Made by a program: the position numbers and the translations under genes. From contig NZ_BCRP01000009.1 of assembly GCF_001552655.1 (NCBI RefSeq), forward strand, positions 1-64,000: a DNA stretch of 64,000 nucleotides, given 5' to 3'. This DNA comes from Alicyclobacillus kakegawensis NBRC 103104. GTDB taxonomy: Bacteria > Bacillota > Bacilli > Alicyclobacillales > Alicyclobacillaceae. Below, one piece after another: positions 1-64,000 of this stretch. Every line of letters starts with the position of its first letter. Positions within the stretch are counted from its first letter, which is position 1. Below the pieces are notes generated by a model that was not told the DNA's origin, did no database searches, and saw nothing but the letters and a program-made list of their open reading frames with translations.

Positions 1-156
1 CGCTGCGGAGCATCATTGGTGAATCCGCGCAGCCTGGTGAACCCATATTCGGACGCGGGGCGGTCCATCTGTTTCTGGTGGTGTCACGCGTGTGGCGCCA
101 AAGGTGAGGCGGTCGAGGTCGACCGGGTCACCGCCCCACACATGGCGGAGGAGTGA
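1..156 (+). CDS. C-terminal end of an unidentified protein with a Cys cluster (5' truncated)
   Basis: Frame 1 is open from the window edge to a TGA at 154-156, giving the last 51 residues of a protein that begins outside the window. It contains CFWWCHACGAKGEAVEVDRV, three cysteines in a C-x3-C-x2-C arrangement plus an earlier Cys at residue 2, which could bind zinc or a metal cluster. It stops 6 nt before the aldolase start at 163, so the two are probably one transcription unit. I do not recognise the family and give no function. Confidence 0.5.
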   Translation, partial: RCGASLVNPRSLVNPYSDAGRSICFWWCHACGAKGEAVEVDRVTAPHMAEE

Positions 157-162
157 AGGCGG

Positions 163-903
163 ATGAGCAGCGCACTGGAGCAGCCGCGGGAGGCCATCGC
201 CACGGCGTGCAGGATTCTTGGTATGGAGGGGTTAGTCGATGAAATCCTCGGGCACGTCAGCCTGCGTATTCCTGGCACGGAGGAGATGTGGATCCGTTGC
301 CGCGGCCCGCACGAAGCGGGCGTGGCGTACACACGGGCGGACGCAATCCAGCGCGTGACGTTCGACGGGGCGGGGGCGGAAGAAGGCTATTGCGTGCCGA
401 ATGAACTGCCGATTCATGCGGAGATCTATCGCGCGCGGCAGGAGGTGGGCTGCGTCATTCATGCGCACCCGCCTGCCGCTCTGGTGTGCGGCATCACGGA
501 GTTGGATTGGAAGCCCATCTTCGGTGCTTATAACATCCCCGCCATGCGGATGGCTGTCGAAGGCATTCCCGTGTTTCCCCACGCCTACCTCATTTCACGT
601 ACGGAACTGGCGCTTCCGCTCGTCCAGACGATGGGGGATTGCCATATCTGCTTGATGAAGGGGCATGGCATCACGGTGACGGGGCGCACGCTGGAGGAAA
701 CCGTGGTACGCGCGTTGAACTTCCATGCGCTGGCCAAGGTCACGCTACAAGCCGCACAGACCGGCCGGACGGTGGCTTCCATCTCGGAAGAGGACCTGCG
801 GGAGCTGCCGGACCTCGGGCGCACGTTCAACGAGGAGTGGGTGTGGCGGTTCTACGTACGCAAACTGGCGCATTGGGAAGGGGCGCCGCTGCAGGAAAAC
901 TAA
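163..903 (+). CDS. class II aldolase/adducin family protein
   Basis: A 246-residue protein of the fuculose-phosphate-aldolase/adducin fold. These are zinc-dependent cytoplasmic enzymes that cleave or epimerise sugar phosphates through an enediolate. The expected residues are visible: the catalytic Glu in NELPIHAEIY (about residue 81), two zinc His in IHAHPP (about 100 and 102) and a third zinc His in MKGHGI (about 168). Length is near the 210-260 usual for the family. The start follows GGAGGAGTGAAGGCGG and lies 6 nt after the upstream truncated gene. The family is certain; the substrate cannot be read, since no kinase or isomerase partner is adjacent. Confidence 0.85.
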   Translation: MSSALEQPREAIATACRILGMEGLVDEILGHVSLRIPGTEEMWIRCRGPHEAGVAYTRADAIQRVTFDGAGAEEGYCVPNELPIHAEIYRARQEVGCVIHAHPPAALVCGITELDWKPIFGAYNIPAMRMAVEGIPVFPHAYLISRTELALPLVQTMGDCHICLMKGHGITVTGRTLEETVVRALNFHALAKVTLQAAQTGRTVASISEEDLRELPDLGRTFNEEWVWRFYVRKLAHWEGAPLQEN

Positions 904-984
904 GTTGCTGGCCGGGCAGGGCGGGAGCAGGTGGCGCTGGCGGCGATGGGCGGATGCGCGTCTATGCGGTAGAATGAAGGCTAG

Positions 985-1656
985 TCACCATCGTGTCTCC
1001 AATTGTTTTTGTGGGTCCAATTGATACCCTTCCCGGACCGCATAGGCCGCGAGCTGGGCGCGGTTCTCCAGGCCCAGCTTCTTCAGCAGCCGCTGGATGT
1101 AATTGCCGACCGTGCTGACGCTGATGCCGAGCGCCTGGGCCAGCTGTTTGTTCGTGGCACCCGTGGTCAACCAGCGCAAGATGTCCGTTTCCCGCGGCGT
1201 GAACTCGCCTTTCTCACCGTACTCCCGCAACAGACGCCGCACCACCAGCACCGTCACTTGACTCGGGACCACGTACTCACTCCGGTGTGCTTTTTGTATC
1301 CCTTCCACCACCTCTGACGGGGGCGCGTTTTTCAGGATGTACCCGGCAGCCCCGGCCGAGATGGCCTTGACAAGCGTGTCCTCCCTCAAATCTGTGGCCA
1401 TCAGGACCACGCGGACGGAAGGCTGGCTGCGCAAAAGTTCCCGGGTGGCCCGAAAGCCATCCATGTCCGGCAGGTTCATGTCCATCAAGACCACGTCCGG
1501 TTTAGCGGTTTGCGCCGCGGCTATCGCTTCCTCCCCGTTGGCGGCCTGGCCTGCCAACACAAGGCCCGGGGTGGACTGTAGGATGCAGGCCAGGCCGGCC
1601 CGCAGCAGTTCCAGTTCATCGGCAATCAGGACGCGAATCACAGCTGTTTCCTCCAT
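985..1656 (-). CDS. NarL/LuxR-type two-component response regulator (orphan)
   Basis: Receiver domain followed by a LuxR-type helix-turn-helix, 223 residues from the chosen start. The receiver shows the acidic pocket (VLIADE), the phosphoacceptor Asp in VLMDMNLPDMDG, the switch residue in LMATDL and the conserved Lys in YILKNA. The C-terminal domain has FTPRETDILRWL and NKQLAQALGISVSTVGNYI, the LuxR recognition helix. The ORF is open 30 codons further upstream, but that extension does not resemble a receiver; METAV-like residues at 1656 fit the family N-terminus. No histidine kinase is adjacent, so its signal is unknown. Confidence 0.85.
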   Translation of the reverse strand: MEETAVIRVLIADELELLRAGLACILQSTPGLVLAGQAANGEEAIAAAQTAKPDVVLMDMNLPDMDGFRATRELLRSQPSVRVVLMATDLREDTLVKAISAGAAGYILKNAPPSEVVEGIQKAHRSEYVVPSQVTVLVVRRLLREYGEKGEFTPRETDILRWLTTGATNKQLAQALGISVSTVGNYIQRLLKKLGLENRAQLAAYAVREGYQLDPQKQLETRW

Positions 1657-1849
1657 GGCAGTCTCCCCTTCCCATACCACCTTGAGGATACGGGGGTCTC
1701 TGCTGGTGCCGAAAGGCCGGGTTGGACCGTTTTCCGACGAGTCCAAAGGAGTCCCCCGGGGAACGGGGAGGGTGCGTTTGGACTAGTCAAGTCAGCAGGG
1801 CTTATGGAACGGGGGCTTGCAAGCAGGCTTTGTGTGCGGCAGGCGCTGC

Positions 1850-2653
1850 TCAGGTGCCAAACAGGGCCAAGACCTCCGTCACCGAACCGCGATTCGCGCC
1901 GTCACAACTGATCATCCGCTGGACATCAAAGCGTTCGATCTTGGCCGCCGCGTACGCCTGATTCGTGAAATCGGTCTCGTGGTTCGATATCAGAACGGGA
2001 ATCCCTCTGTTGCCGAGCGCCGCGGCCAATTGCGCCAAATCCGCCTGGTCCTGCGGGCCGAAGCCACCTGCGGCATAATCGGTGAAACGAGCCGTCTTGG
2101 AAAGCGGGACGTAGGGGGGATCACAGTAGATGACATCGCCCGGTTGGGCCTGCTCCATGACGGCGCGAAAGTCGGCCAAGCAAAACCTGGCCCTTTGCGC
2201 CTTGTGGGCAAAATAGCGCATTTCTGGTTCGGGGAAATACGGCCGCTTGTAACGCCCAAACGGAACGTTGAACTTTCCATTGGAGTTGTACCGGCACAAC
2301 CCGTTGTAACCGTGTCGGTTCAAGTAGATAAACAGCGCAGACTTTCGCCACAGGTCGTCGGTTTCGTTGAATTCGGTGCGCAACTCGTAGTACCTATCGG
2401 GCGCGTTGTTCTCGGGGGTGAACAATGGTTTGCAGTAGGAGATGAAGGAATCGCCATCCTGTTGGAGGATTTCATATACCCGTATCAGGTCCTGGTTGAT
2501 GTCCGACAGGATGTACTCGTCGAAGTCGGTGTTAAGAAAGACGGCCCCAGATCCCACAAACGGCTCAATGAGGCGTTTGCCGTCAGGCAGGTGCTCCCGT
2601 ATGCGTTGTACAATTCGATATTTTCCCCCTGCCCACTTCAAGAACGGCCTCAT
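1850..2653 (-). CDS. dam: Dam-type DNA adenine-N6 methyltransferase (orphan)
   Basis: 267-residue D12-class methyltransferase. WAGGKYR near the N-terminus and EPFVGSGAVFLN form the AdoMet-binding motif I; DPPY is catalytic motif IV. The sequence resembles the DpnM/Dam group that modifies GATC, but target specificity is inferred from family only. I chose ATG 2653 because AAAAGGAGACACACC precedes it; the upstream ATG (2671) would have its Shine-Dalgarno touching the start codon. No restriction endonuclease lies nearby, so it is an orphan methylase that could serve gene regulation or phage defence. A TTGACA-like -35 occurs at 2700-2705 without a good -10. Confidence 0.85.
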   Translation of the reverse strand: MRPFLKWAGGKYRIVQRIREHLPDGKRLIEPFVGSGAVFLNTDFDEYILSDINQDLIRVYEILQQDGDSFISYCKPLFTPENNAPDRYYELRTEFNETDDLWRKSALFIYLNRHGYNGLCRYNSNGKFNVPFGRYKRPYFPEPEMRYFAHKAQRARFCLADFRAVMEQAQPGDVIYCDPPYVPLSKTARFTDYAAGGFGPQDQADLAQLAAALGNRGIPVLISNHETDFTNQAYAAAKIERFDVQRMISCDGANRGSVTEVLALFGT

Positions 2654-3049
2654 GGTGTGTCTCCTTTTCATCTCCTCTGCGGGATAGCGTGCAAAGTGAT
2701 GTCAAGCGGTTCGGTGAGGCGGGCCATCCGTAGGCACCACCGACCAGTCTATCACGCGGCATGCGGAAAGTTCCATCGGTTTGAGGGGGAGAATGTCGCG
2801 CGATACAACCGGCACAGACGCGGATACGCCCGCAGCCCCCCGACCGGATGGTACACCCATCGTTCGACCGGGGAGCCACTTACCCTTTCCCCTTGGGCGC
2901 CTCGCGTTGGCCGCCGCCCGCGCGGTGGCGTCCGTGCCAGGCCAGCCCTGCGGCCGGGCCGGAACCAAGCGCCGCCCGGCGGAGGACGGCAGCCTCGCTC
3001 GGATTCTCTCTATGCCCCGAAGCCTAACGCGCGGGGGTGTCATATCGCG
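2654..3049. other. intergenic region without a convincing gene
   Basis: About 400 bp of GC-rich sequence between two leftward genes. Open frames exist on both strands (for example 2702-3043 minus and 2781-3170 plus), but they are Arg/Pro/Ala-rich, have no recognisable domain and lack a convincing ribosome binding site. I see no RNA gene or clear terminator. Confidence 0.4.
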
Positions 3050-4060
3050 TCACGGAACGTCCGTTCGATACCGTTTTTTCATCGCCTCAATCTCTCTCCG
3101 CATGTCTGCCCGCAGGGCCGCCGGCTCCAAGACCTCCACGTCTGCCCCGTATTGCAGCAAGAAGCGCTGAAACTCACGGTTCCAGTGGGTGCGCACCCAG
3201 ACTTCGTAGCGCCCGTCTGGCCACTCGGTTGTCGACAGGAGCCGCTCACCGCTGATTTCTTCCTTCGCGTAACGTGCCGCCTCCGCGGTGAAGAGGAGGT
3301 GGATGTCCGACTCGGGGCCGGACTGGTCTATGCCCCAGGCAGAGCGGAGGAATTGGGAGAGGGAGAACTCCCGTTGGCGCGTGAACGGCTGGGGCAAACA
3401 CTCCGCACTTTCGATGCGCACCACCTTGAAGGTGCGAAAGGCGCGGCGCAGGTGGCAATAGCCCACGATATAGAGCGAGTTTTTCTCGGGGACAAGGGCG
3501 TACGGATCTACCAGGCGGACTTCGGAGGCGGGAGAGGTGATCTTGCGGTAGACCATGCGCAGGGTATGGCTGCGCCGAATGGCCTGCAGGATCTCGAGAA
3601 TCACGCCGTCCTGGACAGACTGTGCCGTCTCGTTCATACCGGCCGCCAGCGACGGGGAGGCGCCGTCGGCGACCAGCGCCGCCTGTTGGGCAGGCGGGAA
3701 CGAGTGGTTCAGCAGTTTTTCCATCGCCCGTTGGTAGGCGGAGAGCAGCGGGTGTACGCGGCCGTGGGCCAGCGCGCCGGCGAGCAGCGAGGGCATGATT
3801 TCCAGAACCATCTTCTCGGCGTCGTTCAGCGGCGCGGGCATGCGCCGCAGGTCCTGCATAATGAAGTAGCCGCCCCCCGGTTCCGACTCCACCCGGATGC
3901 CGACGTCCTCCAGGGTGCGGATGTCGCGGCGGACGGTGCGCACGGAGGTGTGGAAGTAATCGGCCAGCCGCGCGGCGGTGTACTCTTTCGGGTGTTGCCA
4001 AATCAGGTGGACGAGGTCAAACAACCGCCCGGCCAGGCGGACGCTTTGTGAATCGGGCAT
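3050..4060 (-). CDS. HTH/WYL-domain transcriptional regulator
   Basis: 336 residues. The N-terminus is a DeoR/HTH_11 winged helix (RLADYFHTSVRTVRRDIRTLEDVGI), the middle is helical linker, and the region RRSHTLRMVYRK...DPYALVPEKNSLYIVGYCHLR is a WYL-type ligand domain, followed by the C-terminal extension common in the family. Such proteins regulate DNA damage, metabolic and defence genes after binding an unknown ligand, sometimes single-stranded DNA. The ORF extends further upstream, but a good sigma-A promoter at 4104-4132 puts the transcript start just upstream of ATG 4060, which supports this start. Target genes are unknown. Confidence 0.85.
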   Translation of the reverse strand: MPDSQSVRLAGRLFDLVHLIWQHPKEYTAARLADYFHTSVRTVRRDIRTLEDVGIRVESEPGGGYFIMQDLRRMPAPLNDAEKMVLEIMPSLLAGALAHGRVHPLLSAYQRAMEKLLNHSFPPAQQAALVADGASPSLAAGMNETAQSVQDGVILEILQAIRRSHTLRMVYRKITSPASEVRLVDPYALVPEKNSLYIVGYCHLRRAFRTFKVVRIESAECLPQPFTRQREFSLSQFLRSAWGIDQSGPESDIHLLFTAEAARYAKEEISGERLLSTTEWPDGRYEVWVRTHWNREFQRFLLQYGADVEVLEPAALRADMRREIEAMKKRYRTDVP

Positions 4061-4103
4061 CGCGTTCACCCAATCATCCAAGAATCTGCCAATTCCATAC
4101 AAG

Positions 4104-4132
4104 ATGATAGGTTTGCCCCAGCCAACCGTCAA
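4104..4132 (-). promoter_or_regulatory. sigma-A promoter of the WYL regulator
   Basis: On the minus strand TTGACG (4127-4132) is followed after exactly 17 bp by TATCAT (4104-4109). The start codon chosen for the WYL gene is about 40 nt downstream of the predicted start site. Confidence 0.6.
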
Positions 4133-4216
4133 TAGCCGGGCGGCCAAGCCAGGGAGTCGGGCGCGCCGGCACACGGATTGGGTGGCCGTCGCTCTGCGGC
4201 CTCCTTTGACCGCAGT

Positions 4217-5227
4217 TCACATGCTCTCCTGCCACGGCCAGGCACCGAGGCGCCACGTCTCCGGGGCGGGCGTGACGGATGCCGGGAGGCGATGCGGGCA
4301 AAAGTGGCCCATCAGTTCTTCGGGCCGCACGTCCTCCAACCGGTCGATGAGTCCCGCCCAGTATGCCAGTTGGCCGACGACACGCTCGGGCGGCACGCCC
4401 GCCTCGCGCAGGGCGGCGAGGTGTAGCGACTTCTCCCGCTTGGACAGGCGCCGACCGGCGGCGTCGGTCACCAGCGGGGCGTGCGCGAACCTGGGCACTG
4501 GCCAGCCCAACGCCTCGTACAACCACACCTGCCGTGGCGTCGAATCGAGCAGATCGGCGCCGCGCAGCACATCCGTAATGCGCATGGCCGCGTCGTCCAC
4601 CACCACGGCCAACTGGTACGCGAAGAAGCCGTCCGCCCGTCGCACAATAAAGTCGCCGCCGGCGCCCGCCTGAAAGCGCTGCTTGCCGAGGATGACGTCG
4701 TGGAATTCGACCGCATCATCCGGGACATGAAAGCGCAGCGCCGGCCGCTTCTGCTGTGCTTTGGCGATCCGCTCGGCTGCGCTCAGATGCCGGCACGTGC
4801 CCGGGTATGCGGGTCCCTCGGCGGCCAGGCCATGCGGGGCGCTGGCTGCGCGGGCCAAGTCGGCGCGGCTGCAAAAGCACGGGTACAGCCACCCGCCCGC
4901 CTCAAGCTGGGCCAACGCTTCTTCATAATGTTGGCTTCGATCCCGTTGTCGGTACGGGCCGTAGGGCCCGCCCACGTCAGGCCCTTCATCCCAATCCAGT
5001 CCCAGCCAGCGCAAGTCGATGAGCAAATCGGCCACGTATTCCTCGCGGCATCGGGGGCGGTCTATGTCTTCGATGCGCAGGACAAACTCTCCACCTGCCT
5101 GGCGCACCTGCAGCCACGCCAGCAGCGCCACGAGCGCGTTGCCGATGTGAAGCCGGCCCGAGGGGGTCGGCGCAAACCGGCCGCGCACCAAAGAACGCGT
5201 CTCCCGTCCGTTGGTTCCCTCGTTCAT
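4217..5227 (-). CDS. gluQ: glutamyl-Q tRNA(Asp) synthetase
   Basis: Truncated glutamyl-tRNA synthetase paralogue, 336 residues, lacking the anticodon-binding domain. It charges glutamate onto the queuosine base of tRNA(Asp) position 34. Visible are [16 protein letters not shown] (the HIGH-type motif), the zinc-binding Cys set ([10 protein letters not shown] and later PAYPGTC) and RLSKREKS (the KMSKS equivalent). Three starts are possible: GTG 5239, ATG 5233, ATG 5227; AGGTGAGG lies 6 nt before 5227, so I prefer that one. It diverges from the Gfo/Idh gene. Function is assigned from the family with good confidence. Confidence 0.88.
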
Positions 5228-5394
5228 TCCCATCCTCACCTGCCTTTTATGATACCATCGGCGTCCGTGCGCGCTGCGTCCGGATGGCGGGCCACCTTCT
5301 TATTGACGAACATTGGGCAATATGAATACGCTTATTCTGTACAAGACGATGCAAACAGAGGTAGATCATGGTTCGCCGGGAGGAGGAGCGTCCA

Positions 5395-6381
5395 GTGCGC
5401 AAGATTCGTTGGGGCATTCTTGGCACCGCCAAGATTGCCGAAGGGGCGTTGATTCCAGCCCTGCACCAGGCGGAGGGGGCGGAGTTGACAGCGGTGGCCA
5501 GCCGCCGCCCCGAGACGGCGATGGCTTACGCCGAGCGCAACCGGATTGAGAGAGCGTACGGATCGTACGAAGAGCTGTTGGCCGATACGGACATCGACGC
5601 GGTGTACATCCCGTTGCCGAACCACCTGCACGCGGAGTGGACGGTGCGTGCGGCCGAGGCGGGCAAGCACGTGTTGTGTGAGAAGCCGGCCGCCCTCAAC
5701 CGGGCGCAGGCGGAGCGCATGGTGCAGGTCTGCCGGGACAACGGCGTGGTCTTCATGGAAGCGTTTATGTACGGCTTCCATCCGCAATGGGCCCGGGTGC
5801 GCGAGCTGGTGGAACAGGGGGCGCTGGGCAAGCTGCGCCTCATCAACGCCAGTTTTTCGTTCTGGCTGCGCAATGAGCAGGACATCCGCTGGTACCCAGA
5901 GGGAGGCGGAGCGCTGTACGACGTCGGCTGTTACTGCGTCCATGTCATCCGGTCGTTCGCCGGCGACGCGTTGCCCGAGGTGGTGCGGGCGGTCGGGGAT
6001 CTGGACAAGCGCGGCGTGGACCGGGCGGTAACGGCAGCCCTGGCCTTCCCCGGCGGCGTGTTGGCGCACTTCGACGCCTCGTTTGCGGCGGCGGACAGGC
6101 AGCGTGTGGAGCTGGCGGGGGAGGCAGGGAGCCTCGTGGTCACCTGGCCGTTCCGGCCGGACAAAGGCGATCCGTCCATCATCTGGCGCAACCAGGACGG
6201 TGAGCGGGTGGAACGGGTGCCGAAAGTGGACATGTACCGGCTTGAGGTGGAACACTTCAGCGCCTGCATCCGTGGCGAGGAGACGCTGCGCCAAACCCCC
6301 GAGCAAACGTTGCGCAACATGGCGATTCTCGACGCCATTTACCAGGCTGTGGGCCGCGACACGACCGCCCACGGGCGGTGA
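5395..6381 (+). CDS. Gfo/Idh/MocA family NAD(P)-dependent oxidoreductase
   Basis: 328 residues. The N-terminal Rossmann fold begins at once (IRWGILGTAKIAEGALIPAL), followed by the family signature in VYIPLPNHLHAEW and the EKP motif (HVLCEKPAAL), with catalytic-region residues in FMEAFMYGFHPQW. These enzymes oxidise sugars, inositols or dihydrodiols. I chose GTG 5395 because GGGAGGAGGAG stands 7 nt upstream and the resulting N-terminus matches the family; ATG 5368, with AGAGGT upstream, is a real alternative that adds 9 residues. The substrate cannot be read. The macrodomain gene follows after about 120 nt. Confidence 0.88.
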   Translation: MRKIRWGILGTAKIAEGALIPALHQAEGAELTAVASRRPETAMAYAERNRIERAYGSYEELLADTDIDAVYIPLPNHLHAEWTVRAAEAGKHVLCEKPAALNRAQAERMVQVCRDNGVVFMEAFMYGFHPQWARVRELVEQGALGKLRLINASFSFWLRNEQDIRWYPEGGGALYDVGCYCVHVIRSFAGDALPEVVRAVGDLDKRGVDRAVTAALAFPGGVLAHFDASFAAADRQRVELAGEAGSLVVTWPFRPDKGDPSIIWRNQDGERVERVPKVDMYRLEVEHFSACIRGEETLRQTPEQTLRNMAILDAIYQAVGRDTTAHGR

Positions 6382-6502
6382 TTGGCCGGGGACATGGGCT
6401 TGAGGAGGGAGGCAGGGCGGCCGACATTTTGCATGCTGAAGGCATCCACCCATCCGCGGTCCGCGGAGGGCCATGGATGGCCACCCAAGGAGGGACGTAT
6501 CT

Positions 6503-7183
<681 letters not shown>

Positions 7184-7226
7184 CGGGATAGACGGCCACC
7201 AGGGCGAAACACCTGGAAAAGTGAGG

Positions 7227-7254
7227 AGCCAGCCTCGCGGGGGCTGGCTTTTTC
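7227..7254 (+). terminator. intrinsic terminator after the macrodomain gene
   Basis: AGCCAGCC, a 7-nt loop, GGCTGGCT and then a run of T form an 8-bp perfect stem with T-tail, 44 nt after the stop codon. Confidence 0.8.
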
Positions 7255-7274
7255 ACGGGTCATCATGTAAATTC

Positions 7275-7290
7275 AACTGTATATACAGTT
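7275..7290. promoter_or_regulatory. 16-bp perfect palindrome upstream of nadA
   Basis: AACTGTATATACAGTT is a perfect 16-bp inverted repeat 65 nt before the nadA start. It is the kind of site a dimeric repressor binds and lies where an operator for NAD synthesis would be expected. I cannot name the regulator. Confidence 0.45.
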
Positions 7291-7355
7291 AGTTTGGGCA
7301 GGCGCTTGCCCGCTTGATGCGGGCGGATCGACAAACGAAGACGAGGTGATTGCCG

Positions 7356-8312
7356 ATGCTGGCTTCTGTTGAGGCCGGGTTGGTGGAGGAGATAGAGGCC
7401 CTGAAGCGCGAGAAGAACGCGCTCATCCTGGCGCACAACTACCAGCGCCCCGAGGTGCAGGACGTCGCCGACGTGCTCGGGGACTCCCTGGCCTTGGCGC
7501 GCGCCGCGGCGAACACGGATGCGGACGTCATCGTATTCTGCGGGGTGCATTTCATGGCCGAGACCGCGGCCGTGCTCAATCCGGACAAGACCGTGCTCTT
7601 GCCCGACCTGCAGGCAGGGTGTTCGCTGGCGGACAGCATCACCCCTGATGAGCTGCGGCAATGGAAGGCCCAATACCCGGATGCGGTGGTCGTCGCCTAC
7701 GTGAACACCACGGCCGAGGTCAAGGCCCTCGCCGACTACTGTTGCACGTCGTCCAATGCCGTGCAGGTGGTGGAATCTATTCCGCGTGACCAGGAGATTT
7801 TGTTTTTGCCCGACATGTTTCTCGGGTCTTACGTGCAGAAGGTGACCGGGCGCGACAACATGCACATTTGGATGGGAGAGTGTCACGTGCACGCCGGCAT
7901 CCGGCCGACCCAGGTGCGCACCGTCCTGCAGAATCATCCGCGCGCAGAGCTGCTGGTGCACCCTGAGTGCGGGTGCTCGACGTCGAACATGTACCTGGCC
8001 GCGGAGGGCACGCTGCCGCGCGACCGGACGCACATTCTCTCCACCGGCGGCATGCTCAAGCACAGTTTGGCGTCGGACGCGGAGGAGTTCATCGTCGCCA
8101 CAGAGACCGGCATCCTGCACCAGATGCAAAAACAAAGCCCGGGCAAGCGGTTCCTCCCCGCCAACCCGGACGCGGTCTGCCCGTTTATGAAGATGATCAC
8201 CCTGGAAAAGGTGCGCGACGCCCTGCGCCACACGCGCCACGTCATCTCGGTGCCGGAAGGCATCGCCCGCCAGGCGCGTGTGGCGATTGAGCGGATGGTT
8301 GCGATAGGGTAG
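7356..8312 (+). CDS. nadA: quinolinate synthase
   Basis: 318 residues; condenses iminoaspartate with dihydroxyacetone phosphate to quinolinate in de novo NAD synthesis, using a [4Fe-4S] cluster. Signature segments are ILAHNYQRPEVQDVADVLGDSL, LPDLQAGCSLAD, HIWMGECHVHAG, HPECGCS and DAVCPFMKM, which carry the three cluster cysteines. ATG 7356 follows GAGGTGAT with a 5-nt gap; a TTG two codons upstream is also open. nadB and nadC, often in the same operon, are not adjacent, so nadA is transcribed alone between two terminators. Confidence 0.95.
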   Translation: MLASVEAGLVEEIEALKREKNALILAHNYQRPEVQDVADVLGDSLALARAAANTDADVIVFCGVHFMAETAAVLNPDKTVLLPDLQAGCSLADSITPDELRQWKAQYPDAVVVAYVNTTAEVKALADYCCTSSNAVQVVESIPRDQEILFLPDMFLGSYVQKVTGRDNMHIWMGECHVHAGIRPTQVRTVLQNHPRAELLVHPECGCSTSNMYLAAEGTLPRDRTHILSTGGMLKHSLASDAEEFIVATETGILHQMQKQSPGKRFLPANPDAVCPFMKMITLEKVRDALRHTRHVISVPEGIARQARVAIERMVAIG

Positions 8313-8327
8313 GGCGGGAGTGTTTGC

Positions 8328-8357
8328 ACGCCCCAGTCGCTGCGGCTGGGGCGTTTG
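8328..8357 (+). terminator. intrinsic terminator after nadA
   Basis: ACGCCCCAG, a 9-nt loop, then CTGGGGCGT and TTTG form a 9-bp perfect stem 15 nt after the nadA stop. Confidence 0.7.
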
Positions 8358-8423
8358 TGATGCTGTCAGCATTGCGCCTTGTAAGCTGCAAGCTGCGTCG
8401 ACGCCGGGCCGTGCCGCCGGGAA

Positions 8424-9668
8424 TTACACGCGCCCTTGTGCTTCGACTGGAAGCGGGCGTGGCGTCTCTTCTTGAGGTTGGAACAAACGCTCCGATTTCG
8501 CAATCACAACGGATGCGAGCGAGTTTCCGACCACGTTGACCGCGGTGCGGGCCATATCGACAATGAAGTCGACGCCGACGAGCAGCGAGATGCCCTCCAG
8601 GGGCAGTCCGATGGCCTTGGCGGTGGCAATCAACACGACGATGGCGGCTCCCGGCACACCGGCCAGGCCCTTGGTGAGGATCATGAGCAGTCCAATGGTC
8701 TCAAACTGTTGTCCCAATGACAAGTGCAAGTGGTATACATGGGATAAAAACAACACGGCAATGGCCTCATAGACGGTGGCGCCGTCCAGGTTGAACGAGT
8801 ACCCGACCGGCAGCACGAAGGAGACGATGGAATTGTGGGCGCCGAACTGTTCCAGGCGTTTAGTCAGGGGCGCTAAAACGACCTCGGAGCTGCGGGTGAC
8901 GAAGGCGAGCGCGATGAGGTCCCAGATGTATCGGATCAACGTCCAGTACCGGACACCGAACAGGCGAGCGGTGACAGGGAGAATCACCAACATGACCACA
9001 AGCATCCCCACGTAGGCGATGAGCACGAACTCGGCCATGGAACGCAGGCTTCCCCATCCATATTCTGCGACATCGTAGGCGATGAAGCCGAATACGCCAA
9101 TCGGGGTGAATCGGACCACGTATTCAATGACTTTGAACATGGCGGTCGACAGGGCCGACAATACATCGTAAAGGGGCTGCACCGTTTCCCCCGCGGCGGC
9201 CATGGCGAGGCCGAGGAAAAGCGAGAAGAATACTATCGGCAACAGATCGCCATTGACGAAGGATGCGAAGACGTTGTCGGGAATAATGTTGAGAAGAAAT
9301 TGCTGAAAATCGATCCCCTGGGCGAAGCCGTGCAGGGCAGCCGTTGACGTGTGTGGCAGCGGGAAATCCGCTCCGACAGGGATCACATTTCCGATTATCA
9401 CGGCCACCAGCAGGATCACGGTGGTCACCACTTCGAAGTACAGGATGGCCTTTCCCGCAATGCGGCCCAAGCGGCGCAGGGAGCGCATTTGCGCAACACC
9501 GAGGACGATAAGCGGGAAGATCAGGGGAATGATGGCCATTTCAATCAAACGAGTAAACGCGTCCCCGACATCCTGCATGTAGATGCCGAGCGTTTTGCTG
9601 CACAAGCCCACAATCAGGCCGGCAGCGAGCCCAATGACGATTTGGACGGGGAATGAAAGTCGCTTCAT
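8424..9668 (-). CDS. dicarboxylate/amino acid:cation (Na+ or H+) symporter
   Basis: 414-residue DAACS-family carrier (GltP/GltT/DctA type), an inner-membrane protein with eight transmembrane helices and two re-entrant loops. The first helices (VQIVIGLAAGLIVGL; MAIIPLIFPLIVLGV), the serine-containing re-entrant loop near FVTRSSEVVLAPL, GYSFNLDGATVYEAIA and the TKGLAGVPGAAIVVL region with DMARTAVNVVGN are the family core. ATG 9668 has AGAGGTG 6 nt upstream; a GTG three codons earlier is open. Glutamate, aspartate or C4-dicarboxylates are the likely cargo; the sequence alone does not decide. Confidence 0.9.
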   Translation of the reverse strand: MKRLSFPVQIVIGLAAGLIVGLCSKTLGIYMQDVGDAFTRLIEMAIIPLIFPLIVLGVAQMRSLRRLGRIAGKAILYFEVVTTVILLVAVIIGNVIPVGADFPLPHTSTAALHGFAQGIDFQQFLLNIIPDNVFASFVNGDLLPIVFFSLFLGLAMAAAGETVQPLYDVLSALSTAMFKVIEYVVRFTPIGVFGFIAYDVAEYGWGSLRSMAEFVLIAYVGMLVVMLVILPVTARLFGVRYWTLIRYIWDLIALAFVTRSSEVVLAPLTKRLEQFGAHNSIVSFVLPVGYSFNLDGATVYEAIAVLFLSHVYHLHLSLGQQFETIGLLMILTKGLAGVPGAAIVVLIATAKAIGLPLEGISLLVGVDFIVDMARTAVNVVGNSLASVVIAKSERLFQPQEETPRPLPVEAQGRV

Positions 9669-9686
9669 CGCAATCACCTCTGGTCG

Positions 9687-9714
9687 ATTTTATCCGAGTA
9701 AGTTTATAAGTCAA
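9687..9714 (-). promoter_or_regulatory. sigma-A promoter of the symporter gene
   Basis: Minus-strand TTGACT (9709-9714), 16-bp spacer, TAAAAT (9687-9692), just upstream of the symporter start. Confidence 0.55.
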
Positions 9715-9898
9715 CCATATAAACCTTCGAATTATGGCTTTTCCTGGGGATCCAGGTCATGTATCATGGGTAAGGTCAAGGCCATGCCCAGGACTGGCGG
9801 CGCAGATTGAAGGACCGGCAGCGTCCCACAAGACGAGGATTGGCGGTTGATGGCCCACGTTTGCCGCTTGCGGCGCCGCGATGAAGGAGTGAGACTCA

Positions 9899-11107
9899 AT
9901 GCGGTACAGTTACCTTTCCCATCTGGAGTGTCCCAAGTGCCGTGCGACGTATCAGGCGGATGTGCCTCAACAGGTGTGTGCGTGCGGATCGCCGCTATTG
10001 GCGAGATACGACCTCGAGGCCATGCGCCGCGAATGGTCAAAGGATGACTTGGCGGGCCGCCCGAATACGCTGTGGCGTTACCACGAGCTGCTGCCGGTGC
10101 AGGAGGAACAGAACGTGGTGTCGCTCGGGGAAGGGATGACCCCGCTTGTGCCGCTCGCGCGCATCGGGGAGTCGATAGGCGTCCCGCGGCTGTACATGAA
10201 GGATGAGGGGCTGGTCCCGACCGGATCGTTCAAGGCGCGGGGGGCGGCCGTCGGCGTCTCGCGGGCCAAAGAGCTGGGCATCCAAGTGGTGGCAATGCCC
10301 ACCAACGGCAATGCGGGCGCGGCGTGGGCCACCTATGCGGCCCGGGCAGGCATCCGAGCCGTCATTGTCATGCCGGAGGATGCGCCCGCGATTACCCGCA
10401 ACGAGTGCGCCATCGCCGGGGCTGATTTGTATCTTGTCGACGGGTTGATCAGCGACGCCGGGGCCATCGTCCGGCGGGCGGTTGCCGAGCACGGTTGGTT
10501 TGACGCTTCCACGCTGAAAGAGCCGTATCGTCTAGAGGGGAAAAAGACGATGGGGCTTGAGATTTTGGAGCAATTCGGCTGGGAGGTGCCGGACGTCATC
10601 CTCTATCCGACTGGCGGCGGGGTTGGCATCATCGGCATCTACAAGGCGCTGCGGGAGTTGCAGGCCCTTGGCTGGATTGGCGAGAAGGTGCCGCGCTTGG
10701 TCTGTGTGCAAGCCAGCGGTTGCGCGCCGTTGGTGCGGGCGTGGGAGCAGGGCAAAACAGAGAGTGAATTTTGGGAGAATGCGTCCACTGTGGCCTTTGG
10801 CATCACAGTGCCAAAGGCTTTGGGCGATTTTCTCGTCCTGGAAGCTGTGTATCAGACGGAAGGGTGCGCCATCGCGATTGACGACGAGGAGACGTTGCGG
10901 GCACAGGCGGACCTGGCGCGACAGGAAGGTGCGTTTATCTGTCCCGAGGGAGCCGCCACGCTCGCGGCTGCGCGCAAACTGCGCGAATCGGGCTGGATCC
11001 GCGACGGGGAGTCGGTCGTTTTGTTGAACACGGGTGCGGGCATCAAATACCCGAACACGGTATCGGTGGACGTGCCCACGCTGCGGCCGGAGGATGATTT
11101 GTCTTGA
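9899..11107 (+). CDS. thrC: threonine synthase
   Basis: 402-residue fold-type II PLP enzyme converting O-phosphohomoserine to threonine. It starts with a zinc-ribbon (LECPKCRATY and VCACGSPL), seen in many threonine synthases of this type. The PLP lysine is in TGSFKARGA (about residue 107); MPTNGNAGAAWA and the phosphate-binding GGGVGIIG follow. AAGGAGTGAGACTCA precedes the ATG. No hom or thrB neighbour is present, so the pathway context is missing; a related PLP deaminase cannot be wholly excluded, but the zinc ribbon and length favour ThrC. Confidence 0.88.
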   Translation: MRYSYLSHLECPKCRATYQADVPQQVCACGSPLLARYDLEAMRREWSKDDLAGRPNTLWRYHELLPVQEEQNVVSLGEGMTPLVPLARIGESIGVPRLYMKDEGLVPTGSFKARGAAVGVSRAKELGIQVVAMPTNGNAGAAWATYAARAGIRAVIVMPEDAPAITRNECAIAGADLYLVDGLISDAGAIVRRAVAEHGWFDASTLKEPYRLEGKKTMGLEILEQFGWEVPDVILYPTGGGVGIIGIYKALRELQALGWIGEKVPRLVCVQASGCAPLVRAWEQGKTESEFWENASTVAFGITVPKALGDFLVLEAVYQTEGCAIAIDDEETLRAQADLARQEGAFICPEGAATLAAARKLRESGWIRDGESVVLLNTGAGIKYPNTVSVDVPTLRPEDDLS

Positions 11108-11167
11108 TGAAAAGGATGCCAACCTGAACCTGAAGTGGCTTGACGACGCGGATTCATCCGGTGGACC

Positions 11168-11196
11168 AGCGGCCCGCATGGCGTGGGCCGCTTTTT
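11168..11196 (+). terminator. intrinsic terminator after thrC
   Basis: AGCGGCCC, 9-nt loop, GGGCCGCT followed by five T; 8-bp perfect stem about 60 nt after the thrC stop. Confidence 0.8.
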
Positions 11197-11272
11197 GCTG
11201 AGGTGTTGCGGCGTTTTGTGCCCTGTCTCTGTGGTCATCTCTTCGCCCATGTCCCGAACACAAAATTCATAC

Positions 11273-11302
11273 TTGACATCTTGGAAAACTAATGATTAGA
11301 AT
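11273..11302 (+). promoter_or_regulatory. sigma-A promoter of the ECF transporter operon
   Basis: TTGACA (11273-11278, perfect consensus), 18-bp spacer, TAGAAT (11297-11302). The predicted start near 11309 leaves a leader of about 110 nt before the first gene. Confidence 0.65.
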
Positions 11303-11308
11303 TCGGGT

Positions 11309-11412
11309 AATCCAGCCAGATTGAGTGTTTCGAATGGTAGGACTGGCCGATGGGTCGCTCGTCCAGGGACTGACGTGGGTCCACCTGTGCCACGAACAGG
11401 AATTTTTAGGAG
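11309..11412 (+). promoter_or_regulatory. structured 5' leader of the ECF operon, possible riboswitch
   Basis: The leader can form an H-type pseudoknot directly upstream of the Shine-Dalgarno: CGTGG (11374-11378) pairs with CCACG (11390-11394), and CCTGT (11384-11388) with ACAGG (11396-11400). GCCAG (11315-11319) can also pair with CTGGC (11343-11347). The motif does not match any riboswitch class whose consensus I remember (THI box, FMN, cobalamin, preQ1, THF, ZTP). Regulation by the imported vitamin is inference. Confidence 0.4.
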
Positions 11413-11420
11413 GAATCTCA

Positions 11421-11990
11421 TTGTTCACAAAGGAGTCTGCATGGCGCATCAGTACCAAGCGTGTGGTTGTGATAGGGATTGGAGCGGTGTTATACGGACT
11501 GTTGTCTTACGCCACGAATTTCATTCCAGTAGCTGGAAACAGTTTGCGGCCGGCTATTGTCATCCTCACACTCCTGGCTGCGTGGTATGGACCCCTGGTC
11601 GGCTTCTTCGCGGGGGCCATTGGGTCGTTTCTCACCGACCTGCTGGCGGGCCAGATCTATCCGCACTGGGAAATTGGCAATGGCATCATCGGTCTGATCG
11701 CCGGACTCATTTACCTTTTCAGCGACTTCGACTTAGACCGCGGCCTGGTCAAAGGAAAGCATTACATCCTGATTGCCGTGCTCAACATTGCCGGGAATAT
11801 TGTGGGCCTTGTCCTGCCGTCCTTGATTGACTGGGCGACCGGCACGCCGTTTCTGACCGCGGTGGTGTCGTGGGCGCTGATTCCTGCGCTCGTCAATTCG
11901 GCGTGGGTGGTCACCTTGGGCCTGGCCTTGCTTGCGGCGGTGTCAAGGCGGAGAAAGACCGGGGAGAATCTGCAAGTTGGCGCTTCGTGA
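11421..11990 (+). CDS. ECF transporter substrate-binding S component (UPF0397-like)
   Basis: 189-residue integral membrane protein with about five or six hydrophobic helices. KRVVVIGIGAVLYGLLSY followed by SLRPAIVILTLLAAWYGPLVGFFAGAIG, DLLAG and a Trp-rich stretch resembles the UPF0397/DUF1393 S-component family, which also sits beside a double ATPase and an EcfT protein elsewhere. The start is TTG 11421, preceded by AGGAGGAATCTCA; the ORF is open further upstream through the leader. The family is annotated as riboflavin-type in some databases, but the vitamin bound here cannot be read. Confidence 0.8.
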   Translation: MFTKESAWRISTKRVVVIGIGAVLYGLLSYATNFIPVAGNSLRPAIVILTLLAAWYGPLVGFFAGAIGSFLTDLLAGQIYPHWEIGNGIIGLIAGLIYLFSDFDLDRGLVKGKHYILIAVLNIAGNIVGLVLPSLIDWATGTPFLTAVVSWALIPALVNSAWVVTLGLALLAAVSRRRKTGENLQVGAS

Positions 11991-13725
11991 CCGTCAGCAA
12001 CCCGTCATCTCACTTCACGGTGTCACGTTCACGTACGCTGGCCTGGCGGACCCGAGCTTACGGGACGTCAGCCTGGAGATTCGGGCGGGTCAACGCGTAC
12101 TCATCGTCGGGCCGAGCGGATCGGGCAAGTCCACTTTGGCCCGATGCATCAACGGGTTGATTCCGCACAGCTTTCGCGGCCGCCTTTCGGGGACAATTCG
12201 CGTTGCAGGAAAGGACACATCGCGGGCCCGCATCAGTGAGATCGCCGATTGCGTGGGCACCGTCCTGCAGGATCCGGAGAGCCAGTTTGTCGGCCTGACC
12301 GTCGCCGAGGATGTTGCGTTTGCCTTGGAGAACCAAGCGATGCCGTTGCACGAGATGAAAAAGCGCGTGCAGGAGGCGCTGGATGTCGTGCGAATGCGGC
12401 CTCATCGAGAGCAGAGCCCGCACGATTTGTCCGGCGGGCAGAAACAGAAAACGGCCTTGGCGGGCGTGCTGGCGATGCTGCCGGACATCCTCCTGTTTGA
12501 CGAACCGCTTGCGAATCTCGATCCGGAGAGTGGCCGGCAGATGATGCTGCTCATCGACGAATTGCACAAACGGTTGGGCAAGACTGTGGTAATCATCGAA
12601 CACCGTTTGGAGGATGTCCTGGCGATGGATATGGACAGGATCATCCTCATCGACGACGGACGCATCCAGGCGGACTTGAGCGTCGCGGAGATGCTGGTTT
12701 CGGGACGGCTGGAAAAAGCGGGAATTCGCCTCCCCCTGTACCTGGAGGCGCTTCAGCGCATGGGGGCCACATATGACGCGGAGTCTGTGCCTGTCACCGT
12801 CAACCAGGTGCCTCGGGACGGCACGGTCCAGCGCGCCGTTCAGTGGGCCACGCACCCCCGGAAAGAGGAAGACCTGAATCGGGGGGCCCCCGTCCCTTCG
12901 CCAAAGCCGCCGGTGGTAGAGGTTCGCGACCTGGGCTTCGCGTACCCGGGTGGTCATGCTGCACTGGACAACGTTTCGTTTTCCGTCTATCCGGGTGAAC
13001 GCGTGTCTCTGCTGGGGCACAACGGGGCGGGAAAGTCGACTCTGTGCCACTTGCTTTTGGGGATTTTGAAACCGCGGCACGGAAGCGTCCGTATCCACGG
13101 CGAGAAGACGGATGGTTGGTCGGTGACCGAGCACGGGCGGGCGATTGGGTACGTGATGCAAAACCCGCATCACATGCTGTCCCAGGACAAGGTGTTTGAC
13201 GAGGTGGCGTTTGGCCCGCGCAATTGGGGGCTGGCGGAGGCCGAGGTCGTGCAGCGGGTGGAGGAGGCACTTCGCATCTGCGACCTGGCGGGCTATCGAC
13301 ATTGGCCCATCCACGCGTTGAGTTTCGGCCAAAAGAAACGGCTTACAATCGCCGCCGCGCTGGCGCTGCGACCCAGCATGTTGATATTGGACGAGCCAAC
13401 GGCCGGCCAGGACTATCGGCACGCGCGAGAGATCATGAACTTCATCTCCAGGCTTGCCAAGGCAGGCATCGCCATGCTGGTGGTGACCCACGACATGCAG
13501 TTGGCTTTGGAATACACGGACCGGGCTTTGGTACTTGCCCACGGGCGCCTGCGGGGGGACGGGCCCGTCTCCAAGGTCTTCAGCGATCAATCCTTGCTCA
13601 TGGAGGCGGGACTGCAGGTGACAAGCCTGTATCGGCTCGCCGAGCGATTGGGCATGGCTGACGAGGCGGAGAGCCTCATTCGGCGATTTATCGAACGGGA
13701 GGAGGCATCAGGTGAAACCGCTTAG
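11977..13725 (+). CDS. ECF transporter double ATPase (fused EcfA1-EcfA2)
   Basis: 582 residues with two ABC ATPase domains. Domain 1 (about 10-235): Walker A GPSGSGKST, signature LSGGQKQK, Walker B ILLFDEPLANLDPES. Domain 2 (about 310-540): Walker A GHNGAGKST, signature LSFGQKKR, Walker B MLILDEPTAGQD. The pair drives vitamin uptake through the EcfT/S core on the cytoplasmic face. TTG 11977 is preceded by GGGGAG and overlaps the S gene by 14 nt; the 3' end overlaps ecfT by 14 nt, so the three are translationally coupled. A fused ATPase is typical of dedicated (group I-like) ECF systems such as YkoD. Confidence 0.9.
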   Translation: MALRDRQQPVISLHGVTFTYAGLADPSLRDVSLEIRAGQRVLIVGPSGSGKSTLARCINGLIPHSFRGRLSGTIRVAGKDTSRARISEIADCVGTVLQDPESQFVGLTVAEDVAFALENQAMPLHEMKKRVQEALDVVRMRPHREQSPHDLSGGQKQKTALAGVLAMLPDILLFDEPLANLDPESGRQMMLLIDELHKRLGKTVVIIEHRLEDVLAMDMDRIILIDDGRIQADLSVAEMLVSGRLEKAGIRLPLYLEALQRMGATYDAESVPVTVNQVPRDGTVQRAVQWATHPRKEEDLNRGAPVPSPKPPVVEVRDLGFAYPGGHAALDNVSFSVYPGERVSLLGHNGAGKSTLCHLLLGILKPRHGSVRIHGEKTDGWSVTEHGRAIGYVMQNPHHMLSQDKVFDEVAFGPRNWGLAEAEVVQRVEEALRICDLAGYRHWPIHALSFGQKKRLTIAAALALRPSMLILDEPTAGQDYRHAREIMNFISRLAKAGIAMLVVTHDMQLALEYTDRALVLAHGRLRGDGPVSKVFSDQSLLMEAGLQVTSLYRLAERLGMADEAESLIRRFIEREEASGETA

Positions 13726-14536
13726 TCTCCAGTACCACCCTGGGCAATCATTCCTGCACCGATTGGATGGACGTACGAAAATCGTCCTCTTAGGCACCTG
13801 GACCGCCTCGATCTTTCTTTTCATCGACATGCGGGTGTTGGCCGTTTTTCTGCTGGTGGGCATAGGGCTGATATCCTTGTCAGGCATCCCGTTTTCGCAG
13901 ATCCGGACGATGGTTTTCACGCTGTTTGGGTTTGTTTTGCTGACGGCCGTGCTTACGAACGTGTTGACTCCTGGATACGCTGGGCGTTACTTTCCCGTCC
14001 AGCACGTGCTGCTTTCCGTTGGGCCCGTGCGGGTGACCCGAGAGACGCTCGTGTACAGCCTGATGCTCATGATCAAGTACGCGGCCATCTTTCCCATGGC
14101 CATCCTGTTTGTATTGACCACACATCCTGGGCGTCTTGCCAGCAGTCTGCATCGACTCGGGCTCCCGTATAAAATTGCTTATGCCCTCAACATAGCCCTT
14201 CGCTACCTGCCCACCGTGCAGCGCGAATTCCAACATATTGCGTATGGACAACAGGTTCGCGGCCTTGACCTGACCGGAAATCGCCTGGGGATATGGAAGA
14301 AAGCCAAGGGAATGGCGGCCATCGTCGTCCCGCTCGTGTTCTCCAGCCTGGATAGGGTTCAAACCGTGACGGACGCTATGGAGCTGCGGGGGTTTGGGCG
14401 GAGCAAGACGCGCACCTGGTACAGCGCCACCCAGTTCAGCAGGCTGGATTATGTGGTTTGTCTGGCCTCCTTGGCGGTTTTGGGAGTATCCATTTACTTG
14501 AAGTGGACGGTATTTTCCTCGTTCTGGGCTCCGTAA
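13712..14536 (+). CDS. ECF transporter transmembrane T component
   Basis: 274-residue EcfT/CbiQ-family protein, GTG start overlapping the ATPase stop. Hydrophobic helices at the N-terminal half and near the C-terminus flank the cytoplasmic coupling helices; GRTKIVLLGTW-like start region and the coupling motif near RGLDLTG (Ala-Arg-Gly-type) and ELRGFGRSKTRT fit the family. It scaffolds the ATPases and the toppling S component. Spacing and overlap show one operon with the two previous genes, closed by the terminator at 14611. Confidence 0.88.
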   Translation: MKPLSLQYHPGQSFLHRLDGRTKIVLLGTWTASIFLFIDMRVLAVFLLVGIGLISLSGIPFSQIRTMVFTLFGFVLLTAVLTNVLTPGYAGRYFPVQHVLLSVGPVRVTRETLVYSLMLMIKYAAIFPMAILFVLTTHPGRLASSLHRLGLPYKIAYALNIALRYLPTVQREFQHIAYGQQVRGLDLTGNRLGIWKKAKGMAAIVVPLVFSSLDRVQTVTDAMELRGFGRSKTRTWYSATQFSRLDYVVCLASLAVLGVSIYLKWTVFSSFWAP

Positions 14537-14610
14537 GGCGAAGGGACCCTATCAAGGGTGGTCCATCGCGTTTTAGGGAAAGGCGGCACTTGACTGGTGG
14601 GTTGTGCCCC

Positions 14611-14644
14611 GCTGCCCGAAGTGAAAGGGCAGCTTCTTTTTTGC
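14611..14644 (+). terminator. intrinsic terminator after the ECF operon
   Basis: GCTGCCC, 9-nt loop, GGGCAGC, then TTCTTTTTT; a 7-bp perfect GC-rich stem with strong T-tail. Confidence 0.8.
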
Positions 14645-15027
14645 TTTTTATGCGCGTTATGCGTGGCTGCGGCCACAGGTGATGTCGCTCTCAAGTAGGC
14701 GGCGAAATTCATAGGCGAACTTTTGTTCCGTGACGTGATCTGTCACCCTGGGGATTTACTCTTGGTTTTGTCCAGGCAGACAGGAATTGTCGGGAAGCAG
14801 CAGGGGATACGGAGACAATGACTCTCGTGAAGAAGGGCGATTGTATCATACAGCCTGCAAAGCTCAAGGGAAGACAATTCCTGTAAATAGACTCCGTCGT
14901 TGTCACGAGTGTATTTTGATTTCTCTCTTCAGACACCTATATCTAGAAAGTTTTATTCAGATTTCAATATAGAAGCATAATGATGCTATAATTCATATAT
15001 CAGTTTCTTCTGAATGGAGGTGAATGG
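14645..15027. other. AT-rich intergenic region upstream of the cas operon
   Basis: About 380 bp with no convincing gene; small frames on both strands lack good starts. Base composition turns AT-rich here, in step with the following cas genes. It holds a possible promoter at 14963-14992 (next entry). Confidence 0.4.
14963..14992 (+). promoter_or_regulatory. possible promoter of the cas operon
   Basis: A perfect -10 TATAAT (14987-14992) lies 35 bp before cas6; the best -35 match, TTCAAT (14963-14968), is weak at 18-bp spacing. The AT-rich surroundings are favourable. Confidence 0.45.
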
Positions 15028-15783
15028 ATGCGGATCTCGCTCGAGTTTATCAGCAAGACACCCTTGCGCCTGCCTCTTCAATACAACCACTTGTTGGCGG
15101 GTGTGTGGTACAGCTACCTGAACACGCCCTATCGGACTGTGTTACACGACCAAGGCTTGCGAAGGGTGAAAGGCAAGCCGGTAAAACTCTTTACGTTTTC
15201 GCGCTTGGAAGGACCGTACGTGATGGACCGGAAATCAAAAACCATCACCTTTCACGGGCCAGTCCGTTGGACGGTGGCCAGCGCGTTAGACGAGCTCATC
15301 TACGATTTTTCCATGTCTCTTCTCAAAGCAAAGCATGTGTTGTTGGGAGGGATGGAGGTACAAGTGGGGGCTGTCAGGCTCGAGACCTATACCGGAACCA
15401 CAACGCAATCCCAGATTCGTCTGCTGTCGCCTGTCACTGTGTATAGGACCGTGAAACAACCCGACGGACGCAAGTTTACACACTACTATCGTCCGGGCAC
15501 CCCTGAGTTCACGTCATTGCTTCGCAAGAATCTAATTTTGAAGGCTACAGCATTGGGGATGGACATCACCGACGATGATGCTCAGTTTGAGATGATCCCG
15601 GTAGACGAAAACAGCCTCAAGGAGCGAATCATCCTCTACCAAGACACACCAGTTCACGGATGGGACGGTGATTTCCGACTGCGAGGAACAAGGAAAATGT
15701 TGGAATTGGCTTGGAATGCGGGGGTCGGGATGAAGAACTCAGGTGGATTTGGCATGATTGACATCTTTTCCCGAGGGAGGTGA
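15028..15783 (+). CDS. cas6: CRISPR-associated endoribonuclease Cas6 (type I-B)
   Basis: 251-residue RAMP protein that cuts the repeat RNA to leave the 8-nt AUUGAAAC 5' handle. The start MRISLEFISKTPLRLPLQYN is typical of Cas6, and the C-terminus carries the glycine-rich loop (NAGVGMKNSGGFGMIDI). GGAGGTGAATGG precedes the ATG. It opens the cas operon and ends 4 nt before cas8b. Catalytic residues are poorly conserved in this family and I do not assign them. Confidence 0.92.
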   Translation: MRISLEFISKTPLRLPLQYNHLLAGVWYSYLNTPYRTVLHDQGLRRVKGKPVKLFTFSRLEGPYVMDRKSKTITFHGPVRWTVASALDELIYDFSMSLLKAKHVLLGGMEVQVGAVRLETYTGTTTQSQIRLLSPVTVYRTVKQPDGRKFTHYYRPGTPEFTSLLRKNLILKATALGMDITDDDAQFEMIPVDENSLKERIILYQDTPVHGWDGDFRLRGTRKMLELAWNAGVGMKNSGGFGMIDIFSRGR

Positions 15784-15787
15784 GACC

Positions 15788-17815
15788 ATGCTCGATGCTA
15801 TGGTGCGCTTGGGAAGCATGTTGGCCCGTGGTGAGGACGATCTCCTCTTGACATTGGTGCAGCCCATGCCGTCAGTACAGGGAAAAGACCCGTACATCGT
15901 TTGGGTCAATATCGATACTCACCGTCCGCAATTGGAGTTCCAAAAAGTTGAATGTCGGGAAAGTGACAGGGAGCGCCTTGCCGAGGAATTGCTCTGGGTT
16001 GGGAACGCGGCAGGTCCAAACAGCCCACAGTGGACCGCTACAACGAATTCCCTGCGCTACATTCTATCCCAGACCATCGTGAACCTACAACAGATGCTTC
16101 CGGACGGTTCGTCGCTGAAAACGACGCTCTCGGACATCCAAGCGCACTGGATGGTGGATTTAGGACCACAGCGGGGGCCTGAAGAACGTTACCGTTATGT
16201 GCTCGATCTCGTTGCGCTTGGTTTCCTGCACCCGGATGAGTGGAAAGAAGTGGTGGGCTCCCGGCAAACGAACCCGGAGGAAACGATTCGCGGGAAAACG
16301 TTTATCCCGGATATAGAAAAACGGGTTATGCAAGCGGCCAATATCAGCAGCAACCGCGTCGTGCTGTGGTCATTATGCATCGACGGGAAACGAATTGTAG
16401 ATCATCCGGATTACCGCGAGCTGGTGGTTCATGACAGAATTCTGAATATCTTTGCGGAGGAAGCTTCGCCAGGCATATGTTCAGCATGCGGGGCAGAGGA
16501 CCTGGTCACAGCCAATTTTACGCGCATGAAATTCAAGTACTACAACACGGACAAGATTTCATTCGCCAGCGGCGTGCGGAGGGAGAGGTTCAACCGGAAT
16601 TTGGTTGTCTGCTCCACGTGTTACAAGGCTCTCCTGGCCGCGGAGGCGTTTGTGCACGGCCACATGAGAACACAAATAGGTCACCTGCGTTTCTACGTCA
16701 TTCCTGAGATTCTAGGTCCAAATTCATCCGAGGTAGACCCCCGGGCATGGACCAGGCTCGTTCGTCATCAGGTCCAATCCGTTGTGAACTTCGCGGGCAT
16801 CGCTGACCTGGAGGACGAGATACAAATGGATCAGGAAGAATACGGGTACCTCGGTTATGTAGTCAACTTGTTGTTTCATGTGTGGAACAACGCGGAGCTG
16901 CGCCTGTATAACCTGGTTCGGGACGTCCCGCGAACTCGGTTCCAGGAGTTGCGTCGCGCCTTTCGACGGTATGAGCGACTAGGTGAGGACCTGTTTGGCC
17001 CTCGTGGGACGAACCAGGAACGAATCCGCTGGACGCCTGATTTCACAGCACTGTACCGTCTCATTCCTGTCACGCGGACGAATCGGAGTGAAGAGTACCG
17101 GCGCGTGCTGCAACTGTTTGACGCGTTGCTGACGGGACAAGCGATATCGTACCGAACCCTGATGGAGTCCTTCTGCAAATTGATACAGATTCATCGTTTT
17201 GGCCGCTACGCCTCCACGAATGTCATGGCGCCGCAGGCTGGGTTTGAATTATCTCGTCTGAGCGATGACGTTCTGTTGGCGAATATGGTGCTGTCGATGT
17301 TGCAAGACCTGAAGCAGCTCATGGGATCTCCGTTTCATAGGGAGGCGAAAGATGTGCAGCGAGACACTCATTTGGATGCAGACGCTTTCCTCAGGCAGGT
17401 TGGGTATCGTGCCTCGCAGGAGGCCCTGTTTTGGTTGGGAGCGGCTGTATGCAGCGTGGCCACCGCGCAATGGAACAACAATCTCAAGACCATGCCAGTG
17501 TTGGAGAAGATCAATTACCGGGGTATGAGCGCGGCTGACGTGATTCGATTGGTTGGAAAGATTGAGGAAGCTTTCCAGCAATATAAGTTATTCCAGTGGT
17601 CAACCGAATCCGAAGCGTTGTTCCGCATGCACTTTGCTTTTGCCCAAGCCCTGGAGACCAATCCGCCACGCTGGAAGGCTGAGTACAGGCTGACCGATGA
17701 GGAAGCTGTATTCTACATTCTCACCGGCTTTGCCTACCGACGCAAGCAGATTCTTTCTCACCGGAGGCAGAATACACAGATGCCAGAAAGCTTGGTCGGG
17801 GATTCAGAATCATAA
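15788..17815 (+). CDS. cas8b: type I-B Cascade large subunit Cas8b
   Basis: 675 residues; by position and sequence the large subunit that reads the PAM and positions Cas3. It looks like the TM1802/Csh1 (Cas8b1) family: a central zinc-finger-like pair CSACG and CSTCY (about residues 225-285 from the start) separated by about 45 residues, embedded in an otherwise low-identity protein. The open frame begins 30 nt earlier, but ATG 15788 has GGGAGGTGAGACC upstream. Subtype assignment rests on the gene order and neighbours as much as on this poorly conserved protein. Confidence 0.85.
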   Translation: MLDAMVRLGSMLARGEDDLLLTLVQPMPSVQGKDPYIVWVNIDTHRPQLEFQKVECRESDRERLAEELLWVGNAAGPNSPQWTATTNSLRYILSQTIVNLQQMLPDGSSLKTTLSDIQAHWMVDLGPQRGPEERYRYVLDLVALGFLHPDEWKEVVGSRQTNPEETIRGKTFIPDIEKRVMQAANISSNRVVLWSLCIDGKRIVDHPDYRELVVHDRILNIFAEEASPGICSACGAEDLVTANFTRMKFKYYNTDKISFASGVRRERFNRNLVVCSTCYKALLAAEAFVHGHMRTQIGHLRFYVIPEILGPNSSEVDPRAWTRLVRHQVQSVVNFAGIADLEDEIQMDQEEYGYLGYVVNLLFHVWNNAELRLYNLVRDVPRTRFQELRRAFRRYERLGEDLFGPRGTNQERIRWTPDFTALYRLIPVTRTNRSEEYRRVLQLFDALLTGQAISYRTLMESFCKLIQIHRFGRYASTNVMAPQAGFELSRLSDDVLLANMVLSMLQDLKQLMGSPFHREAKDVQRDTHLDADAFLRQVGYRASQEALFWLGAAVCSVATAQWNNNLKTMPVLEKINYRGMSAADVIRLVGKIEEAFQQYKLFQWSTESEALFRMHFAFAQALETNPPRWKAEYRLTDEEAVFYILTGFAYRRKQILSHRRQNTQMPESLVGDSES

Positions 17816-17848
17816 TCCATTGCACAAAATACAAGGGAGGACACCGAA

Positions 17849-18799
17849 ATGAACAACAGTGAACTGCTGTTTTTGTACGACGCGCGATTGGCGAATCCCA
17901 ACGGCGATCCGGACGATGAAAATCGTCCTCGCATGGACTATCAGGCGAGGCGCAACCTGGTGAGTGACGTGCGCCTCAAACGGTACATCCGGGATTATCT
18001 TCAGGACATGGGGCACGAATTGTATGTTGCGCAACCAAAACAAGGCGAGGTTGTGACAGCAGACAAGCGGTTGCAGAGTGTCATGGGTGGCAACAAGAAA
18101 CCGACCGTCGCCGACCTGCCTGTGATTTTGGACAGGTTGATTGACATTCGTTTGTTCGGGGCGACCATGCCCATCAAGGGTGAGTCAGCAGGCTCTGGTT
18201 CTTCCATTCAGGTCACGGGACCTGTGCAGTTCACGTGGGGGTATTCGTTAAACCATGTCGACCTGGTGAATTCCTATACCATCAGTTCCCGGTTCAGCTC
18301 GCAGGAGGAAAAAAGTCAGGGCACATTTGGCAAAGATTATCGGGTCTACTATTCCTTACTGGCGTTTGCCGGTGTCGTCAGCGGGAAACGCGCAGAACTC
18401 ACGCGGTTGCAACCGGGGGATCTAGCCTGGTTGGATCAAGCTTTGGTGGAGGCCATTCCATTGCAGACCACCCGCAGCAAGATCGGACAGTACCCGCGGC
18501 TTTATCTTCGCGTGGAGTACACGGATGACCGGACTATCCTGGGCGATTGGCGTGAACTTCTCAATCTGGAGGAGAAGGAGAATTTGCGCGAAACAGGGGA
18601 TGTCCGGCTGCACGTTGATCGGCTTGTGGAACGCGTTCTCGCTTATCAGGAACGCATTGCAGCTGTTCATCTTTGGCAGCACCCCGATTTCTCAGTCCTG
18701 TATAAAGAAAAAGCGGCGCCTCTGGCCACAGTGATGGAACAACTCGTTCCTAGAAAGGTGATTGCAGTTGAAAGCGGTGCGAGAGTGACGGGCTCATGA
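17849..18799 (+). CDS. cas7: Cascade backbone subunit Cas7 (Csh2 family)
   Basis: 316-residue RAMP protein forming the crRNA-binding filament of Cascade. Family features: LFLYDARLANPNGDPDDENRPRMD near the N-terminus, DIRLFGATMP and the glycine/serine loop that follows, and QVTGPVQFTWGYSLNHVD. AAGGGAGGACACCGAA precedes the ATG. Its stop overlaps the cas5 start by 4 nt. Confidence 0.93.
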   Translation: MNNSELLFLYDARLANPNGDPDDENRPRMDYQARRNLVSDVRLKRYIRDYLQDMGHELYVAQPKQGEVVTADKRLQSVMGGNKKPTVADLPVILDRLIDIRLFGATMPIKGESAGSGSSIQVTGPVQFTWGYSLNHVDLVNSYTISSRFSSQEEKSQGTFGKDYRVYYSLLAFAGVVSGKRAELTRLQPGDLAWLDQALVEAIPLQTTRSKIGQYPRLYLRVEYTDDRTILGDWRELLNLEEKENLRETGDVRLHVDRLVERVLAYQERIAAVHLWQHPDFSVLYKEKAAPLATVMEQLVPRKVIAVESGARVTGS

Positions 18800-19590
18800 C
18801 CATTCCCGATGGCATTGTGGTCTTTGAAATGAGCGGGAGAATGGCCCACTTCCGCAAGGTTCATACGAATTCCTCTTCTCTCACGTACTTGGTGCCTCCG
18901 CGAACAACCCTTAGCGGCATCGTAGCCGCTATATTGGGGCTGGAGCGGGATTCCTATTATGAGCAGCTCGGACCAAGAAACTCTTGGTTGACTGTGTCCC
19001 TGCGCACGCCTGTGCGTACCGTCATGCAAACGATAAACAACTTGTTTGTGAAATCTCCATCGGATTTGTCGGGGTCCAATGGCCATACCCAGGTGCCCAC
19101 GGAACTGGTCATACCGCAAACGGGGGAGGGCGTCCTAACATACAGAATATATTTCTCCCATAGGGACTCAGCCGTCATGAGCGAGCTGGTGGAACGGATA
19201 GCCGAGCACAAACCGGTCTATCCAGTTGCTCTGGGAACGGCTTCCATGCTTGCGTCCTTGCACTGGGTGGAGCTCGTTACCGTTGACCGCCTGCAACTTA
19301 TTCCCGCGGGAACCGATATTGATGTCGTCACCCCTTGCCTTTTGGATGATGTGGCAGGCTGGGCCTCCGGTTTTGACGATAACATGGGAAAGCCTGTTGA
19401 AGCGGTCAAGGACCTGATGCCATACAGCTTCGGACCACATCGCACTCACGGTTGGAGCCGGGAATTTATCCTGGAACGTTCTGGGAATCCCATGCCCTTG
19501 CGATTGCGCTCCCCAGCTTGGCGATTGCATTTTACAGGCGGCCATTCGGAAGTCATAGCCTTTGCTGAGGACGGTGAGTCTTTAAGGTGA
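18796..19590 (+). CDS. cas5: Cascade subunit Cas5 (type I-B)
   Basis: 264-residue RAMP protein that caps the 5' handle of the crRNA. The N-terminus shows IVVFEMSGRMAHFRKVHTNS and YLVPPRTTLSGIVAAILGLE, the Cas5 signature. Coupled by ATGA to cas7 and by a 4-nt overlap to cas3. No sign of the catalytic role that Cas5 has in type I-C, since Cas6 is present. Confidence 0.92.
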   Translation: MTIPDGIVVFEMSGRMAHFRKVHTNSSSLTYLVPPRTTLSGIVAAILGLERDSYYEQLGPRNSWLTVSLRTPVRTVMQTINNLFVKSPSDLSGSNGHTQVPTELVIPQTGEGVLTYRIYFSHRDSAVMSELVERIAEHKPVYPVALGTASMLASLHWVELVTVDRLQLIPAGTDIDVVTPCLLDDVAGWASGFDDNMGKPVEAVKDLMPYSFGPHRTHGWSREFILERSGNPMPLRLRSPAWRLHFTGGHSEVIAFAEDGESLR

Positions 19591-22079
19591 GGGATTACGA
19601 TTCTCACGTCTGGCGTGAAGCCGATGGACGGATCTCTCGCCGGACTCGTCTATCCGACCACCTACAAGCGGTGGCCAATGCTGCAGCCGCAGCATTGGCC
19701 GACCGTGATGTGAGTCTGCAGAGATTTGGAGCTCTATCGGGTTTGTGCCACGACTTTGGCAAGTTTACGTCTTACTTTCAGACCTATCTTGTCACCGGCC
19801 ATGTTCACCCCAAGGGTTTTCAGCAACACTCATTCATATCGGCATTGTATGGTGCGTTTGAAGCGTATAGGGTTCTCGCCACTCACCAGTGGCTGCGAGA
19901 GTGGGATCCACTGCTCATTTATCTGGCGATCAAACATCACCATGGAGACCTGGCCAATCTCGACGTAGACATTGGCAGGCAATGCATGCGTGCAGCGGAT
20001 CCGTTTGAAATAACAAACCAACTCTCCGATCCGCTGTTCAAAGCGTCCCACCAAGTGCGCGATCTGGCGACGCATATGAGCGATGTCGCTGCCGAGTTAG
20101 GCAGGGCAGCTTATGGATTGCCCAATCTGCTGCCCGAGGGTTTCGTTCCACATGTGCAGGAATTTGTTGAAGATGGCTGGTGGAAGACATTTAGTCGGTT
20201 GGTCAAGGATGCCCGTTCGTATCGTCGTACGGCTGACATGAAGGGCCACCCCGTGTTCTTGCGGTTGCTTCGATGCTTCTCGGCGTTGATTGATGGAGAC
20301 AAGCGCGATGCCGCACACATTGTCACTTCCACACGTGTGGATATACCTGCCACCATTGTGGATGACTATGTCGCAAAGAGATTTAGAGGGGTTCATGGCA
20401 TGGCCACTGTGCGACGGGGGCTATACGAGAGGGTTCGCCAGCGCGCAAGAGATTTTTGCGAAAACGGGTTGTTCACACTGACTGCCCCGACTGGGAGCGG
20501 GAAAACCCTGTCTGCCCTCGCAGCAGCGATGTACCTGAGAAATCACGGTCAAGCCACAGGACAAGGGGTCCCGCGCGTCATCTATGCAATGCCATTTACG
20601 AGCATTATCGATCAAAATTATGAGGTACTCAGAAGCGTCCTGAGCAGTCTGGATGCCTTCAGCGGCAATGAACATCAATATGTGATGATGCATCACCACT
20701 TGGCCCCTGTCAAGGCTCAACGCGATGGCGTTGAGCTGCCGGTCGAAGATGCCTTGATGCTGCAGGAAGGATGGGATAGTGAATGTGTTGTAACCACGTT
20801 TGTGCAACTGTTTGATACGTTGTTGGGTTATCGAAATCGTGCCTTGAAACGTTTGCACCGTTTGGCTAATTCGATTTTGATTTTGGATGAGGTGCAGAGT
20901 TTACCTGCCGAATACTGGCCCCTAATTGGCAATTTGTTGACTACTGCTGTGAAAGAATTGCGGATGAAGGTCATCCTGATGACGGCGACCCAGCCCCGAC
21001 TATTGGTCTCCGGAGCCGTCGAATTGGCTGGGGAGCCTCAGGAAGTGCAGGATTTATTTGAACAATTGGATCGGGTTGATCTGTACGTGGATCTCTCACC
21101 CGTATCCCTGGACCAGTTTATAGACGATTTTCTGCAGAGATTCCGGCGTGATCAGTCATACTTGCTCATCTTCAACACGATTCATACGTCGATAGAGGTG
21201 TTTCAGCGGCTTGAGCAGCAATTACGAGGCACTGTGGAACATTTAAGCTACTTGTCTGGGAACGTGGTGCCGGCTATACGCAGGAAGCGTGTTGAGGAGA
21301 TCGTCGCTGCAAGTAGAGCCGGACATCCCGTTCTCGTTGTAGCCACGCAGGTTGTCGAAGCGGGGGTCGATCTGGACGTAGACGTGGTATACCGAGAATT
21401 GGCACCGATCGATTCCATAGTGCAGGCGGCAGGCCGGTGTAATCGCAACAACGCTTCATCCGACAGGGGGGAGGTGCGCGTATTTCAGCTCCTGCGCGAG
21501 TCTGGAGCGCGCAGTTCGATGGAAGTGGTCTACAAGGCCTTTAAGTCGGAAGCTACACTACGAGCGTTGGACAAACATTTGGGTGGCTCTGGGGCAGGTG
21601 TGATACCGGAATCTGCGTTACCCCGGCTTGTGACAAATTATTTTGAGACGCTGGCTGACACCATATCCAAGGGAGACTCGGAGCAGATCTGGCGCTCGGC
21701 CGCCAATCTTGACTTCTCTCCAGGAAAAGAAGGTGACGGGTTGGCGGTTTGTGACTTTCATTTAATCACCGAGTATCCGTCGTATGTAAATCTCTTCGTA
21801 GAATGTGACGAGTCAGCCGCAGAGTTATGGACGTGGTACCAGACAGACGTTGTACACGAGCTGGATTTTCGTCGGCGTCAGGAAACGTATTTGCGACGGA
21901 AAGCAGAGTTTCATGGCTACATTCTTTCCGTGCGCGCGAAGCGTGCCATGTCATTAGGTGCACAGCCAATTGGAGATGGAGGGTTGTGGTACCTGCCTGG
22001 CGTGGGGAATGGGCACGAGTATTACCACCCGGTGACAGGGCTGGCCTATCAGCCGGAAGATATCCAACTTATGTTGTAA
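19587..22079 (+). CDS. cas3: CRISPR-associated helicase-nuclease Cas3 (HD fused)
   Basis: 830 residues. The N-terminal HD nuclease shows LCHDFGKFTSYFQTYL and the following IKHHHGDL; the superfamily 2 helicase follows with Walker A TAPTGSGKT (about residue 300), motif II LILDEVQSLP (DEVQ variant common in Cas3), motif III MTATQPR and motif VI QAAGRCNRNN. It degrades DNA marked by Cascade. GTG start overlapping cas5. Length and domain order are complete, so the interference arm appears intact. Confidence 0.94.
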   Translation: MRDYDSHVWREADGRISRRTRLSDHLQAVANAAAAALADRDVSLQRFGALSGLCHDFGKFTSYFQTYLVTGHVHPKGFQQHSFISALYGAFEAYRVLATHQWLREWDPLLIYLAIKHHHGDLANLDVDIGRQCMRAADPFEITNQLSDPLFKASHQVRDLATHMSDVAAELGRAAYGLPNLLPEGFVPHVQEFVEDGWWKTFSRLVKDARSYRRTADMKGHPVFLRLLRCFSALIDGDKRDAAHIVTSTRVDIPATIVDDYVAKRFRGVHGMATVRRGLYERVRQRARDFCENGLFTLTAPTGSGKTLSALAAAMYLRNHGQATGQGVPRVIYAMPFTSIIDQNYEVLRSVLSSLDAFSGNEHQYVMMHHHLAPVKAQRDGVELPVEDALMLQEGWDSECVVTTFVQLFDTLLGYRNRALKRLHRLANSILILDEVQSLPAEYWPLIGNLLTTAVKELRMKVILMTATQPRLLVSGAVELAGEPQEVQDLFEQLDRVDLYVDLSPVSLDQFIDDFLQRFRRDQSYLLIFNTIHTSIEVFQRLEQQLRGTVEHLSYLSGNVVPAIRRKRVEEIVAASRAGHPVLVVATQVVEAGVDLDVDVVYRELAPIDSIVQAAGRCNRNNASSDRGEVRVFQLLRESGARSSMEVVYKAFKSEATLRALDKHLGGSGAGVIPESALPRLVTNYFETLADTISKGDSEQIWRSAANLDFSPGKEGDGLAVCDFHLITEYPSYVNLFVECDESAAELWTWYQTDVVHELDFRRRQETYLRRKAEFHGYILSVRAKRAMSLGAQPIGDGGLWYLPGVGNGHEYYHPVTGLAYQPEDIQLML

Positions 22080-22093
22080 CGAGAGGGGGCACG

Positions 22094-22606
22094 ATGGACG
22101 GAATGATCGAAGATATACCTGTAACCGGCACATTGGTCTGGTATTTTCATGTCTGTCCTCGCGAAGCTTGGTTGATGTCACGCCAGCTTACGCCCGACGA
22201 GGATGACGACAACATTCGCTTGGGGCGCATGATCCATGAACAGTCGTTTCCCAGAGCCACGCAAGAGGCCGATTTGGGCAGCGGAAAAATGGATCGGTTG
22301 GTAAGACGCGATGGACAATTGGTTGTTTATGAGGTAAAGAAAAGTTCTCGGCATGAACATTCGGCGCGAATGCAGTTGCTCTATTATCTGTATCAGCTCC
22401 ACGAGGAAGGGATAGAGGCGGTAGGTGAGTTGCACTTTCCAGAGGAGAAGAGAGTCATTCGCGTTACATTGGGCGAATCTGAGAAGGCAGAAATTGTGCG
22501 TACTTTGTCCCATATTCGGGAGTTACTCGCTCAAGGATCTCCACCGGCGCCAACACGAATTCCTGTATGCCGGCAGTGCGCTTATGCCGAGTTTTGTTGG
22601 GCATAG
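22094..22606 (+). CDS. cas4: Cas4 exonuclease (spacer end trimming)
   Basis: 170-residue PD-(D/E)XK nuclease with an Fe-S cluster. Cysteine of the N-terminal ligand is in FHVCPREAW; the other three are in CRQCAYAEFC at the C-terminus. Active-site residues appear in the segment ending VVYEVKKSSR (E-x-K). It selects PAM-containing ends and sets prespacer length with Cas1/Cas2. ATG 22094 follows GAGAGGGGGCACG; the open frame runs far upstream inside cas3 and is not coding. Confidence 0.92.
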   Translation: MDGMIEDIPVTGTLVWYFHVCPREAWLMSRQLTPDEDDDNIRLGRMIHEQSFPRATQEADLGSGKMDRLVRRDGQLVVYEVKKSSRHEHSARMQLLYYLYQLHEEGIEAVGELHFPEEKRVIRVTLGESEKAEIVRTLSHIRELLAQGSPPAPTRIPVCRQCAYAEFCWA

Positions 22607-22645
22607 CTTCAGCGTTCCTGTGCAGCAGAATATGGAGGAGAACCT

Positions 22646-23641
22646 ATGGTTGAGAAGAGCGTATACATTTTCTCCAATGGCGAGTTGAAAAGAAAGGACA
22701 ACACCTTATTTTTCGAGACCGAAGAGGGAAAGAAGTTCATCCCAGTTACAACAGTCCGGGATATATTCCTTTTCGGCGAAGTAATATTTAATTCTAAAGT
22801 ACTGAATTTTCTATCCCAAAACGAAGCTTTGGTTCACTATTTCAACCATCATGGTTACTATGCAGGTACCATATATCCTCGAGAGCATATCGTGTCGGGC
22901 GACATGATACTTCGCCAGGCCAGCCACTATCTCAATGTAAAATTACGGGCGGAGATAGCTCGCCGGTTTATTCAAGGTTCCGCACAAAATATCCGTAGGG
23001 TTTTAAAGTACTACCAAAGTCGTGAACGAGACGTAGCGGGGCCAATTGAACGGATTGAATCCCTACTGTCTACTATTGATGAATACGAGGATGTCACTCA
23101 GTTGATGGCAATTGAAGGAAATATCCGCGAGGCATATTACGGAGCCTTTGATGCGATTCTTCAAGACAAAGGTTTTCGGTTCGAGGGGAGAACGAAGCGT
23201 CCTCCGAAGAATCCGCTAAACGCCTTGATCAGTTTCGGAAATTCCATGCTATATACGACGGTGCTCAGTGAGATCTATAAAACGCACCTTGACGCGCGCA
23301 TTGGCTACTTGCATGCTACCAATTTCAGGCGTTTTACTCTTAACCTGGACGTGGCTGAGATATTCAAGCCAATACTCGTCGACAGGATCATCTTCACTCT
23401 AGTGGGAAAGGGAATGTTGAAACCCTCTCACTTTGTAAAGGGATCAGGAGGAGTTCTTCTCAATGACACTGGGCGCGCTATCTTTATTAAGCAATGGGAC
23501 GAGCGTTTACAGCAAACTATACAACCACGTGAATTGGGGAGACCGGTATCCTATCGACGGTTAATTCGTATGGAACTCTATAAATTGGAGAAGCATCTCC
23601 TTGGGGAAAAAGCGTATATTCCTTTTGTTGCTCGATGGTAA
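22646..23641 (+). CDS. cas1: CRISPR integrase Cas1 (type I-B)
   Basis: 331 residues, usual length for I-B. Metal-binding residues are in EGNIREAYYGAFD (Glu), YLHATNFRRFTL (His) and LDVAEIFKPILVD (Asp/Glu). GGAGGAGAACCT precedes the ATG. With Cas2 it inserts new spacers at the leader end. The gene is clearly AT-richer than the flanking chromosome. Confidence 0.95.
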   Translation: MVEKSVYIFSNGELKRKDNTLFFETEEGKKFIPVTTVRDIFLFGEVIFNSKVLNFLSQNEALVHYFNHHGYYAGTIYPREHIVSGDMILRQASHYLNVKLRAEIARRFIQGSAQNIRRVLKYYQSRERDVAGPIERIESLLSTIDEYEDVTQLMAIEGNIREAYYGAFDAILQDKGFRFEGRTKRPPKNPLNALISFGNSMLYTTVLSEIYKTHLDARIGYLHATNFRRFTLNLDVAEIFKPILVDRIIFTLVGKGMLKPSHFVKGSGGVLLNDTGRAIFIKQWDERLQQTIQPRELGRPVSYRRLIRMELYKLEKHLLGEKAYIPFVARW

Positions 23642-23660
23642 TATGTGGGGAGGGTGTAAG

Positions 23661-23924
23661 GTGTTTGTTATCGTTGTGTATGACGTGAATGTGAAAAGAG
23701 TATCGAAGGTCTTAAAAACGTGCCGTCGTTACCTTTATTGGGTTCAAAATTCAGTTCTAGAGGGTGAAATTACAAAAGCGGGGTTTGAAGAGCTCAAGCG
23801 AAAGTTAGCCGCTATTATCTCACCGGAGGATGATTCGGTTCTATTTTATATATTCCGCTCGACACGTTACACGAGCCGTGAGAGCATGGGCGTCCAGAAG
23901 GGCGGAGAGGACCGCTTTCTTTGA
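23661..23924 (+). CDS. cas2: Cas2
   Basis: 87-residue ferredoxin-fold protein that dimerises between two Cas1 dimers. FVIVVYDVNVKRVSKVLKTCRRYLYWVQNSVLEGEI is the family start; the ending SRESMGVQKGGEDRFL is the C-terminal strand that contacts Cas1. I use GTG 23661 after GGGGAGGGTGTAAG; the frame is open to 23601 (overlapping cas1), giving an unlikely extension. Last gene before the leader. Confidence 0.93.
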   Translation: MFVIVVYDVNVKRVSKVLKTCRRYLYWVQNSVLEGEITKAGFEELKRKLAAIISPEDDSVLFYIFRSTRYTSRESMGVQKGGEDRFL

Positions 23925-24136
23925 AATACGGAAATACGGCCCATACGTCTACGTCAGCCATCGCTTGGCCGTCGTCGATCTGCGGTCGCGTCAAAATCCC
24001 GAAAGATCGACGACAGCGCGGGAACAATCACATTCGTTGTTACAGCAAGGGTTTTTCGGTATCATGGACCTAGCAGAAACCGCTTCTTACAATTTACCAG
24101 CCGTTTGACTTGAGGACACCTATGCGGAAAAAATGG
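23925..24136 (+). promoter_or_regulatory. CRISPR leader
   Basis: 212 bp between cas2 and the first repeat. It contains an 11-bp perfect inverted repeat at 23971-24014 and a plausible array promoter: TGGACC (24065-24070), 17-bp spacer, TACAAT (24088-24093), putting the start near 24100, about 37 nt before repeat 1. The orientation agrees with the repeat 3' end ATTGAAAC and with degenerate repeats only at the far end. Confidence 0.75.
23971..24014. repeat. 11-bp inverted repeat in the CRISPR leader
   Basis: GTCGTCGATCT (23971-23981) and AGATCGACGAC (24004-24014) are perfect inverted repeats with a 22-nt centre. Could be a protein site or hairpin in adaptation or leader transcription. Confidence 0.6.
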
Positions 24137-27100
24137 GTTGTTAGACTGCCTTTAAGGGATTGAAACTAGATAAGATTCTGTCCTTTGCACTGGTGTTGGT
24201 CGGTTGTTAGACTGCCTTTAAGGGATTGAAACTCACGAAACCTAACATCAATATTCCCATCAACATAAATGTTGTTAGACTGCCTTTAAGGGATTGAAAC
24301 AATCAAGCGTCCGGCACGGTGGGGCAACAGATTTCGACGTTGTTAGACTGCCTTTAAGGGATTGAAACATGATTTCGGCTGCCTGACCGCCGCCACTGAC
24401 TTTAGTTGTTAGACTGCCTTTAAGGGATTGAAACTATCGACCGCTGCCAGAATATAACAACGGCGAATGGGTTGTTAGACTGCCTTTAAGGGATTGAAAC
24501 TAACGTGAAAGCTGAGTAAATCACGACTCTTTGGCCGTTGTTAGACTGCCTTTAAGGGATTGAAACGCGGTCATCGCTCGCAACCGTCGCGGGTTTTGGC
24601 AAGTTGTTAGACTGCCTTTAAGGGATTGAAACATACGGTGCGAAAGCCGGAATTGCCCGTCCGAATCCGTTGTTAGACTGCCTTTAAGGGATTGAAACCA
24701 ATCGTCTGCATGATTTGGTTAGGTGGAATTGGCCTCTGTTGTTAGACTGCCTTTAAGGGATTGAAACACAACACAACCAAAGTCATCACAGGAAAGGTGC
24801 GACGTTGTTAGACTGCCTTTAAGGGATTGAAACACGGGTATGTTGACGGGTATGTTGACGCAAAATCTCAGTTGTTAGACTGCCTTTAAGGGATTGAAAC
24901 TACGGGGAGCTGGACGATGAGGCAACCCCGGGTACGCCTAGTTGTTAGACTGCCTTTAAGGGATTGAAACTCTGGGATGACTACGACGATGATGGCCTGT
25001 GCGTCTGTTGTTAGACTGCCTTTAAGGGATTGAAACCGGATCAACGCCTACGCCTCCGGTACGAATTATGCGTTGTTAGACTGCCTTTAAGGGATTGAAA
25101 CAGTGAGAAAGAGATCAAGCAGGACGAGACAGCCATCAGTTGTTAGACTGCCTTTAAGGGATTGAAACACTTCGCGGAGGGCGCGACATGAACGATGGCG
25201 TATACAGTTGTTAGACTGCCTTTAAGGGATTGAAACTGACCGTGACTTGGATCTGATAGCTCGTGTTGTTCTGCGTTGTTAGACTGCCTTTAAGGGATTG
25301 AAACAGCAAGATCGACGACCAGTACCGGGCCGCATACGGCCGAGTTGTTAGACTGCCTTTAAGGGATTGAAACCAAAAGGCATCATTGCCGTCCGGAACA
25401 GCGAACATGGTTGTTAGACTGCCTTTAAGGGATTGAAACATCACGGCTCGTCCCGCCTTTCGTTGCGAAAACAAAGTTGTTAGACTGCCTTTAAGGGATT
25501 GAAACTGCTCCGCGACTTTCACGCGAGATATGATAGGCACGTTGTTAGACTGCCTTTAAGGGATTGAAACTTTGGCAATATGCAGGGAACAACTCTATCC
25601 TCTCGGTTGTTAGACTGCCTTTAAGGGATTGAAACTGGCATATGAGCCCACGACCTCTTCATCTGGCACCGTTGTTAGACTGCCTTTAAGGGATTGAAAC
25701 TTGGAACCGGTCGACGACCAGCTTGACTCACCAGACTCGTTGTTAGACTGCCTTTAAGGGATTGAAACACTGGGTACTGGCATGGCGAGCAGGGGACGGG
25801 AACCCTGTTGTTAGACTGCCTTTAAGGGATTGAAACCAGCCGCGCTAGACTTCGTGCAGAAGGAAGCGACCGGTTGTTAGACTGCCTTTAAGGGATTGAA
25901 ACTCCCGTCCATCCATACGGCCTTCCGTCTGCAAACGGGTTGTTAGACTGCCTTTAAGGGATTGAAACGGAACGGCCAGATGCAAGCCAACAGCACAAAG
26001 CTAGTACCAGTTGTTAGACTGCCTTTAAGGGATTGAAACTCTCTGTGAATGAGCTTCAAACGGCCTTCCGTCTGGGTTGTTAGACTGCCTTTAAGGGATT
26101 GAAACCAAACTATGCCGTAATGACGGTCACGGAGCTAGACAGGGTTGTTAGACTGCCTTTAAGGGATTGAAACCAGGGCGGCGGAAAACTCTCTGGCGGG
26201 CAGGGAGACGTTGTTAGACTGCCTTTAAGGGATTGAAACTACGTAGCGTGCCGATACTATCTTTCGGCGTCGGACTGTTGTTAGACTGCCTTTAAGGGAT
26301 TGAAACTTGTGCGCCGAATTCCGATGGCGCGTGTGCTGCAGCTTGTTGTTAGACTGCCTTTAAGGGATTGAAACCACTTGGTAAGTCGGCCAGCGTGGAT
26401 GTGGAGGCGCTGAGTTGTTAGACTGCCTTTAAGGGATTGAAACATGCAGCTCAGAAGAGGGACCTGCAGACGCTCATTCAGGTTGTTAGACTGCCTTTAA
26501 GGGATTGAAACTCCTTCAGTTCGCCAAATCCCTCGACCCATGGGAAGTACGTTGTTAGACTGCCTTTAAGGGATTGAAACTCACCTCGTAAAGGTGAGCC
26601 ATGCGCGCCAGGGTTTCGTTGTTAGACTGCCTTTAAGGGATTGAAACCGTCTGCGTTCACGGCTGCGGCTGCAGGTGCTGGCGGGTTGTTAGACTGCCTT
26701 TAAGGGATTGAAACTCTCGTTCCTTGGGACGAACGCGCGGCCTATGCTCGGTTGTTAGACTGCCTTTAAGGGATTGAAACGATAGGTTTCGGGAAGTCAC
26801 GAATGGACGGCACTTTGGTTGTTAGACTGCCTTTAAGGGATTGAAACTCCGTCGGATCTCGCGCAGTCTGCAGACGATGACAACGAGTTGTTAGACTGCC
26901 TTTAAGGGATTGAAACACCGGCACGTTCAGAGGCTGCGATACCGACGTCGCTGCGTTGTTAGACTGCCTTTAAGGGATTGAAACCGTCATGAGTGCTTAC
27001 GGTGCGTTCACACTGCTCAAGTTGTTAGACTGCCTTTAAGGGATTGAAACTACGAAAGCGGGCCGCCCAATGGGCGGTTTTTTCAGTTGTTAGACTGCCT

Positions 27101-30100
27101 TTAAGGGATTGAAACACGGAGACTGGGTCGAGTTCAACGACATCTACGATCTGTTGTTAGACTGCCTTTAAGGGATTGAAACATCTCTTCGAGGAGGGCG
27201 TTGGTCTTGTCGATACCGTTGTTAGACTGCCTTTAAGGGATTGAAACTAGCCCATGGCCTCAAACCTTATGGTCTAAATTTAACGTTGTTAGACTGCCTT
27301 TAAGGGATTGAAACAACCATCGGCCAGCGTATACACCAGCGGAAAGACCGTTGTTAGACTGCCTTTAAGGGATTGAAACTGGATTGCCTGTGGAAAACCA
27401 GCGGTGGAAACACATAGGGTTGTTAGACTGCCTTTAAGGGATTGAAACGCAGCACCGGCACCGCGCTGACGTTCACGTCGCTCGTTGTTAGACTGCCTTT
27501 AAGGGATTGAAACTCGAGCAGGCACAAGCCCTGCTGAAGGAGGCTGAGTTGTTAGACTGCCTTTAAGGGATTGAAACTCCGTCGGATCTCGCGCAGTCTG
27601 CAGACGATGACAACGGTTGTTAGACTGCCTTTAAGGGATTGAAACTCCACTAGATAAGGGGGAACGTAACTCCGATGGCTGGTTGTTAGACTGCCTTTAA
27701 GGGATTGAAACTCTTCCGTTTCGCATCCGTTGGCGCACGCGCTCGAGTTGTTAGACTGCCTTTAAGGGATTGAAACCCGTACTTGAGATCCACGATGTGA
27801 AGCGTGTCGCCGCGTTGTTAGACTGCCTTTAAGGGATTGAAACGATGAGATACGAGAGCGGAACAAAAGGCGAAGCATTTCAGTTGTTAGACTGCCTTTA
27901 AGGGATTGAAACTCCACCGTCGCAGCCTACAGCAAGGCGAGCAACAGTTGGGTTGTTAGACTGCCTTTAAGGGATTGAAACAGAAACTAACAAGATTTTA
28001 CGATGAAGCAGTACGCGCAGAGTTGTTAGACTGCCTTTAAGGGATTGAAACATGCTGGACGAGAAGCGCCGGAATATACTGCATCTACTAGTTGTTAGAC
28101 TGCCTTTAAGGGATTGAAACAAACAACAAAACGTTGGGAGGTGGTGAACGGATGGCACGTTGTTAGACTGCCTTTAAGGGATTGAAACATCAGCGCCTCC
28201 AGGCCGCTCCCACGATTGCCGTACTCGTTGTTAGACTGCCTTTAAGGGATTGAAACTTATTTCTCGGATGCCCAGGAAGCTTGGGAAGATCCCTGTTGTT
28301 AGACTGCCTTTAAGGGATTGAAACTGCGTAGGATTCCAATGGCGCGCGTCCTGCAACTCGAGTTGTTAGACTGCCTTTAAGGGATTGAAACTCGTATACT
28401 CGGATCGTGCTAAACTAGCAAACGATGGTTGTTAGACTGCCTTTAAGGGATTGAAACCGCGAGTTCTCGTCGTTCATCTTCAGCAGTGAGAAGTTGTTAG
28501 ACTGCCTTTAAGGGATTGAAACCCGCTCTCTAAAGACTCCATGATCCTTTCCAGATCGCGTTGTTAGACTGCCTTTAAGGGATTGAAACATGCCGGCAGC
28601 GCGGCCGTCCTAACCAATAAACTCGTTGTTAGACTGCCTTTAAGGGATTGAAACAACTTCATCCTGACGATGTGCGAACGAAGAAAGAACGTTGTTAGAC
28701 TGCCTTTAAGGGATTGAAACTCGACCCGGAAAGCGGGGAATGGCGCGGAGAAATAGAGTTGTTAGACTGCCTTTAAGGGATTGAAACTCACAAGTTCTCG
28801 AAAAAGTAGTGGCCGCCATCAGTTCGTTGTTAGACTGCCTTTAAGGGATTGAAACTCCGCTCAAATAACTACCCGACCATCATATGGCAGTAGTTGTTAG
28901 ACTGCCTTTAAGGGATTGAAACAAGATGCCAAGGTTTTTCTCCGAGTGGATGGCCCGGTTGTTAGACTGCCTTTAAGGGATTGAAACTACAACGCCCGTA
29001 CTTCACTCTGGTCTACACAAACAAGTTGTTAGACTGCCTTTAAGGGATTGAAACTGTTTGGAAATTCTTTCACAAGCAGACGGCAAGTCGGGTTGTTAGA
29101 CTGCCTTTAAGGGATTGAAACGCAATGGTAAAGGGACACTGGCTGTCGATGATGACACAGTTGTTAGACTGCCTTTAAGGGATTGAAACTTCCATATTCG
29201 CCTTCAAGATGGGCGGCAAGTTCAAGTTGTTAGACTGCCTTTAAGGGATTGAAACTCCCAAACTCACCCAACGATCACTCCTGTCTGTCCGTTGTTAGAC
29301 TGCCTTTAAGGGATTGAAACAAAGCTGCAACTCCGGGGCCGTGGGTGTGGAGACACGGTTGTTAGACTGCCTTTAAGGGATTGAAACCCATACGTGCTTC
29401 GATGTCCACTCTTCCACCTCCTGTTGTTAGACTGCCTTTAAGGGATTGAAACCGTGATGTCCGTGAGGGTTTGGATGCTGTTCAGCGGGCCCCAGGTTGT
29501 TAGACTGCCTTTAAGGGATTGAAACGTTATCGCGCCCAAGAAAGTGGCTGAAGCGACCTGGAGTTGTTAGACTGCCTTTAAGGGATTGAAACCGCAGGCT
29601 CTTCCCAAGATTATTACCCCCGAACGATTCAGTTGTTAGACTGCCTTTAAGGGATTGAAACCACTTTACCGTTGAAGTGATGAATTAGTATGGCCACGTT
29701 GTTAGACTGCCTTTAAGGGATTGAAACACACCAAGGGCATCCAGCTCTTGCGCAGCGTCCTTGGGTTGTTAGACTGCCTTTAAGGGATTGAAACTCCATA
29801 CATCCATCCCGCGCGAAAAATCTCCAGCCTCCCGTTGTTAGACTGCCTTTAAGGGATTGAAACTTCGCGCCTGATAGTGCCCTGACCTTGCTCATCTCCG
29901 TTGTTAGACTGCCTTTAAGGGATTGAAACGCCGACCGTCAAAACCCCAGTCGATGGCCGCATATGCGTGTTGTTAGACTGCCTTTAAGGGATTGAAACGA
30001 ATGTGGGCGTTCAAGTCAATTTCAGGCTCCAGCCTCATGTTGTTAGACTGCCTTTAAGGGATTGAAACAGCTCCTAAACAACTCTTCTAATCCCTCTTCT

Positions 30101-31145
30101 TTTTCACGGTTGTTAGACTGCCTTTAAGGGATTGAAACCACAGGGTGAGCAGCTGCCGGCCGAAGTCGTGTCGGCGCGTTGTTAGACTGCCTTTAAGGGA
30201 TTGAAACGTTGGACAGTTGATTTCACACGTACCCATGCTTTAGTTGTTAGACTGCCTTTAAGGGATTGAAACACGCTTGGAGCAACAAACTTCTCACTCG
30301 TTATAACACACGGGTTGTTAGACTGCCTTTAAGGGATTGAAACTAGGCGGTCACTTTCACGGTGACCGCCGCAAAGCCTCGTTGTTAGACTGCCTTTAAG
30401 GGATTGAAACCGGTCGGTCCCGGCGCGCTTCACCAGATAGCCCATGTGTTGTTAGACTGCCTTTAAGGGATTGAAACGAAGTGGTCAACAGCAATCCCAG
30501 CCAAGCAATGGACGTTGTTAGACTGCCTTTAAGGGATTGAAACTTCTATACGTGTAATCACCTTGTGCAAGTTCCGGCCAGGTTGTTAGACTGCCTTTAA
30601 GGGATTGAAACGTTGTCCTGGAGTGGATATCTTGTCCAATATGAGCTAGTTGTTAGACTGCCTTTAAGGGATTGAAACGCCGAAATCAAATACACGGTCG
30701 GCGCGCTAACCGGGTTGTTAGACTGCCTTTAAGGGATTGAAACGCGGGTACCCCCTTGCGCATCACCGGTCTGTACTCGCGTTGTTAGACTGCCTTTAAG
30801 GGATTGAAACCGCAGGGTGCGGTACTTTGGTGATGGCGTGATCCTGGTTGTTAGACTGCCTTTAAGGGATTGAAACAGGTGACGAAAGACGCAGAACCAC
30901 GGTATTGGATCGGTTGTTAGACTGCCTTTAAGGGATTGAAACATGCCCCTAATCGTTCCTCAATCTCGTCCAGCCAATCCGTTGTTCGACTGCCTTTAAG
31001 GGATTGAAACGCAGGTGAGAACGCATGACCCATGCAACCGAGACGTGTTGTTAGACTGCCTTTAAGGGATTGAAACTGGACAACAAGCTCCGAAGGGTTC
31101 GAAGAACCCAGGAGAGTTATTAGACTGCCTTTAAGGGATTGAAAC
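24137..31145 (+). CRISPR. type I-B CRISPR array, 105 repeats by hand count
   Basis: A 30-bp repeat beginning GTTGTTAGACTGCC and ending GGGATTGAAAC recurs 105 times from 24137 to 31145, separated by 104 spacers of 34-43 bp (hand count). Repeats 1-102 read identical; repeat 103 (30981-31010) has one change (GTTGTTC) and repeat 105 (31116-31145) starts GTTATTAG, so decay is at the distal end. The predicted crRNA handle is AUUGAAAC. Most spacers are unique; one is present twice (26848-26886 and 27578-27615). Several spacers contain a Shine-Dalgarno plus ATG, as expected from phage gene starts. Targets cannot be identified from sequence alone. Confidence 0.99.
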
Positions 31146-31553
31146 ACCCGCATAAGAATGGCGAGTTCGAGATACCATTCAGTTGGTTAGACTACCCTTG
31201 AGCATTCCTGTAATGAAGTAATTCTGAGTTTGAGGCAACAAACAACTCTTGAACTGAACGACGTCATCGCCGGCATATATATTTCAGTCACCTAGCCGTA
31301 CAAGAGAGGCCGTGCAGATCGCACGATGGCCGGCAGTGCTGGTATTGGCGCTGTTTGGTCAGGGAGAGGCTTTTCGCAGCCGTACGCAGCCAAACGCTGT
31401 TGCACATGCTTCCGGCAGGAGGAGTGGGCAGGCTACTAGGCGAAAGAGTAAAAAGAGAATGGGATTCATCCTTGGGCTGAGTTCCTCCGAGCTCGACAAG
31501 CATGGTAAGGGTCCAAGAGAATCCGCCCCAAACCTGGGAAGGAGGCCGCAACC
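31146..31553. other. CRISPR trailer and spacer region before the peroxidase gene
   Basis: About 400 bp without a convincing gene. At 31182-31209 is a decayed repeat (GTTGGTTAGACTACCC). The rest shows a return to higher GC and no clear promoter or terminator. Open frames on both strands here have no domain or good start. Confidence 0.5.
31182..31209 (+). repeat. degenerate terminal CRISPR repeat
   Basis: GTTGGTTAGACTACCCTTGA followed by CATT aligns with the array repeat with several mismatches and one insertion; it lies 36 nt after the last good repeat, the correct spacing for a dead repeat 106. Confidence 0.75.
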
Positions 31554-32045
31554 GTGTCTGTATACGATTTCACCGTCGAACGGATCGACGGGACGCCGCA
31601 GTCGCTCTCGGACTATCGCGGCAAGGTGCTGCTCATTGTCAATGTCGCCAGCCGCTGTGGATTCACGCCGCAGTACGAAGGTTTGCAGGCGCTGTACGAG
31701 GCGCATCAGAAAGAGGGGCTCGAGATTCTCGGTTTCCCTTGCAACCAGTTTGGTGGGCAGGAACCGGGGACGAACGACGAAATCCTGCAGTTTTGCCAGA
31801 CGAACTACCGCGTCAGCTTCCCGATGTTCGCCAAAATTGAGGTGAACGGCAAGAACGCGCATCCTCTCTACCAATACTTGAAGGAGCAAGCAAAGGGCGC
31901 CATGGGGACCGAGGCTATCAAGTGGAATTTCACCAAGTTCTTCGTGGGGAGGGACGGCAGTGTGGTCCGTCGGTATGCCCCCAACACGACGCCGCATGAA
32001 CTGGAGCCGGATGTGGTGGCCGAGTTGGAGAAACCGGCGCCGTAG
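31554..32045 (+). CDS. glutathione peroxidase family thiol peroxidase
   Basis: 163 residues. NVASRCGFTPQY carries the peroxidatic Cys, FPCNQFGGQEP the second motif, and KWNFTKFFVGRDG the Trp-Asn of the catalytic tetrad. Bacterial members usually take electrons from thioredoxin rather than glutathione (family knowledge). GTG 31554 follows AAGGAGGCCGCAACC. Single gene between the CRISPR trailer and a convergent acetyltransferase. Confidence 0.93.
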   Translation: MSVYDFTVERIDGTPQSLSDYRGKVLLIVNVASRCGFTPQYEGLQALYEAHQKEGLEILGFPCNQFGGQEPGTNDEILQFCQTNYRVSFPMFAKIEVNGKNAHPLYQYLKEQAKGAMGTEAIKWNFTKFFVGRDGSVVRRYAPNTTPHELEPDVVAELEKPAP

Positions 32046-32083
32046 CCAGGAGACGGCATGGCGCGGCGGGGCTTGCCCCTGTC

Positions 32084-32485
32084 TCACCGCTGCCTGGGCA
32101 GCACCCAGGCGTTGTCCGCCTTGTGAAAGCCGACATGGGGGTAATAGGTCATCGCGCCGGGCGACGACAACAGCACCAACGACACTTCTTCCCCCAGTTC
32201 ACCCTGCACGGTCTGCAGCAGCCCCTTGCCGATGCCCTGTTTCTGGTAGTCCGCGTCCACGGCGAGGTCGGTGAGGAAGCAGTAGAACCGGAAGTCGGTC
32301 AGGGCGCGGGCGATGCCGACGAGTCGACCGTTGTCGCGGGCGGTGACGAGCAAATCGGTGTGCTTGAGCATAAACTCAATCCGCTCGGTATCTTGATACG
32401 GCCGCCGCAGCCCCGATGTGCGATAAACGCGGATGGCTTCTTCAACCGTTACAGGTCCGTTGACCTCGAATGCGATGTCGGCCAT
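32084..32485 (-). CDS. GNAT family N-acetyltransferase
   Basis: 133 residues. The acetyl-CoA motif is LTDLAVDADYQKQGIGKGLLQTV, with the typical late element MTYYPHVGFHKADNAWVL. ATG 32485 has GGAGGTGA 8 nt upstream; 39 further codons are open upstream but Arg-rich and without a site. Substrate unknown. Similar proteins acetylate small amines or protein N-termini. Confidence 0.85.
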   Translation of the reverse strand: MADIAFEVNGPVTVEEAIRVYRTSGLRRPYQDTERIEFMLKHTDLLVTARDNGRLVGIARALTDFRFYCFLTDLAVDADYQKQGIGKGLLQTVQGELGEEVSLVLLSSPGAMTYYPHVGFHKADNAWVLPRQR

Positions 32486-32672
32486 GGGCCGCTCACCTCC
32501 GTGTGCGCCAAAGCAATGTCGAAGCCATGAGGTGGCAAGTACCTTGTCTGGATAAGATGCCGGTGTCTGTCTCCGCCGACAGGATCGCCGCTGCTCACGC
32601 AATCGTCCGGGGCCCGCTGGCGTCGCGCCTGCGCTCGGTCGGCGCCGGACGCAAGAGAGTGCCCCTTGGAGC

Positions 32673-33497
32673 TCAGACCGGGAGCGACTGACTGAACTGG
32701 CGGGATCGCTCCGCGGCCGCGTGCAGGGCCTTGCCCAGCAGGTGGTGCACTTCGCCGGTGCGCATCACTTCCAGCCCGGCAAAGGTGGTGCCGCCCGGTG
32801 AGGTGACGCGGCGGCGCAGTTCGCCGGGGCTCAGGCCCCACTCGGACAGGGTACGAGCGGTGCCAATCAACGTCTGCAACAGGAGGCGGCGGGCGAGTTC
32901 CGCCTCGAAGCCCAGCGAGATGGCCGCTTCCTCCATCGCCTCCAGCAGGTAGCAGAGGAAGCCGGGCCCGCTGCCGGAGACCGCGGTCGCCGCGTCCATC
33001 AGCGACTCGGGGATCTCGGCCACCTCCCCGAGCTGGCTGAGGAGCAGGAGGACGTCCTGCTTGTCGGCGTTCGTCACGCCCTCGCCGAAGGTCACGGTGG
33101 TCATGCCGGCGAGCACGGAGACGGGGATGTTGGGCATCGTGCGAATGGGGCAGACCTTGCCTTGGCTCTGCTGTCGCAGGCGGGCAATCGGAATCCCAGC
33201 GGCGAAGGACAACAGCAGCTGCCCGTGCAGGTGCGGCGCGACCGCCGCCAGGGCGCCGTCCACGTCGCTTGGCTTGGTGGCCACGACGACGAGCCGGGCG
33301 GACGCGGCCTCGTTCAGTGATTCGGCCACGCGCACACCGTACTCCTGCGCGAGGCGGGCCAGCCGCTCCCGGTTGCTGCGGTTGGTGACGGCAATCTGGT
33401 GGGGCGGCACGGTATGCGTCTCCGTCACGCCGCGAATGAACGCTTCGGCCATGGATCCTGCCCCAATGACGAATATCTCCCCGCTCCAGGTGTTCAT
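32673..33497 (-). CDS. proC: pyrroline-5-carboxylate reductase
   Basis: 274 residues; last step of proline synthesis, NAD(P)H-dependent. The Rossmann start EIFVIGAGSMAEAFIRGV, RTMPNIPVSVLAGMT, AVSGSGPGFLCYLLEAM and the signature VTSPGGTTFAGLEVM are all present. ATG 33497 follows GGAGGGAGAATC. A proline-type T-box leader lies directly upstream, so expression should rise when uncharged tRNA(Pro) accumulates. No proBA genes are in the window. Confidence 0.94.
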   Translation of the reverse strand: MNTWSGEIFVIGAGSMAEAFIRGVTETHTVPPHQIAVTNRSNRERLARLAQEYGVRVAESLNEAASARLVVVATKPSDVDGALAAVAPHLHGQLLLSFAAGIPIARLRQQSQGKVCPIRTMPNIPVSVLAGMTTVTFGEGVTNADKQDVLLLLSQLGEVAEIPESLMDAATAVSGSGPGFLCYLLEAMEEAAISLGFEAELARRLLLQTLIGTARTLSEWGLSPGELRRRVTSPGGTTFAGLEVMRTGEVHHLLGKALHAAAERSRQFSQSLPV

Positions 33498-33540
33498 GAT
33501 TCTCCCTCCGTTTGTCCGCTTTTCGCTCTCTGCCTGCATC

Positions 33541-33826
33541 AAAAAAGCCCTCGCCGCCTGCCGGTCTGGCAGGGGCGAGAGCTATCTCCCGCGGTACCAC
33601 CCTGATTCGCGCCGCCCAGAGGGTGTTCAGGGCCTAACAGTCACCACGTCAGGCGGGCGCCTCATTGTCGCAGATATCGGTGCGATCCGGACACCTTATG
33701 GGGGTGTCAGCTCGAAAGGTGGGTTCGTTCCGGTCCGTGACAGGACGGCTTTCAGCCGCTGACCGTCCCTCTCTGAGTCCGTTGTCCGGAACTACTGGCC
33801 TTCGTCGTCGCCGTAATGATTCGATT
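33541..33826 (-). promoter_or_regulatory. T-box leader of proC, probable proline specifier
   Basis: Read on the minus strand, the 14-nt T-box AGGGTGGTACCGCG (33590-33603) lies before a strong terminator (GCTCTCGCC...GGCGAGGGC and six T, ending at 33541). Upstream are the Stem I elements: AGTA opposite GAA, TTCCGG pairing with CCGGAA, and the AGAGAGG / GGCTGAAAGCC distal part. The triplet directly after GAA is CCC, a proline codon, which fits proC. The T-box is read directly; the specifier is my alignment and less certain. Confidence 0.9.
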
Positions 33827-33833
33827 GGGGATG

Positions 33834-33862
33834 ATTATACACGCAGTTTCGACACATGGCAA
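33834..33862 (-). promoter_or_regulatory. sigma-A promoter of the T-box-proC unit
   Basis: Minus-strand TTGCCA, 17-bp spacer, TATAAT (33834-33839); the start site falls just before the T-box Stem I. Confidence 0.65.
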
Positions 33863-33924
33863 GACGGTCAAGACGGTTTGGATTTGACTTCGGTCCAATT
33901 CCATGGTAAGGTAGGGCCTGTCGG

Positions 33925-34000
33925 CGCGGGGTGGAGCAGTCGGCAGCTCGTCGGGCTCATAACCCGAAGGTCGCAGGTTCGAGTCCTGCCCCCGCAACCA
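33925..34000 (+). tRNA. initiator tRNA-fMet (CAT)
   Basis: 76 nt with encoded CCA. Acceptor CGCGGGG pairs with CCCCGCA, leaving the C1-A72 mismatch of initiators; the anticodon loop is CTCATAA on a stem with three G-C pairs (GGG/CCC), the other initiator mark; the T-arm has GGTTCGAGTCC. Confidence 0.95.
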
Positions 34001-34010
34001 AACAACAGAT

Positions 34011-34045
34011 CGGTCCGGATCGCACGCGCGAGCCGGACCGTTCTC
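34011..34045 (+). terminator. hairpin after tRNA-fMet, probable terminator
   Basis: CGGTCCGG (34011-34018) and CCGGACCG (34033-34040) form an 8-bp perfect stem followed by a short TT-rich tail. Confidence 0.5.
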
Positions 34046-34068
34046 GTATGCAGCGGGATACAAGCCCG

Positions 34069-34356
34069 CTAGAGCGGACGCTGCAAGATGGACGGGCGGC
34101 CGTCGCGTTCGACGTGGCAGATGACGAGGTGCATCTGGCCGTCGATGAGGATGGGGCGGCCGGCTAAAATGTCACCGCGTGGCATGATGGACAAAGTCCA
34201 GCCGGTGGGCAGCTTGGCCTCCAACTCTTCCAACTGCGCGTCGTCCAGTTCGGTGCCGGTGACCGGCGGTATGTATCCTTCCGCATAGGAATACCAGATT
34301 TGCCGCAGGGTCTCCAACGCTTCCGAAACCTCAAGGACATGGGAAACAGGCAGCAT
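34069..34356 (-). CDS. small hypothetical protein
   Basis: 95 residues from ATG 34356, with GGAGGTGCGCAG just upstream. Acidic helical first half (VSEALETLRQIWYSYAEGY, DDAQLEELEAKLP), then a beta-rich part (GWTLSIMPRGDILAGRPILIDGQMHLVICHVERDG). No signal peptide, membrane segment or known motif. The open frame reaches 34470, but the extra residues are not convincing. Confidence 0.6.
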   Translation of the reverse strand: MLPVSHVLEVSEALETLRQIWYSYAEGYIPPVTGTELDDAQLEELEAKLPTGWTLSIMPRGDILAGRPILIDGQMHLVICHVERDGRPSILQRPL

Positions 34357-34590
34357 CTGCGCACCTCCGCAGGGTTCTTCGGACGCGGCCCGTCGACAGA
34401 TAAGGGGGGTTGCCTGCCACGCCCGGAATTCAGGTCTATCCCCAGTCTTGCCGGTTTTGTTCGGATTCAATCAATCTGCCAGGCGAGGTTGAGAGATTGC
34501 AGGCATGGGCGGGGGAGTGGAGGCTGTGGAAAGCCCGCGGCCGGTCTTCGCGCCGCGGGCTGTCGAGGTTGTCTCTGTACATCGGGATGT

Positions 34591-34890
34591 TCACCATTCT
34601 TTCTTTTTATCGTTCGGGGTTAACCGTCGCACAATGTGCCAGCCGCCTATGGCGACCGATGCGGCCAGCACGCCGTTGAGCAGCAGCACCGCCCACCCGA
34701 CGCTGGTGGTTGGCAGAGGGGTGGTGATGGCGAGAAACAAAGCCTCTCCGACCACGAGAGCCAGCAGTTTGGTCGGTATCCTGCGCAGTCCGGGCAAGTC
34801 TTTGAGCAATTGGACGATGAGCAGCACGGCTGCGCTGGCGCCACCTATCGTGTGAATGGAATCTACGGAGAAGAGCGAGACATCGTACAT
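34591..34890 (-). CDS. small membrane protein, holin-like
   Basis: 99 residues from ATG 34890, with GAGAAGGTGG upstream. Three hydrophobic segments (about 15-30, 42-60, 66-85) and a charged tail (RRLTPNDKKKEW) give a small phage-holin-like layout, and the line ALVVGEALFLAITTP...LLNGVLAASVAIGGWHIV recalls holin families. The resemblance is weak, no endolysin is adjacent, and I do not name a function. A terminator hairpin lies between its possible -10 and its start (34934-34965). Confidence 0.6.
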   Translation of the reverse strand: MYDVSLFSVDSIHTIGGASAAVLLIVQLLKDLPGLRRIPTKLLALVVGEALFLAITTPLPTTSVGWAVLLLNGVLAASVAIGGWHIVRRLTPNDKKKEW

Positions 34891-34933
34891 ACACACCACC
34901 TTCTCGCGTTGATGTCCCGTGCCGTCCGGGGCC

Positions 34934-34965
34934 AAAAAACGCCCTGGTGTCGGACACGGGCGTTT
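34934..34965 (-). terminator. intrinsic terminator/attenuator upstream of the holin-like gene
   Basis: On the minus strand AAACGCCC, 13-nt loop, GGGCGTTT and six T. It either ends transcription from the upstream small gene or attenuates the holin-like gene whose start is 44 nt further on. A -10-like TATAAT lies at 35015-35020. Confidence 0.65.
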
Positions 34966-35044
34966 CATGCTTGGCATCGACGGACGCTTGCGTCGATTTA
35001 TTGAATTTGTAATTATTATAGATTGGGAATTTCGGATGTACAGC

Positions 35045-35158
35045 TATCCGGAGTATGATTCATAGGGAATATCCCGGGTATTGCCAAGCCTCGCCCTATC
35101 CCTACAAACGGGTGCCAGCGGTGGAGGAATGTTCCGGATAAGGGCCCCTATGAATCAT
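35045..35158. repeat. two crossed inverted repeats (pseudoknot topology)
   Basis: Left arms TATCCGGA (35045-35052) and ATGATTCATAGGG (35055-35067); right arms TCCGGATA (35133-35140) and CCCTATGAATCAT (35146-35158). Each pair is a perfect inverted repeat, but the order is A-B-A'-B', so they cross. The right arm overlaps the 3' end of the next gene. Confidence 0.6.
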
Positions 35159-35474
35159 GACGATAGTGGCGCCGACTTTGGGCGTGCGGCTGCAGAGAGG
35201 CGCCGCTGGCGTGTCGTTCGTCAGGCAGGGAGACGATGGTGCTCTCGTCCTTAGTGCAGATGCAAAAGCGTGTGCCTTGGCGCGAAGTGTAGACAGCACA
35301 GACCGGGCTGCCGTTGGTGAGCGCCAGATCATTTTCGAGCTGCGCCGCTTCGTCCAGGTCTCCCCAGTCCCCCTGCATGTATCGGGAAAATGCCCGTACC
35401 AAGTCGTCCGTGTCGATGTCGTCATGCGCCAGAACGGCGCGTGTCCAACGTATCCTCCCGATAGGGAACAGCAC
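35148..35474 (-). CDS. small hypothetical protein of the GDWG plasmid-type family
   Basis: 108 residues. VLFPIGRIRWTRAVLAH, then FSRYMQGDWGDLDEAAQLENDLAL, AVYTSRQGTRFCICTKDE and TIVSLPDE match a small protein type I remember from plasmids and islands, often mis-annotated as a restriction subunit; its function is unknown. GTG 35474 has GGAGGGGTAAGG directly upstream. The same frame is open much further upstream across the MFS gene, which is a shadow. The tail after LPDE is Ser/His/Arg-rich and not part of the family core. Confidence 0.65.
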   Translation of the reverse strand: MLFPIGRIRWTRAVLAHDDIDTDDLVRAFSRYMQGDWGDLDEAAQLENDLALTNGSPVCAVYTSRQGTRFCICTKDESTIVSLPDERHASGASLQPHAQSRRHYRHDS

Positions 35475-35623
35475 CCTTACCCCTCCAACCCCTAGGAGAT
35501 TGATGTCACGTTCTTTCGATTCGCTGCCGGCAGCCCATTTCCTGCTCAAACTGACTGAAATTTTCCGGGTATCCGCGGGATTTCGTACAGGCTTGCCGCG
35601 ACACCCGCGCAAGGGCGGATGGT

Positions 35624-37036
35624 TCAGACGAACGGGGCGACGTCGTCCCCAACAGCCAAGGTCCGGCGGTGTGCCGGCCAGAGGGCGACGATGGCCAGAG
35701 CGAGGGCGGCCGCCAGGGCAATCAGGCTGTCGGATTGCATCATCAGGCGGACGCCTATCCGGTCGGCGATGAGGCCGCCTGCGACCGTGCACGCGGCGTT
35801 CAGCACCTGCTGCCCGCTTCCCAGCAGGTTTTGCACGCGCCCGGCCAGGTGGGCGGGCAGGGCGGATTGTTGGTACGTGGAAAACCCGGCTCCGCAGATG
35901 GAGAAAAATCCGCCGAGCAGGATGAGGCAGGCGGCCGCCTCCGGGAACGACCGGCTGCAGGCGTAGCCAAGATAAGCGGCCAGCGACAGGGGCGCTCCGA
36001 CGGCCATCATCCAACGGGTCGACAGGCGGCGGGCCAGCACCGCCGCCGTCACGCCGCCGGCGGTGTAGCCGATGCCGGCGGCGCAGACCAAGGCGCTGTA
36101 TGCGGAACTGGGCAGGTGCAGAGCGTCCTGGGTGAAGACCACCTCCTGCGCGTCGCCCGCGGCGGCCAGGCTCATGATCAGCCAAAACAAGCTGTACACG
36201 CAGGCGTACAGCCAGTTCTGGCGCAAAAAGCCCCCGGCTTGGCGCCAATCAGCGGCCAGAGTGCGCGGGAGCGCCAGGAGACGGCCTCGCCAGGTCCTTG
36301 GCATCGGGATTGCGTCGGACACGGGTATGGACGGCTGTGGAGCTGCGGGCGGCGGGGCGCTTGCCGGTGAGGCTGGGCTTGCGGCCGTCTCGGCTTGCGG
36401 CTGGCGCGCAGACACTGTGGACCGGGGCAGCAACAGAAACGACACGGCCGAGACGAGAAACGAGAGGCTGTCCAGCCAGATGGCCGGTTTGGCGGCGCCC
36501 AGAAGCAAAAATCCAGCCCCCACCGCCGGCCCCAACACCAGCGCCCCGGACTGCAGCATGCCGCTGATGGCGTTGAACCTCTTCCGCCTCTCGGACGGAA
36601 TCCGCTCCATGATGTAGGCGAGGTAGGCGTTGTCGAAAAAGCAGCGTCCCCCGTTGATCAACCAGAGCAACAGGTAGAGGACAGAGAGGTGGTTGGCCAG
36701 CGGGATGAGGGCGGTGGCCAGCGCGCGAAAGCACTCCACGCCGAGCAGTGTCGCGCGTTTTTCCCACCTGTCGGTCAGGCTCCCGCACCAGGTGCCGAAT
36801 GTGATGGCGGCCAAAGGCGCCATCACCCACAATCCGGCGACGGCGGCCGCCGAATGGGTGGTCTGCAGCACGAACACGTTGATGGCCACCAGATAGATGT
36901 AGTTGCCCACACTGGAAACCGCCTGCCCGGTGAGCAGGATGACTGATTGGTTTCGGGCGGATGGCTTGGTCGTGTCCGGTCGGCGCGGAGCCTGGGGTTT
37001 CACGGGGGAACTCACCTCGCTTGGGTTCGGGTCCAT
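35624..37036 (-). CDS. MFS transporter (MFS_3, drug/siderophore-exporter type)
   Basis: 470 residues with twelve predicted membrane helices. The first helix pair (SVILLTGQAVSSVGNYIYLVAINVFVL) and the A-like motif GSLTDRWEKRATLLGVECFRA fit the EntS/macrolide-efflux branch. The central loop (about residues 205-250) is an unusually long Ala/Pro-rich linker (ASPASPASAPPPAAPQP). Substrate cannot be assigned. Leftward, 46 nt after the acetolactate synthase stop, so it may be co-transcribed with it. Confidence 0.85.
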   Translation of the reverse strand: MDPNPSEVSSPVKPQAPRRPDTTKPSARNQSVILLTGQAVSSVGNYIYLVAINVFVLQTTHSAAAVAGLWVMAPLAAITFGTWCGSLTDRWEKRATLLGVECFRALATALIPLANHLSVLYLLLWLINGGRCFFDNAYLAYIMERIPSERRKRFNAISGMLQSGALVLGPAVGAGFLLLGAAKPAIWLDSLSFLVSAVSFLLLPRSTVSARQPQAETAASPASPASAPPPAAPQPSIPVSDAIPMPRTWRGRLLALPRTLAADWRQAGGFLRQNWLYACVYSLFWLIMSLAAAGDAQEVVFTQDALHLPSSAYSALVCAAGIGYTAGGVTAAVLARRLSTRWMMAVGAPLSLAAYLGYACSRSFPEAAACLILLGGFFSICGAGFSTYQQSALPAHLAGRVQNLLGSGQQVLNAACTVAGGLIADRIGVRLMMQSDSLIALAAALALAIVALWPAHRRTLAVGDDVAPFV

Positions 37037-37082
37037 GCACCTTTGATTCTACCTTATGTGCCTCCATTTTTCAGGATTGCGA

Positions 37083-38654
37083 TTAGCACACCACTTCCAA
37101 CAGGGTCAACTCCCCGTCCTGCAGCGCCCCGTCCAGCTCGCGCGCGAATGACTCGGCGTCGACCGCCAGCCGGTGCTTGACGCCGAAGCTTTCGGCGTAC
37201 AGACGAAAGTCCGGGTTGTCAAAGGCGATCCCGGTGACCGCGAGGTTTGCGTCTTGCTGTTTGCGCTCAATCAGGCTGTAGCGCTTGTCGTTGAACACAA
37301 TCGCGCAAAAGCCTGTGCCCAGGCGCCGGGCGGTCTCTAGCTCCTGCGAGTTCATCAAAAACCCGCCGTCCCCCGAGATCACGACCACGGGCGCCTGCGG
37401 GCAGGCGAGGCGGGCGGCGATGCCCCCGGGCAGGGCCCCGCCCATGGCGGCCAGGCCGTTGAAGATGAGGGTCCGCCCGGCCTGCTTGGGCTGGTACCAG
37501 CGCGCCGTCCACACCTTGTGCAGGCCCACGTCCGAGATGACCACCGCGTCCTCCGGCAGCCGTTCGGTCAGGGTCCACATCACCTGGTGCGGCAACGCCT
37601 CGGAAGGGCTCGGCGGGGTGGAGAGGGCGTCGAGGCGCCGGGCGCGAATCGCCAGGTGGGGTTGTGGATCTGGACGGTGCCCGACCATGTCGGCCAGGGC
37701 GCGCAGGGTGTAGCGCAGGTCTCCGACCAAGTCTAGTTCCACCGGGAAGTGGGCGTCCGTCTCTGCCGGCACATTGTGGATGTGCAGGACCCGGCGACGG
37801 CCGTCCGCGTTCCAGGTGGCGGGATCATATTCCACCAGGTCGAAGCCAATGGCAATCACCAGGTCGGCTTCATGGAGCGGGCGCAGCCCGGTCGGGTAGG
37901 GTTTGCCGCCGACGGTGAACAGGTTGAGCGGGTGTGCAAACGGCAGCACCCCTTTGGCCATGAACGTGTTGACCAGCGGCAGGTTGGCCTCCTCCACCAG
38001 CTGCCGAACTTCTCCCCAGGCCTGGTTGCGGATGACGCCGTTGCCGGCCAGGATGATGGGCCGCTCGGCGCTCATGATGAGCCGCGCCGCTTCGCGCAGA
38101 CTGTACCCGTCCGGGTACGGATCGGCCAAGCGTCCGATGGGGAGGGGCCGGCCCTCGACCTCGGCGCGGGCGACGTCCTCGGGCAGCTGCAGGTGCACCG
38201 CGCCCGGGTTGTCCGACGCGGCGAGCGAGAACGCCTTGCGCACCACCTCCGGGATGGTGCGGGGGGAGAGGATTTGCTGGTCGTACTTGGTGATGCCTTT
38301 GAACAGCTGGATGGTGTCGACGTTTTGATGCGACTCCTTATGCAACCGGGTGCGCTCGGCCTGGCCGGTAAGGGCGACCAGGGGGGACCGGTCCAGGTGC
38401 GCGTTGGCGACGCCGGTGATGAGGTTGGTCGCGCCCGGGCCGAGCGTCGCCAGGCAGACGCCGGGACGCCCCGTCAGACGGCCGTAGACGTCGGCCATAA
38501 AGGCCGCCGCCTGTTCGTGCCGGGTGAGGACGAAACGGATGGAGGAACGAGTGAGTGAGTCCATCAAATCAATGTTTTCTTCGCCCGGGATGCCGAAGAT
38601 GTACTCCACACCTTCCGCCTCCAGGCAGCGCACAAGCAGATCGCTGGCTTTCAC
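37083..38654 (-). CDS. acetolactate synthase large subunit (AlsS-like)
   Basis: 523-residue ThDP enzyme joining two pyruvates to acetolactate. FGIPGEENIDLMD at the N-terminus, the catalytic Glu in RHEQAAAFMADVYGR, and the ThDP/Mg motif GDGGFLMNSQELETARRLG ... FNDKRYSLIE are present. The Glu-Glu-Asn variant IPGEEN and absence of a small subunit point to the catabolic/AlsS group rather than IlvB. GTG 38654 follows GGGAGGTAACCCC; 12 more codons are open. No alsD decarboxylase lies beside it. The divergent LysR gene is the likely regulator. Confidence 0.85.
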   Translation of the reverse strand: MKASDLLVRCLEAEGVEYIFGIPGEENIDLMDSLTRSSIRFVLTRHEQAAAFMADVYGRLTGRPGVCLATLGPGATNLITGVANAHLDRSPLVALTGQAERTRLHKESHQNVDTIQLFKGITKYDQQILSPRTIPEVVRKAFSLAASDNPGAVHLQLPEDVARAEVEGRPLPIGRLADPYPDGYSLREAARLIMSAERPIILAGNGVIRNQAWGEVRQLVEEANLPLVNTFMAKGVLPFAHPLNLFTVGGKPYPTGLRPLHEADLVIAIGFDLVEYDPATWNADGRRRVLHIHNVPAETDAHFPVELDLVGDLRYTLRALADMVGHRPDPQPHLAIRARRLDALSTPPSPSEALPHQVMWTLTERLPEDAVVISDVGLHKVWTARWYQPKQAGRTLIFNGLAAMGGALPGGIAARLACPQAPVVVISGDGGFLMNSQELETARRLGTGFCAIVFNDKRYSLIERKQQDANLAVTGIAFDNPDFRLYAESFGVKHRLAVDAESFARELDGALQDGELTLLEVVC

Positions 38655-38736
38655 GGGGTTACCTCCCTGACGGCTGTTGGCTTTCCGCATGTCTCGGCTC
38701 TATTGTAAGCGAGGCCGACCGTTCGATAAAATATAT

Positions 38737-38774
38737 CTATTCGATGAAATAGTTCTCGTTATGAGATGAAATAG
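38737..38774. promoter_or_regulatory. candidate LysR operator between als and lysR
   Basis: CTATT-N6-AATAG (38737-38752) is a LysR-type dyad, and the 10-mer GATGAAATAG occurs twice (38743-38752 and 38765-38774), 22 bp apart, about two helical turns. The position between divergent genes suits an AlsR-like activator. Confidence 0.5.
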
Positions 38775-38792
38775 GGATCGGCGGGAGGGATC

Positions 38793-39821
38793 TTGTTGGA
38801 TTTTCATCAATTGCGCTACTTTGTCACGGCGGCTCGTCTTGGTCACGTCACGCAGGCGGCGAAACGCCTGCACGTGGCCCAGTCGGCAGTCAGCCGCCAG
38901 ATTCACCTGCTGGAGGAGGAACTGGGCGCGCCCTTGTTTGTGCGCGAGGGCAAGGGCGTGCGGCTCTCTCCGTTCGGCCGGCGCTTCCTGCCGCAGGCGG
39001 AGCGCGTTTTGCGCCAGGTGGAGGTTGCCCGCGAGGAAGCGCGCCGTTTTCACGATCCGCACGCGGGCGTTATCCGTCTCGGCTTTCCGCACAGCGTCGG
39101 TGTGCATGTGGTGCCGCGGCTGTTGGCCGCATACCGCCAGGTGGAGCCGGCGGTCACGTTCGATTTGGTGCAGGACCGGGTGCGGCGGCTGGTGGATGCG
39201 CTGCTTGAGGGGGCGCTTGATTTGGCCATTGTCGCGCCGTGGAAGCCGCTGTCCGGCGTGCCGGTGGAGGGGCGCCGGCTGTTCGAGGAGGAGCTGGTGG
39301 CGGTGCTGCCGGCGGACGCGCGGATGGCGCAGGAAGGGGCGGCGACGGAGGATGGCGCGGCGATGCAGGATGAGGAGGGCATGCAGCACGGAGCGGCAAT
39401 GGAGGACAGGACGGCGACGGAGGACGCTGGGGCCGGGGACGCTGCGCGGGGGCGGGGCCTGCACCTGGCCGCGCTGGCGGAAGAGCCGTTCATTTTGTTC
39501 AAGCCGGGCTATACGCTGCGCGAGTTGGTCCAGCAAGCCTGTATGGAAGCGGGTTTTGTCCCGCGCGTCGCCTTTGAGGCCGAGGAGACGGACACCATCC
39601 GCGCCTTCGTGCGGGCGGGGCTGGGGGTGAGCGTGCTACCGCCGCTGGGCGCGGGGGCCGATGCGGGCGTGGTGGAGCGGCCGGTGGTCAGCCCGCCCAT
39701 CCGCCGCACGGTCGGCATCGTGTGGTGGGAACAGGGGGAATTATCCGCTGCGGCGCGGGCGTTTGCCGATTTTACGGTGCAGTGGATGGGGGAGCAGAAT
39801 GGACGCGCGGATCGACCATAG
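38793..39821 (+). CDS. LysR family regulator, AlsR-like, with acidic repeat insertion
   Basis: 342 residues. The winged helix is MLDFHQLRYFVTAARLGHVTQAAKRLHVAQSAVSRQI; the effector domain starts about residue 90 (IRLGFPHSVGVHVVPRLLAAY). Start TTG 38793 after GGGAGGGATC. The protein is about 45 residues longer than usual: residues 176-220 are an Ala/Glu/Asp/Met-rich stretch (GAATEDGAAMQDEEG, GAAMEDRTATEDAG) inserted between two strands of the effector domain and built of imperfect repeats. It probably controls the divergent acetolactate synthase. Confidence 0.88.
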   Translation: MLDFHQLRYFVTAARLGHVTQAAKRLHVAQSAVSRQIHLLEEELGAPLFVREGKGVRLSPFGRRFLPQAERVLRQVEVAREEARRFHDPHAGVIRLGFPHSVGVHVVPRLLAAYRQVEPAVTFDLVQDRVRRLVDALLEGALDLAIVAPWKPLSGVPVEGRRLFEEELVAVLPADARMAQEGAATEDGAAMQDEEGMQHGAAMEDRTATEDAGAGDAARGRGLHLAALAEEPFILFKPGYTLRELVQQACMEAGFVPRVAFEAEETDTIRAFVRAGLGVSVLPPLGAGADAGVVERPVVSPPIRRTVGIVWWEQGELSAAARAFADFTVQWMGEQNGRADRP

Positions 39822-39855
39822 CGAGCGGTATATATCCATCACCCTTGGCCAGCCC

Positions 39856-40524
39856 TTAGGAATGAATCAGACTCCGGACAACCGGGAACAGGGCAACGCC
39901 CAATGCTCCTAGCGCTACGGCAGCGGTCAGCAGCGTGAGCGCATGCACCCGGCGTTCGGCGCGCGCCATACGAATCAACAGGGCGACGAAAACGGCTACA
40001 GGGATTACAATGGCGGCGACAGCCGACCAACCTAATCCCACGCTCCCGAGTGCTTCCGGCAGCGTCCAAGCGATGGGTGCGGCGAGACATGTGTCCCCGA
40101 GGCGCCCAGGTTTGTGAGATAGGGCAGCGACCGCGCCGAGAATCGGGCATGCGGGTACGGCGGCGACGAGCCAAGGTGCGGCTTCGCGCCATCCATCACG
40201 CAGGGGCAAGGAAAAGCGCAGCACGAACAGAAGGTGGTACAACACAAGCCACGCAAGGAGGTACGCAGCCACTGTCCCGGTGCTGACGAAGATCGCCTTG
40301 CGTGGCGTCCGGACACCGCGCGAGGCCGAGACAGCCAGCAAGAAACCGAATGTGACCCACGGGGCGGTCGAAGCCCCGAGATCCATGAAAACCCCCGGAA
40401 CTTGTCTGAGGAACTGTGCCAAAACACCCAAAAGCGCCCCGGTGATGGAGGAGGTGACCCACGGGCGAACGCTTGAATGAAGCGTGGCGATTTTCTCACG
40501 GCCCCTTCGAACAGTTGGATTCAT
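39856..40524 (-). CDS. hypothetical multi-pass membrane protein
   Basis: 222 residues with six or seven hydrophobic segments (for example WVTSSITGALLGVLAQFL, WVTFGFLLAVSA, VSTGTVAAYLLAWLVLYHLLFVL, AVAAIVIPVAVFVALLI, ALTLLTAAVALGALGVALF). It resembles small DUF-type membrane proteins; I cannot name a family. GGGGATGTTT precedes ATG 40524. The gene overlaps the ABC ATPase by 29 nt, so the three genes 43524-39856 form one operon; an accessory or immunity role for the exporter is inference. Confidence 0.7.
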   Translation of the reverse strand: MNPTVRRGREKIATLHSSVRPWVTSSITGALLGVLAQFLRQVPGVFMDLGASTAPWVTFGFLLAVSASRGVRTPRKAIFVSTGTVAAYLLAWLVLYHLLFVLRFSLPLRDGWREAAPWLVAAVPACPILGAVAALSHKPGRLGDTCLAAPIAWTLPEALGSVGLGWSAVAAIVIPVAVFVALLIRMARAERRVHALTLLTAAVALGALGVALFPVVRSLIHS

Positions 40525-41221
40525 AAACATCCCCTATATAGTTCATGCTGCCATCCGAGGCGTTTTCGGTCATTTTCTCATATTCCAGCTGCACCGTACG
40601 CGTACAAGCCGCAACTACGTGCGGATCGTGCGTGGCGATGACGATGGTTTTGCCGGCGCGGTTCAGGTTCTTGAGGATTTCCAGGATGGCGTCCCGGTTG
40701 CAGGCGTCCAGTGAACCTGTCGGTTCGTCGGCGAGAATGAGGTCGCAGGGCTTCAGCAGAATTCTCGCTACTGCCACCCGCTGCTGCTCACCGCCGGACA
40801 GTTCATAGACTTTGCTGTGGAGCGGAATCTCCAGCCCCACCTCCGCCAGTGCCGTCTCTTTCTGTCTTTGTCTCTCCCTCTTGGATTTCTTGGCGTACAT
40901 CAGGGCGACCTCCAGATTGGCGTCCACAGTCTCTTCGTCCACCAGGGCGTAGTTCTGAAACAGGTAGCCGATGCGGGTGCGCAGAAGGCGGCTGGCCTGG
41001 CGGGACCCAATCTGCGGGCTGGGCCTGCCGAACACCCGGACTACTCCTTTGTCCGGTTTTTCGAGCAGTCCCATGAGGTTCAACACCGTGGTTTTTCCGG
41101 CTCCGCTCTTGCCTGTGATGGCCACCATTTCCCCATCGGCGACCGTGAGGCTGTAATCGTCCAGCACGATGCGACGTCCGTAGCGTTTGTGGACACGGAC
41201 GAGTTCACAAATGGTTGCCAT
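40496..41221 (-). CDS. ABC transporter ATP-binding protein (bacteriocin-export type)
   Basis: 241 residues of the LolD/MacB-like class. Walker [15 protein letters not shown]-loop [13 protein letters not shown], signature [14 protein letters not shown] and Walker [13 protein letters not shown] are complete. The Q-loop/VDEETV and short length fit the putative lactococcin-972-group exporter ATPase. Pairs with the permease ending 6 nt upstream. The frame is open further upstream inside the permease, where it is not coding. Confidence 0.88.
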
Positions 41222-41226
41222 GTCTA

Positions 41227-43524
41227 TCAGGTCCCTTCCTTCAAGCTCTGGGCGATATTCTGGCGTTCCATACGAATCAAGGCGCCGACCGAGGCGGCCA
41301 GCTCGATGGCGATGAGGGCGGCCAGGATGGTCAACAGATGGGCGACGGCGGCGCCCGTCATCCTGCTTGATTCCGGCGGGCCACTGGTGTACATCCCATG
41401 CAGCACGGCGAGGCAAATCAGGGATTGTCCAATCCACGTGCAGGCAAAGAACAGCAGGTACTCTTTGTACGTGCGGACAAAGCACCATCCGAACAGCCGG
41501 CGCACCAGAAACCGCTGTCGGTACTTCGTGAAGAAAATCGTCAGGTTCTGTGCGACGAGGAAGGACGAACTCGCCAGCAGTCCCAGGGCGATGAGCAAGA
41601 ACCCGTTCATTTCGACTTGCAGCAGGTGGATGCTCTGTTGAATCGCTTCGTCGATGCCCACCAGGTTTTGCAGTCGGTCGTCAAGATGGAGCTTCTTCAG
41701 TTCGGGATCCAGCGTCATCCAGGTGCGGATGGAATCGCCCTGGATGAGTCGGACCTTCAGCGCCGAGGCTTCCCGCCCATCGATGTATCCTAACCCGTCA
41801 GTCGAGACGGTGTTGCTTTCCGTGGCCACTTGAATGATGGGATCCACGATGTTGTTGTGTTGCTGCGGGAAGACTTCTGGATCGAAACTGAAAAGCTGCT
41901 GGTGATTGGCCAGCCAGATGATACGGATTGACTGGTGCTTGACCCGATTGGAAACGGGGAACGGTTTTTCCTCCTGGTATGCCTCCCGTCTCTCATTGCG
42001 GAAGTAGGAGAGGATCTTTTTTTGTTGGCTGCTGTATTTTTCCGGCACGAGCAGAATCCGGTCGCTTGTCCGGTCGGATATGCGCACGGGGTGATGATGC
42101 ACGTCATAGACCGGAAAGCGGCGCAGGTAGTTCGGATTAACCGTGACGGAGCGGACAAAACCGGCGGGCTCGGGCAAGCGCAGGTACGGCTCTTCATACT
42201 CCTCGGCGTCGATAAAGAGGGCTCCTCGTTGATTCAGGTAGGGATACAGCCAGCGGGTCTCGACGTATTGTGCGCTGTTGTCCCCTTGCGCGGCGCTGAG
42301 GAAGTCATGTCCCACCGACACGGGATAGAACACGCCATAGCCGTTCGTTTTGGGGGTTTCCTGCCATCTGGCGAGCAGCGCCTGCTGGCCGTGGCGAAGC
42401 GTGTACTGGCTCCAGGCGGCGAACATCAGGAGCGCCAGGACCACGGACCAGCCCGCTTTCACCAGGGTGTTCACGACCAAGACGCTGGTGGTGTGTCTGC
42501 GTTTCTTAATCGCGCCGCTCACGCGGACCCTCGCGATGTACAGGTACGTGATGAGCGACGCCACCGCAATCAGGGCGTACATTTCACACTGCGTGAGCAG
42601 GATATGGGACACAAACAGGACGGTCGTATGCGGAACGGCGATCCCCGCCGACACGCACGCTGCCGATGAGAGCAGAAAACTGAGCAGGATAAACCGCCCA
42701 ATTACAAGAAACCAGATCCGCCCGTTGGATATCCCGTGCATTTTCATCACGCCGATCCGCTTGGCGGCGTGAAAACTATGGTACACAAGCAGGATGAGCG
42801 TGATGAACATCACCAGGTACCGGATCTCTTGCACGTATTGCAACAACCCGTATCCAGTCGTTCCGAACCCTTTGGGCCTGCTCACCGTTATACCCACTGC
42901 GCTGTTCGTGAAGTCCTTGGGCGTGTACGGACGTTCCAGCTCACGCTGGAAATGACGGTTGATCTCGGCCACGAATTGGTTGACAAATGTTTGGTACGCG
43001 CGGGCGGTCGCAGCCTCGACCGAAAACTGCCCGGACAGCGGCAGGTATGTACCTGCTTCCAGCAGTGGTCGAATCTCGATGAGCGCCGTGCCGCTGAACG
43101 TTTTCAGAGTTCCCACCTGTCGCGAACTGCCGGTTGGTGCCGAGGAGATGAAAGCTCTGCCGTGTTGGGTTTCCATCGGGGTCAGGAAACGGCCGCTTAG
43201 TAGGCTGAAACGGTCATAGAGGTGAGAGGGGCCCGTGAGCAAGATGTATTGCGTGATTTCCGGCTGATTGTCGCTGGTGTAGCCGATGCTCACTCGGAAC
43301 AGGTTGACATCCGACTCTTTGGCCGCCCGCAGCAACAAGGGATAGATCTCCTTCCAGCTGTTGGGAGCGAAAAACAGCGGCCCGTCCGGAATCCAGAACG
43401 GCCGACCGACGTCAAGGTCCGCATTCTCCGCCTTTTCTATGGTGGCTTGCTGGACCTGCGAATACGTGAGCGCAAACGAAAACGCCGACACGAGCATGAA
43501 AAAGAAGGTGAGCAGCTTTTTCAA
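41227..43524 (-). CDS. DUF1430/FtsX-like bacteriocin-associated ABC permease
   Basis: 765 residues. An N-terminal signal anchor (LLTFFFMLVSAFSFALTY) and a large external domain come first, then helices near 240-330 (YLVMFITLILLVYHSF, VIGRFILLSFLLSSAAC), a second external domain (about 380-620), and a C-terminal FtsX-like helix group (GFLLIALGLLASSSFLV, LLFFACTWIGQSLICLAVL, LLTILAALIAIELAASVG). This two-halved layout with DUF1430 is that of integral membrane proteins beside lactococcin-972-like bacteriocins. No bacteriocin precursor of that type is visible here, so the cargo is unknown. Confidence 0.82.
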   Translation of the reverse strand: MKKLLTFFFMLVSAFSFALTYSQVQQATIEKAENADLDVGRPFWIPDGPLFFAPNSWKEIYPLLLRAAKESDVNLFRVSIGYTSDNQPEITQYILLTGPSHLYDRFSLLSGRFLTPMETQHGRAFISSAPTGSSRQVGTLKTFSGTALIEIRPLLEAGTYLPLSGQFSVEAATARAYQTFVNQFVAEINRHFQRELERPYTPKDFTNSAVGITVSRPKGFGTTGYGLLQYVQEIRYLVMFITLILLVYHSFHAAKRIGVMKMHGISNGRIWFLVIGRFILLSFLLSSAACVSAGIAVPHTTVLFVSHILLTQCEMYALIAVASLITYLYIARVRVSGAIKKRRHTTSVLVVNTLVKAGWSVVLALLMFAAWSQYTLRHGQQALLARWQETPKTNGYGVFYPVSVGHDFLSAAQGDNSAQYVETRWLYPYLNQRGALFIDAEEYEEPYLRLPEPAGFVRSVTVNPNYLRRFPVYDVHHHPVRISDRTSDRILLVPEKYSSQQKKILSYFRNERREAYQEEKPFPVSNRVKHQSIRIIWLANHQQLFSFDPEVFPQQHNNIVDPIIQVATESNTVSTDGLGYIDGREASALKVRLIQGDSIRTWMTLDPELKKLHLDDRLQNLVGIDEAIQQSIHLLQVEMNGFLLIALGLLASSSFLVAQNLTIFFTKYRQRFLVRRLFGWCFVRTYKEYLLFFACTWIGQSLICLAVLHGMYTSGPPESSRMTGAAVAHLLTILAALIAIELAASVGALIRMERQNIAQSLKEGT

Positions 43525-44007
43525 AGCGTCTTTTCTCCCTCGCGGACGATGCTGGGTGCACTGATTGGCGGCCGCTGTCGCGAAGAAAGCGGCCGGGCCT
43601 ATCCTCTGGTTGCCGGGGTCTCGGGCAGGGCGGGATTACGCAACAGGTGTACCAGCCAGCATATCTATCCTCAAGGTCCTCCACTTAGTTTATATACCAT
43701 AAATTGTCCTGGCCCATCCCTTTGACCTCCATCCGAACGCGGCTCCAGTAGGACGGCATTTTGCCGGATGACGCGGTAATGAAACATGAGAGTATGCCAA
43801 CGGGGAACAAATCGTACCTGAGAACCGAATTCAAGTAAGTCCCTCACAACCCGGATTTTATAGAATTGTTTGTATAACCGCAATGGGCGCTGTACGGGAC
43901 GTTGAAGACCATGGTGAAAGGCATGCCGTTCATGCCACGCCCGCACGACGCGTGTTACAATGGGCACGACACAGTCTATTTGGGTACGGATTCAAGGGGG
44001 ATGGGCG
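43525..44007. other. divergent intergenic region between the exporter and the UPF0182 gene
   Basis: About 480 bp with no confident gene. Leftward there is a TATATAA element (43691-43696) and a Cys-containing open frame starting GTG 43684 (see findings). Rightward TACAAT near 43956 could be the -10 of the UPF0182 gene, without a convincing -35. Confidence 0.4.
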
Positions 44008-46854
44008 ATGGCAGCAAAGCCGCGCCGGCGGCGTTGGCCATGGGTGCTACTCATGGTGGTCGTGTTGGCTGTGGTGTTGAATGTGGGGTTGGATAAGCTG
44101 TATCAGTATCGCCTGCACGAGGCGCTGGGCTACGGCGCGGTGTACGCCAAGAACATGTGGCTGACGCTCGGCGCCCGTTACGGCGGGGCCGTCCTGTACG
44201 CCATGCTGGGGCTGTGGGCGCTGCGGCCCCTGATGCGCCTGTGGCCGCGCTGGGGCACGCGCATCATGGGCACCGCCGCGGTCCTTATCGGCTGGGCAAT
44301 CGGGTACGGCATGGGTTCCATCAACCCGACCGACTGGTACTTGGCGTTCTCCCACGCGTCCTTCGGCCGGGCCGATCCGCTCCATCACCTCGACTACTCA
44401 TTTTACGTGTACGTCTGGCCGCTGCTGGAGGCGGTGCTGGGGCGGCTGGTGGGGACGCTGGCCCTGTTTGCGGCCGCCCGCGCCGCCTGCCTGGCGGTGT
44501 TGTGGCTGCGCCAGTACGTCGTCACGCGCGCGAGCGACAAGGTGGAGGTGTCGGTGCGCGGACAGGCGCGGGTGCTGTTGGCGCTGCTATCGGCCATCTT
44601 TGTCGTGCTCGCCGCCCTGGCGGCTCTGCAGCGCTACGGGCTGATGCTGGCCGGGGGCAATCAGTCGTTCGTCTACGGCCCCGACTTTGTCAACGCCCGT
44701 CTTGTGATCCCGGTGTTCACTTGGTTCCACGCCCTGACCCTGCTCGCGTTGGCGCTCGCGCTGGCGGTCGCCGCCTGGCGCGTCGACCAGGTGCTGCCCA
44801 GCGAAGACGGGTTTGTGCGCCCCGCCGGCCGGGTGTGGCGGCGAGTCGTGCAGGCCGGCGCCCTGACCGTTAGCGGCTACGTGTTCACTTGGATTGTTTC
44901 CGCGCTGGTCAACGGCCTGTACGTCCACCCCAACCAGAGCACCGCCGAGCTGCCCTACATCCAGGACACCATCTCCGCCACCCGCTACGGCCTGAACATC
45001 GAGCAGGTGGACGCCAAGCCGTTCCAGGCCGCTGCGACTCTGACCAAGGCGGCGGTGGAGAAGGACAAAAACGCGCTCGACAACGTCCGCGTCAACGACC
45101 AGGGGCAGACCACCAGCATCTACAACCAGTTGCAGAGCTTCAAGAGCTATTTCACCTTCGCCAAGGCGGCTGTGGACCGGTACGACGGGCATGAGGTGTA
45201 TGTGGCCGCCCGGGAGCTGGATTCGTCCCAGTTGCCGGTCAAGACCTGGGTCAACACGACGCTGGTCTACACACACGGCTACGGCCTGGCGGCGAGCCCG
45301 GTCAACCAGTTTGACCAGGACGGCCTGCCCACCATCCTCGCCGGCAACACACCACAGACCACCACGGCGCCGTTTCCAAAGATCACCCGGCCGGAGATTT
45401 ACTTCGGCCTGCGCGGGCAGAACGTGATTGCTCCCTCGAAGCAGCCCGAGTTCGATTATCCGGTCGGATCGTCCGACAAGTCGTCCCATTACCGGGGCGG
45501 GTACGGCTTGCCCATTAACGGCAACCGGCTGCTTTTGACCATCAAGCAGGGGACGCTTCGGTTTTTCACCAGCGACCAGTTGACCGACAAGTCGGAATGG
45601 CTGTTTGACCGGAACATCTACAAACGGGTGCAGGACATCGCGCCGTTCTTGCGCTATGACCATGACGCCTTCCCGTTTGTCGACAGCCGCGGCCACATCC
45701 TGTGGATGCTCGACGCCTACACCGAGACCGACAACATCCCGTACGCGCAGCCGTTCATGGGCGCCGATTACCTCCGCAACTCGGTCAAGGTGGTGGTGGA
45801 CGCCTACACGGGTCAGGTGACGTTCTACGCCATCGACACGCGCGATCCGCTCCTGCAAAGCCTGATGCGCGTCTATCCGGGGCTGTTCACGACCCAGGTG
45901 CCGGCGGACGTGCGCGCCCATTTCCGCTACCCGCAGGATCTGTTCGCCGCTCAGGCGGAGGCGCTGACCCGCTACCACATGACCGACGCGTCCGCCTTTT
46001 ACAACCGGGAGGACCAGTGGCAGCTGGCCAAGCAGATCTACCATCAGAACGAGACCACCACCCGGCCGCCGGTCTACCAGATGATCCGCATGCCCGGCGA
46101 GACAGCGCCGCACTTTGTCCTGAGCGCCCTGTTCACGCCCAACGGCAAGGATAACCTGAACGGCTGGCTGATTGCGCACAATGACCCGGGCAACTACGGC
46201 CGGCTGACGCTGTACCAGTTCCCGCAATCACAGCTGCAGTTTGGTCCGTTGCAGGCGGAAAACCAGATTGACTCGGACCCGACCATTTCCCAGCAGTTGA
46301 GCCTGTGGAACCAACAGGGCTCGCACGTTGTGCGCGGCGACCTGCTGCTGGTGCCGGTTGGGGATTCGCTGTTGTACATCGAGCCCGTGTACTTGGTGGC
46401 CAGCCGCGAAAACTCGCTGCCGCAACTGGAGCGAGTCATCGTCGATTACAACAAGCAGGTGTACATGGGCACCTCGCTCGCTTCGGCCATCGACAACCTG
46501 CTCTCCGCCGTTTCGCCGAACACGCCGCAGCCGAACGCGCCCAGCGGAGCCGGAACGGGCACATCCGGCGCCGGCGGACAGAGCGGCGCGGGGGCTGGCG
46601 CCGGGCAGGGAACCGGGGCCGGGCAGGGCGCCGGCATGAACACGGGCGGATCGACGACGGGCGGCGCCGGTGCTGGCGCGGGCGGCACGGACGCGGCGAG
46701 CCTGGCGCAGCAGGCCAACCAGTGGTTCCAACGGTATACGGAGGACACTGCGAAAGGCGACTTTGAGGCGGCAGGCAAGGACTTGAAACAGCTGGGCGAC
46801 GTGTTGGCGCGGCTGCAGGCGTTGACCAAGGCCGGGGGCAACCAGCAACGGTAG
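44008..46854 (+). CDS. UPF0182 family membrane protein
   Basis: 948 residues. Seven hydrophobic helices occupy the first 300 residues (WVLLMVVVLAVVLNVGL, MGTAAVLIGWAIGYGMG, LLALLSAIFVVLAALAAL, TVSGYVFTWIVSALVNGL), followed by a large extracytoplasmic domain with family motifs (YVHPNQSTAELPYIQDTISATRYGL, RPEIYFGL, MLDAYTETDNIPYAQPF). The C-terminus is a Gly/Ala linker (about residues 845-905, GAGAGAGQGTGAGQGAG) then a helical hairpin tail. The family (COG1615) is widespread in Gram-positives with no established function. ATG 44008 has GGGGGATGGGCG upstream. Confidence 0.88.
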   Translation: MAAKPRRRRWPWVLLMVVVLAVVLNVGLDKLYQYRLHEALGYGAVYAKNMWLTLGARYGGAVLYAMLGLWALRPLMRLWPRWGTRIMGTAAVLIGWAIGYGMGSINPTDWYLAFSHASFGRADPLHHLDYSFYVYVWPLLEAVLGRLVGTLALFAAARAACLAVLWLRQYVVTRASDKVEVSVRGQARVLLALLSAIFVVLAALAALQRYGLMLAGGNQSFVYGPDFVNARLVIPVFTWFHALTLLALALALAVAAWRVDQVLPSEDGFVRPAGRVWRRVVQAGALTVSGYVFTWIVSALVNGLYVHPNQSTAELPYIQDTISATRYGLNIEQVDAKPFQAAATLTKAAVEKDKNALDNVRVNDQGQTTSIYNQLQSFKSYFTFAKAAVDRYDGHEVYVAARELDSSQLPVKTWVNTTLVYTHGYGLAASPVNQFDQDGLPTILAGNTPQTTTAPFPKITRPEIYFGLRGQNVIAPSKQPEFDYPVGSSDKSSHYRGGYGLPINGNRLLLTIKQGTLRFFTSDQLTDKSEWLFDRNIYKRVQDIAPFLRYDHDAFPFVDSRGHILWMLDAYTETDNIPYAQPFMGADYLRNSVKVVVDAYTGQVTFYAIDTRDPLLQSLMRVYPGLFTTQVPADVRAHFRYPQDLFAAQAEALTRYHMTDASAFYNREDQWQLAKQIYHQNETTTRPPVYQMIRMPGETAPHFVLSALFTPNGKDNLNGWLIAHNDPGNYGRLTLYQFPQSQLQFGPLQAENQIDSDPTISQQLSLWNQQGSHVVRGDLLLVPVGDSLLYIEPVYLVASRENSLPQLERVIVDYNKQVYMGTSLASAIDNLLSAVSPNTPQPNAPSGAGTGTSGAGGQSGAGAGAGQGTGAGQGAGMNTGGSTTGGAGAGAGGTDAASLAQQANQWFQRYTEDTAKGDFEAAGKDLKQLGDVLARLQALTKAGGNQQR

Positions 46855-46910
46855 GTTTCAAGCAGCGCAGGCTTCACAAAGTGTTATCGAATTCGGACAA
46901 AGTGGGCCTG

Positions 46911-46938
46911 TTCACCCGCTTTTCGGCCGGCGTATACT
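46911..46938 (+). promoter_or_regulatory. possible promoter of the 12-residue-repeat protein
   Basis: TTCACC (46911-46916), 16-bp spacer, TATACT (46933-46938), about 55 nt before the gene start. Confidence 0.4.
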
Positions 46939-46994
46939 GGGCTCAGGATGGCGTGGACGGTGGAGGCAAACAGTGCTGAGGAGTGAGAGCCCCC

Positions 46995-47477
46995 GTGGAC
47001 GAGCAGATGCTGAGGCGCGTCTTGACCGAAGTGTTGGACGAGCAGTTGCCTGGCAAGATTGCGGCGGCGTTGGACGAGCAATTGCCTGGGAAGATTGCGG
47101 CAGCGTTGGACGAGCAGCTGCCCAAGAGGATAGAGGAGGCCTTGGACAGGCAGCTGCCCGCGAAGCTTGAGGCTGCGTTGGACCGTCGGCTGGATGCCGC
47201 TCTGGAAGAGAAGTTTGAGATGGTGTGGCTGCCGCGCATTGAGCGCATGATGGATGCCAGGTTTGCCGAATTCAAGCATATGCTGGTCGACTTCGCGGAG
47301 GGCATCTCGCGGCAGATTGAAGACCTGCGGAAGGAAAACTCGCGCCTTTGGAGCCAATACTCATCCTTTCGTGACAGCACCGAAGGGAATGTGCTGCGCC
47401 ATGAAAAGCGCCTGAATGACCACAATTGCCGCTTGGCAACCTTGGAGGAGGAGATGCGCCTGGCGCGGCAGGGCTAA
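46995..47477 (+). CDS. hypothetical coiled-coil protein with 12-residue tandem repeats
   Basis: 160 residues. After a short start come five units of 12 residues beginning LDEQLPGKIAAA (two nearly identical, then LDEQLPKRIEEA, LDRQLPAKLEAA and LDRRLDAALEEK); the coding DNA repeats every 36 bp from 47034. The rest is helical and charged (RKENSRLWSQYSSFRDSTEG, RLATLEEEMRLARQ), likely a coiled coil. No signal peptide or membrane segment. Start GTG 46995 or ATG 47007; GAGGAG lies upstream. I do not recognise the family. A GC hairpin without T-tail follows the stop. Confidence 0.75.
   Translation: MDEQMLRRVLTEVLDEQLPGKIAAALDEQLPGKIAAALDEQLPKRIEEALDRQLPAKLEAALDRRLDAALEEKFEMVWLPRIERMMDARFAEFKHMLVDFAEGISRQIEDLRKENSRLWSQYSSFRDSTEGNVLRHEKRLNDHNCRLATLEEEMRLARQG
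47034..47189 (+). repeat. 36-bp tandem repeats within the coiled-coil gene
   Basis: Units start with TTGGAC at 47034, 47070, 47106, 47142 and 47178; the first two are almost identical, later ones diverge while keeping the codon pattern. Confidence 0.85.
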
Positions 47478-47670
47478 TGGCCCTGCCTTGTCGGCAGGGC
47501 GCCGTGGTCTGCCATGGCGTTTCGACTCGGGCTGCGTCTGCAGAGTTTGCTTGGCGCGGCCCCACCTCGACCAGCGGGATGGGGCCGCGATGTATGTTAT
47601 CGGCCTTGAATCCTTAGGATTCGCCGCCGCTGGCTCGCGAAACCAGAGCCTTGCGGCCACACGTGATTCC

Positions 47671-49518
47671 CTACACAATGCGCACCTTATAGTCGCGCAG
47701 CCAGTTGTCTATCTGTACCAAGTAATGGAACATCTGGGCGGTCCCCGCGATTTGGCCGTACCAGGGGCGGTGCTCGCCCTTCTTGTAGCTGGACGCGGCC
47801 AGTTCGCGGATAGCGCCGGCGTCAATCAGCGGGCGAATCGGTGCGTTTGCGTCCTCCAGCATGGCCAGGGCCAGGGAGCGGGTCGTCTCCAGGTAGCGCG
47901 GGTTCGGATCGGACGGGTAGGGGCTCTTCTTGCGGGAGAGCACGTCGTCCGGCAGGTAGCCGCGCATCGCTTCGCGCAGCACCCCTTTTACCTGGCCGCC
48001 GATGGTCTTCAAGTGCCAGGGGATGTTGAACACGTACTGCACCAGCCGGTGGTCGCAAAACGGAACGCGCACCTCAAGACCGGTCGCCATGCTCATCCTG
48101 TCCTTCCTATCCAGCAACGTGGCCAAAAACCGGGTGATGCTCAGGTAGCCAATTTCCCGCACGCGCGCCTCGCGGGCGTTCTCGCCGGGCAGCCTCGGCA
48201 CCTCGGCGAGCGCGTCGCGGTACCTGTCGGCCACGTACTCGAACGGGCGGACGGTTGTTTGCAGTTCCGGCGACATCACGCGGACGCGTTCGTCCAACTG
48301 CAGCGACCAGGGGAACGTGTGGGCTGTCAGCGCCTCTTCGCGGTGGAACCACGGATATCCGCCAAACACTTCGTCGGCTGCTTCCCCCGACAGCGCGACG
48401 GTGGCGCGTTGCTTGATGGCCTTGCAGAACAGGTACAGCGACGTGTCGATGTCGTACATGCCCGGCAGGTCGCGGGCGGTGATGGGCGTGAAGAGGTGTT
48501 GGAGCTGTTCCTCCATGCCGAACACGACCGGGTGGTGCCGGCTGCCGATAAACTCGCTGACGCGGCGCGCCCAAGGGGCGTCAATGCCGGTCTGAAAGCT
48601 GTTCTCCTCGAAGTTTTCCGCCATATCGACGAAGTCGATAGAATACGTGTCCAACGGCGGCAGGCCGCGCCGGCGATAGGCTTCGGCGGCGATGGCCGAT
48701 ACCGCGCTGGAGTCGACCCCTCCGGACAGGAACGTGCAAACCGGGACATCGGAGACCAGTTGTCGGTTGACGGTGTCCACCAACAGCTCCCGCACCTTGG
48801 CGACTGTCGTCTCGGCGTCATCGGTGTGGGGCTCTGCGGTCAGTTGCCAGTAGGGGTGCTCGCGCACGTAGCCCTCGTTGGCCAAAAGGTAGTATCCGGC
48901 CCGCAGCTCTTTGACACCGTGGAACACCCCGTGCCCGGGCGTGCGGCCCGGTCCGACCAAAAACACCTCCGCCAGCCCTTCCGCGTCTACGACCGGATGG
49001 ACCAATGGGTTGGCGAGCAGTCCCTTCAGTTCGGAGGCGAACAACAGCCCGCGCCCCCGCTGCGCGTAGAACAGCGGTTTGACACCCAGCCTGTCACGGG
49101 CCATGAAAAGGGTGCGTTTGGTTTCATCCCAAATCGCGTAGGCGAAGATGCCATTGAGCTTTTCCAACGCGGCGGGCCCCCACTCGACATAGGCGACGAG
49201 CGCCACCTCGGTGTCGGAGTACGATTGAAAGGAATATCCGCGGGCCGCCAGCTCTCGGCGCACCTCGTCGGTGTTGTACAACTCCCCGTTGTAGGTGATG
49301 GTATAGGAATGTTCGCCAAAGCGGCGCGTCATCGGCTGCCTGCCGCCCTCCGGATCTACCACAATCAGTCGGCGGTGGGCAAACGCGGCCGACTGGCTCA
49401 GCCACTCGCCCGAAGCGTCCGGGCCGCGGCAGGCCATCGTCTCTCCCATCGCGCGGATGGTCTCCAGCTCTCGGGTGAGGTCCCGTTCCCAGTCAACCCA
49501 ACCAGCGATTCCACACAT
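47671..49518 (-). CDS. asnB: asparagine synthase (glutamine-hydrolysing)
   Basis: 615 residues. The glutaminase domain starts with the nucleophile Cys2 (MCGIAGWV), with CRGPDASGEW, AFAHRRLIVVD and YNGELYN; the synthetase domain has the ATP-pyrophosphatase loop FLSGGVDSSAVSAIAAEA (about residue 255) and ALSGEAADEVFGGYPWF. It makes asparagine from aspartate with glutamine nitrogen. GGGAGG precedes the ATG. Paralogues such as AsnO serve sporulation or envelope amidation in Bacillus, so the physiological role is open. Confidence 0.93.
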   Translation of the reverse strand: MCGIAGWVDWERDLTRELETIRAMGETMACRGPDASGEWLSQSAAFAHRRLIVVDPEGGRQPMTRRFGEHSYTITYNGELYNTDEVRRELAARGYSFQSYSDTEVALVAYVEWGPAALEKLNGIFAYAIWDETKRTLFMARDRLGVKPLFYAQRGRGLLFASELKGLLANPLVHPVVDAEGLAEVFLVGPGRTPGHGVFHGVKELRAGYYLLANEGYVREHPYWQLTAEPHTDDAETTVAKVRELLVDTVNRQLVSDVPVCTFLSGGVDSSAVSAIAAEAYRRRGLPPLDTYSIDFVDMAENFEENSFQTGIDAPWARRVSEFIGSRHHPVVFGMEEQLQHLFTPITARDLPGMYDIDTSLYLFCKAIKQRATVALSGEAADEVFGGYPWFHREEALTAHTFPWSLQLDERVRVMSPELQTTVRPFEYVADRYRDALAEVPRLPGENAREARVREIGYLSITRFLATLLDRKDRMSMATGLEVRVPFCDHRLVQYVFNIPWHLKTIGGQVKGVLREAMRGYLPDDVLSRKKSPYPSDPNPRYLETTRSLALAMLEDANAPIRPLIDAGAIRELAASSYKKGEHRPWYGQIAGTAQMFHYLVQIDNWLRDYKVRIV

Positions 49519-49732
49519 CGGCAGGCCTCCCCGCTTCTTGTTGTCAAGTCAGCGTAACCTATGCGCGACACGCCCAGGGGGTGCAAACGCCCAGAACGTC
49601 ACCGTGCGGAAGCCGGAGGTTGTCCGTCCTTGCGGCCGATCCGTGAAAACAGGCAAGCTGAACGTGGCAAAAAGGTATACACTAGGGGTGCAGTCGCTCT
49701 CACCTGCGGCTGCAGGGCAGGAGGGGTGCACG

Positions 49733-50056
49733 ATGTCCTTGTGCAATGTGACGGAAACGCTCGCCCGCATGGTGTTCGACCAGGCGCTCGCGGGAAGCGG
49801 CAAGCTGGCCTGCGAGTGTCCGCGCTGTCGGGACGACATCCTCGCGTACGCGTTGAATCGCCTGCCTTCCCGGTATGTGACCAGCGACCTTGGGCAGGCG
49901 TACGTGAAGGCCCAGTACCTGGATTCGCAGATGCGGCTCGACTTGTTGCGCGAGCTGACCATCGCCGCCCTCGCGGTCGGGGCAAACCCGCACCACGAGC
50001 TCCCCCGGGAAACACAGCCGGAGGCGTGCCGGACGGGGGAGGCGGGCAGATCTTGA
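49733..50056 (+). CDS. ComFB-like late competence protein
   Basis: 107 residues. LCNVTETLARMVFDQAL, then the Cys pair CECPRCRDDILAYALNRLPSRYVTSDLGQAYVKAQYLD, matches the ComFB family, which is small and found beside competence or signalling genes; some members bind cyclic nucleotides. GGAGGGGTGCACG precedes ATG 49733. It overlaps tadA by 4 nt, so the two are coupled. The C-terminal 30 residues are disordered-looking. Confidence 0.78.
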   Translation: MSLCNVTETLARMVFDQALAGSGKLACECPRCRDDILAYALNRLPSRYVTSDLGQAYVKAQYLDSQMRLDLLRELTIAALAVGANPHHELPRETQPEACRTGEAGRS

Positions 50057-50550
50057 ACCGGAGCTTGGATGAACACTACATGTCGCTGGCGCTGGAGGCG
50101 GCGCGCAGGGCGGCCGAGCGCGGCGAGGTGCCGATTGGCGCTGTCATTGTGCAAGGCGGCGAGGTGGTCGCCACGGCCCACAACTGGCGCGAAACCTGGG
50201 CCGATCCGACCGCCCACGCGGAGCTGCTGGCGCTGCGCGCGGCAAGCCGGCGCCTCGGAACCTGGCGGCTGGCGGAGTGTGACCTGTATGTGACCCTGGA
50301 GCCGTGCCCGATGTGCGCGGGGGCGGTGATGTTGGCGCGGGTACGGCGCCTGGTCTACGGGGCGGCCGATGCGAAAGGCGGGGCTGTCCAGTCGAAGCTG
50401 TCCGTGCTGCAGCCGGGGCTGTGGAATCACCAGCCGGAAATTTCCGCTGGCATCTTGGCAGAAGAATGTGGTATGATACTGAAGGACTTTTTCCAAGGTC
50501 TGCGCAGGAACAACCGGCCTGCCACGGAGGCGGACGAGTCCTGCGGGTGA
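50053..50550 (+). CDS. tadA: tRNA-specific adenosine deaminase
   Basis: 165 residues; converts A34 of tRNA(Arg) to inosine. Zinc and catalytic residues: AHAELLAL (His, Glu) and EPCPMCAGAV (two Cys). VPIGAVIV and NHQPEISAGILAEEC complete the fold. I use TTG 50053 because it overlaps the comFB stop and keeps the family N-terminus LDEHYMSLALEAA; ATG 50080 is the alternative. First gene of the conserved tadA-SRP RNA-dnaX block. Confidence 0.93.
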   Translation: MNRSLDEHYMSLALEAARRAAERGEVPIGAVIVQGGEVVATAHNWRETWADPTAHAELLALRAASRRLGTWRLAECDLYVTLEPCPMCAGAVMLARVRRLVYGAADAKGGAVQSKLSVLQPGLWNHQPEISAGILAEECGMILKDFFQGLRRNNRPATEADESCG

Positions 50551-50573
50551 GGATGAGCGCACAGGTCGAGCAT

Positions 50574-50663
50574 GGAGAGATGTCCGAGTGGTTGAAGGAG
50601 CTCGCCTCGAAAGCGAGTAGCCCTGCAAGGGGCTCGTGGGTTCGAATCCCACTCTCTCCGCCA
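50574..50663 (+). tRNA. tRNA-Ser (CGA)
   Basis: 90 nt with encoded CCA. Acceptor GGAGAGA/TCTCTCC, long variable arm, T-arm GGTTCGAATCC, anticodon loop CTCGAAA giving CGA. Placed 23 nt after tadA. Confidence 0.95.
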
Positions 50664-50729
50664 GCCGCGAAAGCGGCAAAGTGACCACCGCGTTTGGCGC
50701 AACGCGGAGAGCCGTAAGGCTCGAACTCG

Positions 50730-50759
50730 GCGCAAATGGCTCGTCGCCATTTGCGCTTT
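50730..50759 (+). terminator. terminator-like hairpin after tRNA-Ser
   Basis: GCGCAAATGGC, TCGTC loop, GCCATTTGCGC then TTTC: an 11-bp perfect stem with a short T-tail. Confidence 0.6.
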
Positions 50760-50787
50760 CCTCCTGAATTCTCCCATGACAACCTGA

Positions 50788-50964
50788 CCCCGGCCCATTC
50801 AGGCGCGCCTTGCGGTCAGGAACCAAATTGGGTCCCATGCGGCGAAACCTTCCGAACCGTGTCAGGTCCTGGCGGAAGCAGCACTAAGGAAGTGCTTTCG
50901 GGCGACGTGGGCGCACCTGGTTTGGTTCCTGGTCAGAGGGCGCGCCTTTGCGTATGGGCCGGAA
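50788..50964 (+). ncRNA. ffs: signal recognition particle RNA (4.5S/scRNA-type)
   Basis: The conserved S-domain core is present: GTGTCAGGTCCTGGCGGAAG followed by CAGCACTAAG (about 50859-50888), the SRP54-binding tetraloop and internal loops. Flanks fold into one long rod: CCGGCCCA (50790-50797) with TGGGCCGG (50955-50962), GGCGCGCC with GGCGCGCC, and AGGAACCAAA (50818-50827) with TTTGGTTCCT (50921-50930). The position between tadA/tRNA-Ser and dnaX is where Bacillus has scr. I do not see the Bacillus-type Alu domain, so ends are approximate. Confidence 0.8.
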
Positions 50965-51078
50965 CTGGGCCGGATCGTCGAGGGCTGTCGAGCGAATGGA
51001 GGTTTTGTCGACCGTGCAGGAACTCTCCGGCTGGTGGGGAAATAGCTAGACATGCACAGCCGTCAGGAGGGAACCGCG

Positions 51079-52239
51079 ATGCACGACAATACAGAGCCTG
51101 GGGCACAATGGCCGGAGCAACTGACCAAGCTGCTCGACAGCATGCCGCTGTGGGCGCGCGCGATGAATGCGGGGCTGCTCTATCTGGATGAAGATTTGGA
51201 CGTGTTTGTGCTGAACGATGTGGCCCGGGAACTGCTGGGAGACCGGTTGGAGGTGGGTGTGGCCGTCCCCTTGGCGGACTGCTTCCCGCCGGACCGGGAC
51301 GCGTACCGCCTGTTGATGGACACGGTGCTGACGCGGGAGCCGTTGCGGGATCGGCTGGTCGCCTGGGAGTCGCATGGGCAGCTACGCCACCTCCTGGTGG
51401 ACAGCTATCCCCTGCAAAGTTACGGCAACCGGCCGGGTGGCATGCTGGTGATGGCCAAGGACCTCGGCAGCCTGACGGCGATGGAGCAAAACATGCAGAC
51501 AACAGAGAAGCTGGCCACAGTGGGAAAAATCGCCGCTGGCGTCGCGCACGAGATTCGCAACCCGCTGACGACGGTCCGAGGGTTCCTGCAGATGCTCAGG
51601 GAGCGCTTGGACGCTTGCGGCCTGCGGGAGGAAATCGGATACATCGAACTCGTCATGGAAGAGATTCAGCGCATTAACAACCTGGTCACCGAGTTGCTGC
51701 TTTTGTCCAAGCCGCGGCGGATGCAGAAAGAGCGGTGCGCGGTGGCGGCGGTGTTGGCCGATTTGCAGCCGGTGATAGCCGCCGATGCGCTGTTGCGCGG
51801 CGCGGAATTTACGCAACATTTGGATGATAATGCTTGCCAGGCCTGGATCTGGGCGGACGTGGCGATGCTCAAGCAGCTCATCCTGAATCTGGCGAAAAAC
51901 GCGCTGGAGGCCATGGAGAACGGGGGCCGGTTGGGCATCAGGGCGACGGTGGAGGGGGGATGGCTGCGCCTGGACGTGTCCGACACCGGTCCGGGCATCC
52001 CTCCCTACCAGACGGATAAGATATTCGAAGCGTTTTTTACCACAAAGGACAAGGGCACCGGTCTCGGCCTGCCCATCTGCCAGCGGATTGCCGCCGATCA
52101 CGGCGGGAGCATCCGCGTATTTTCCAAAGGCTTTGGCACCACTTTCTCCGTCTTCTTGCCGCTGGAGAACGACACGCGCGGCGCCTCGGCGCCATCTGCC
52201 TGCGCAGCGGCCGATGCGCGCTCCACGACCGCCGGCTGA
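51079..52239 (+). CDS. sensor histidine kinase (PAS-HisKA-HATPase), soluble
   Basis: 386 residues. A PAS-like domain (about 25-135; LLDSMPLWARAMNAGLLYLDEDLDVFVLND) precedes HisKA with the phosphoacceptor in GVAHEIRNPLTTVRGFLQML, then HATPase with N-box LILNLAKNALEAM, G1 DVSDTGPGIP and G2 GTGLGLPIC. No membrane helix, so it senses in the cytoplasm. Layout resembles the sporulation kinases and NtrB. ATG 51079 follows AGGAGGGAACCGCG. No response regulator is adjacent; in spore formers such orphans often feed Spo0F/Spo0A, which is inference here. Confidence 0.88.
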   Translation: MHDNTEPGAQWPEQLTKLLDSMPLWARAMNAGLLYLDEDLDVFVLNDVARELLGDRLEVGVAVPLADCFPPDRDAYRLLMDTVLTREPLRDRLVAWESHGQLRHLLVDSYPLQSYGNRPGGMLVMAKDLGSLTAMEQNMQTTEKLATVGKIAAGVAHEIRNPLTTVRGFLQMLRERLDACGLREEIGYIELVMEEIQRINNLVTELLLLSKPRRMQKERCAVAAVLADLQPVIAADALLRGAEFTQHLDDNACQAWIWADVAMLKQLILNLAKNALEAMENGGRLGIRATVEGGWLRLDVSDTGPGIPPYQTDKIFEAFFTTKDKGTGLGLPICQRIAADHGGSIRVFSKGFGTTFSVFLPLENDTRGASAPSACAAADARSTTAG

Positions 52240-52348
52240 GCCCGCATTGTGGGTTTGTCTGGCCCCTGTTCCTGTGCTACCTTTAAGGGAGTTCTCAAGG
52301 CTGATCCCGATAGAGACAGCGGCGTCCTATGCAGGAGGGGGTGGTGGG

Positions 52349-54085
52349 TTGTCGTACCAGGCCATATACCGGGCGTGGCGCCCGCAGACGTTTTCGGATT
52401 TGGTGGGCCAACCACACGTGCGCCAGACGCTGACGAACGCCATCCTGCGCGGCCAGGTGGCCCACGCCTACCTGTTCTGCGGGCCGCGCGGCACGGGCAA
52501 GACCAGTGCCGCCAAAGTGTTGGCCAAGGCGGTCAACTGCGAGACGCTGGCGGGGGCGGATCCCTGCAACCACTGCGAGGCGTGCGAGAGCATCAATCAG
52601 GGGACGAACGTCGATGTGGAGGAAATTGACGCGGCTTCCAACCGCGGTGTGGACGAGATTCGCCAACTGCGCGACAAGGTGCAATATGCCCCTGCCAGTC
52701 TGCGGCGCAAGGTCTACATCGTGGACGAGGTGCACATGCTCACGACCGAGGCTTTCAACGCCCTGCTGAAGACGCTGGAAGAGCCGCCTGCGCATACGTT
52801 GTTTGTGTTGGCCACCACGGAGCCGCATAAGATTCCGGCGACCATCATCTCGCGCTGCCAGCGGTTTGATTTCCGCCGCATCGAGCCGGAGGCGATTGTC
52901 GAACGGTTGTCCGAGGTGTGTGGGAAGGAAGGCTGGCAGGCGGAGCCGGAAGCCCTGTGGCGGATTGCGCACGCGGCGGATGGGGGACTGCGTGACGCGC
53001 TCGGCCTCCTGGAGCAGACGGCGGCGTTTGCTGACGGCACCATCCGGGCCGCCGACGCCGCGCACGTGATGGGCGGCGTGGAGACAGAGGGGCTGCTGAG
53101 CCTGGTCACGGCGCTGGCGCAAGGCGACGTGGCGAAGGTTTTGGCCGACCTGGCGGAATGGTACCGGGCCGGGAAAGACCCGGGACGGATTGTGCACGAC
53201 CTGTTGCAGACCTTGCGCGACGTGTTTGTCGTCAAGCTGTCCGCCGGCGATGCGCAGATGGGACCGCTGCTGGGCGCTTACCAACAGGCGGCTGCCGTTT
53301 GTTCGCAGGCGTGGCTGCTGGCGGCGGTGAAAAAGCTGGGGGAAACGTACACCAGTATGCGCTATGTGGAACAACCGCGGCTGGCGCTGGAGGCGGCGTT
53401 GCTGACGGTAGCCACGGAACGGCCGCCACAGGCGGCGCCGGAGCGGTCGGATGGGACGCAGGCGGGGACAAATCGGCCGCGGCCGGGAACAGGCCGCAGC
53501 TTCGCTGCGGACGCGGGGGATGCGGCCGCGGAGCGGGCGGACGAATTCACCGGGCGCGCGACGGCCGCTCCTGCCGCGGATGGATCTGCAGCGGGGGACA
53601 CTGCCGCGCGCGGCGCCGACAGCGCGCCGGCGCCAAGGCGTCCGGCCTCCGGGCACAGCCGCAAGATGCAGGTGCTGAAGCAATTGGCGGCAGCGGCCAA
53701 CGCGGATGTGCTCGCGCGTGTGCAGGCGGCCTGGCCGGACGTGCTGCAGTGGGTGCGCGGGCAGCAAATTCAGGCCCACGCCTGGCTGATGGGCGGCGAA
53801 CCGGTCCTGGCAACCGAGGATACGGTGGTCATCGCCTTTGCCAGCCGCATCCACCGCGACGCGGTGATGAAGCCCAATGTCCGCACGCTGATTGAACAGG
53901 CGCTGTCCGAGGGGTGTGGAGCGCCACTGCGCTTTCTCGCCCTGCACCGGCCGGATTGGGAGGCGTTTTCGGCCGAGCGGAAACCCCACCCTGCCCAGGC
54001 GGCCGAGGATGACGGCGAAAGCTTGGTGGCCAAAGCGGTGGAAGTGTTTGGCCAAGATGTGGTGGAGATCATCGATGGAGAGTGA
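52349..54085 (+). CDS. dnaX: DNA polymerase III subunits gamma/tau
   Basis: 578 residues. Starts LSYQAIYRAWRPQTFSDLVGQPHVRQTL; Walker A GPRGTGKTSAAKVLAKA, zinc cysteines CNHCEAC, Walker B KVYIVDEVHML, sensor ATTEPHKIPATIISRCQ. Loads the clamp. A Ala/Glu/Asp-rich low-complexity linker (about 360-430) separates it from the C-terminal tau part. TTG 52349 follows GGAGGGGGTGGTGGG; the frame upstream runs into the kinase gene and is not coding. No obvious slippery site for gamma was seen. Confidence 0.94.
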   Translation: MSYQAIYRAWRPQTFSDLVGQPHVRQTLTNAILRGQVAHAYLFCGPRGTGKTSAAKVLAKAVNCETLAGADPCNHCEACESINQGTNVDVEEIDAASNRGVDEIRQLRDKVQYAPASLRRKVYIVDEVHMLTTEAFNALLKTLEEPPAHTLFVLATTEPHKIPATIISRCQRFDFRRIEPEAIVERLSEVCGKEGWQAEPEALWRIAHAADGGLRDALGLLEQTAAFADGTIRAADAAHVMGGVETEGLLSLVTALAQGDVAKVLADLAEWYRAGKDPGRIVHDLLQTLRDVFVVKLSAGDAQMGPLLGAYQQAAAVCSQAWLLAAVKKLGETYTSMRYVEQPRLALEAALLTVATERPPQAAPERSDGTQAGTNRPRPGTGRSFAADAGDAAAERADEFTGRATAAPAADGSAAGDTAARGADSAPAPRRPASGHSRKMQVLKQLAAAANADVLARVQAAWPDVLQWVRGQQIQAHAWLMGGEPVLATEDTVVIAFASRIHRDAVMKPNVRTLIEQALSEGCGAPLRFLALHRPDWEAFSAERKPHPAQAAEDDGESLVAKAVEVFGQDVVEIIDGE

Positions 54086-54091
54086 GTCCGC

Positions 54092-54403
54092 GTGAAGAAC
54101 ATGAATCAGTTGATGCGTCAGGCAAAAAAGCTGCAGGACGAAATGATGAAGGCGCAGGCGGCGCTGGCCGAGCGGGAGATTGAAGGCAGCGCGGGCGGCG
54201 GCGTGGTCAAAGTGCGCATGAACGGCCACAAGGAGCCGCTGGCGATAGAGATTGCCAAGGACGTGGTCAACCCGGACGACGTGGAAATGCTGCAGGACTT
54301 GGTGCTGGCCGCTTTGCAGGACGCGCTCAAACAGGTCGATGAGCTGGCGGAGTCGGAGCTGGGGAAATACACGCGAGGTCTTAACCTGCCCGGGTTGTTC
54401 TAA
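54092..54403 (+). CDS. YbaB/EbfC nucleoid-associated protein (YaaK)
   Basis: 103 residues, small dimeric DNA-binding protein. [42 protein letters not shown] and the ending [13 protein letters not shown] are characteristic. GTG 54092 after GGAGAGTGAGTCCGC; ATG 54101 also possible. Between dnaX and recR as in most bacteria, with 6- and 3-nt gaps, so one operon. Confidence 0.93.
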
Positions 54404-54406
54404 GCG

Positions 54407-55006
54407 ATGCAAAGTTACCCGGCGCCGATTACGCACCTGGTTGAGCAGTTCATGAAGCTGCCTGGCATTGGCCCGAAGACGGCCAGCCGCCTGGCGTTTC
54501 ACGTTCTCAGCATGGACCTGGCGGATGTGGAGGAGTTTGCGGCGGCGCTGCGCGAAGTCAAGCTGAACCTGAGCGAGTGCTCCGTCTGCTGCAACATCAC
54601 CGACGTCAATCCCTGCCGCATCTGTTCCGATCCTTCGCGCGACGAAACCGTCCTCTGTGTCGTGCAGGACGCGCGGGACGTGGCGGCGATGGAACGGACC
54701 AACGAGTACAACGGCCGCTACCACGTGCTGCACGGCGCCATTTCCCCGATGGACGGCATCGGCCCCGGCGACATCCGGATTCGCGAATTGGTGCAGCGCC
54801 TGGCCGACTCCAAGGTACAGGAGGTCATCCTCGCCACCAATCCAAACGTGGAAGGCGAGGCAACGGCCATGTATATCTCGCGCCTGCTCAAGCCGTTTTC
54901 GCTCAACGTCACCCGTATCGCGCACGGCCTGCCGGTCGGCGGCGACCTGGAGTACGCCGACGAGGTCACCCTGGCGAAGGCGCTCGAGGGCCGCCGCCAG
55001 GTGTGA
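54407..55006 (+). CDS. recR: recombination mediator RecR
   Basis: 199 residues, the standard length. Helix-hairpin-helix [14 protein letters not shown], zinc finger [16 protein letters not shown], Toprim [26 protein letters not shown] and the Walker-B-like [15 protein letters not shown]. Works with RecO/RecF in gap repair. The ribosome site is weak, probably coupled to yaaK. Confidence 0.96.
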
Positions 55007-55078
55007 AGGCGCGCCCGGCCGCTGCCGGCCGCCATCTTGAGCGGCGGCGCGGGTGTTTCCATCCGCGCTCGCGAGCGA

Positions 55079-55108
55079 GTCATATTGTCCCACTCTCTTG
55101 CCTATGAT
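55079..55108 (+). promoter_or_regulatory. sigma-E-like promoter upstream of yaaL-bofA
   Basis: GTCATATT (55079-55086), 14-bp spacer, CCTATGAT (55101-55108) resembles the mother-cell sigma-E consensus (ATA-type -35, CATANNNT -10). bofA is a sigma-E gene in B. subtilis, which agrees. Confidence 0.5.
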
Positions 55109-55143
55109 CTATTAATTTCAGCGACAAGGGAGATGGGAGCGGC

Positions 55144-55446
55144 ATGAAGGGGAACGCCCATCAGCCACAGGTCCATGGGCGCCGCATCCGGCAGATGCAG
55201 AGTGTGAACGGACAGCTCGATGCCGACCTGCTCATCCACGAGCTGGTCCTCGCTAAACGCGAGATGGAGCTGGCGCGCAGCCAGTTTGACCACGTGGTCG
55301 ATCCGCGCTTGGTCGACCACACGGTGTTTCGGATGGGGGCGGCGGAGCAGCAGTTCCGGTACCTGCTCAACCTGGCGAGGGAGCGGGACATCCGCGTCAC
55401 CGGGCTGAACTGGCTGTGGGCCGAATCGGACCCACCCGGGCCGTGA
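55144..55446 (+). CDS. YaaL-like DUF2508 protein
   Basis: 100 residues. The helical DUF2508 core is LIHELVLAKREMELARSQFDHVVDPRLVDHTVFRMGAAEQQFRYLLNLAR, followed by the short ending. Function unknown; conserved between recR and bofA in spore formers. GGGAGATGGGAGCGGC precedes the ATG. About 46 nt to bofA. Confidence 0.85.
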   Translation: MKGNAHQPQVHGRRIRQMQSVNGQLDADLLIHELVLAKREMELARSQFDHVVDPRLVDHTVFRMGAAEQQFRYLLNLARERDIRVTGLNWLWAESDPPGP

Positions 55447-55492
55447 GGGTTGTCCATGCCGCCTCAGCCCGCGAGGGGAGGAGCGCATCCAC

Positions 55493-55765
55493 ATGTCGCA
55501 CACATCGTTGTATCTGTGGGCAGCCCTCGGCCTGATTGCCGTCATTGTGCTGGCCCAGGCCGCCCGCCATCCGGGTCAGGTGCTGGGCAAGCTTATTCGC
55601 AGTGCCGCCGCCGGCTGCCTGTTTGTTCTGGTGGTGAATTGGTTGGGCCATTACGTGCAGTTTCACCTGCCGTTCAATCCGTTCACCGCGCTGACGGCCG
55701 GGCTGCTGGGCATCCCGGGTGTGTTGGCGTTGGTGGTGCTGCATCTGTGGGTGGTGCCCGGGTGA
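55493..55765 (+). CDS. bofA: pro-sigma-K processing inhibitor BofA
   Basis: 90 residues with two or three hydrophobic segments (SLYLWAALGLIAVIVLAQA, SAAAGCLFVLVVNWLGHYV, PFNPFTALTAGLLGIPGVLALVVLHLW). The NPFTA-GLLGIPGVLAL ending is the family signature. It holds SpoIVFB inactive in the outer forespore membrane until the sigma-K checkpoint. Probably co-transcribed with yaaL from the sigma-E-like promoter. Confidence 0.9.
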   Translation: MSHTSLYLWAALGLIAVIVLAQAARHPGQVLGKLIRSAAAGCLFVLVVNWLGHYVQFHLPFNPFTALTAGLLGIPGVLALVVLHLWVVPG

Positions 55766-55887
55766 CGCCGTCCCGCTTACGCCCGCCCGGGTGTCTGCAC
55801 CGCGCCGCAGCCTCGCGCTTGTATCGCCGCTTGTATCGCTGATGTCAACCCGCGCCGCCCCGCCGAGGGAGCCGGCGCGGGCTGTTT

Positions 55888-57618
55888 TCATCTGCGTCGA
55901 TAAGTCGACCTGGGTGTCCCTCCGGCCGACGATCCGGCCCTGACCCGGGACGGCTGGAGCCGTGCGGCCAGGCGGGCGAGGCGCGCGCCCATCAGCGGCA
56001 GGTTGGCCAGTTCGTTGGGTCTCACCGCCTGCAGCCGGATGCCAGTCAAGAGGTAGGCAACCGCGCCCAGCCCCAACGCCACCACGAGCTGTATCCAGGC
56101 CACCAGCACGGTGTGCCGACCGGCCAGCGCGACCCCTATGAAGTGTCCGAGCCAGGAGCCGCCGAGCAAGACCACGCTGCAAACCAGGGCGGCCGCCAGC
56201 GCCGGCGCTGTCTCGCGCAGCAGCGAGAAGCGGATGTCGCCGTACTTTTTCACCGCCAGCACGTTCAGGCTGGAGGAGAACAGGTAGCCGATGGTGGACG
56301 CCACGGCCGCTCCAATGACGCCGAGCGGAAGAATGAGCGCCAGGTTGAACAGCGTCTTGATGGCGATGCCGATGAACATGTTGCGCACGGGCCGGTACAT
56401 CTCGCCGAGCCCCTGCAGCATGTAGGTGGAAATCAGCTCCAGGCCGCTGAGGACGCTCATCACCGAGACGCTGGCGATAATCACCCAGCCGCTGTACGTC
56501 CCGTACAGCGCCATGTCGATGGGGTGGGCGAGGGTCAACAGCACTGCGGACGTGGGAAACGTGATGAACATCATCGATCGGATGGTGCCGGCGATGTGGC
56601 GTTCGACGCTGCGGTTGTCGCCCAGCGCGCGGGCGTGGGCAATCGCCGGCATGACGGACGCCCCAATGGCGTAGGCAAACGACAGCGGGATGTTGATGAG
56701 CGGCAACGCCTGCCGGGTGAGGATGCCAAACTGGCTGGTCGCTTGGTGAAATGTGTCGCCGCCCCACATGAGAAAGTTCTGCACCGTCAAAGAGTCAATC
56801 TGCCCGGATATCGGCACAACCATGGCGCCCAGGCTGACGGGCAGCGCATAGCGGTAGAGGACGGCGAGCGACTGCCGCCGCGACTCGCTGACCCGCCAAT
56901 CGCCGCGCTCGCGGTGAAAGCGGCGCCGCAGCGGGATGACGGCCGCGGCTAACAGCACCAGTCCGGCCAGGGCGCCGGTGAACGCCCCAAACGTCGCCGC
57001 CGCCGCACCGCCGGCGATGTTGCCCGGATCCCAGACGTCGACCACCAACCAGGCCCCGATGACGATGGTCAGGACGCGTACCAGTTGTTCCACCGCTTGG
57101 GAATAAGCGGACGGCGCCATCTGTTGAAACCCCTGCACGTAACCGCGCAAGGCGCTGAGCGAGGGGAGAATCAGCAGGCTGGGCGCGAGCGCGCGCACCG
57201 CCCACACCACCTGCCCGACCCCCACGTCGGCCGCTTTCAGCGCCACCAGGCGAGCGTAGAGCGGCGCCCCAAACCACATGAAAAAAAAGGAACACACGCC
57301 AAAAATATTTACCACCAGGAGTGTGGTGGAAAACATCTGCTCCACATCCGCGTATTGCTTTTTTGCGCGTCGTTCGGAAATCAGGCGGCCAAGGGCGGTT
57401 GGGAATCCGGAGGTTGAAACCACAAGCAGGATGTTGTACAGCGCATAGGCGACGGAGTAGATACCCAGGCCCTCTGGGCCAATCAGGTAGTTGAGCGGGA
57501 TGTTGTAGACAAGACCCAGAAACTTCGCGAGCGTGACGCACGCCACCATGATGGCGGCGCCTTTTGCCAGGTTCGACGCGGCCGTGGGGACACACCTCCA
57601 ATCGCAAGGCAACAGCAT
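55888..57618 (-). CDS. SpoVB/MurJ-type polysaccharide flippase
   Basis: About 576 residues with 14 membrane helices of the MOP superfamily. GLVYNIPLNYLIGPEGLGIYSVAYALYNILLVVSTSGFPTALGRLISE is the SpoVB/YtgP signature. Likely flips lipid-linked peptidoglycan or polysaccharide precursors, possibly for the spore cortex. The start is uncertain: a TATAAT overlaps ATG 57618, and GGAGGTG is 10 codons further in with no ATG/GTG/TTG in frame near it (an ACG lies at proper spacing; the next ATG is MVACVTL). The C-terminal 40 residues are Arg-rich. Confidence 0.85.
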   Translation of the reverse strand: MLLPCDWRCVPTAASNLAKGAAIMVACVTLAKFLGLVYNIPLNYLIGPEGLGIYSVAYALYNILLVVSTSGFPTALGRLISERRAKKQYADVEQMFSTTLLVVNIFGVCSFFFMWFGAPLYARLVALKAADVGVGQVVWAVRALAPSLLILPSLSALRGYVQGFQQMAPSAYSQAVEQLVRVLTIVIGAWLVVDVWDPGNIAGGAAAATFGAFTGALAGLVLLAAAVIPLRRRFHRERGDWRVSESRRQSLAVLYRYALPVSLGAMVVPISGQIDSLTVQNFLMWGGDTFHQATSQFGILTRQALPLINIPLSFAYAIGASVMPAIAHARALGDNRSVERHIAGTIRSMMFITFPTSAVLLTLAHPIDMALYGTYSGWVIIASVSVMSVLSGLELISTYMLQGLGEMYRPVRNMFIGIAIKTLFNLALILPLGVIGAAVASTIGYLFSSSLNVLAVKKYGDIRFSLLRETAPALAAALVCSVVLLGGSWLGHFIGVALAGRHTVLVAWIQLVVALGLGAVAYLLTGIRLQAVRPNELANLPLMGARLARLAARLQPSRVRAGSSAGGTPRSTYRRR

Positions 57619-57747
57619 TATAGCACAAGCCGCTCCCCGCCACGCCTCGTGCTGCCGCCTCTCGTCCGCCAAGCAAACCGCGCTTGGGCAGAAACAACGA
57701 CAAGCAGGGCGTCATAAGGTGTATCACAGACCGGAGGTGTCGCCCGA

Positions 57748-58350
57748 TTGAATTTGCATCTTGCCACCGTGGCCATGATTGCCGTGGCGTCCAACCTCGA
57801 CAACGCGGGGGTCGGCATCGCATACGGCGTGCGCGGGATTCGCATCTCATGGCTGGCGAACCTGGTCATCTCCCTGATGTCCGGCGTGATGACGTTGGCG
57901 GCCGGGAGCCTGGGGCACGCGTTCAGTCGCCACCTTTCTGTGCGCGCCGCCGCGGCCTTGGGCGGCAGCATCATCATCCTGGTCGGGCTGTGGGTGTTGG
58001 TGGAGCCCATTCGCAGCAGCCGCGTGCGCAACGGCGGCCACACCATGGTCACGCAGATCCTGCGCGATCCGGTCAAGGCAGACATGGACCGGTCTCAGAC
58101 CATCAGCCTGCGCGAGGCGGCGATTCTCGGCGTCGCGCTCGGGCTCAACGCGATAGCCGGCGGGTTTGATGCAGGCATCTCCAACATCGGTGTGTACACC
58201 ACCGCCGTCGCCGTCGCCGCCGTCGGGTTTCTCCTCCTGGCCGTCTCTACTTGGGTTGGCCGCCGGTTTGCTGCACCCTACGTAGGCAACCACGCGGCGT
58301 ATCTGGCCGGCATCTTGTTGCTGGCGGTCGGGATTCATCAGATTTGGTAG
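57748..58350 (+). CDS. ytaF: YtaF-like sporulation membrane protein (MntP-related)
   Basis: 200 residues, six helices in two related halves: IAVASNLDNAGVGIAYGVRGI and ALGLNAIAGGFDAGISNIGV carry the duplicated Asp/Asn-containing motif of the MntP/LysE-like fold. The YtaF branch is sporulation-linked; the ion transported is unknown. TTG 57748 after GGAGGTGTCGCCCGA. Confidence 0.85.
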   Translation: MNLHLATVAMIAVASNLDNAGVGIAYGVRGIRISWLANLVISLMSGVMTLAAGSLGHAFSRHLSVRAAAALGGSIIILVGLWVLVEPIRSSRVRNGGHTMVTQILRDPVKADMDRSQTISLREAAILGVALGLNAIAGGFDAGISNIGVYTTAVAVAAVGFLLLAVSTWVGRRFAAPYVGNHAAYLAGILLLAVGIHQIW

Positions 58351-58351
58351 G

Positions 58352-58381
58352 GTATAGGGCGGACCGCGGCTTGCCATAATG
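58352..58381 (+). promoter_or_regulatory. forespore (sigma-G/F-like) promoter of gin
   Basis: GTATA (58352-58356), 18-bp spacer, CATAATG (58375-58381) fits the sigma-G/F type. csfB is forespore-expressed in B. subtilis. Confidence 0.45.
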
Positions 58382-58478
58382 GTAGGAGCAGTAGGGGGAG
58401 AGTCGCATTGGCTCTGCACCTGCTGCAGCGGGCCCTCCCGCTACCATCCAGGGCACAGTGCGAGGTGGGTGAGAGACG

Positions 58479-58706
58479 GTGGCAAAACAAAAGAAGCCGG
58501 CGGGACGGCGCTGCATCATCTGCGACCGGCCGCGTGAAATCGGCATTGTGGTGTGGGGGCAGTTTATCTGTGCCGAATGCGAGCAGGAGATCGTCTCCAC
58601 GGACACCTCTGAACTGCGCTATCAATACTACGTGCAACGGTTGAAGCGGCTGCGCCCAGGCAACGCGGATGATTCGCTCTCCCAGGCGCAGCGCACCTAT
58701 CTGTGA
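58479..58706 (+). CDS. csfB: anti-sigma factor Gin (CsfB)
   Basis: 75-residue zinc-binding protein that inhibits sigma-G (and sigma-E) at the wrong time or place in sporulation. Two CxxC pairs: RRCIICDRP and FICAECEQE, followed by IVSTDTSELRYQYYVQRLKRLRP, as in Gin. GTG 58479. Lies where csfB is found downstream of bofA in Bacillus. Confidence 0.9.
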   Translation: MAKQKKPAGRRCIICDRPREIGIVVWGQFICAECEQEIVSTDTSELRYQYYVQRLKRLRPGNADDSLSQAQRTYL

Positions 58707-58711
58707 ACGGC

Positions 58712-60142
58712 TTATTCGGCGCCCTGCAGCGCCAGCGGCGACTCCCGGCGAGCGACGCCCGATTTGTAGGCCGCCTCGGCCACGGCGCGGCTGACAGCCT
58801 TGACGACATGGCGATTGAAGACGCTGGGGATGATGTACTGCTCGTTCAATTGATCATCCCGCACGCAGCTGGCAATCGCCTTGGCCGCCGCCAGCTTCAT
58901 CGCTTCGTTGATGTCGCTGGCGCGCGCGTCCAGCGCCCCGCGGAAGATGCCCGGGAAGCACAGGACGTTGTTGATCTGGTTGGGGTAGTCCGAGCGCCCG
59001 GTGGCCAGGATGCGCACGTAGGGTTCCGCCTCCTCCGGGGCAATCTCCGGCACCGGGTTGGCCATGGCGAACACTATCGGGTCCTTGGCCATGCGCTGGA
59101 GGTGTTCCACCTTGAGCACGCCCGGGCCCGAGACCCCGATGAACACGTCCGCGCCGGCAATCGCATCGCCCAGGTCCCCCGTCCGCCGCTCTGGGTTTGT
59201 GTTTTCGGCGTACCAGTTCCACATCGGGTTGTCGTAGCGACGTCCGTATTCAATGATTCCGGCCCTGTCCACGCCGACGATGTTGCTCACGCCGGCCGCT
59301 TGAATCATCTTCGTGCAGGCAATGCCGGCCGCCCCGATGCCGACCACAACCACCCGCAGGTCCTCCAGCTTCTTGCCGACCAGCTTGACCGCGTTGAGCA
59401 ACGCGGCCAACAGCACGACCGCTGTGCCGTGCTGATCATCGTGGAACACCGGGATGTCCAGTTCCTCGCGCAGCCGCGACTCGATTTCAAAGCAGCGCGG
59501 CGAGGAGATGTCCTCCAGGTTGATGCCCCCAAAGCTCGGTGCAATCGCCTTCACGACGCGGATGATCTCCTCCGGGTCTTTCGTGTTCAGGCAGACCGGG
59601 AAGGCGTCCACGTTGGCAAACTGCTTAAACAGCATGGCCTTGCCTTCCATCACCGGCATCGCCGCCTCCGGGCCGATGTCGCCGAGTCCCAGCACGGCTG
59701 TGCCGTCGCTGACGACAGCCACCGTGTTGCGCTTGATAGTCAGTTGAAACGCTTTGGCCGGGTCTTCATGGATGGCGGTGCAGACGCGGGCTACATCCGG
59801 GGTGTACACACGCGAGAGGTCGTCGCGGTTTTTCACCGGCACTTTGGCGTGCACCTCAATCTTGCCGCCCAAGTGCAACAGGAACGTGCGGTCGGACACG
59901 TTGATGATGGAGATGCCGTCCTGCGCCGACAACGCGCGAATGACCCGCTCCCGATGAGCCTCGTTGTGGACGTTGACCGTCACGTCACGAATGACGTATT
60001 CTTTTCCAACATGAATCACGTCCACGGCGATGATGTCGCCGCCGGCTTCGCCAATCGCCGCCGCCACCTGGCTAAAGCCAGAGCTGGTGTGGATCTTCAG
60101 CCGCAGGATGAGGCTCAAACCCGCATTCTGCTGGATGGACAT
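58712..60142 (-). CDS. NAD-dependent malic enzyme with ACT domain
   Basis: 476 residues; oxidative decarboxylation of malate to pyruvate. N-terminal ACT domain ([35 protein letters not shown]), then YTPDVARVC (catalytic Tyr), GKAMLFK (Lys), [12 protein letters not shown] and [10 protein letters not shown] (metal ligands), and Rossmann [15 protein letters not shown]. The ACT domain suggests allosteric control. Start ATG 60142 has GAGGT 6 nt before it; ATG 60148 and 60184 are in frame. It is inserted on the opposite strand into the csfB-yaaO synteny block. Confidence 0.93.
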
Positions 60143-60289
60143 GCCCATACCTCGCTTCCCGTTTTCGAAGGTTGTGGTCACCATTGTATCATAACAGCAG
60201 ACGAGGATTGTCGGATTCCGCGGATTTCAAGCGGTTGGGATACGCGGTTTTGGGATTGGGGGTAGATTGGCATCGCGCAGACGCCGATT

Positions 60290-61672
60290 TTGGACGCATT
60301 GGTGCAGCACATTCAACGGGAGTACGCCAGTCTGCACATCCCTGGCCACCAGCAGGGCCGCGTGGGCTGGGAGGCGTTTCTCTCCTTTCTCGATCGTGGC
60401 CTCCTGCTCGACCTGACCGAGCTGCCCGGGCTCGACGACTTTCACAACGCCAGGGGATGCATCGCCCGCTCGCAGCGGTTGGCGGCTGTGGCGTACGGAT
60501 CTGACGCGTGTCTGTACAGCGTCAACGGTTCCACCGCCTGCGTCATGGCGGCGGTAAAGGCGGTGGTCCGTCCCGGCGGCGCCGTGCTCCTGGCCGGCCC
60601 GTTCCACCAAAGCGCCTGGCGCGGGCTCGTCTGGTCCGGAGCGCGGGCGTGTCTGGGGCGGACCGGCTATTCCGCTGATTGCCAATTGGCGCTTCCGCCC
60701 ACCGCCGACGAGGTGGCGGCCTGGCTGGACGCCGGCGAAGCCGTGCAGGCGGTGTTCCTGACCTCGCCCGTCTATCAGGGGTTGGCGGCGGACGTGGCGG
60801 CCATCGCCCGGGTGGTGCACGCGCGCGGGCTGCCGTTGATTGTCGATGAAGCCCATGGCGCCCACTTCGGTCTTGTCCCCGAGCTTCCCCAGCACAGCGT
60901 GGCGGCGGGGGCGGACGTGGTCATCCACAGTGTGCACAAGACGTTGCCCGGTCTGACGCAGACCGCCTGGGTGCACGTGCAAGGGCCGCGCGTGGACAGC
61001 GAACGGCTGCGGGCGGCGCTCCTGTTCCTGCACTCCACCAGCCCTTCCTATTTGCTCCTCGCCTCCCTGGATGCGGCGCGGGCCTGGCGGGAGGCGGAAG
61101 GACCCGACAGCGCGCGCCAGACCCTGGCGCGGCTCGCCGCTTTCGACCTGCTGCCGGCAGAGGGGGGTGGCGACTTCCGGATCGATCCGCTGCGCCAATG
61201 GCTGCCGACGGGTGACCGGGCGGCCAGCCTGCGCCTGGCGGAGGAATTGGCTGCGCGCGGGCTGTTCCCCGAATACGCCGATGGCCAGGGGGTGCTGTCG
61301 GTGTTTGGGCTGGGGGTGGCCGAACGCACCCTGGCCCGCTACCGGGACGCGGTGGCGCGCTGGCGGGCCGAGTTTCGGCCCCGTTCCGACACGCCCGAAA
61401 GCGGCCTGTGGCAAGCTTTGGCGCGGGCGCATCCGGTGCTGGATGTGGCGCCGGCGGAAGCGGAGGCGGCTGGCTGCGAATGGGTCTCCATCGCCGCCGC
61501 GGTCGGTCGCCTTGCCCAGCGCATGGTCATCCCGTACCCGCCCGGTGTGCCGCTCATCCTGCCCGGGCAGCGGATTGAGCCTGAACATTGTGACCTGCTG
61601 GCGGCGGTCTGGAGAAGCGGGTACGATGTACAGGGAGTGACGGACGACGGGGAGATTGCAGTCATCTGTTGA
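60290..61672 (+). CDS. Orn/Lys/Arg decarboxylase family protein (YaaO)
   Basis: 460-residue fold-type I PLP enzyme. LHIPGHQQGRVGWEAF at the start, FHNARGCIARSQRLAA, the Asp in VDEAHGAHFG and the PLP lysine in SVHKTLPGLTQT (about residue 222) are visible. Decarboxylates a basic amino acid to a polyamine precursor; which one is unknown. TTG 60290 is the first standard start, but the frame is open to a stop at 60263 and codons from ATT 60266 give IGIAQTPILDAL, which looks like the family N-terminus, so a non-AUG start is possible. Upstream of tmk as in Bacillus. Confidence 0.88.
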   Translation: MDALVQHIQREYASLHIPGHQQGRVGWEAFLSFLDRGLLLDLTELPGLDDFHNARGCIARSQRLAAVAYGSDACLYSVNGSTACVMAAVKAVVRPGGAVLLAGPFHQSAWRGLVWSGARACLGRTGYSADCQLALPPTADEVAAWLDAGEAVQAVFLTSPVYQGLAADVAAIARVVHARGLPLIVDEAHGAHFGLVPELPQHSVAAGADVVIHSVHKTLPGLTQTAWVHVQGPRVDSERLRAALLFLHSTSPSYLLLASLDAARAWREAEGPDSARQTLARLAAFDLLPAEGGGDFRIDPLRQWLPTGDRAASLRLAEELAARGLFPEYADGQGVLSVFGLGVAERTLARYRDAVARWRAEFRPRSDTPESGLWQALARAHPVLDVAPAEAEAAGCEWVSIAAAVGRLAQRMVIPYPPGVPLILPGQRIEPEHCDLLAAVWRSGYDVQGVTDDGEIAVIC

Positions 61673-61694
61673 CGATGGAGGAGGCGGACGCCCG

Positions 61695-62306
61695 GTGTTC
61701 ATCAGCTTTGAAGGTATCGACGGGGCGGGCAAGACGACTCAGTGCGACCGTTTGGCGGCGAGGCTTCAATCGCTCGGGAAGCCGCTCACGCGGGTCAGAG
61801 AACCGGGCGGGACGCAGCTTGGGGAACGGATTCGCGCGTTGCTGTTGGACGTCGACGAGGCGCCCGCCGCGGCGACCGAGGCGCTCCTGTATGCCGCCTC
61901 CCGCGCCCAGTTGGTGCAGCAGGTGATTCGGCCGGCCCTGGCGGAGGGGCGCGTCGTTCTGTGCGACCGGTTTGTCGACGCGAGCCTCGCCTACCAGGGG
62001 GCGGGACTGGGCCTCGGAGTGGAGGCGGTGCGCGCCGTCAATCAGATGGCTACCGGCGGGCTGCTGCCCGACGTAACCATCTTGCTCGACCTGCCGGTTG
62101 CCGTCGGCCGGGCGCGGCTGGTCGCGTCTGGACAGCCGCGGGACCGCATAGAACAGCGCGATGAGGCGTACTTTGAGCGGGTGCGCCAGGCGCTGCTCGA
62201 CATCGCCGGCGCGGACAGCCGCCGTGTGCAGGTGGTCGATGCCACTTTGCCCGAAGACGCGATAGAGCAGGAAATATGGAACCATATCGCGAATTGGTTT
62301 GTATAG
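61695..62306 (+). CDS. tmk: thymidylate kinase
   Basis: 203 residues. P-loop FEGIDGAGKTTQCDRLA, TREPGGT-like motif (TRVREPGGTQLGERIR), DRF motif LCDRFVDASLAYQGAG and the LID Arg region SGQPRDRIEQRD. Makes dTDP. GTG 61695 has GGAGGAGGCGG upstream; TTG 61656 overlapping yaaO would add 13 residues. Confidence 0.95.
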   Translation: MFISFEGIDGAGKTTQCDRLAARLQSLGKPLTRVREPGGTQLGERIRALLLDVDEAPAAATEALLYAASRAQLVQQVIRPALAEGRVVLCDRFVDASLAYQGAGLGLGVEAVRAVNQMATGGLLPDVTILLDLPVAVGRARLVASGQPRDRIEQRDEAYFERVRQALLDIAGADSRRVQVVDATLPEDAIEQEIWNHIANWFV

Positions 62307-62428
62307 CTGAATATGCCGAATCTCGGCACAGGCCTGGATGCCAAGCACCCTGAGCCATGCGCCCCAAGCGGGCGCGCGGGAGCCGGCGGCCGCGCATCCG
62401 GGCGCATCGGACAGGGGGGACAACGGCG

Positions 62429-62758
62429 ATGAAGATGGTCATCGCGGTCGTGCAGGACAAGGATAGTCCCAAACTGGCTCAGAACCTGGTCAAACATGAT
62501 TTTCGGGCCACCAAATTGGCCAGCACCGGGGGCTTTTTGCACGCGGGCAACACCACCTTTCTCATCGGCGTGGAGGACGAACAGGTGCAGGATGTGCTCG
62601 ACGTGATTCGGCACAGCTGCCGCTCGCGCGACCAGGTGGTTACGCCGATGGCGACGCTGGGCAGCCAGTTGGAGTCGTACGTTCCATACCCGGTCTCGGT
62701 CCAGGTCGGTGGGGCGACGGTGTTTGTTCTCGACGTGGAGCGCTTTGAGCAGTTCTAA
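62429..62758 (+). CDS. darA: cyclic-di-AMP receptor DarA (YaaQ/PstA)
   Basis: 109-residue PII-like protein. MKMVIAVVQDKDSPKLAQNLVKHDFRATKLASTGGFLHAGNTTFLIGVED has the c-di-AMP-binding residues of the family; ending VGGATVFVLDVERFEQF. ATG 62429 follows CAGGGGGGACAACGGCG. Between tmk and holB; yaaR, usual next neighbour, is absent. Confidence 0.93.
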   Translation: MKMVIAVVQDKDSPKLAQNLVKHDFRATKLASTGGFLHAGNTTFLIGVEDEQVQDVLDVIRHSCRSRDQVVTPMATLGSQLESYVPYPVSVQVGGATVFVLDVERFEQF

Positions 62759-62802
62759 ACCGTGCGGTCCGGGACCACCGGCAGACGAATGGGGAGTGGG
62801 CG

Positions 62803-63840
62803 ATGGGAGTGCTTGCGCCGTTTTCGGCTTGGCCCTTCCAGAACGAGGGGCTGGCGAGCTTGTACGAGCGGATGGTAGACGGGCGGATGCCGCACGCCAT
62901 TCTCTTGACCGGCTGGAGGGAGGCCACGGCACAGTTATCGGAATTTTTGGCAAATACTCTCCTGTGCTCGGGCGAACCGGCTCCCTGCGGAGTCTGCGAC
63001 TCCTGCCAGCAGTTCGCGGCTGGCAGCCACCCGGACTACGCTCTGCTGGACGGCGCCCAGGAGGGCATCCGCACCGGTCATGTAGAGGCGCTGCAGCAGC
63101 AGTTGATGGTGCGCGGGCACGGGCGGCGGGTGGTGTACGTGCTGCGCGAGGTGGACCTGGCGACGCCGATAGCGGCCAACCGGCTGCTGAAGACCCTGGA
63201 GGAACCGGCGGCCCCGGTTGTCGCCATTCTCACCACCGCCTATCCAGAGCGGGTTCTGACGACGATTCGGTCTCGCTGCTTTGCCTTCCCAGTGGCGGGC
63301 GCGGAGGCGGGCCAGGACCCGTGGCCGCGGGCGCTGGCGGTGGGGGTCGGGGAGCCTCCGGCGGTGGACGCGGGTGCCAGTGGCGCCCGGGCGCCGGAGG
63401 AAGATGGTGCGGAGGCGGGTGGCCCGGAGGAGCTGGGGCGCACCGCCCACAGTGCGGCGGAAAAGGGGTTTGCCACGCTTTTGCCGCCAGTGATACAATG
63501 GACGCAAGCTTGGCTGGACGGCGAGGAGCCGGCCTTGCTGTTGGCAGAACGCTTACAGAACATGGCGGCCGATGTGCCCGGCGAGGATGCATGGTCGCAC
63601 GTTTTATGGATTCTTTCGGCCTGGTGGCAGGACCTCCTGCACACCAAGGTCGGCCAAGGCCCCATCCGGTTTGCGGACCATCCCGGCGCGCTCACGCGAC
63701 AGGCGGAATCCGCGGATATCGGGGAGTTGACGGAAGGCATCCAGTTGTTGTTGGACGCCCAAACGCGGCTGCGGTCGCACGTGGCCGCCGCGCTCAATGC
63801 GGAGCAGCTGTGCATCCGATTGCGGCGCCTGCGGCCGTGA
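62803..63840 (+). CDS. holB: DNA polymerase III delta prime subunit
   Basis: 345 residues. HAILLTGWREATAQLSEF (degenerate P-loop, normal for delta prime), zinc cysteines CGVCDSC, RRVVYVLREVDLATPIAANRLLKTLEEPAAPVVAILTT (VLxEAD/E-type and sensor region), RVLTTIRSRC. A low-complexity Ala/Gly/Glu-rich insert (about residues 165-220) sits between domain II and the C-terminal collar. Part of the clamp loader with DnaX. Confidence 0.9.
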   Translation: MGVLAPFSAWPFQNEGLASLYERMVDGRMPHAILLTGWREATAQLSEFLANTLLCSGEPAPCGVCDSCQQFAAGSHPDYALLDGAQEGIRTGHVEALQQQLMVRGHGRRVVYVLREVDLATPIAANRLLKTLEEPAAPVVAILTTAYPERVLTTIRSRCFAFPVAGAEAGQDPWPRALAVGVGEPPAVDAGASGARAPEEDGAEAGGPEELGRTAHSAAEKGFATLLPPVIQWTQAWLDGEEPALLLAERLQNMAADVPGEDAWSHVLWILSAWWQDLLHTKVGQGPIRFADHPGALTRQAESADIGELTEGIQLLLDAQTRLRSHVAAALNAEQLCIRLRRLRP

Positions 63841-63895
63841 TCTCCCAAAACCAGGGTGGCCCGCGGCCGGGTGACGGCACCGGGGGGCGAATGGA

Positions 63896-64000
63896 GTGTA
63901 CACCGTTGTCGGCGTTCGGTTTAAATCGGCCGGAAAGATTTATTATTTTGACCCCGGGGATTATCAGGTCGCGAAGCATGATCACGTCATCGTCGAGACG
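63896..64000 (+). CDS. ricT: PSP1/RicT (YaaT) stage 0 sporulation protein, start only
   Basis: 35 codons before the window ends. VYTVVGVRFKSAGKIYYFDP followed by GDYQVAKHDHVIVET is the conserved N-terminus of YaaT/RicT, a PSP1-domain protein of the Y-complex (with YlbF, YmcA) that controls mRNA processing and Spo0A phosphorylation. GTG 63896 after GGGGGG. Truncated on the right by the window edge. Confidence 0.85.
   Translation, partial: MYTVVGVRFKSAGKIYYFDPGDYQVAKHDHVIVET

Follow-up and report, generated by a model that had tools for sequence, protein, structure and literature searches.

Each spacer captured by a CRISPR array places foreign regulatory DNA inside the array's own transcription unit. 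Spacer-borne transcription signals in Sulfolobales arrays and the repeat-binding protein Cbp1 were reportedly described by Deng in 2012, and Stringer is said to have described in 2020 how antitermination protects the CRISPR arrays of E. coli from Rho. In the Sulfolobales, spacers can bring promoter or terminator motifs with them, which are held to disturb transcription of the array in either the sense or the antisense orientation; Cbp1 limits this interference, and selection against such spacers has been suggested (PMC4390879). Cbp1 and Cren7 are also tied to the suppression of cryptic promoters, and in E. coli premature Rho-dependent termination inside long untranslated arrays limits the distal crRNAs (PMC10883916). 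Rho-independent terminators affect the transcription of type II-C arrays as well; there they precede the array and counteract extraneous crRNA (PMC12080349). Leader-proximal gradients of crRNA abundance have been found in the type I-B system of C. difficile (PMC3649979) and in Pyrobaculum (PMC3396285). For one type I-B array of C. autoethanogenum, RT-PCR detected leader-proximal spacers only, while RNA-Seq showed all crRNAs (PMC4022347). A theoretical study connects termination within arrays with a bias favouring young spacers (PMC5749868), and in Cas12a arrays the global RNA structure affects crRNA levels (PMC6610086).

The array described here lies on contig 9 of the draft genome (3.4 Mb) of Alicyclobacillus kakegawensis NBRC 103104; the first 64,000 nucleotides of this contig, which include the array, are called the window. 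With the Sulfolobales arrays it shares a motif captured together with a spacer, spacer 44, but here the host belongs to the Bacillota, the array is of type I-B and the motif is a predicted bacterial hairpin-plus-U terminator, whereas the Cbp1 system is archaeal. In contrast to the Rho-dependent termination of E. coli, termination at spacer 44 would be intrinsic and encoded in the sequence of a single spacer, downstream of a leader with no convincing boxA, and unlike the type II-C terminators, the element is found within a spacer. Spacer-borne terminators that disturb arrays have already been proposed for the Sulfolobales (PMC4390879). The element in spacer 44 is real as a sequence and a useful natural test case for a problem of known kind, but neither exceptional nor a new system. 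In the open literature, which leaves subscription journals largely uncovered, we recognised no account of an intrinsic terminator in a bacterial spacer or of a strand comparison like the one presented below. The features of the locus are as follows.

15028 to 23924, plus strand: type I-B cas operon with cas6, cas8b (TM1802), cas7, cas5, cas3, cas4, cas1 and cas2 (Pfam: PF01881, PF09484, PF05107, PF09704, PF22590, PF01930, PF01867 and PF09827)
23925 to 24136, plus strand: leader of 212 bases, the interval from cas2 to repeat 1, with a near-identical counterpart in the array 1 leader of the genus mate G001
24037 to 24065, plus strand: candidate sigma-70-like promoter TTGTTA-17-TATCAT from a promoter scan, a consensus match only
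24137 to 31145, plus strand: CRISPR array of 105 repeats GTTGTTAGACTGCCTTTAAGGGATTGAAAC and 104 spacers, from repeat parsing
27051 to 27085, plus strand: spacer 44 from the array parse, carrying the terminator-like element
27063 to 27077, plus strand: stem-loop CCGCCC (27063-27068), AAT (27069-27071), GGGCGG (27072-27077) with six G-C pairs, to which a G-U pair may add one
27078 to 27083, plus strand: tract of six T, the predicted termination region
27086 to 31115, plus strand: 60 leader-distal repeat-spacer units from the array parse, which would be under-expressed if spacer 44 terminates
31116 to 31211, plus strand: trailer end with the last repeat, altered at one position, and the remnant of a decayed repeat (31182-31211), marking the leader-distal end

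The Pfam matches identify cas8b together with cas7, cas5, cas3, cas6 and the adaptation genes, and we take a TM1802-type Cas8b to indicate subtype I-B. The Cas8b of the window is 97% identical to that of Alicyclobacillus shizuokensis NBRC 103103 (contig NZ_BCQV01000048.1). The repeat is also present in G001, with 117 copies within two mismatches and an array on contig C48. In the Cas3 frame (19587-22079), helicase matches and no HD nuclease match were observed with Pfam at E-values up to 0.001.

The repeats are 30 nt long and 103 of the 105 are identical; the exceptions, repeats 103 and 105, each have a single change, repeats 45 to 102 are all intact, and altered or decayed repeats are confined to the right end of the array. 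The cas genes (cas6-8b-7-5-3-4-1-2) are on the plus strand and run into the leader, which cas1 and cas2 adjoin. The right end of the repeat is ATTGAAAC, presumably the future 5' handle. Because cas1-cas2 lie beside the leader, ATTGAAAC is at the right and the decayed repeats are found at the right end only, the plus strand is securely predicted to be the pre-crRNA strand. A scan with two boxA consensus forms gave only a match with three mismatches at 23915, which overlaps the cas2 stop and is upstream of the candidate promoter.

The initial annotation had described a rho-independent terminator on the pre-crRNA strand within spacer 44 of 104. The letters CCGCCC-AAT-GGGCGG-TTTTTT stand exactly at 27063-27083, the array parse confirms the spacer's number with 60 spacers to its right, and the strand agrees with the order of the cas genes, the side of the leader, the ATTGAAAC end and the decayed repeats. 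The element combines a G+C-rich stem of at least five pairs, a loop within 3-8 nt and a T-rich tract directly 3' of the stem, on the strand that the sequence predicts to be transcribed. Spacer 44 folds with -15.8 kcal/mol (z-score -2.6), and 3 of 200 shuffles were equally stable. Alicyclobacillus is moderately thermophilic, hence folding was also carried out at 50 °C. The stem alone has -12.3 kcal/mol at 37 °C and -9.7 kcal/mol at 50 °C, and it persists when both flanking repeats are included.

The T6 run is the sole one among the 104 spacers on either strand. When array and window were scored for hairpins abutting at least five T in six positions, spacer 44 was the only plus-strand site of the array and spacer 71 (-6.2 kcal/mol) the only minus-strand site. 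A plus-strand site of equal strength appeared in 4 of 300 dinucleotide-shuffled arrays, or in 5 of 300 when either strand was counted. In the whole window 13 listed entries at 12 places are stronger than spacer 44, some of them with longer stems, so in sequence terms it is a medium-strength terminator-like site and not an extreme one. A consensus scan from 14 to 32 kb ranks spacer 44 first of 22 terminator-like sites. The number of these sites shows no excess over shuffles (22 versus a mean of 20.4 in the same region); since shuffles give as many sites, the scan is no evidence on its own and the argument depends on how strong this single site is. Taken together, the sequence supports spacer 44 as a well-formed predicted intrinsic terminator in sense orientation that exceeds chance.

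To place spacer 44 among other arrays, we used a strand comparison. Harmful sense terminators should be rarer than antisense ones, because the latter do nothing to the pre-crRNA. Two mirror-image patterns were run on 398 genomes of the phylum and matched 50 genomes in the sense orientation, including the window's own, and 56 in the antisense orientation. From these, 100 regions were fetched, leaving out G240 from the sense list and G126 and G253 from the antisense list. Four loci of relatives were added, of which three yielded arrays; the fourth, L014, gave none because its repeat ends in ATCGAAAC. The survey set comprises 144 arrays with repeats ending in ATTGAAAC, with the window's array excluded. 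Four chains were dropped because their repeat was unclear, and identical spacers were counted once, which reduced 6,962 spacers to 6,787 distinct ones. Most arrays were selected for a T5 or A5 run beside G+C, equally for each strand, and their base rate differs from that of random arrays. To count as a site, a hairpin had to reach -8 kcal/mol or below and touch five or more T in six positions.

By this definition there are 16 sense and 15 antisense sites (95% interval of the ratio 0.49-2.3), half of them with five T in a row (8 sense and 8 antisense). One of the sense sites belongs to a chain of just three spacers. At -12 kcal/mol the counts are 6 and 6 (interval 0.27-3.7) and at -5 kcal/mol 38 and 45, and T5 runs alone number 599 in sense versus 552 in antisense. 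Counter-selection beyond about two-fold was thus not seen at -8 kcal/mol, with a limit of about four-fold at the strength of spacer 44 (6 versus 6). Nor do sense terminators lie nearer the distal end than antisense ones in the 144 arrays, the mean relative position being 0.49 for both (p = 0.89), with some arrays cut by contig or region ends. Both strands together hold 31 sites at -8 kcal/mol, where six shuffled replicates average 10.3 (about 3-fold), and 12 sites at -12 kcal/mol against an average of 1.5 (8-fold). Terminators are captured above chance, and sense copies are not detectably purged. This parity shows no sign of strong selection, whereas selection was suggested for the Sulfolobales (PMC4390879). 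The view in the initial annotation that the acquisition is a notable case of damage to the array is weakened by these counts and by the missing distal shift. An impression of a shortage of sense terminators, gained by eye from the pattern lists, was gone once all spacers were scored.

Sense sites that equal spacer 44 in strength occur in 6 of the 6,787 spacers, so at this sample's rate the chance of one per 104-spacer array is roughly one in ten. Strong sense terminators are found in spacer 36 of 185 in L114 (genome G079), and the G111 array (L146) has two, in spacers 21 and 27 of 83. The mirror case of spacer 44 is spacer 22 of the G052 array (L015), with a strong terminator of -14.2 kcal/mol on the antisense strand.

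Searches for the source of spacer 44 gave no protospacer as an exact 24-mer in IMG/VR and the GTDB contigs, both of which may omit the window's own genome. With up to three mismatches in 41 genomes of the family, only the window itself was found. Spacer 44 hit 16 phage records, all at E-values of 1 or worse, and with the whole array as query against phage records, none was found for it at E-values up to 1. Eight loci were fetched because they match other spacers, and 12 of the 104 spacers could be placed there with mismatches of 20% or less. In 6 of the 12 best placements the protospacer is immediately preceded by TTG or TCG, and 10 of the 12 spacers are situated downstream of spacer 44. In these eight loci spacer 44 has no placement within 30% mismatch, and in six of them its local alignment score is at most 15 of 35.

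Ten proteins of loci L192 and L194 were scanned for the gene families at protospacers. In L194 the protospacers of spacers 18, 55, 81, 90 and 93 are positioned inside genes of the phage helicase, helicase-primase, DNA polymerase and exonuclease families; judged from these five sequence matches, the array is directed against phage replication genes. No hairpin of the array is more stable than that of spacer 93 (30344-30380; -19.2 kcal/mol). This spacer was discarded as a captured terminator, having its protospacer within the phage helicase-primase gene and no T tract after the hairpin. L195 and L196, fetched for other protospacers, hold a similarly built terminator, CCTGCC-TTTT-GGCAGG-TTTTTT, which may belong to a phage. 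The source of spacer 44 is probably a phage terminator, as had been proposed in the initial annotation, and its capture was probably passive. A passive capture is plausible, since other arrays contain strong terminator-like spacers well above chance; no protospacer that would document the phage origin was found in the collections searched.

Spacers 41 (26848-26886) and 52 (27578-27615) share 38 identical nucleotides and the same 5' end and differ by one nucleotide in length; they are probably two independent acquisitions from one protospacer. Spacer 44 stands between them, and also between the weaker variant pair 33 and 63, but not between spacers 27 and 29. For the straddling of terminator sites by such pairs, 145 arrays were analysed and non-identical pairs sharing at least 18 nt were counted (41 pairs in 25 arrays); another 170 pairs are identical and were left out because they may stem from duplications within arrays. 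The 17 sense sites are straddled by 1 pair, that of the window itself, versus 2.7 expected, and the 15 antisense sites by 2 pairs versus 2.4 expected. Re-acquisition of silenced spacers across a terminator therefore failed as a general pattern.

All repeats end in TTGAAA, which would form an internal promoter together with a -10 box that follows at a distance of 16-18 nt. At this distance from TTGAAA we found 122 -10-like hexamers (0.60% versus 0.50% elsewhere, p = 0.07) and in the antisense control 117 (p = 0.12). As the hexamers are neither clearly enriched nor depleted, the idea of a -35 box supplied by the repeat was dropped. Promoter-like matches based on TTGAAA occur at eight spacers of the window's array, four of them past spacer 44 (58, 66, 82 and 97), all with weak -10 boxes (4 matches in 6).

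We favour, with moderate confidence, the explanation that spacer 44 is a terminator captured by chance from a phage or another mobile element, that it partly terminates transcription of the array and that the loss is tolerated. The adaptation machinery would have taken up the terminator and inserted it in sense orientation. A fraction of the polymerases coming from the leader would then release at 27078-27084, and the crRNAs of spacers 45 to 104 would be lowered and not abolished. In stopped transcripts crRNA 44 would lack the 3' repeat handle and its guide would contain a stable hairpin, so that it probably guides poorly. The loss of distal crRNAs may be tolerated since long arrays yield few of them anyway and some polymerases would read through or start inside the array. 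It would not be an empty loss, because the part affected includes 10 of the 12 spacers for which targets were located. As a mechanism this is plausible from the sequence of spacer 44; against termination, the stem is shorter than those of several other terminator-like sites of the window and is weaker at 50 °C.

A possible, though rather doubtful, alternative is that the element is read through, either by antitermination or because a medium-strength hairpin is inefficient at growth temperature, and that the downstream crRNAs are normal. The near-equal numbers of sense and antisense terminators (16 versus 15) look as if these elements were inert, and the hairpin weakens to -9.7 kcal/mol at 50 °C. 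The same parity is, however, equally expected under tolerated termination, just as it is equally expected if spacer 44 does not terminate. The leader may also count against antitermination: its scan with two consensus forms gave no convincing boxA, the match at 23915 being placed relative to a promoter known by consensus only. The antitermination reported for E. coli arrays is a precedent for read-through, but it concerns Rho-dependent termination (PMC10883916). We regard it as improbable that elongation complexes on type I arrays of Bacillota disregard intrinsic terminators and Rho alike, with phage terminators stored cost-free in either orientation. If this were true, spacer 44 and the 16 sense sites elsewhere would be natural reporters of an undescribed, array-specific antitermination.

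The strongest reading in the initial annotation, in which the older half of the array is silenced at a cost and sense terminators are selected against, now appears very improbable. The pair of spacers 41 and 52 would suit it, as if one had been re-acquired after silencing, and so would pair 33 and 63; useful memories would be lost with the 10 spacers downstream, and at the strength of spacer 44 (6 versus 6) the wide interval of 0.27-3.7 leaves room for moderate selection. Against it stand the absence of a depletion of sense sites at -8 kcal/mol and of any distal shift, the straddling pairs, which do not exceed expectation on either strand, and the intact repeats 45 to 102. That spacer 44 is an ordinary spacer which happens to resemble a terminator concerns its origin and is compatible with either outcome of transcription. 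No protospacer was found for it in the collections searched, and the strong hairpin of spacer 93 derives from the inside of a phage gene, both in line with a chance likeness. We nevertheless consider such a likeness unlikely, given that only 4 of 300 shuffled arrays have a site as strong and that 12 strong sites stand against 1.5 expected in other arrays, which leaves roughly seven in eight unexplained by composition.

Capture above chance combined with parity of the strands means that the distal memory is nearly free to lose or that arrays cope with intrinsic terminators. Besides spacer 44, the sense sites of L114, L126, L091, L146 and L106 offer natural test cases, in arrays of 35 to 185 spacers.

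The G+C content of the island with the cas operon and the array (14001-32000) is 47-54%, compared with about 57-68% elsewhere in the window, and this lower content may reflect a horizontal arrival of the island. With its 3' part, spacer 85 (29795-29833) matches 26 nt of contig C43 of the host itself (L197), and its 5' part is unmatched. Spacers 53 and 103 show the same kind of half match in L192, and these half matches are perhaps borders of mosaic genes in phages. The two arrays of L012 belong to one genome, and spacer 2 of each goes back to one shared protospacer, though the two spacers differ at the 3' end (35 and 38 nt). Spacer 89 (30069-30108) of the window recurs with a shift of one nucleotide as spacer 12 of a G001 array (L013); the two species acquired it independently from one site.
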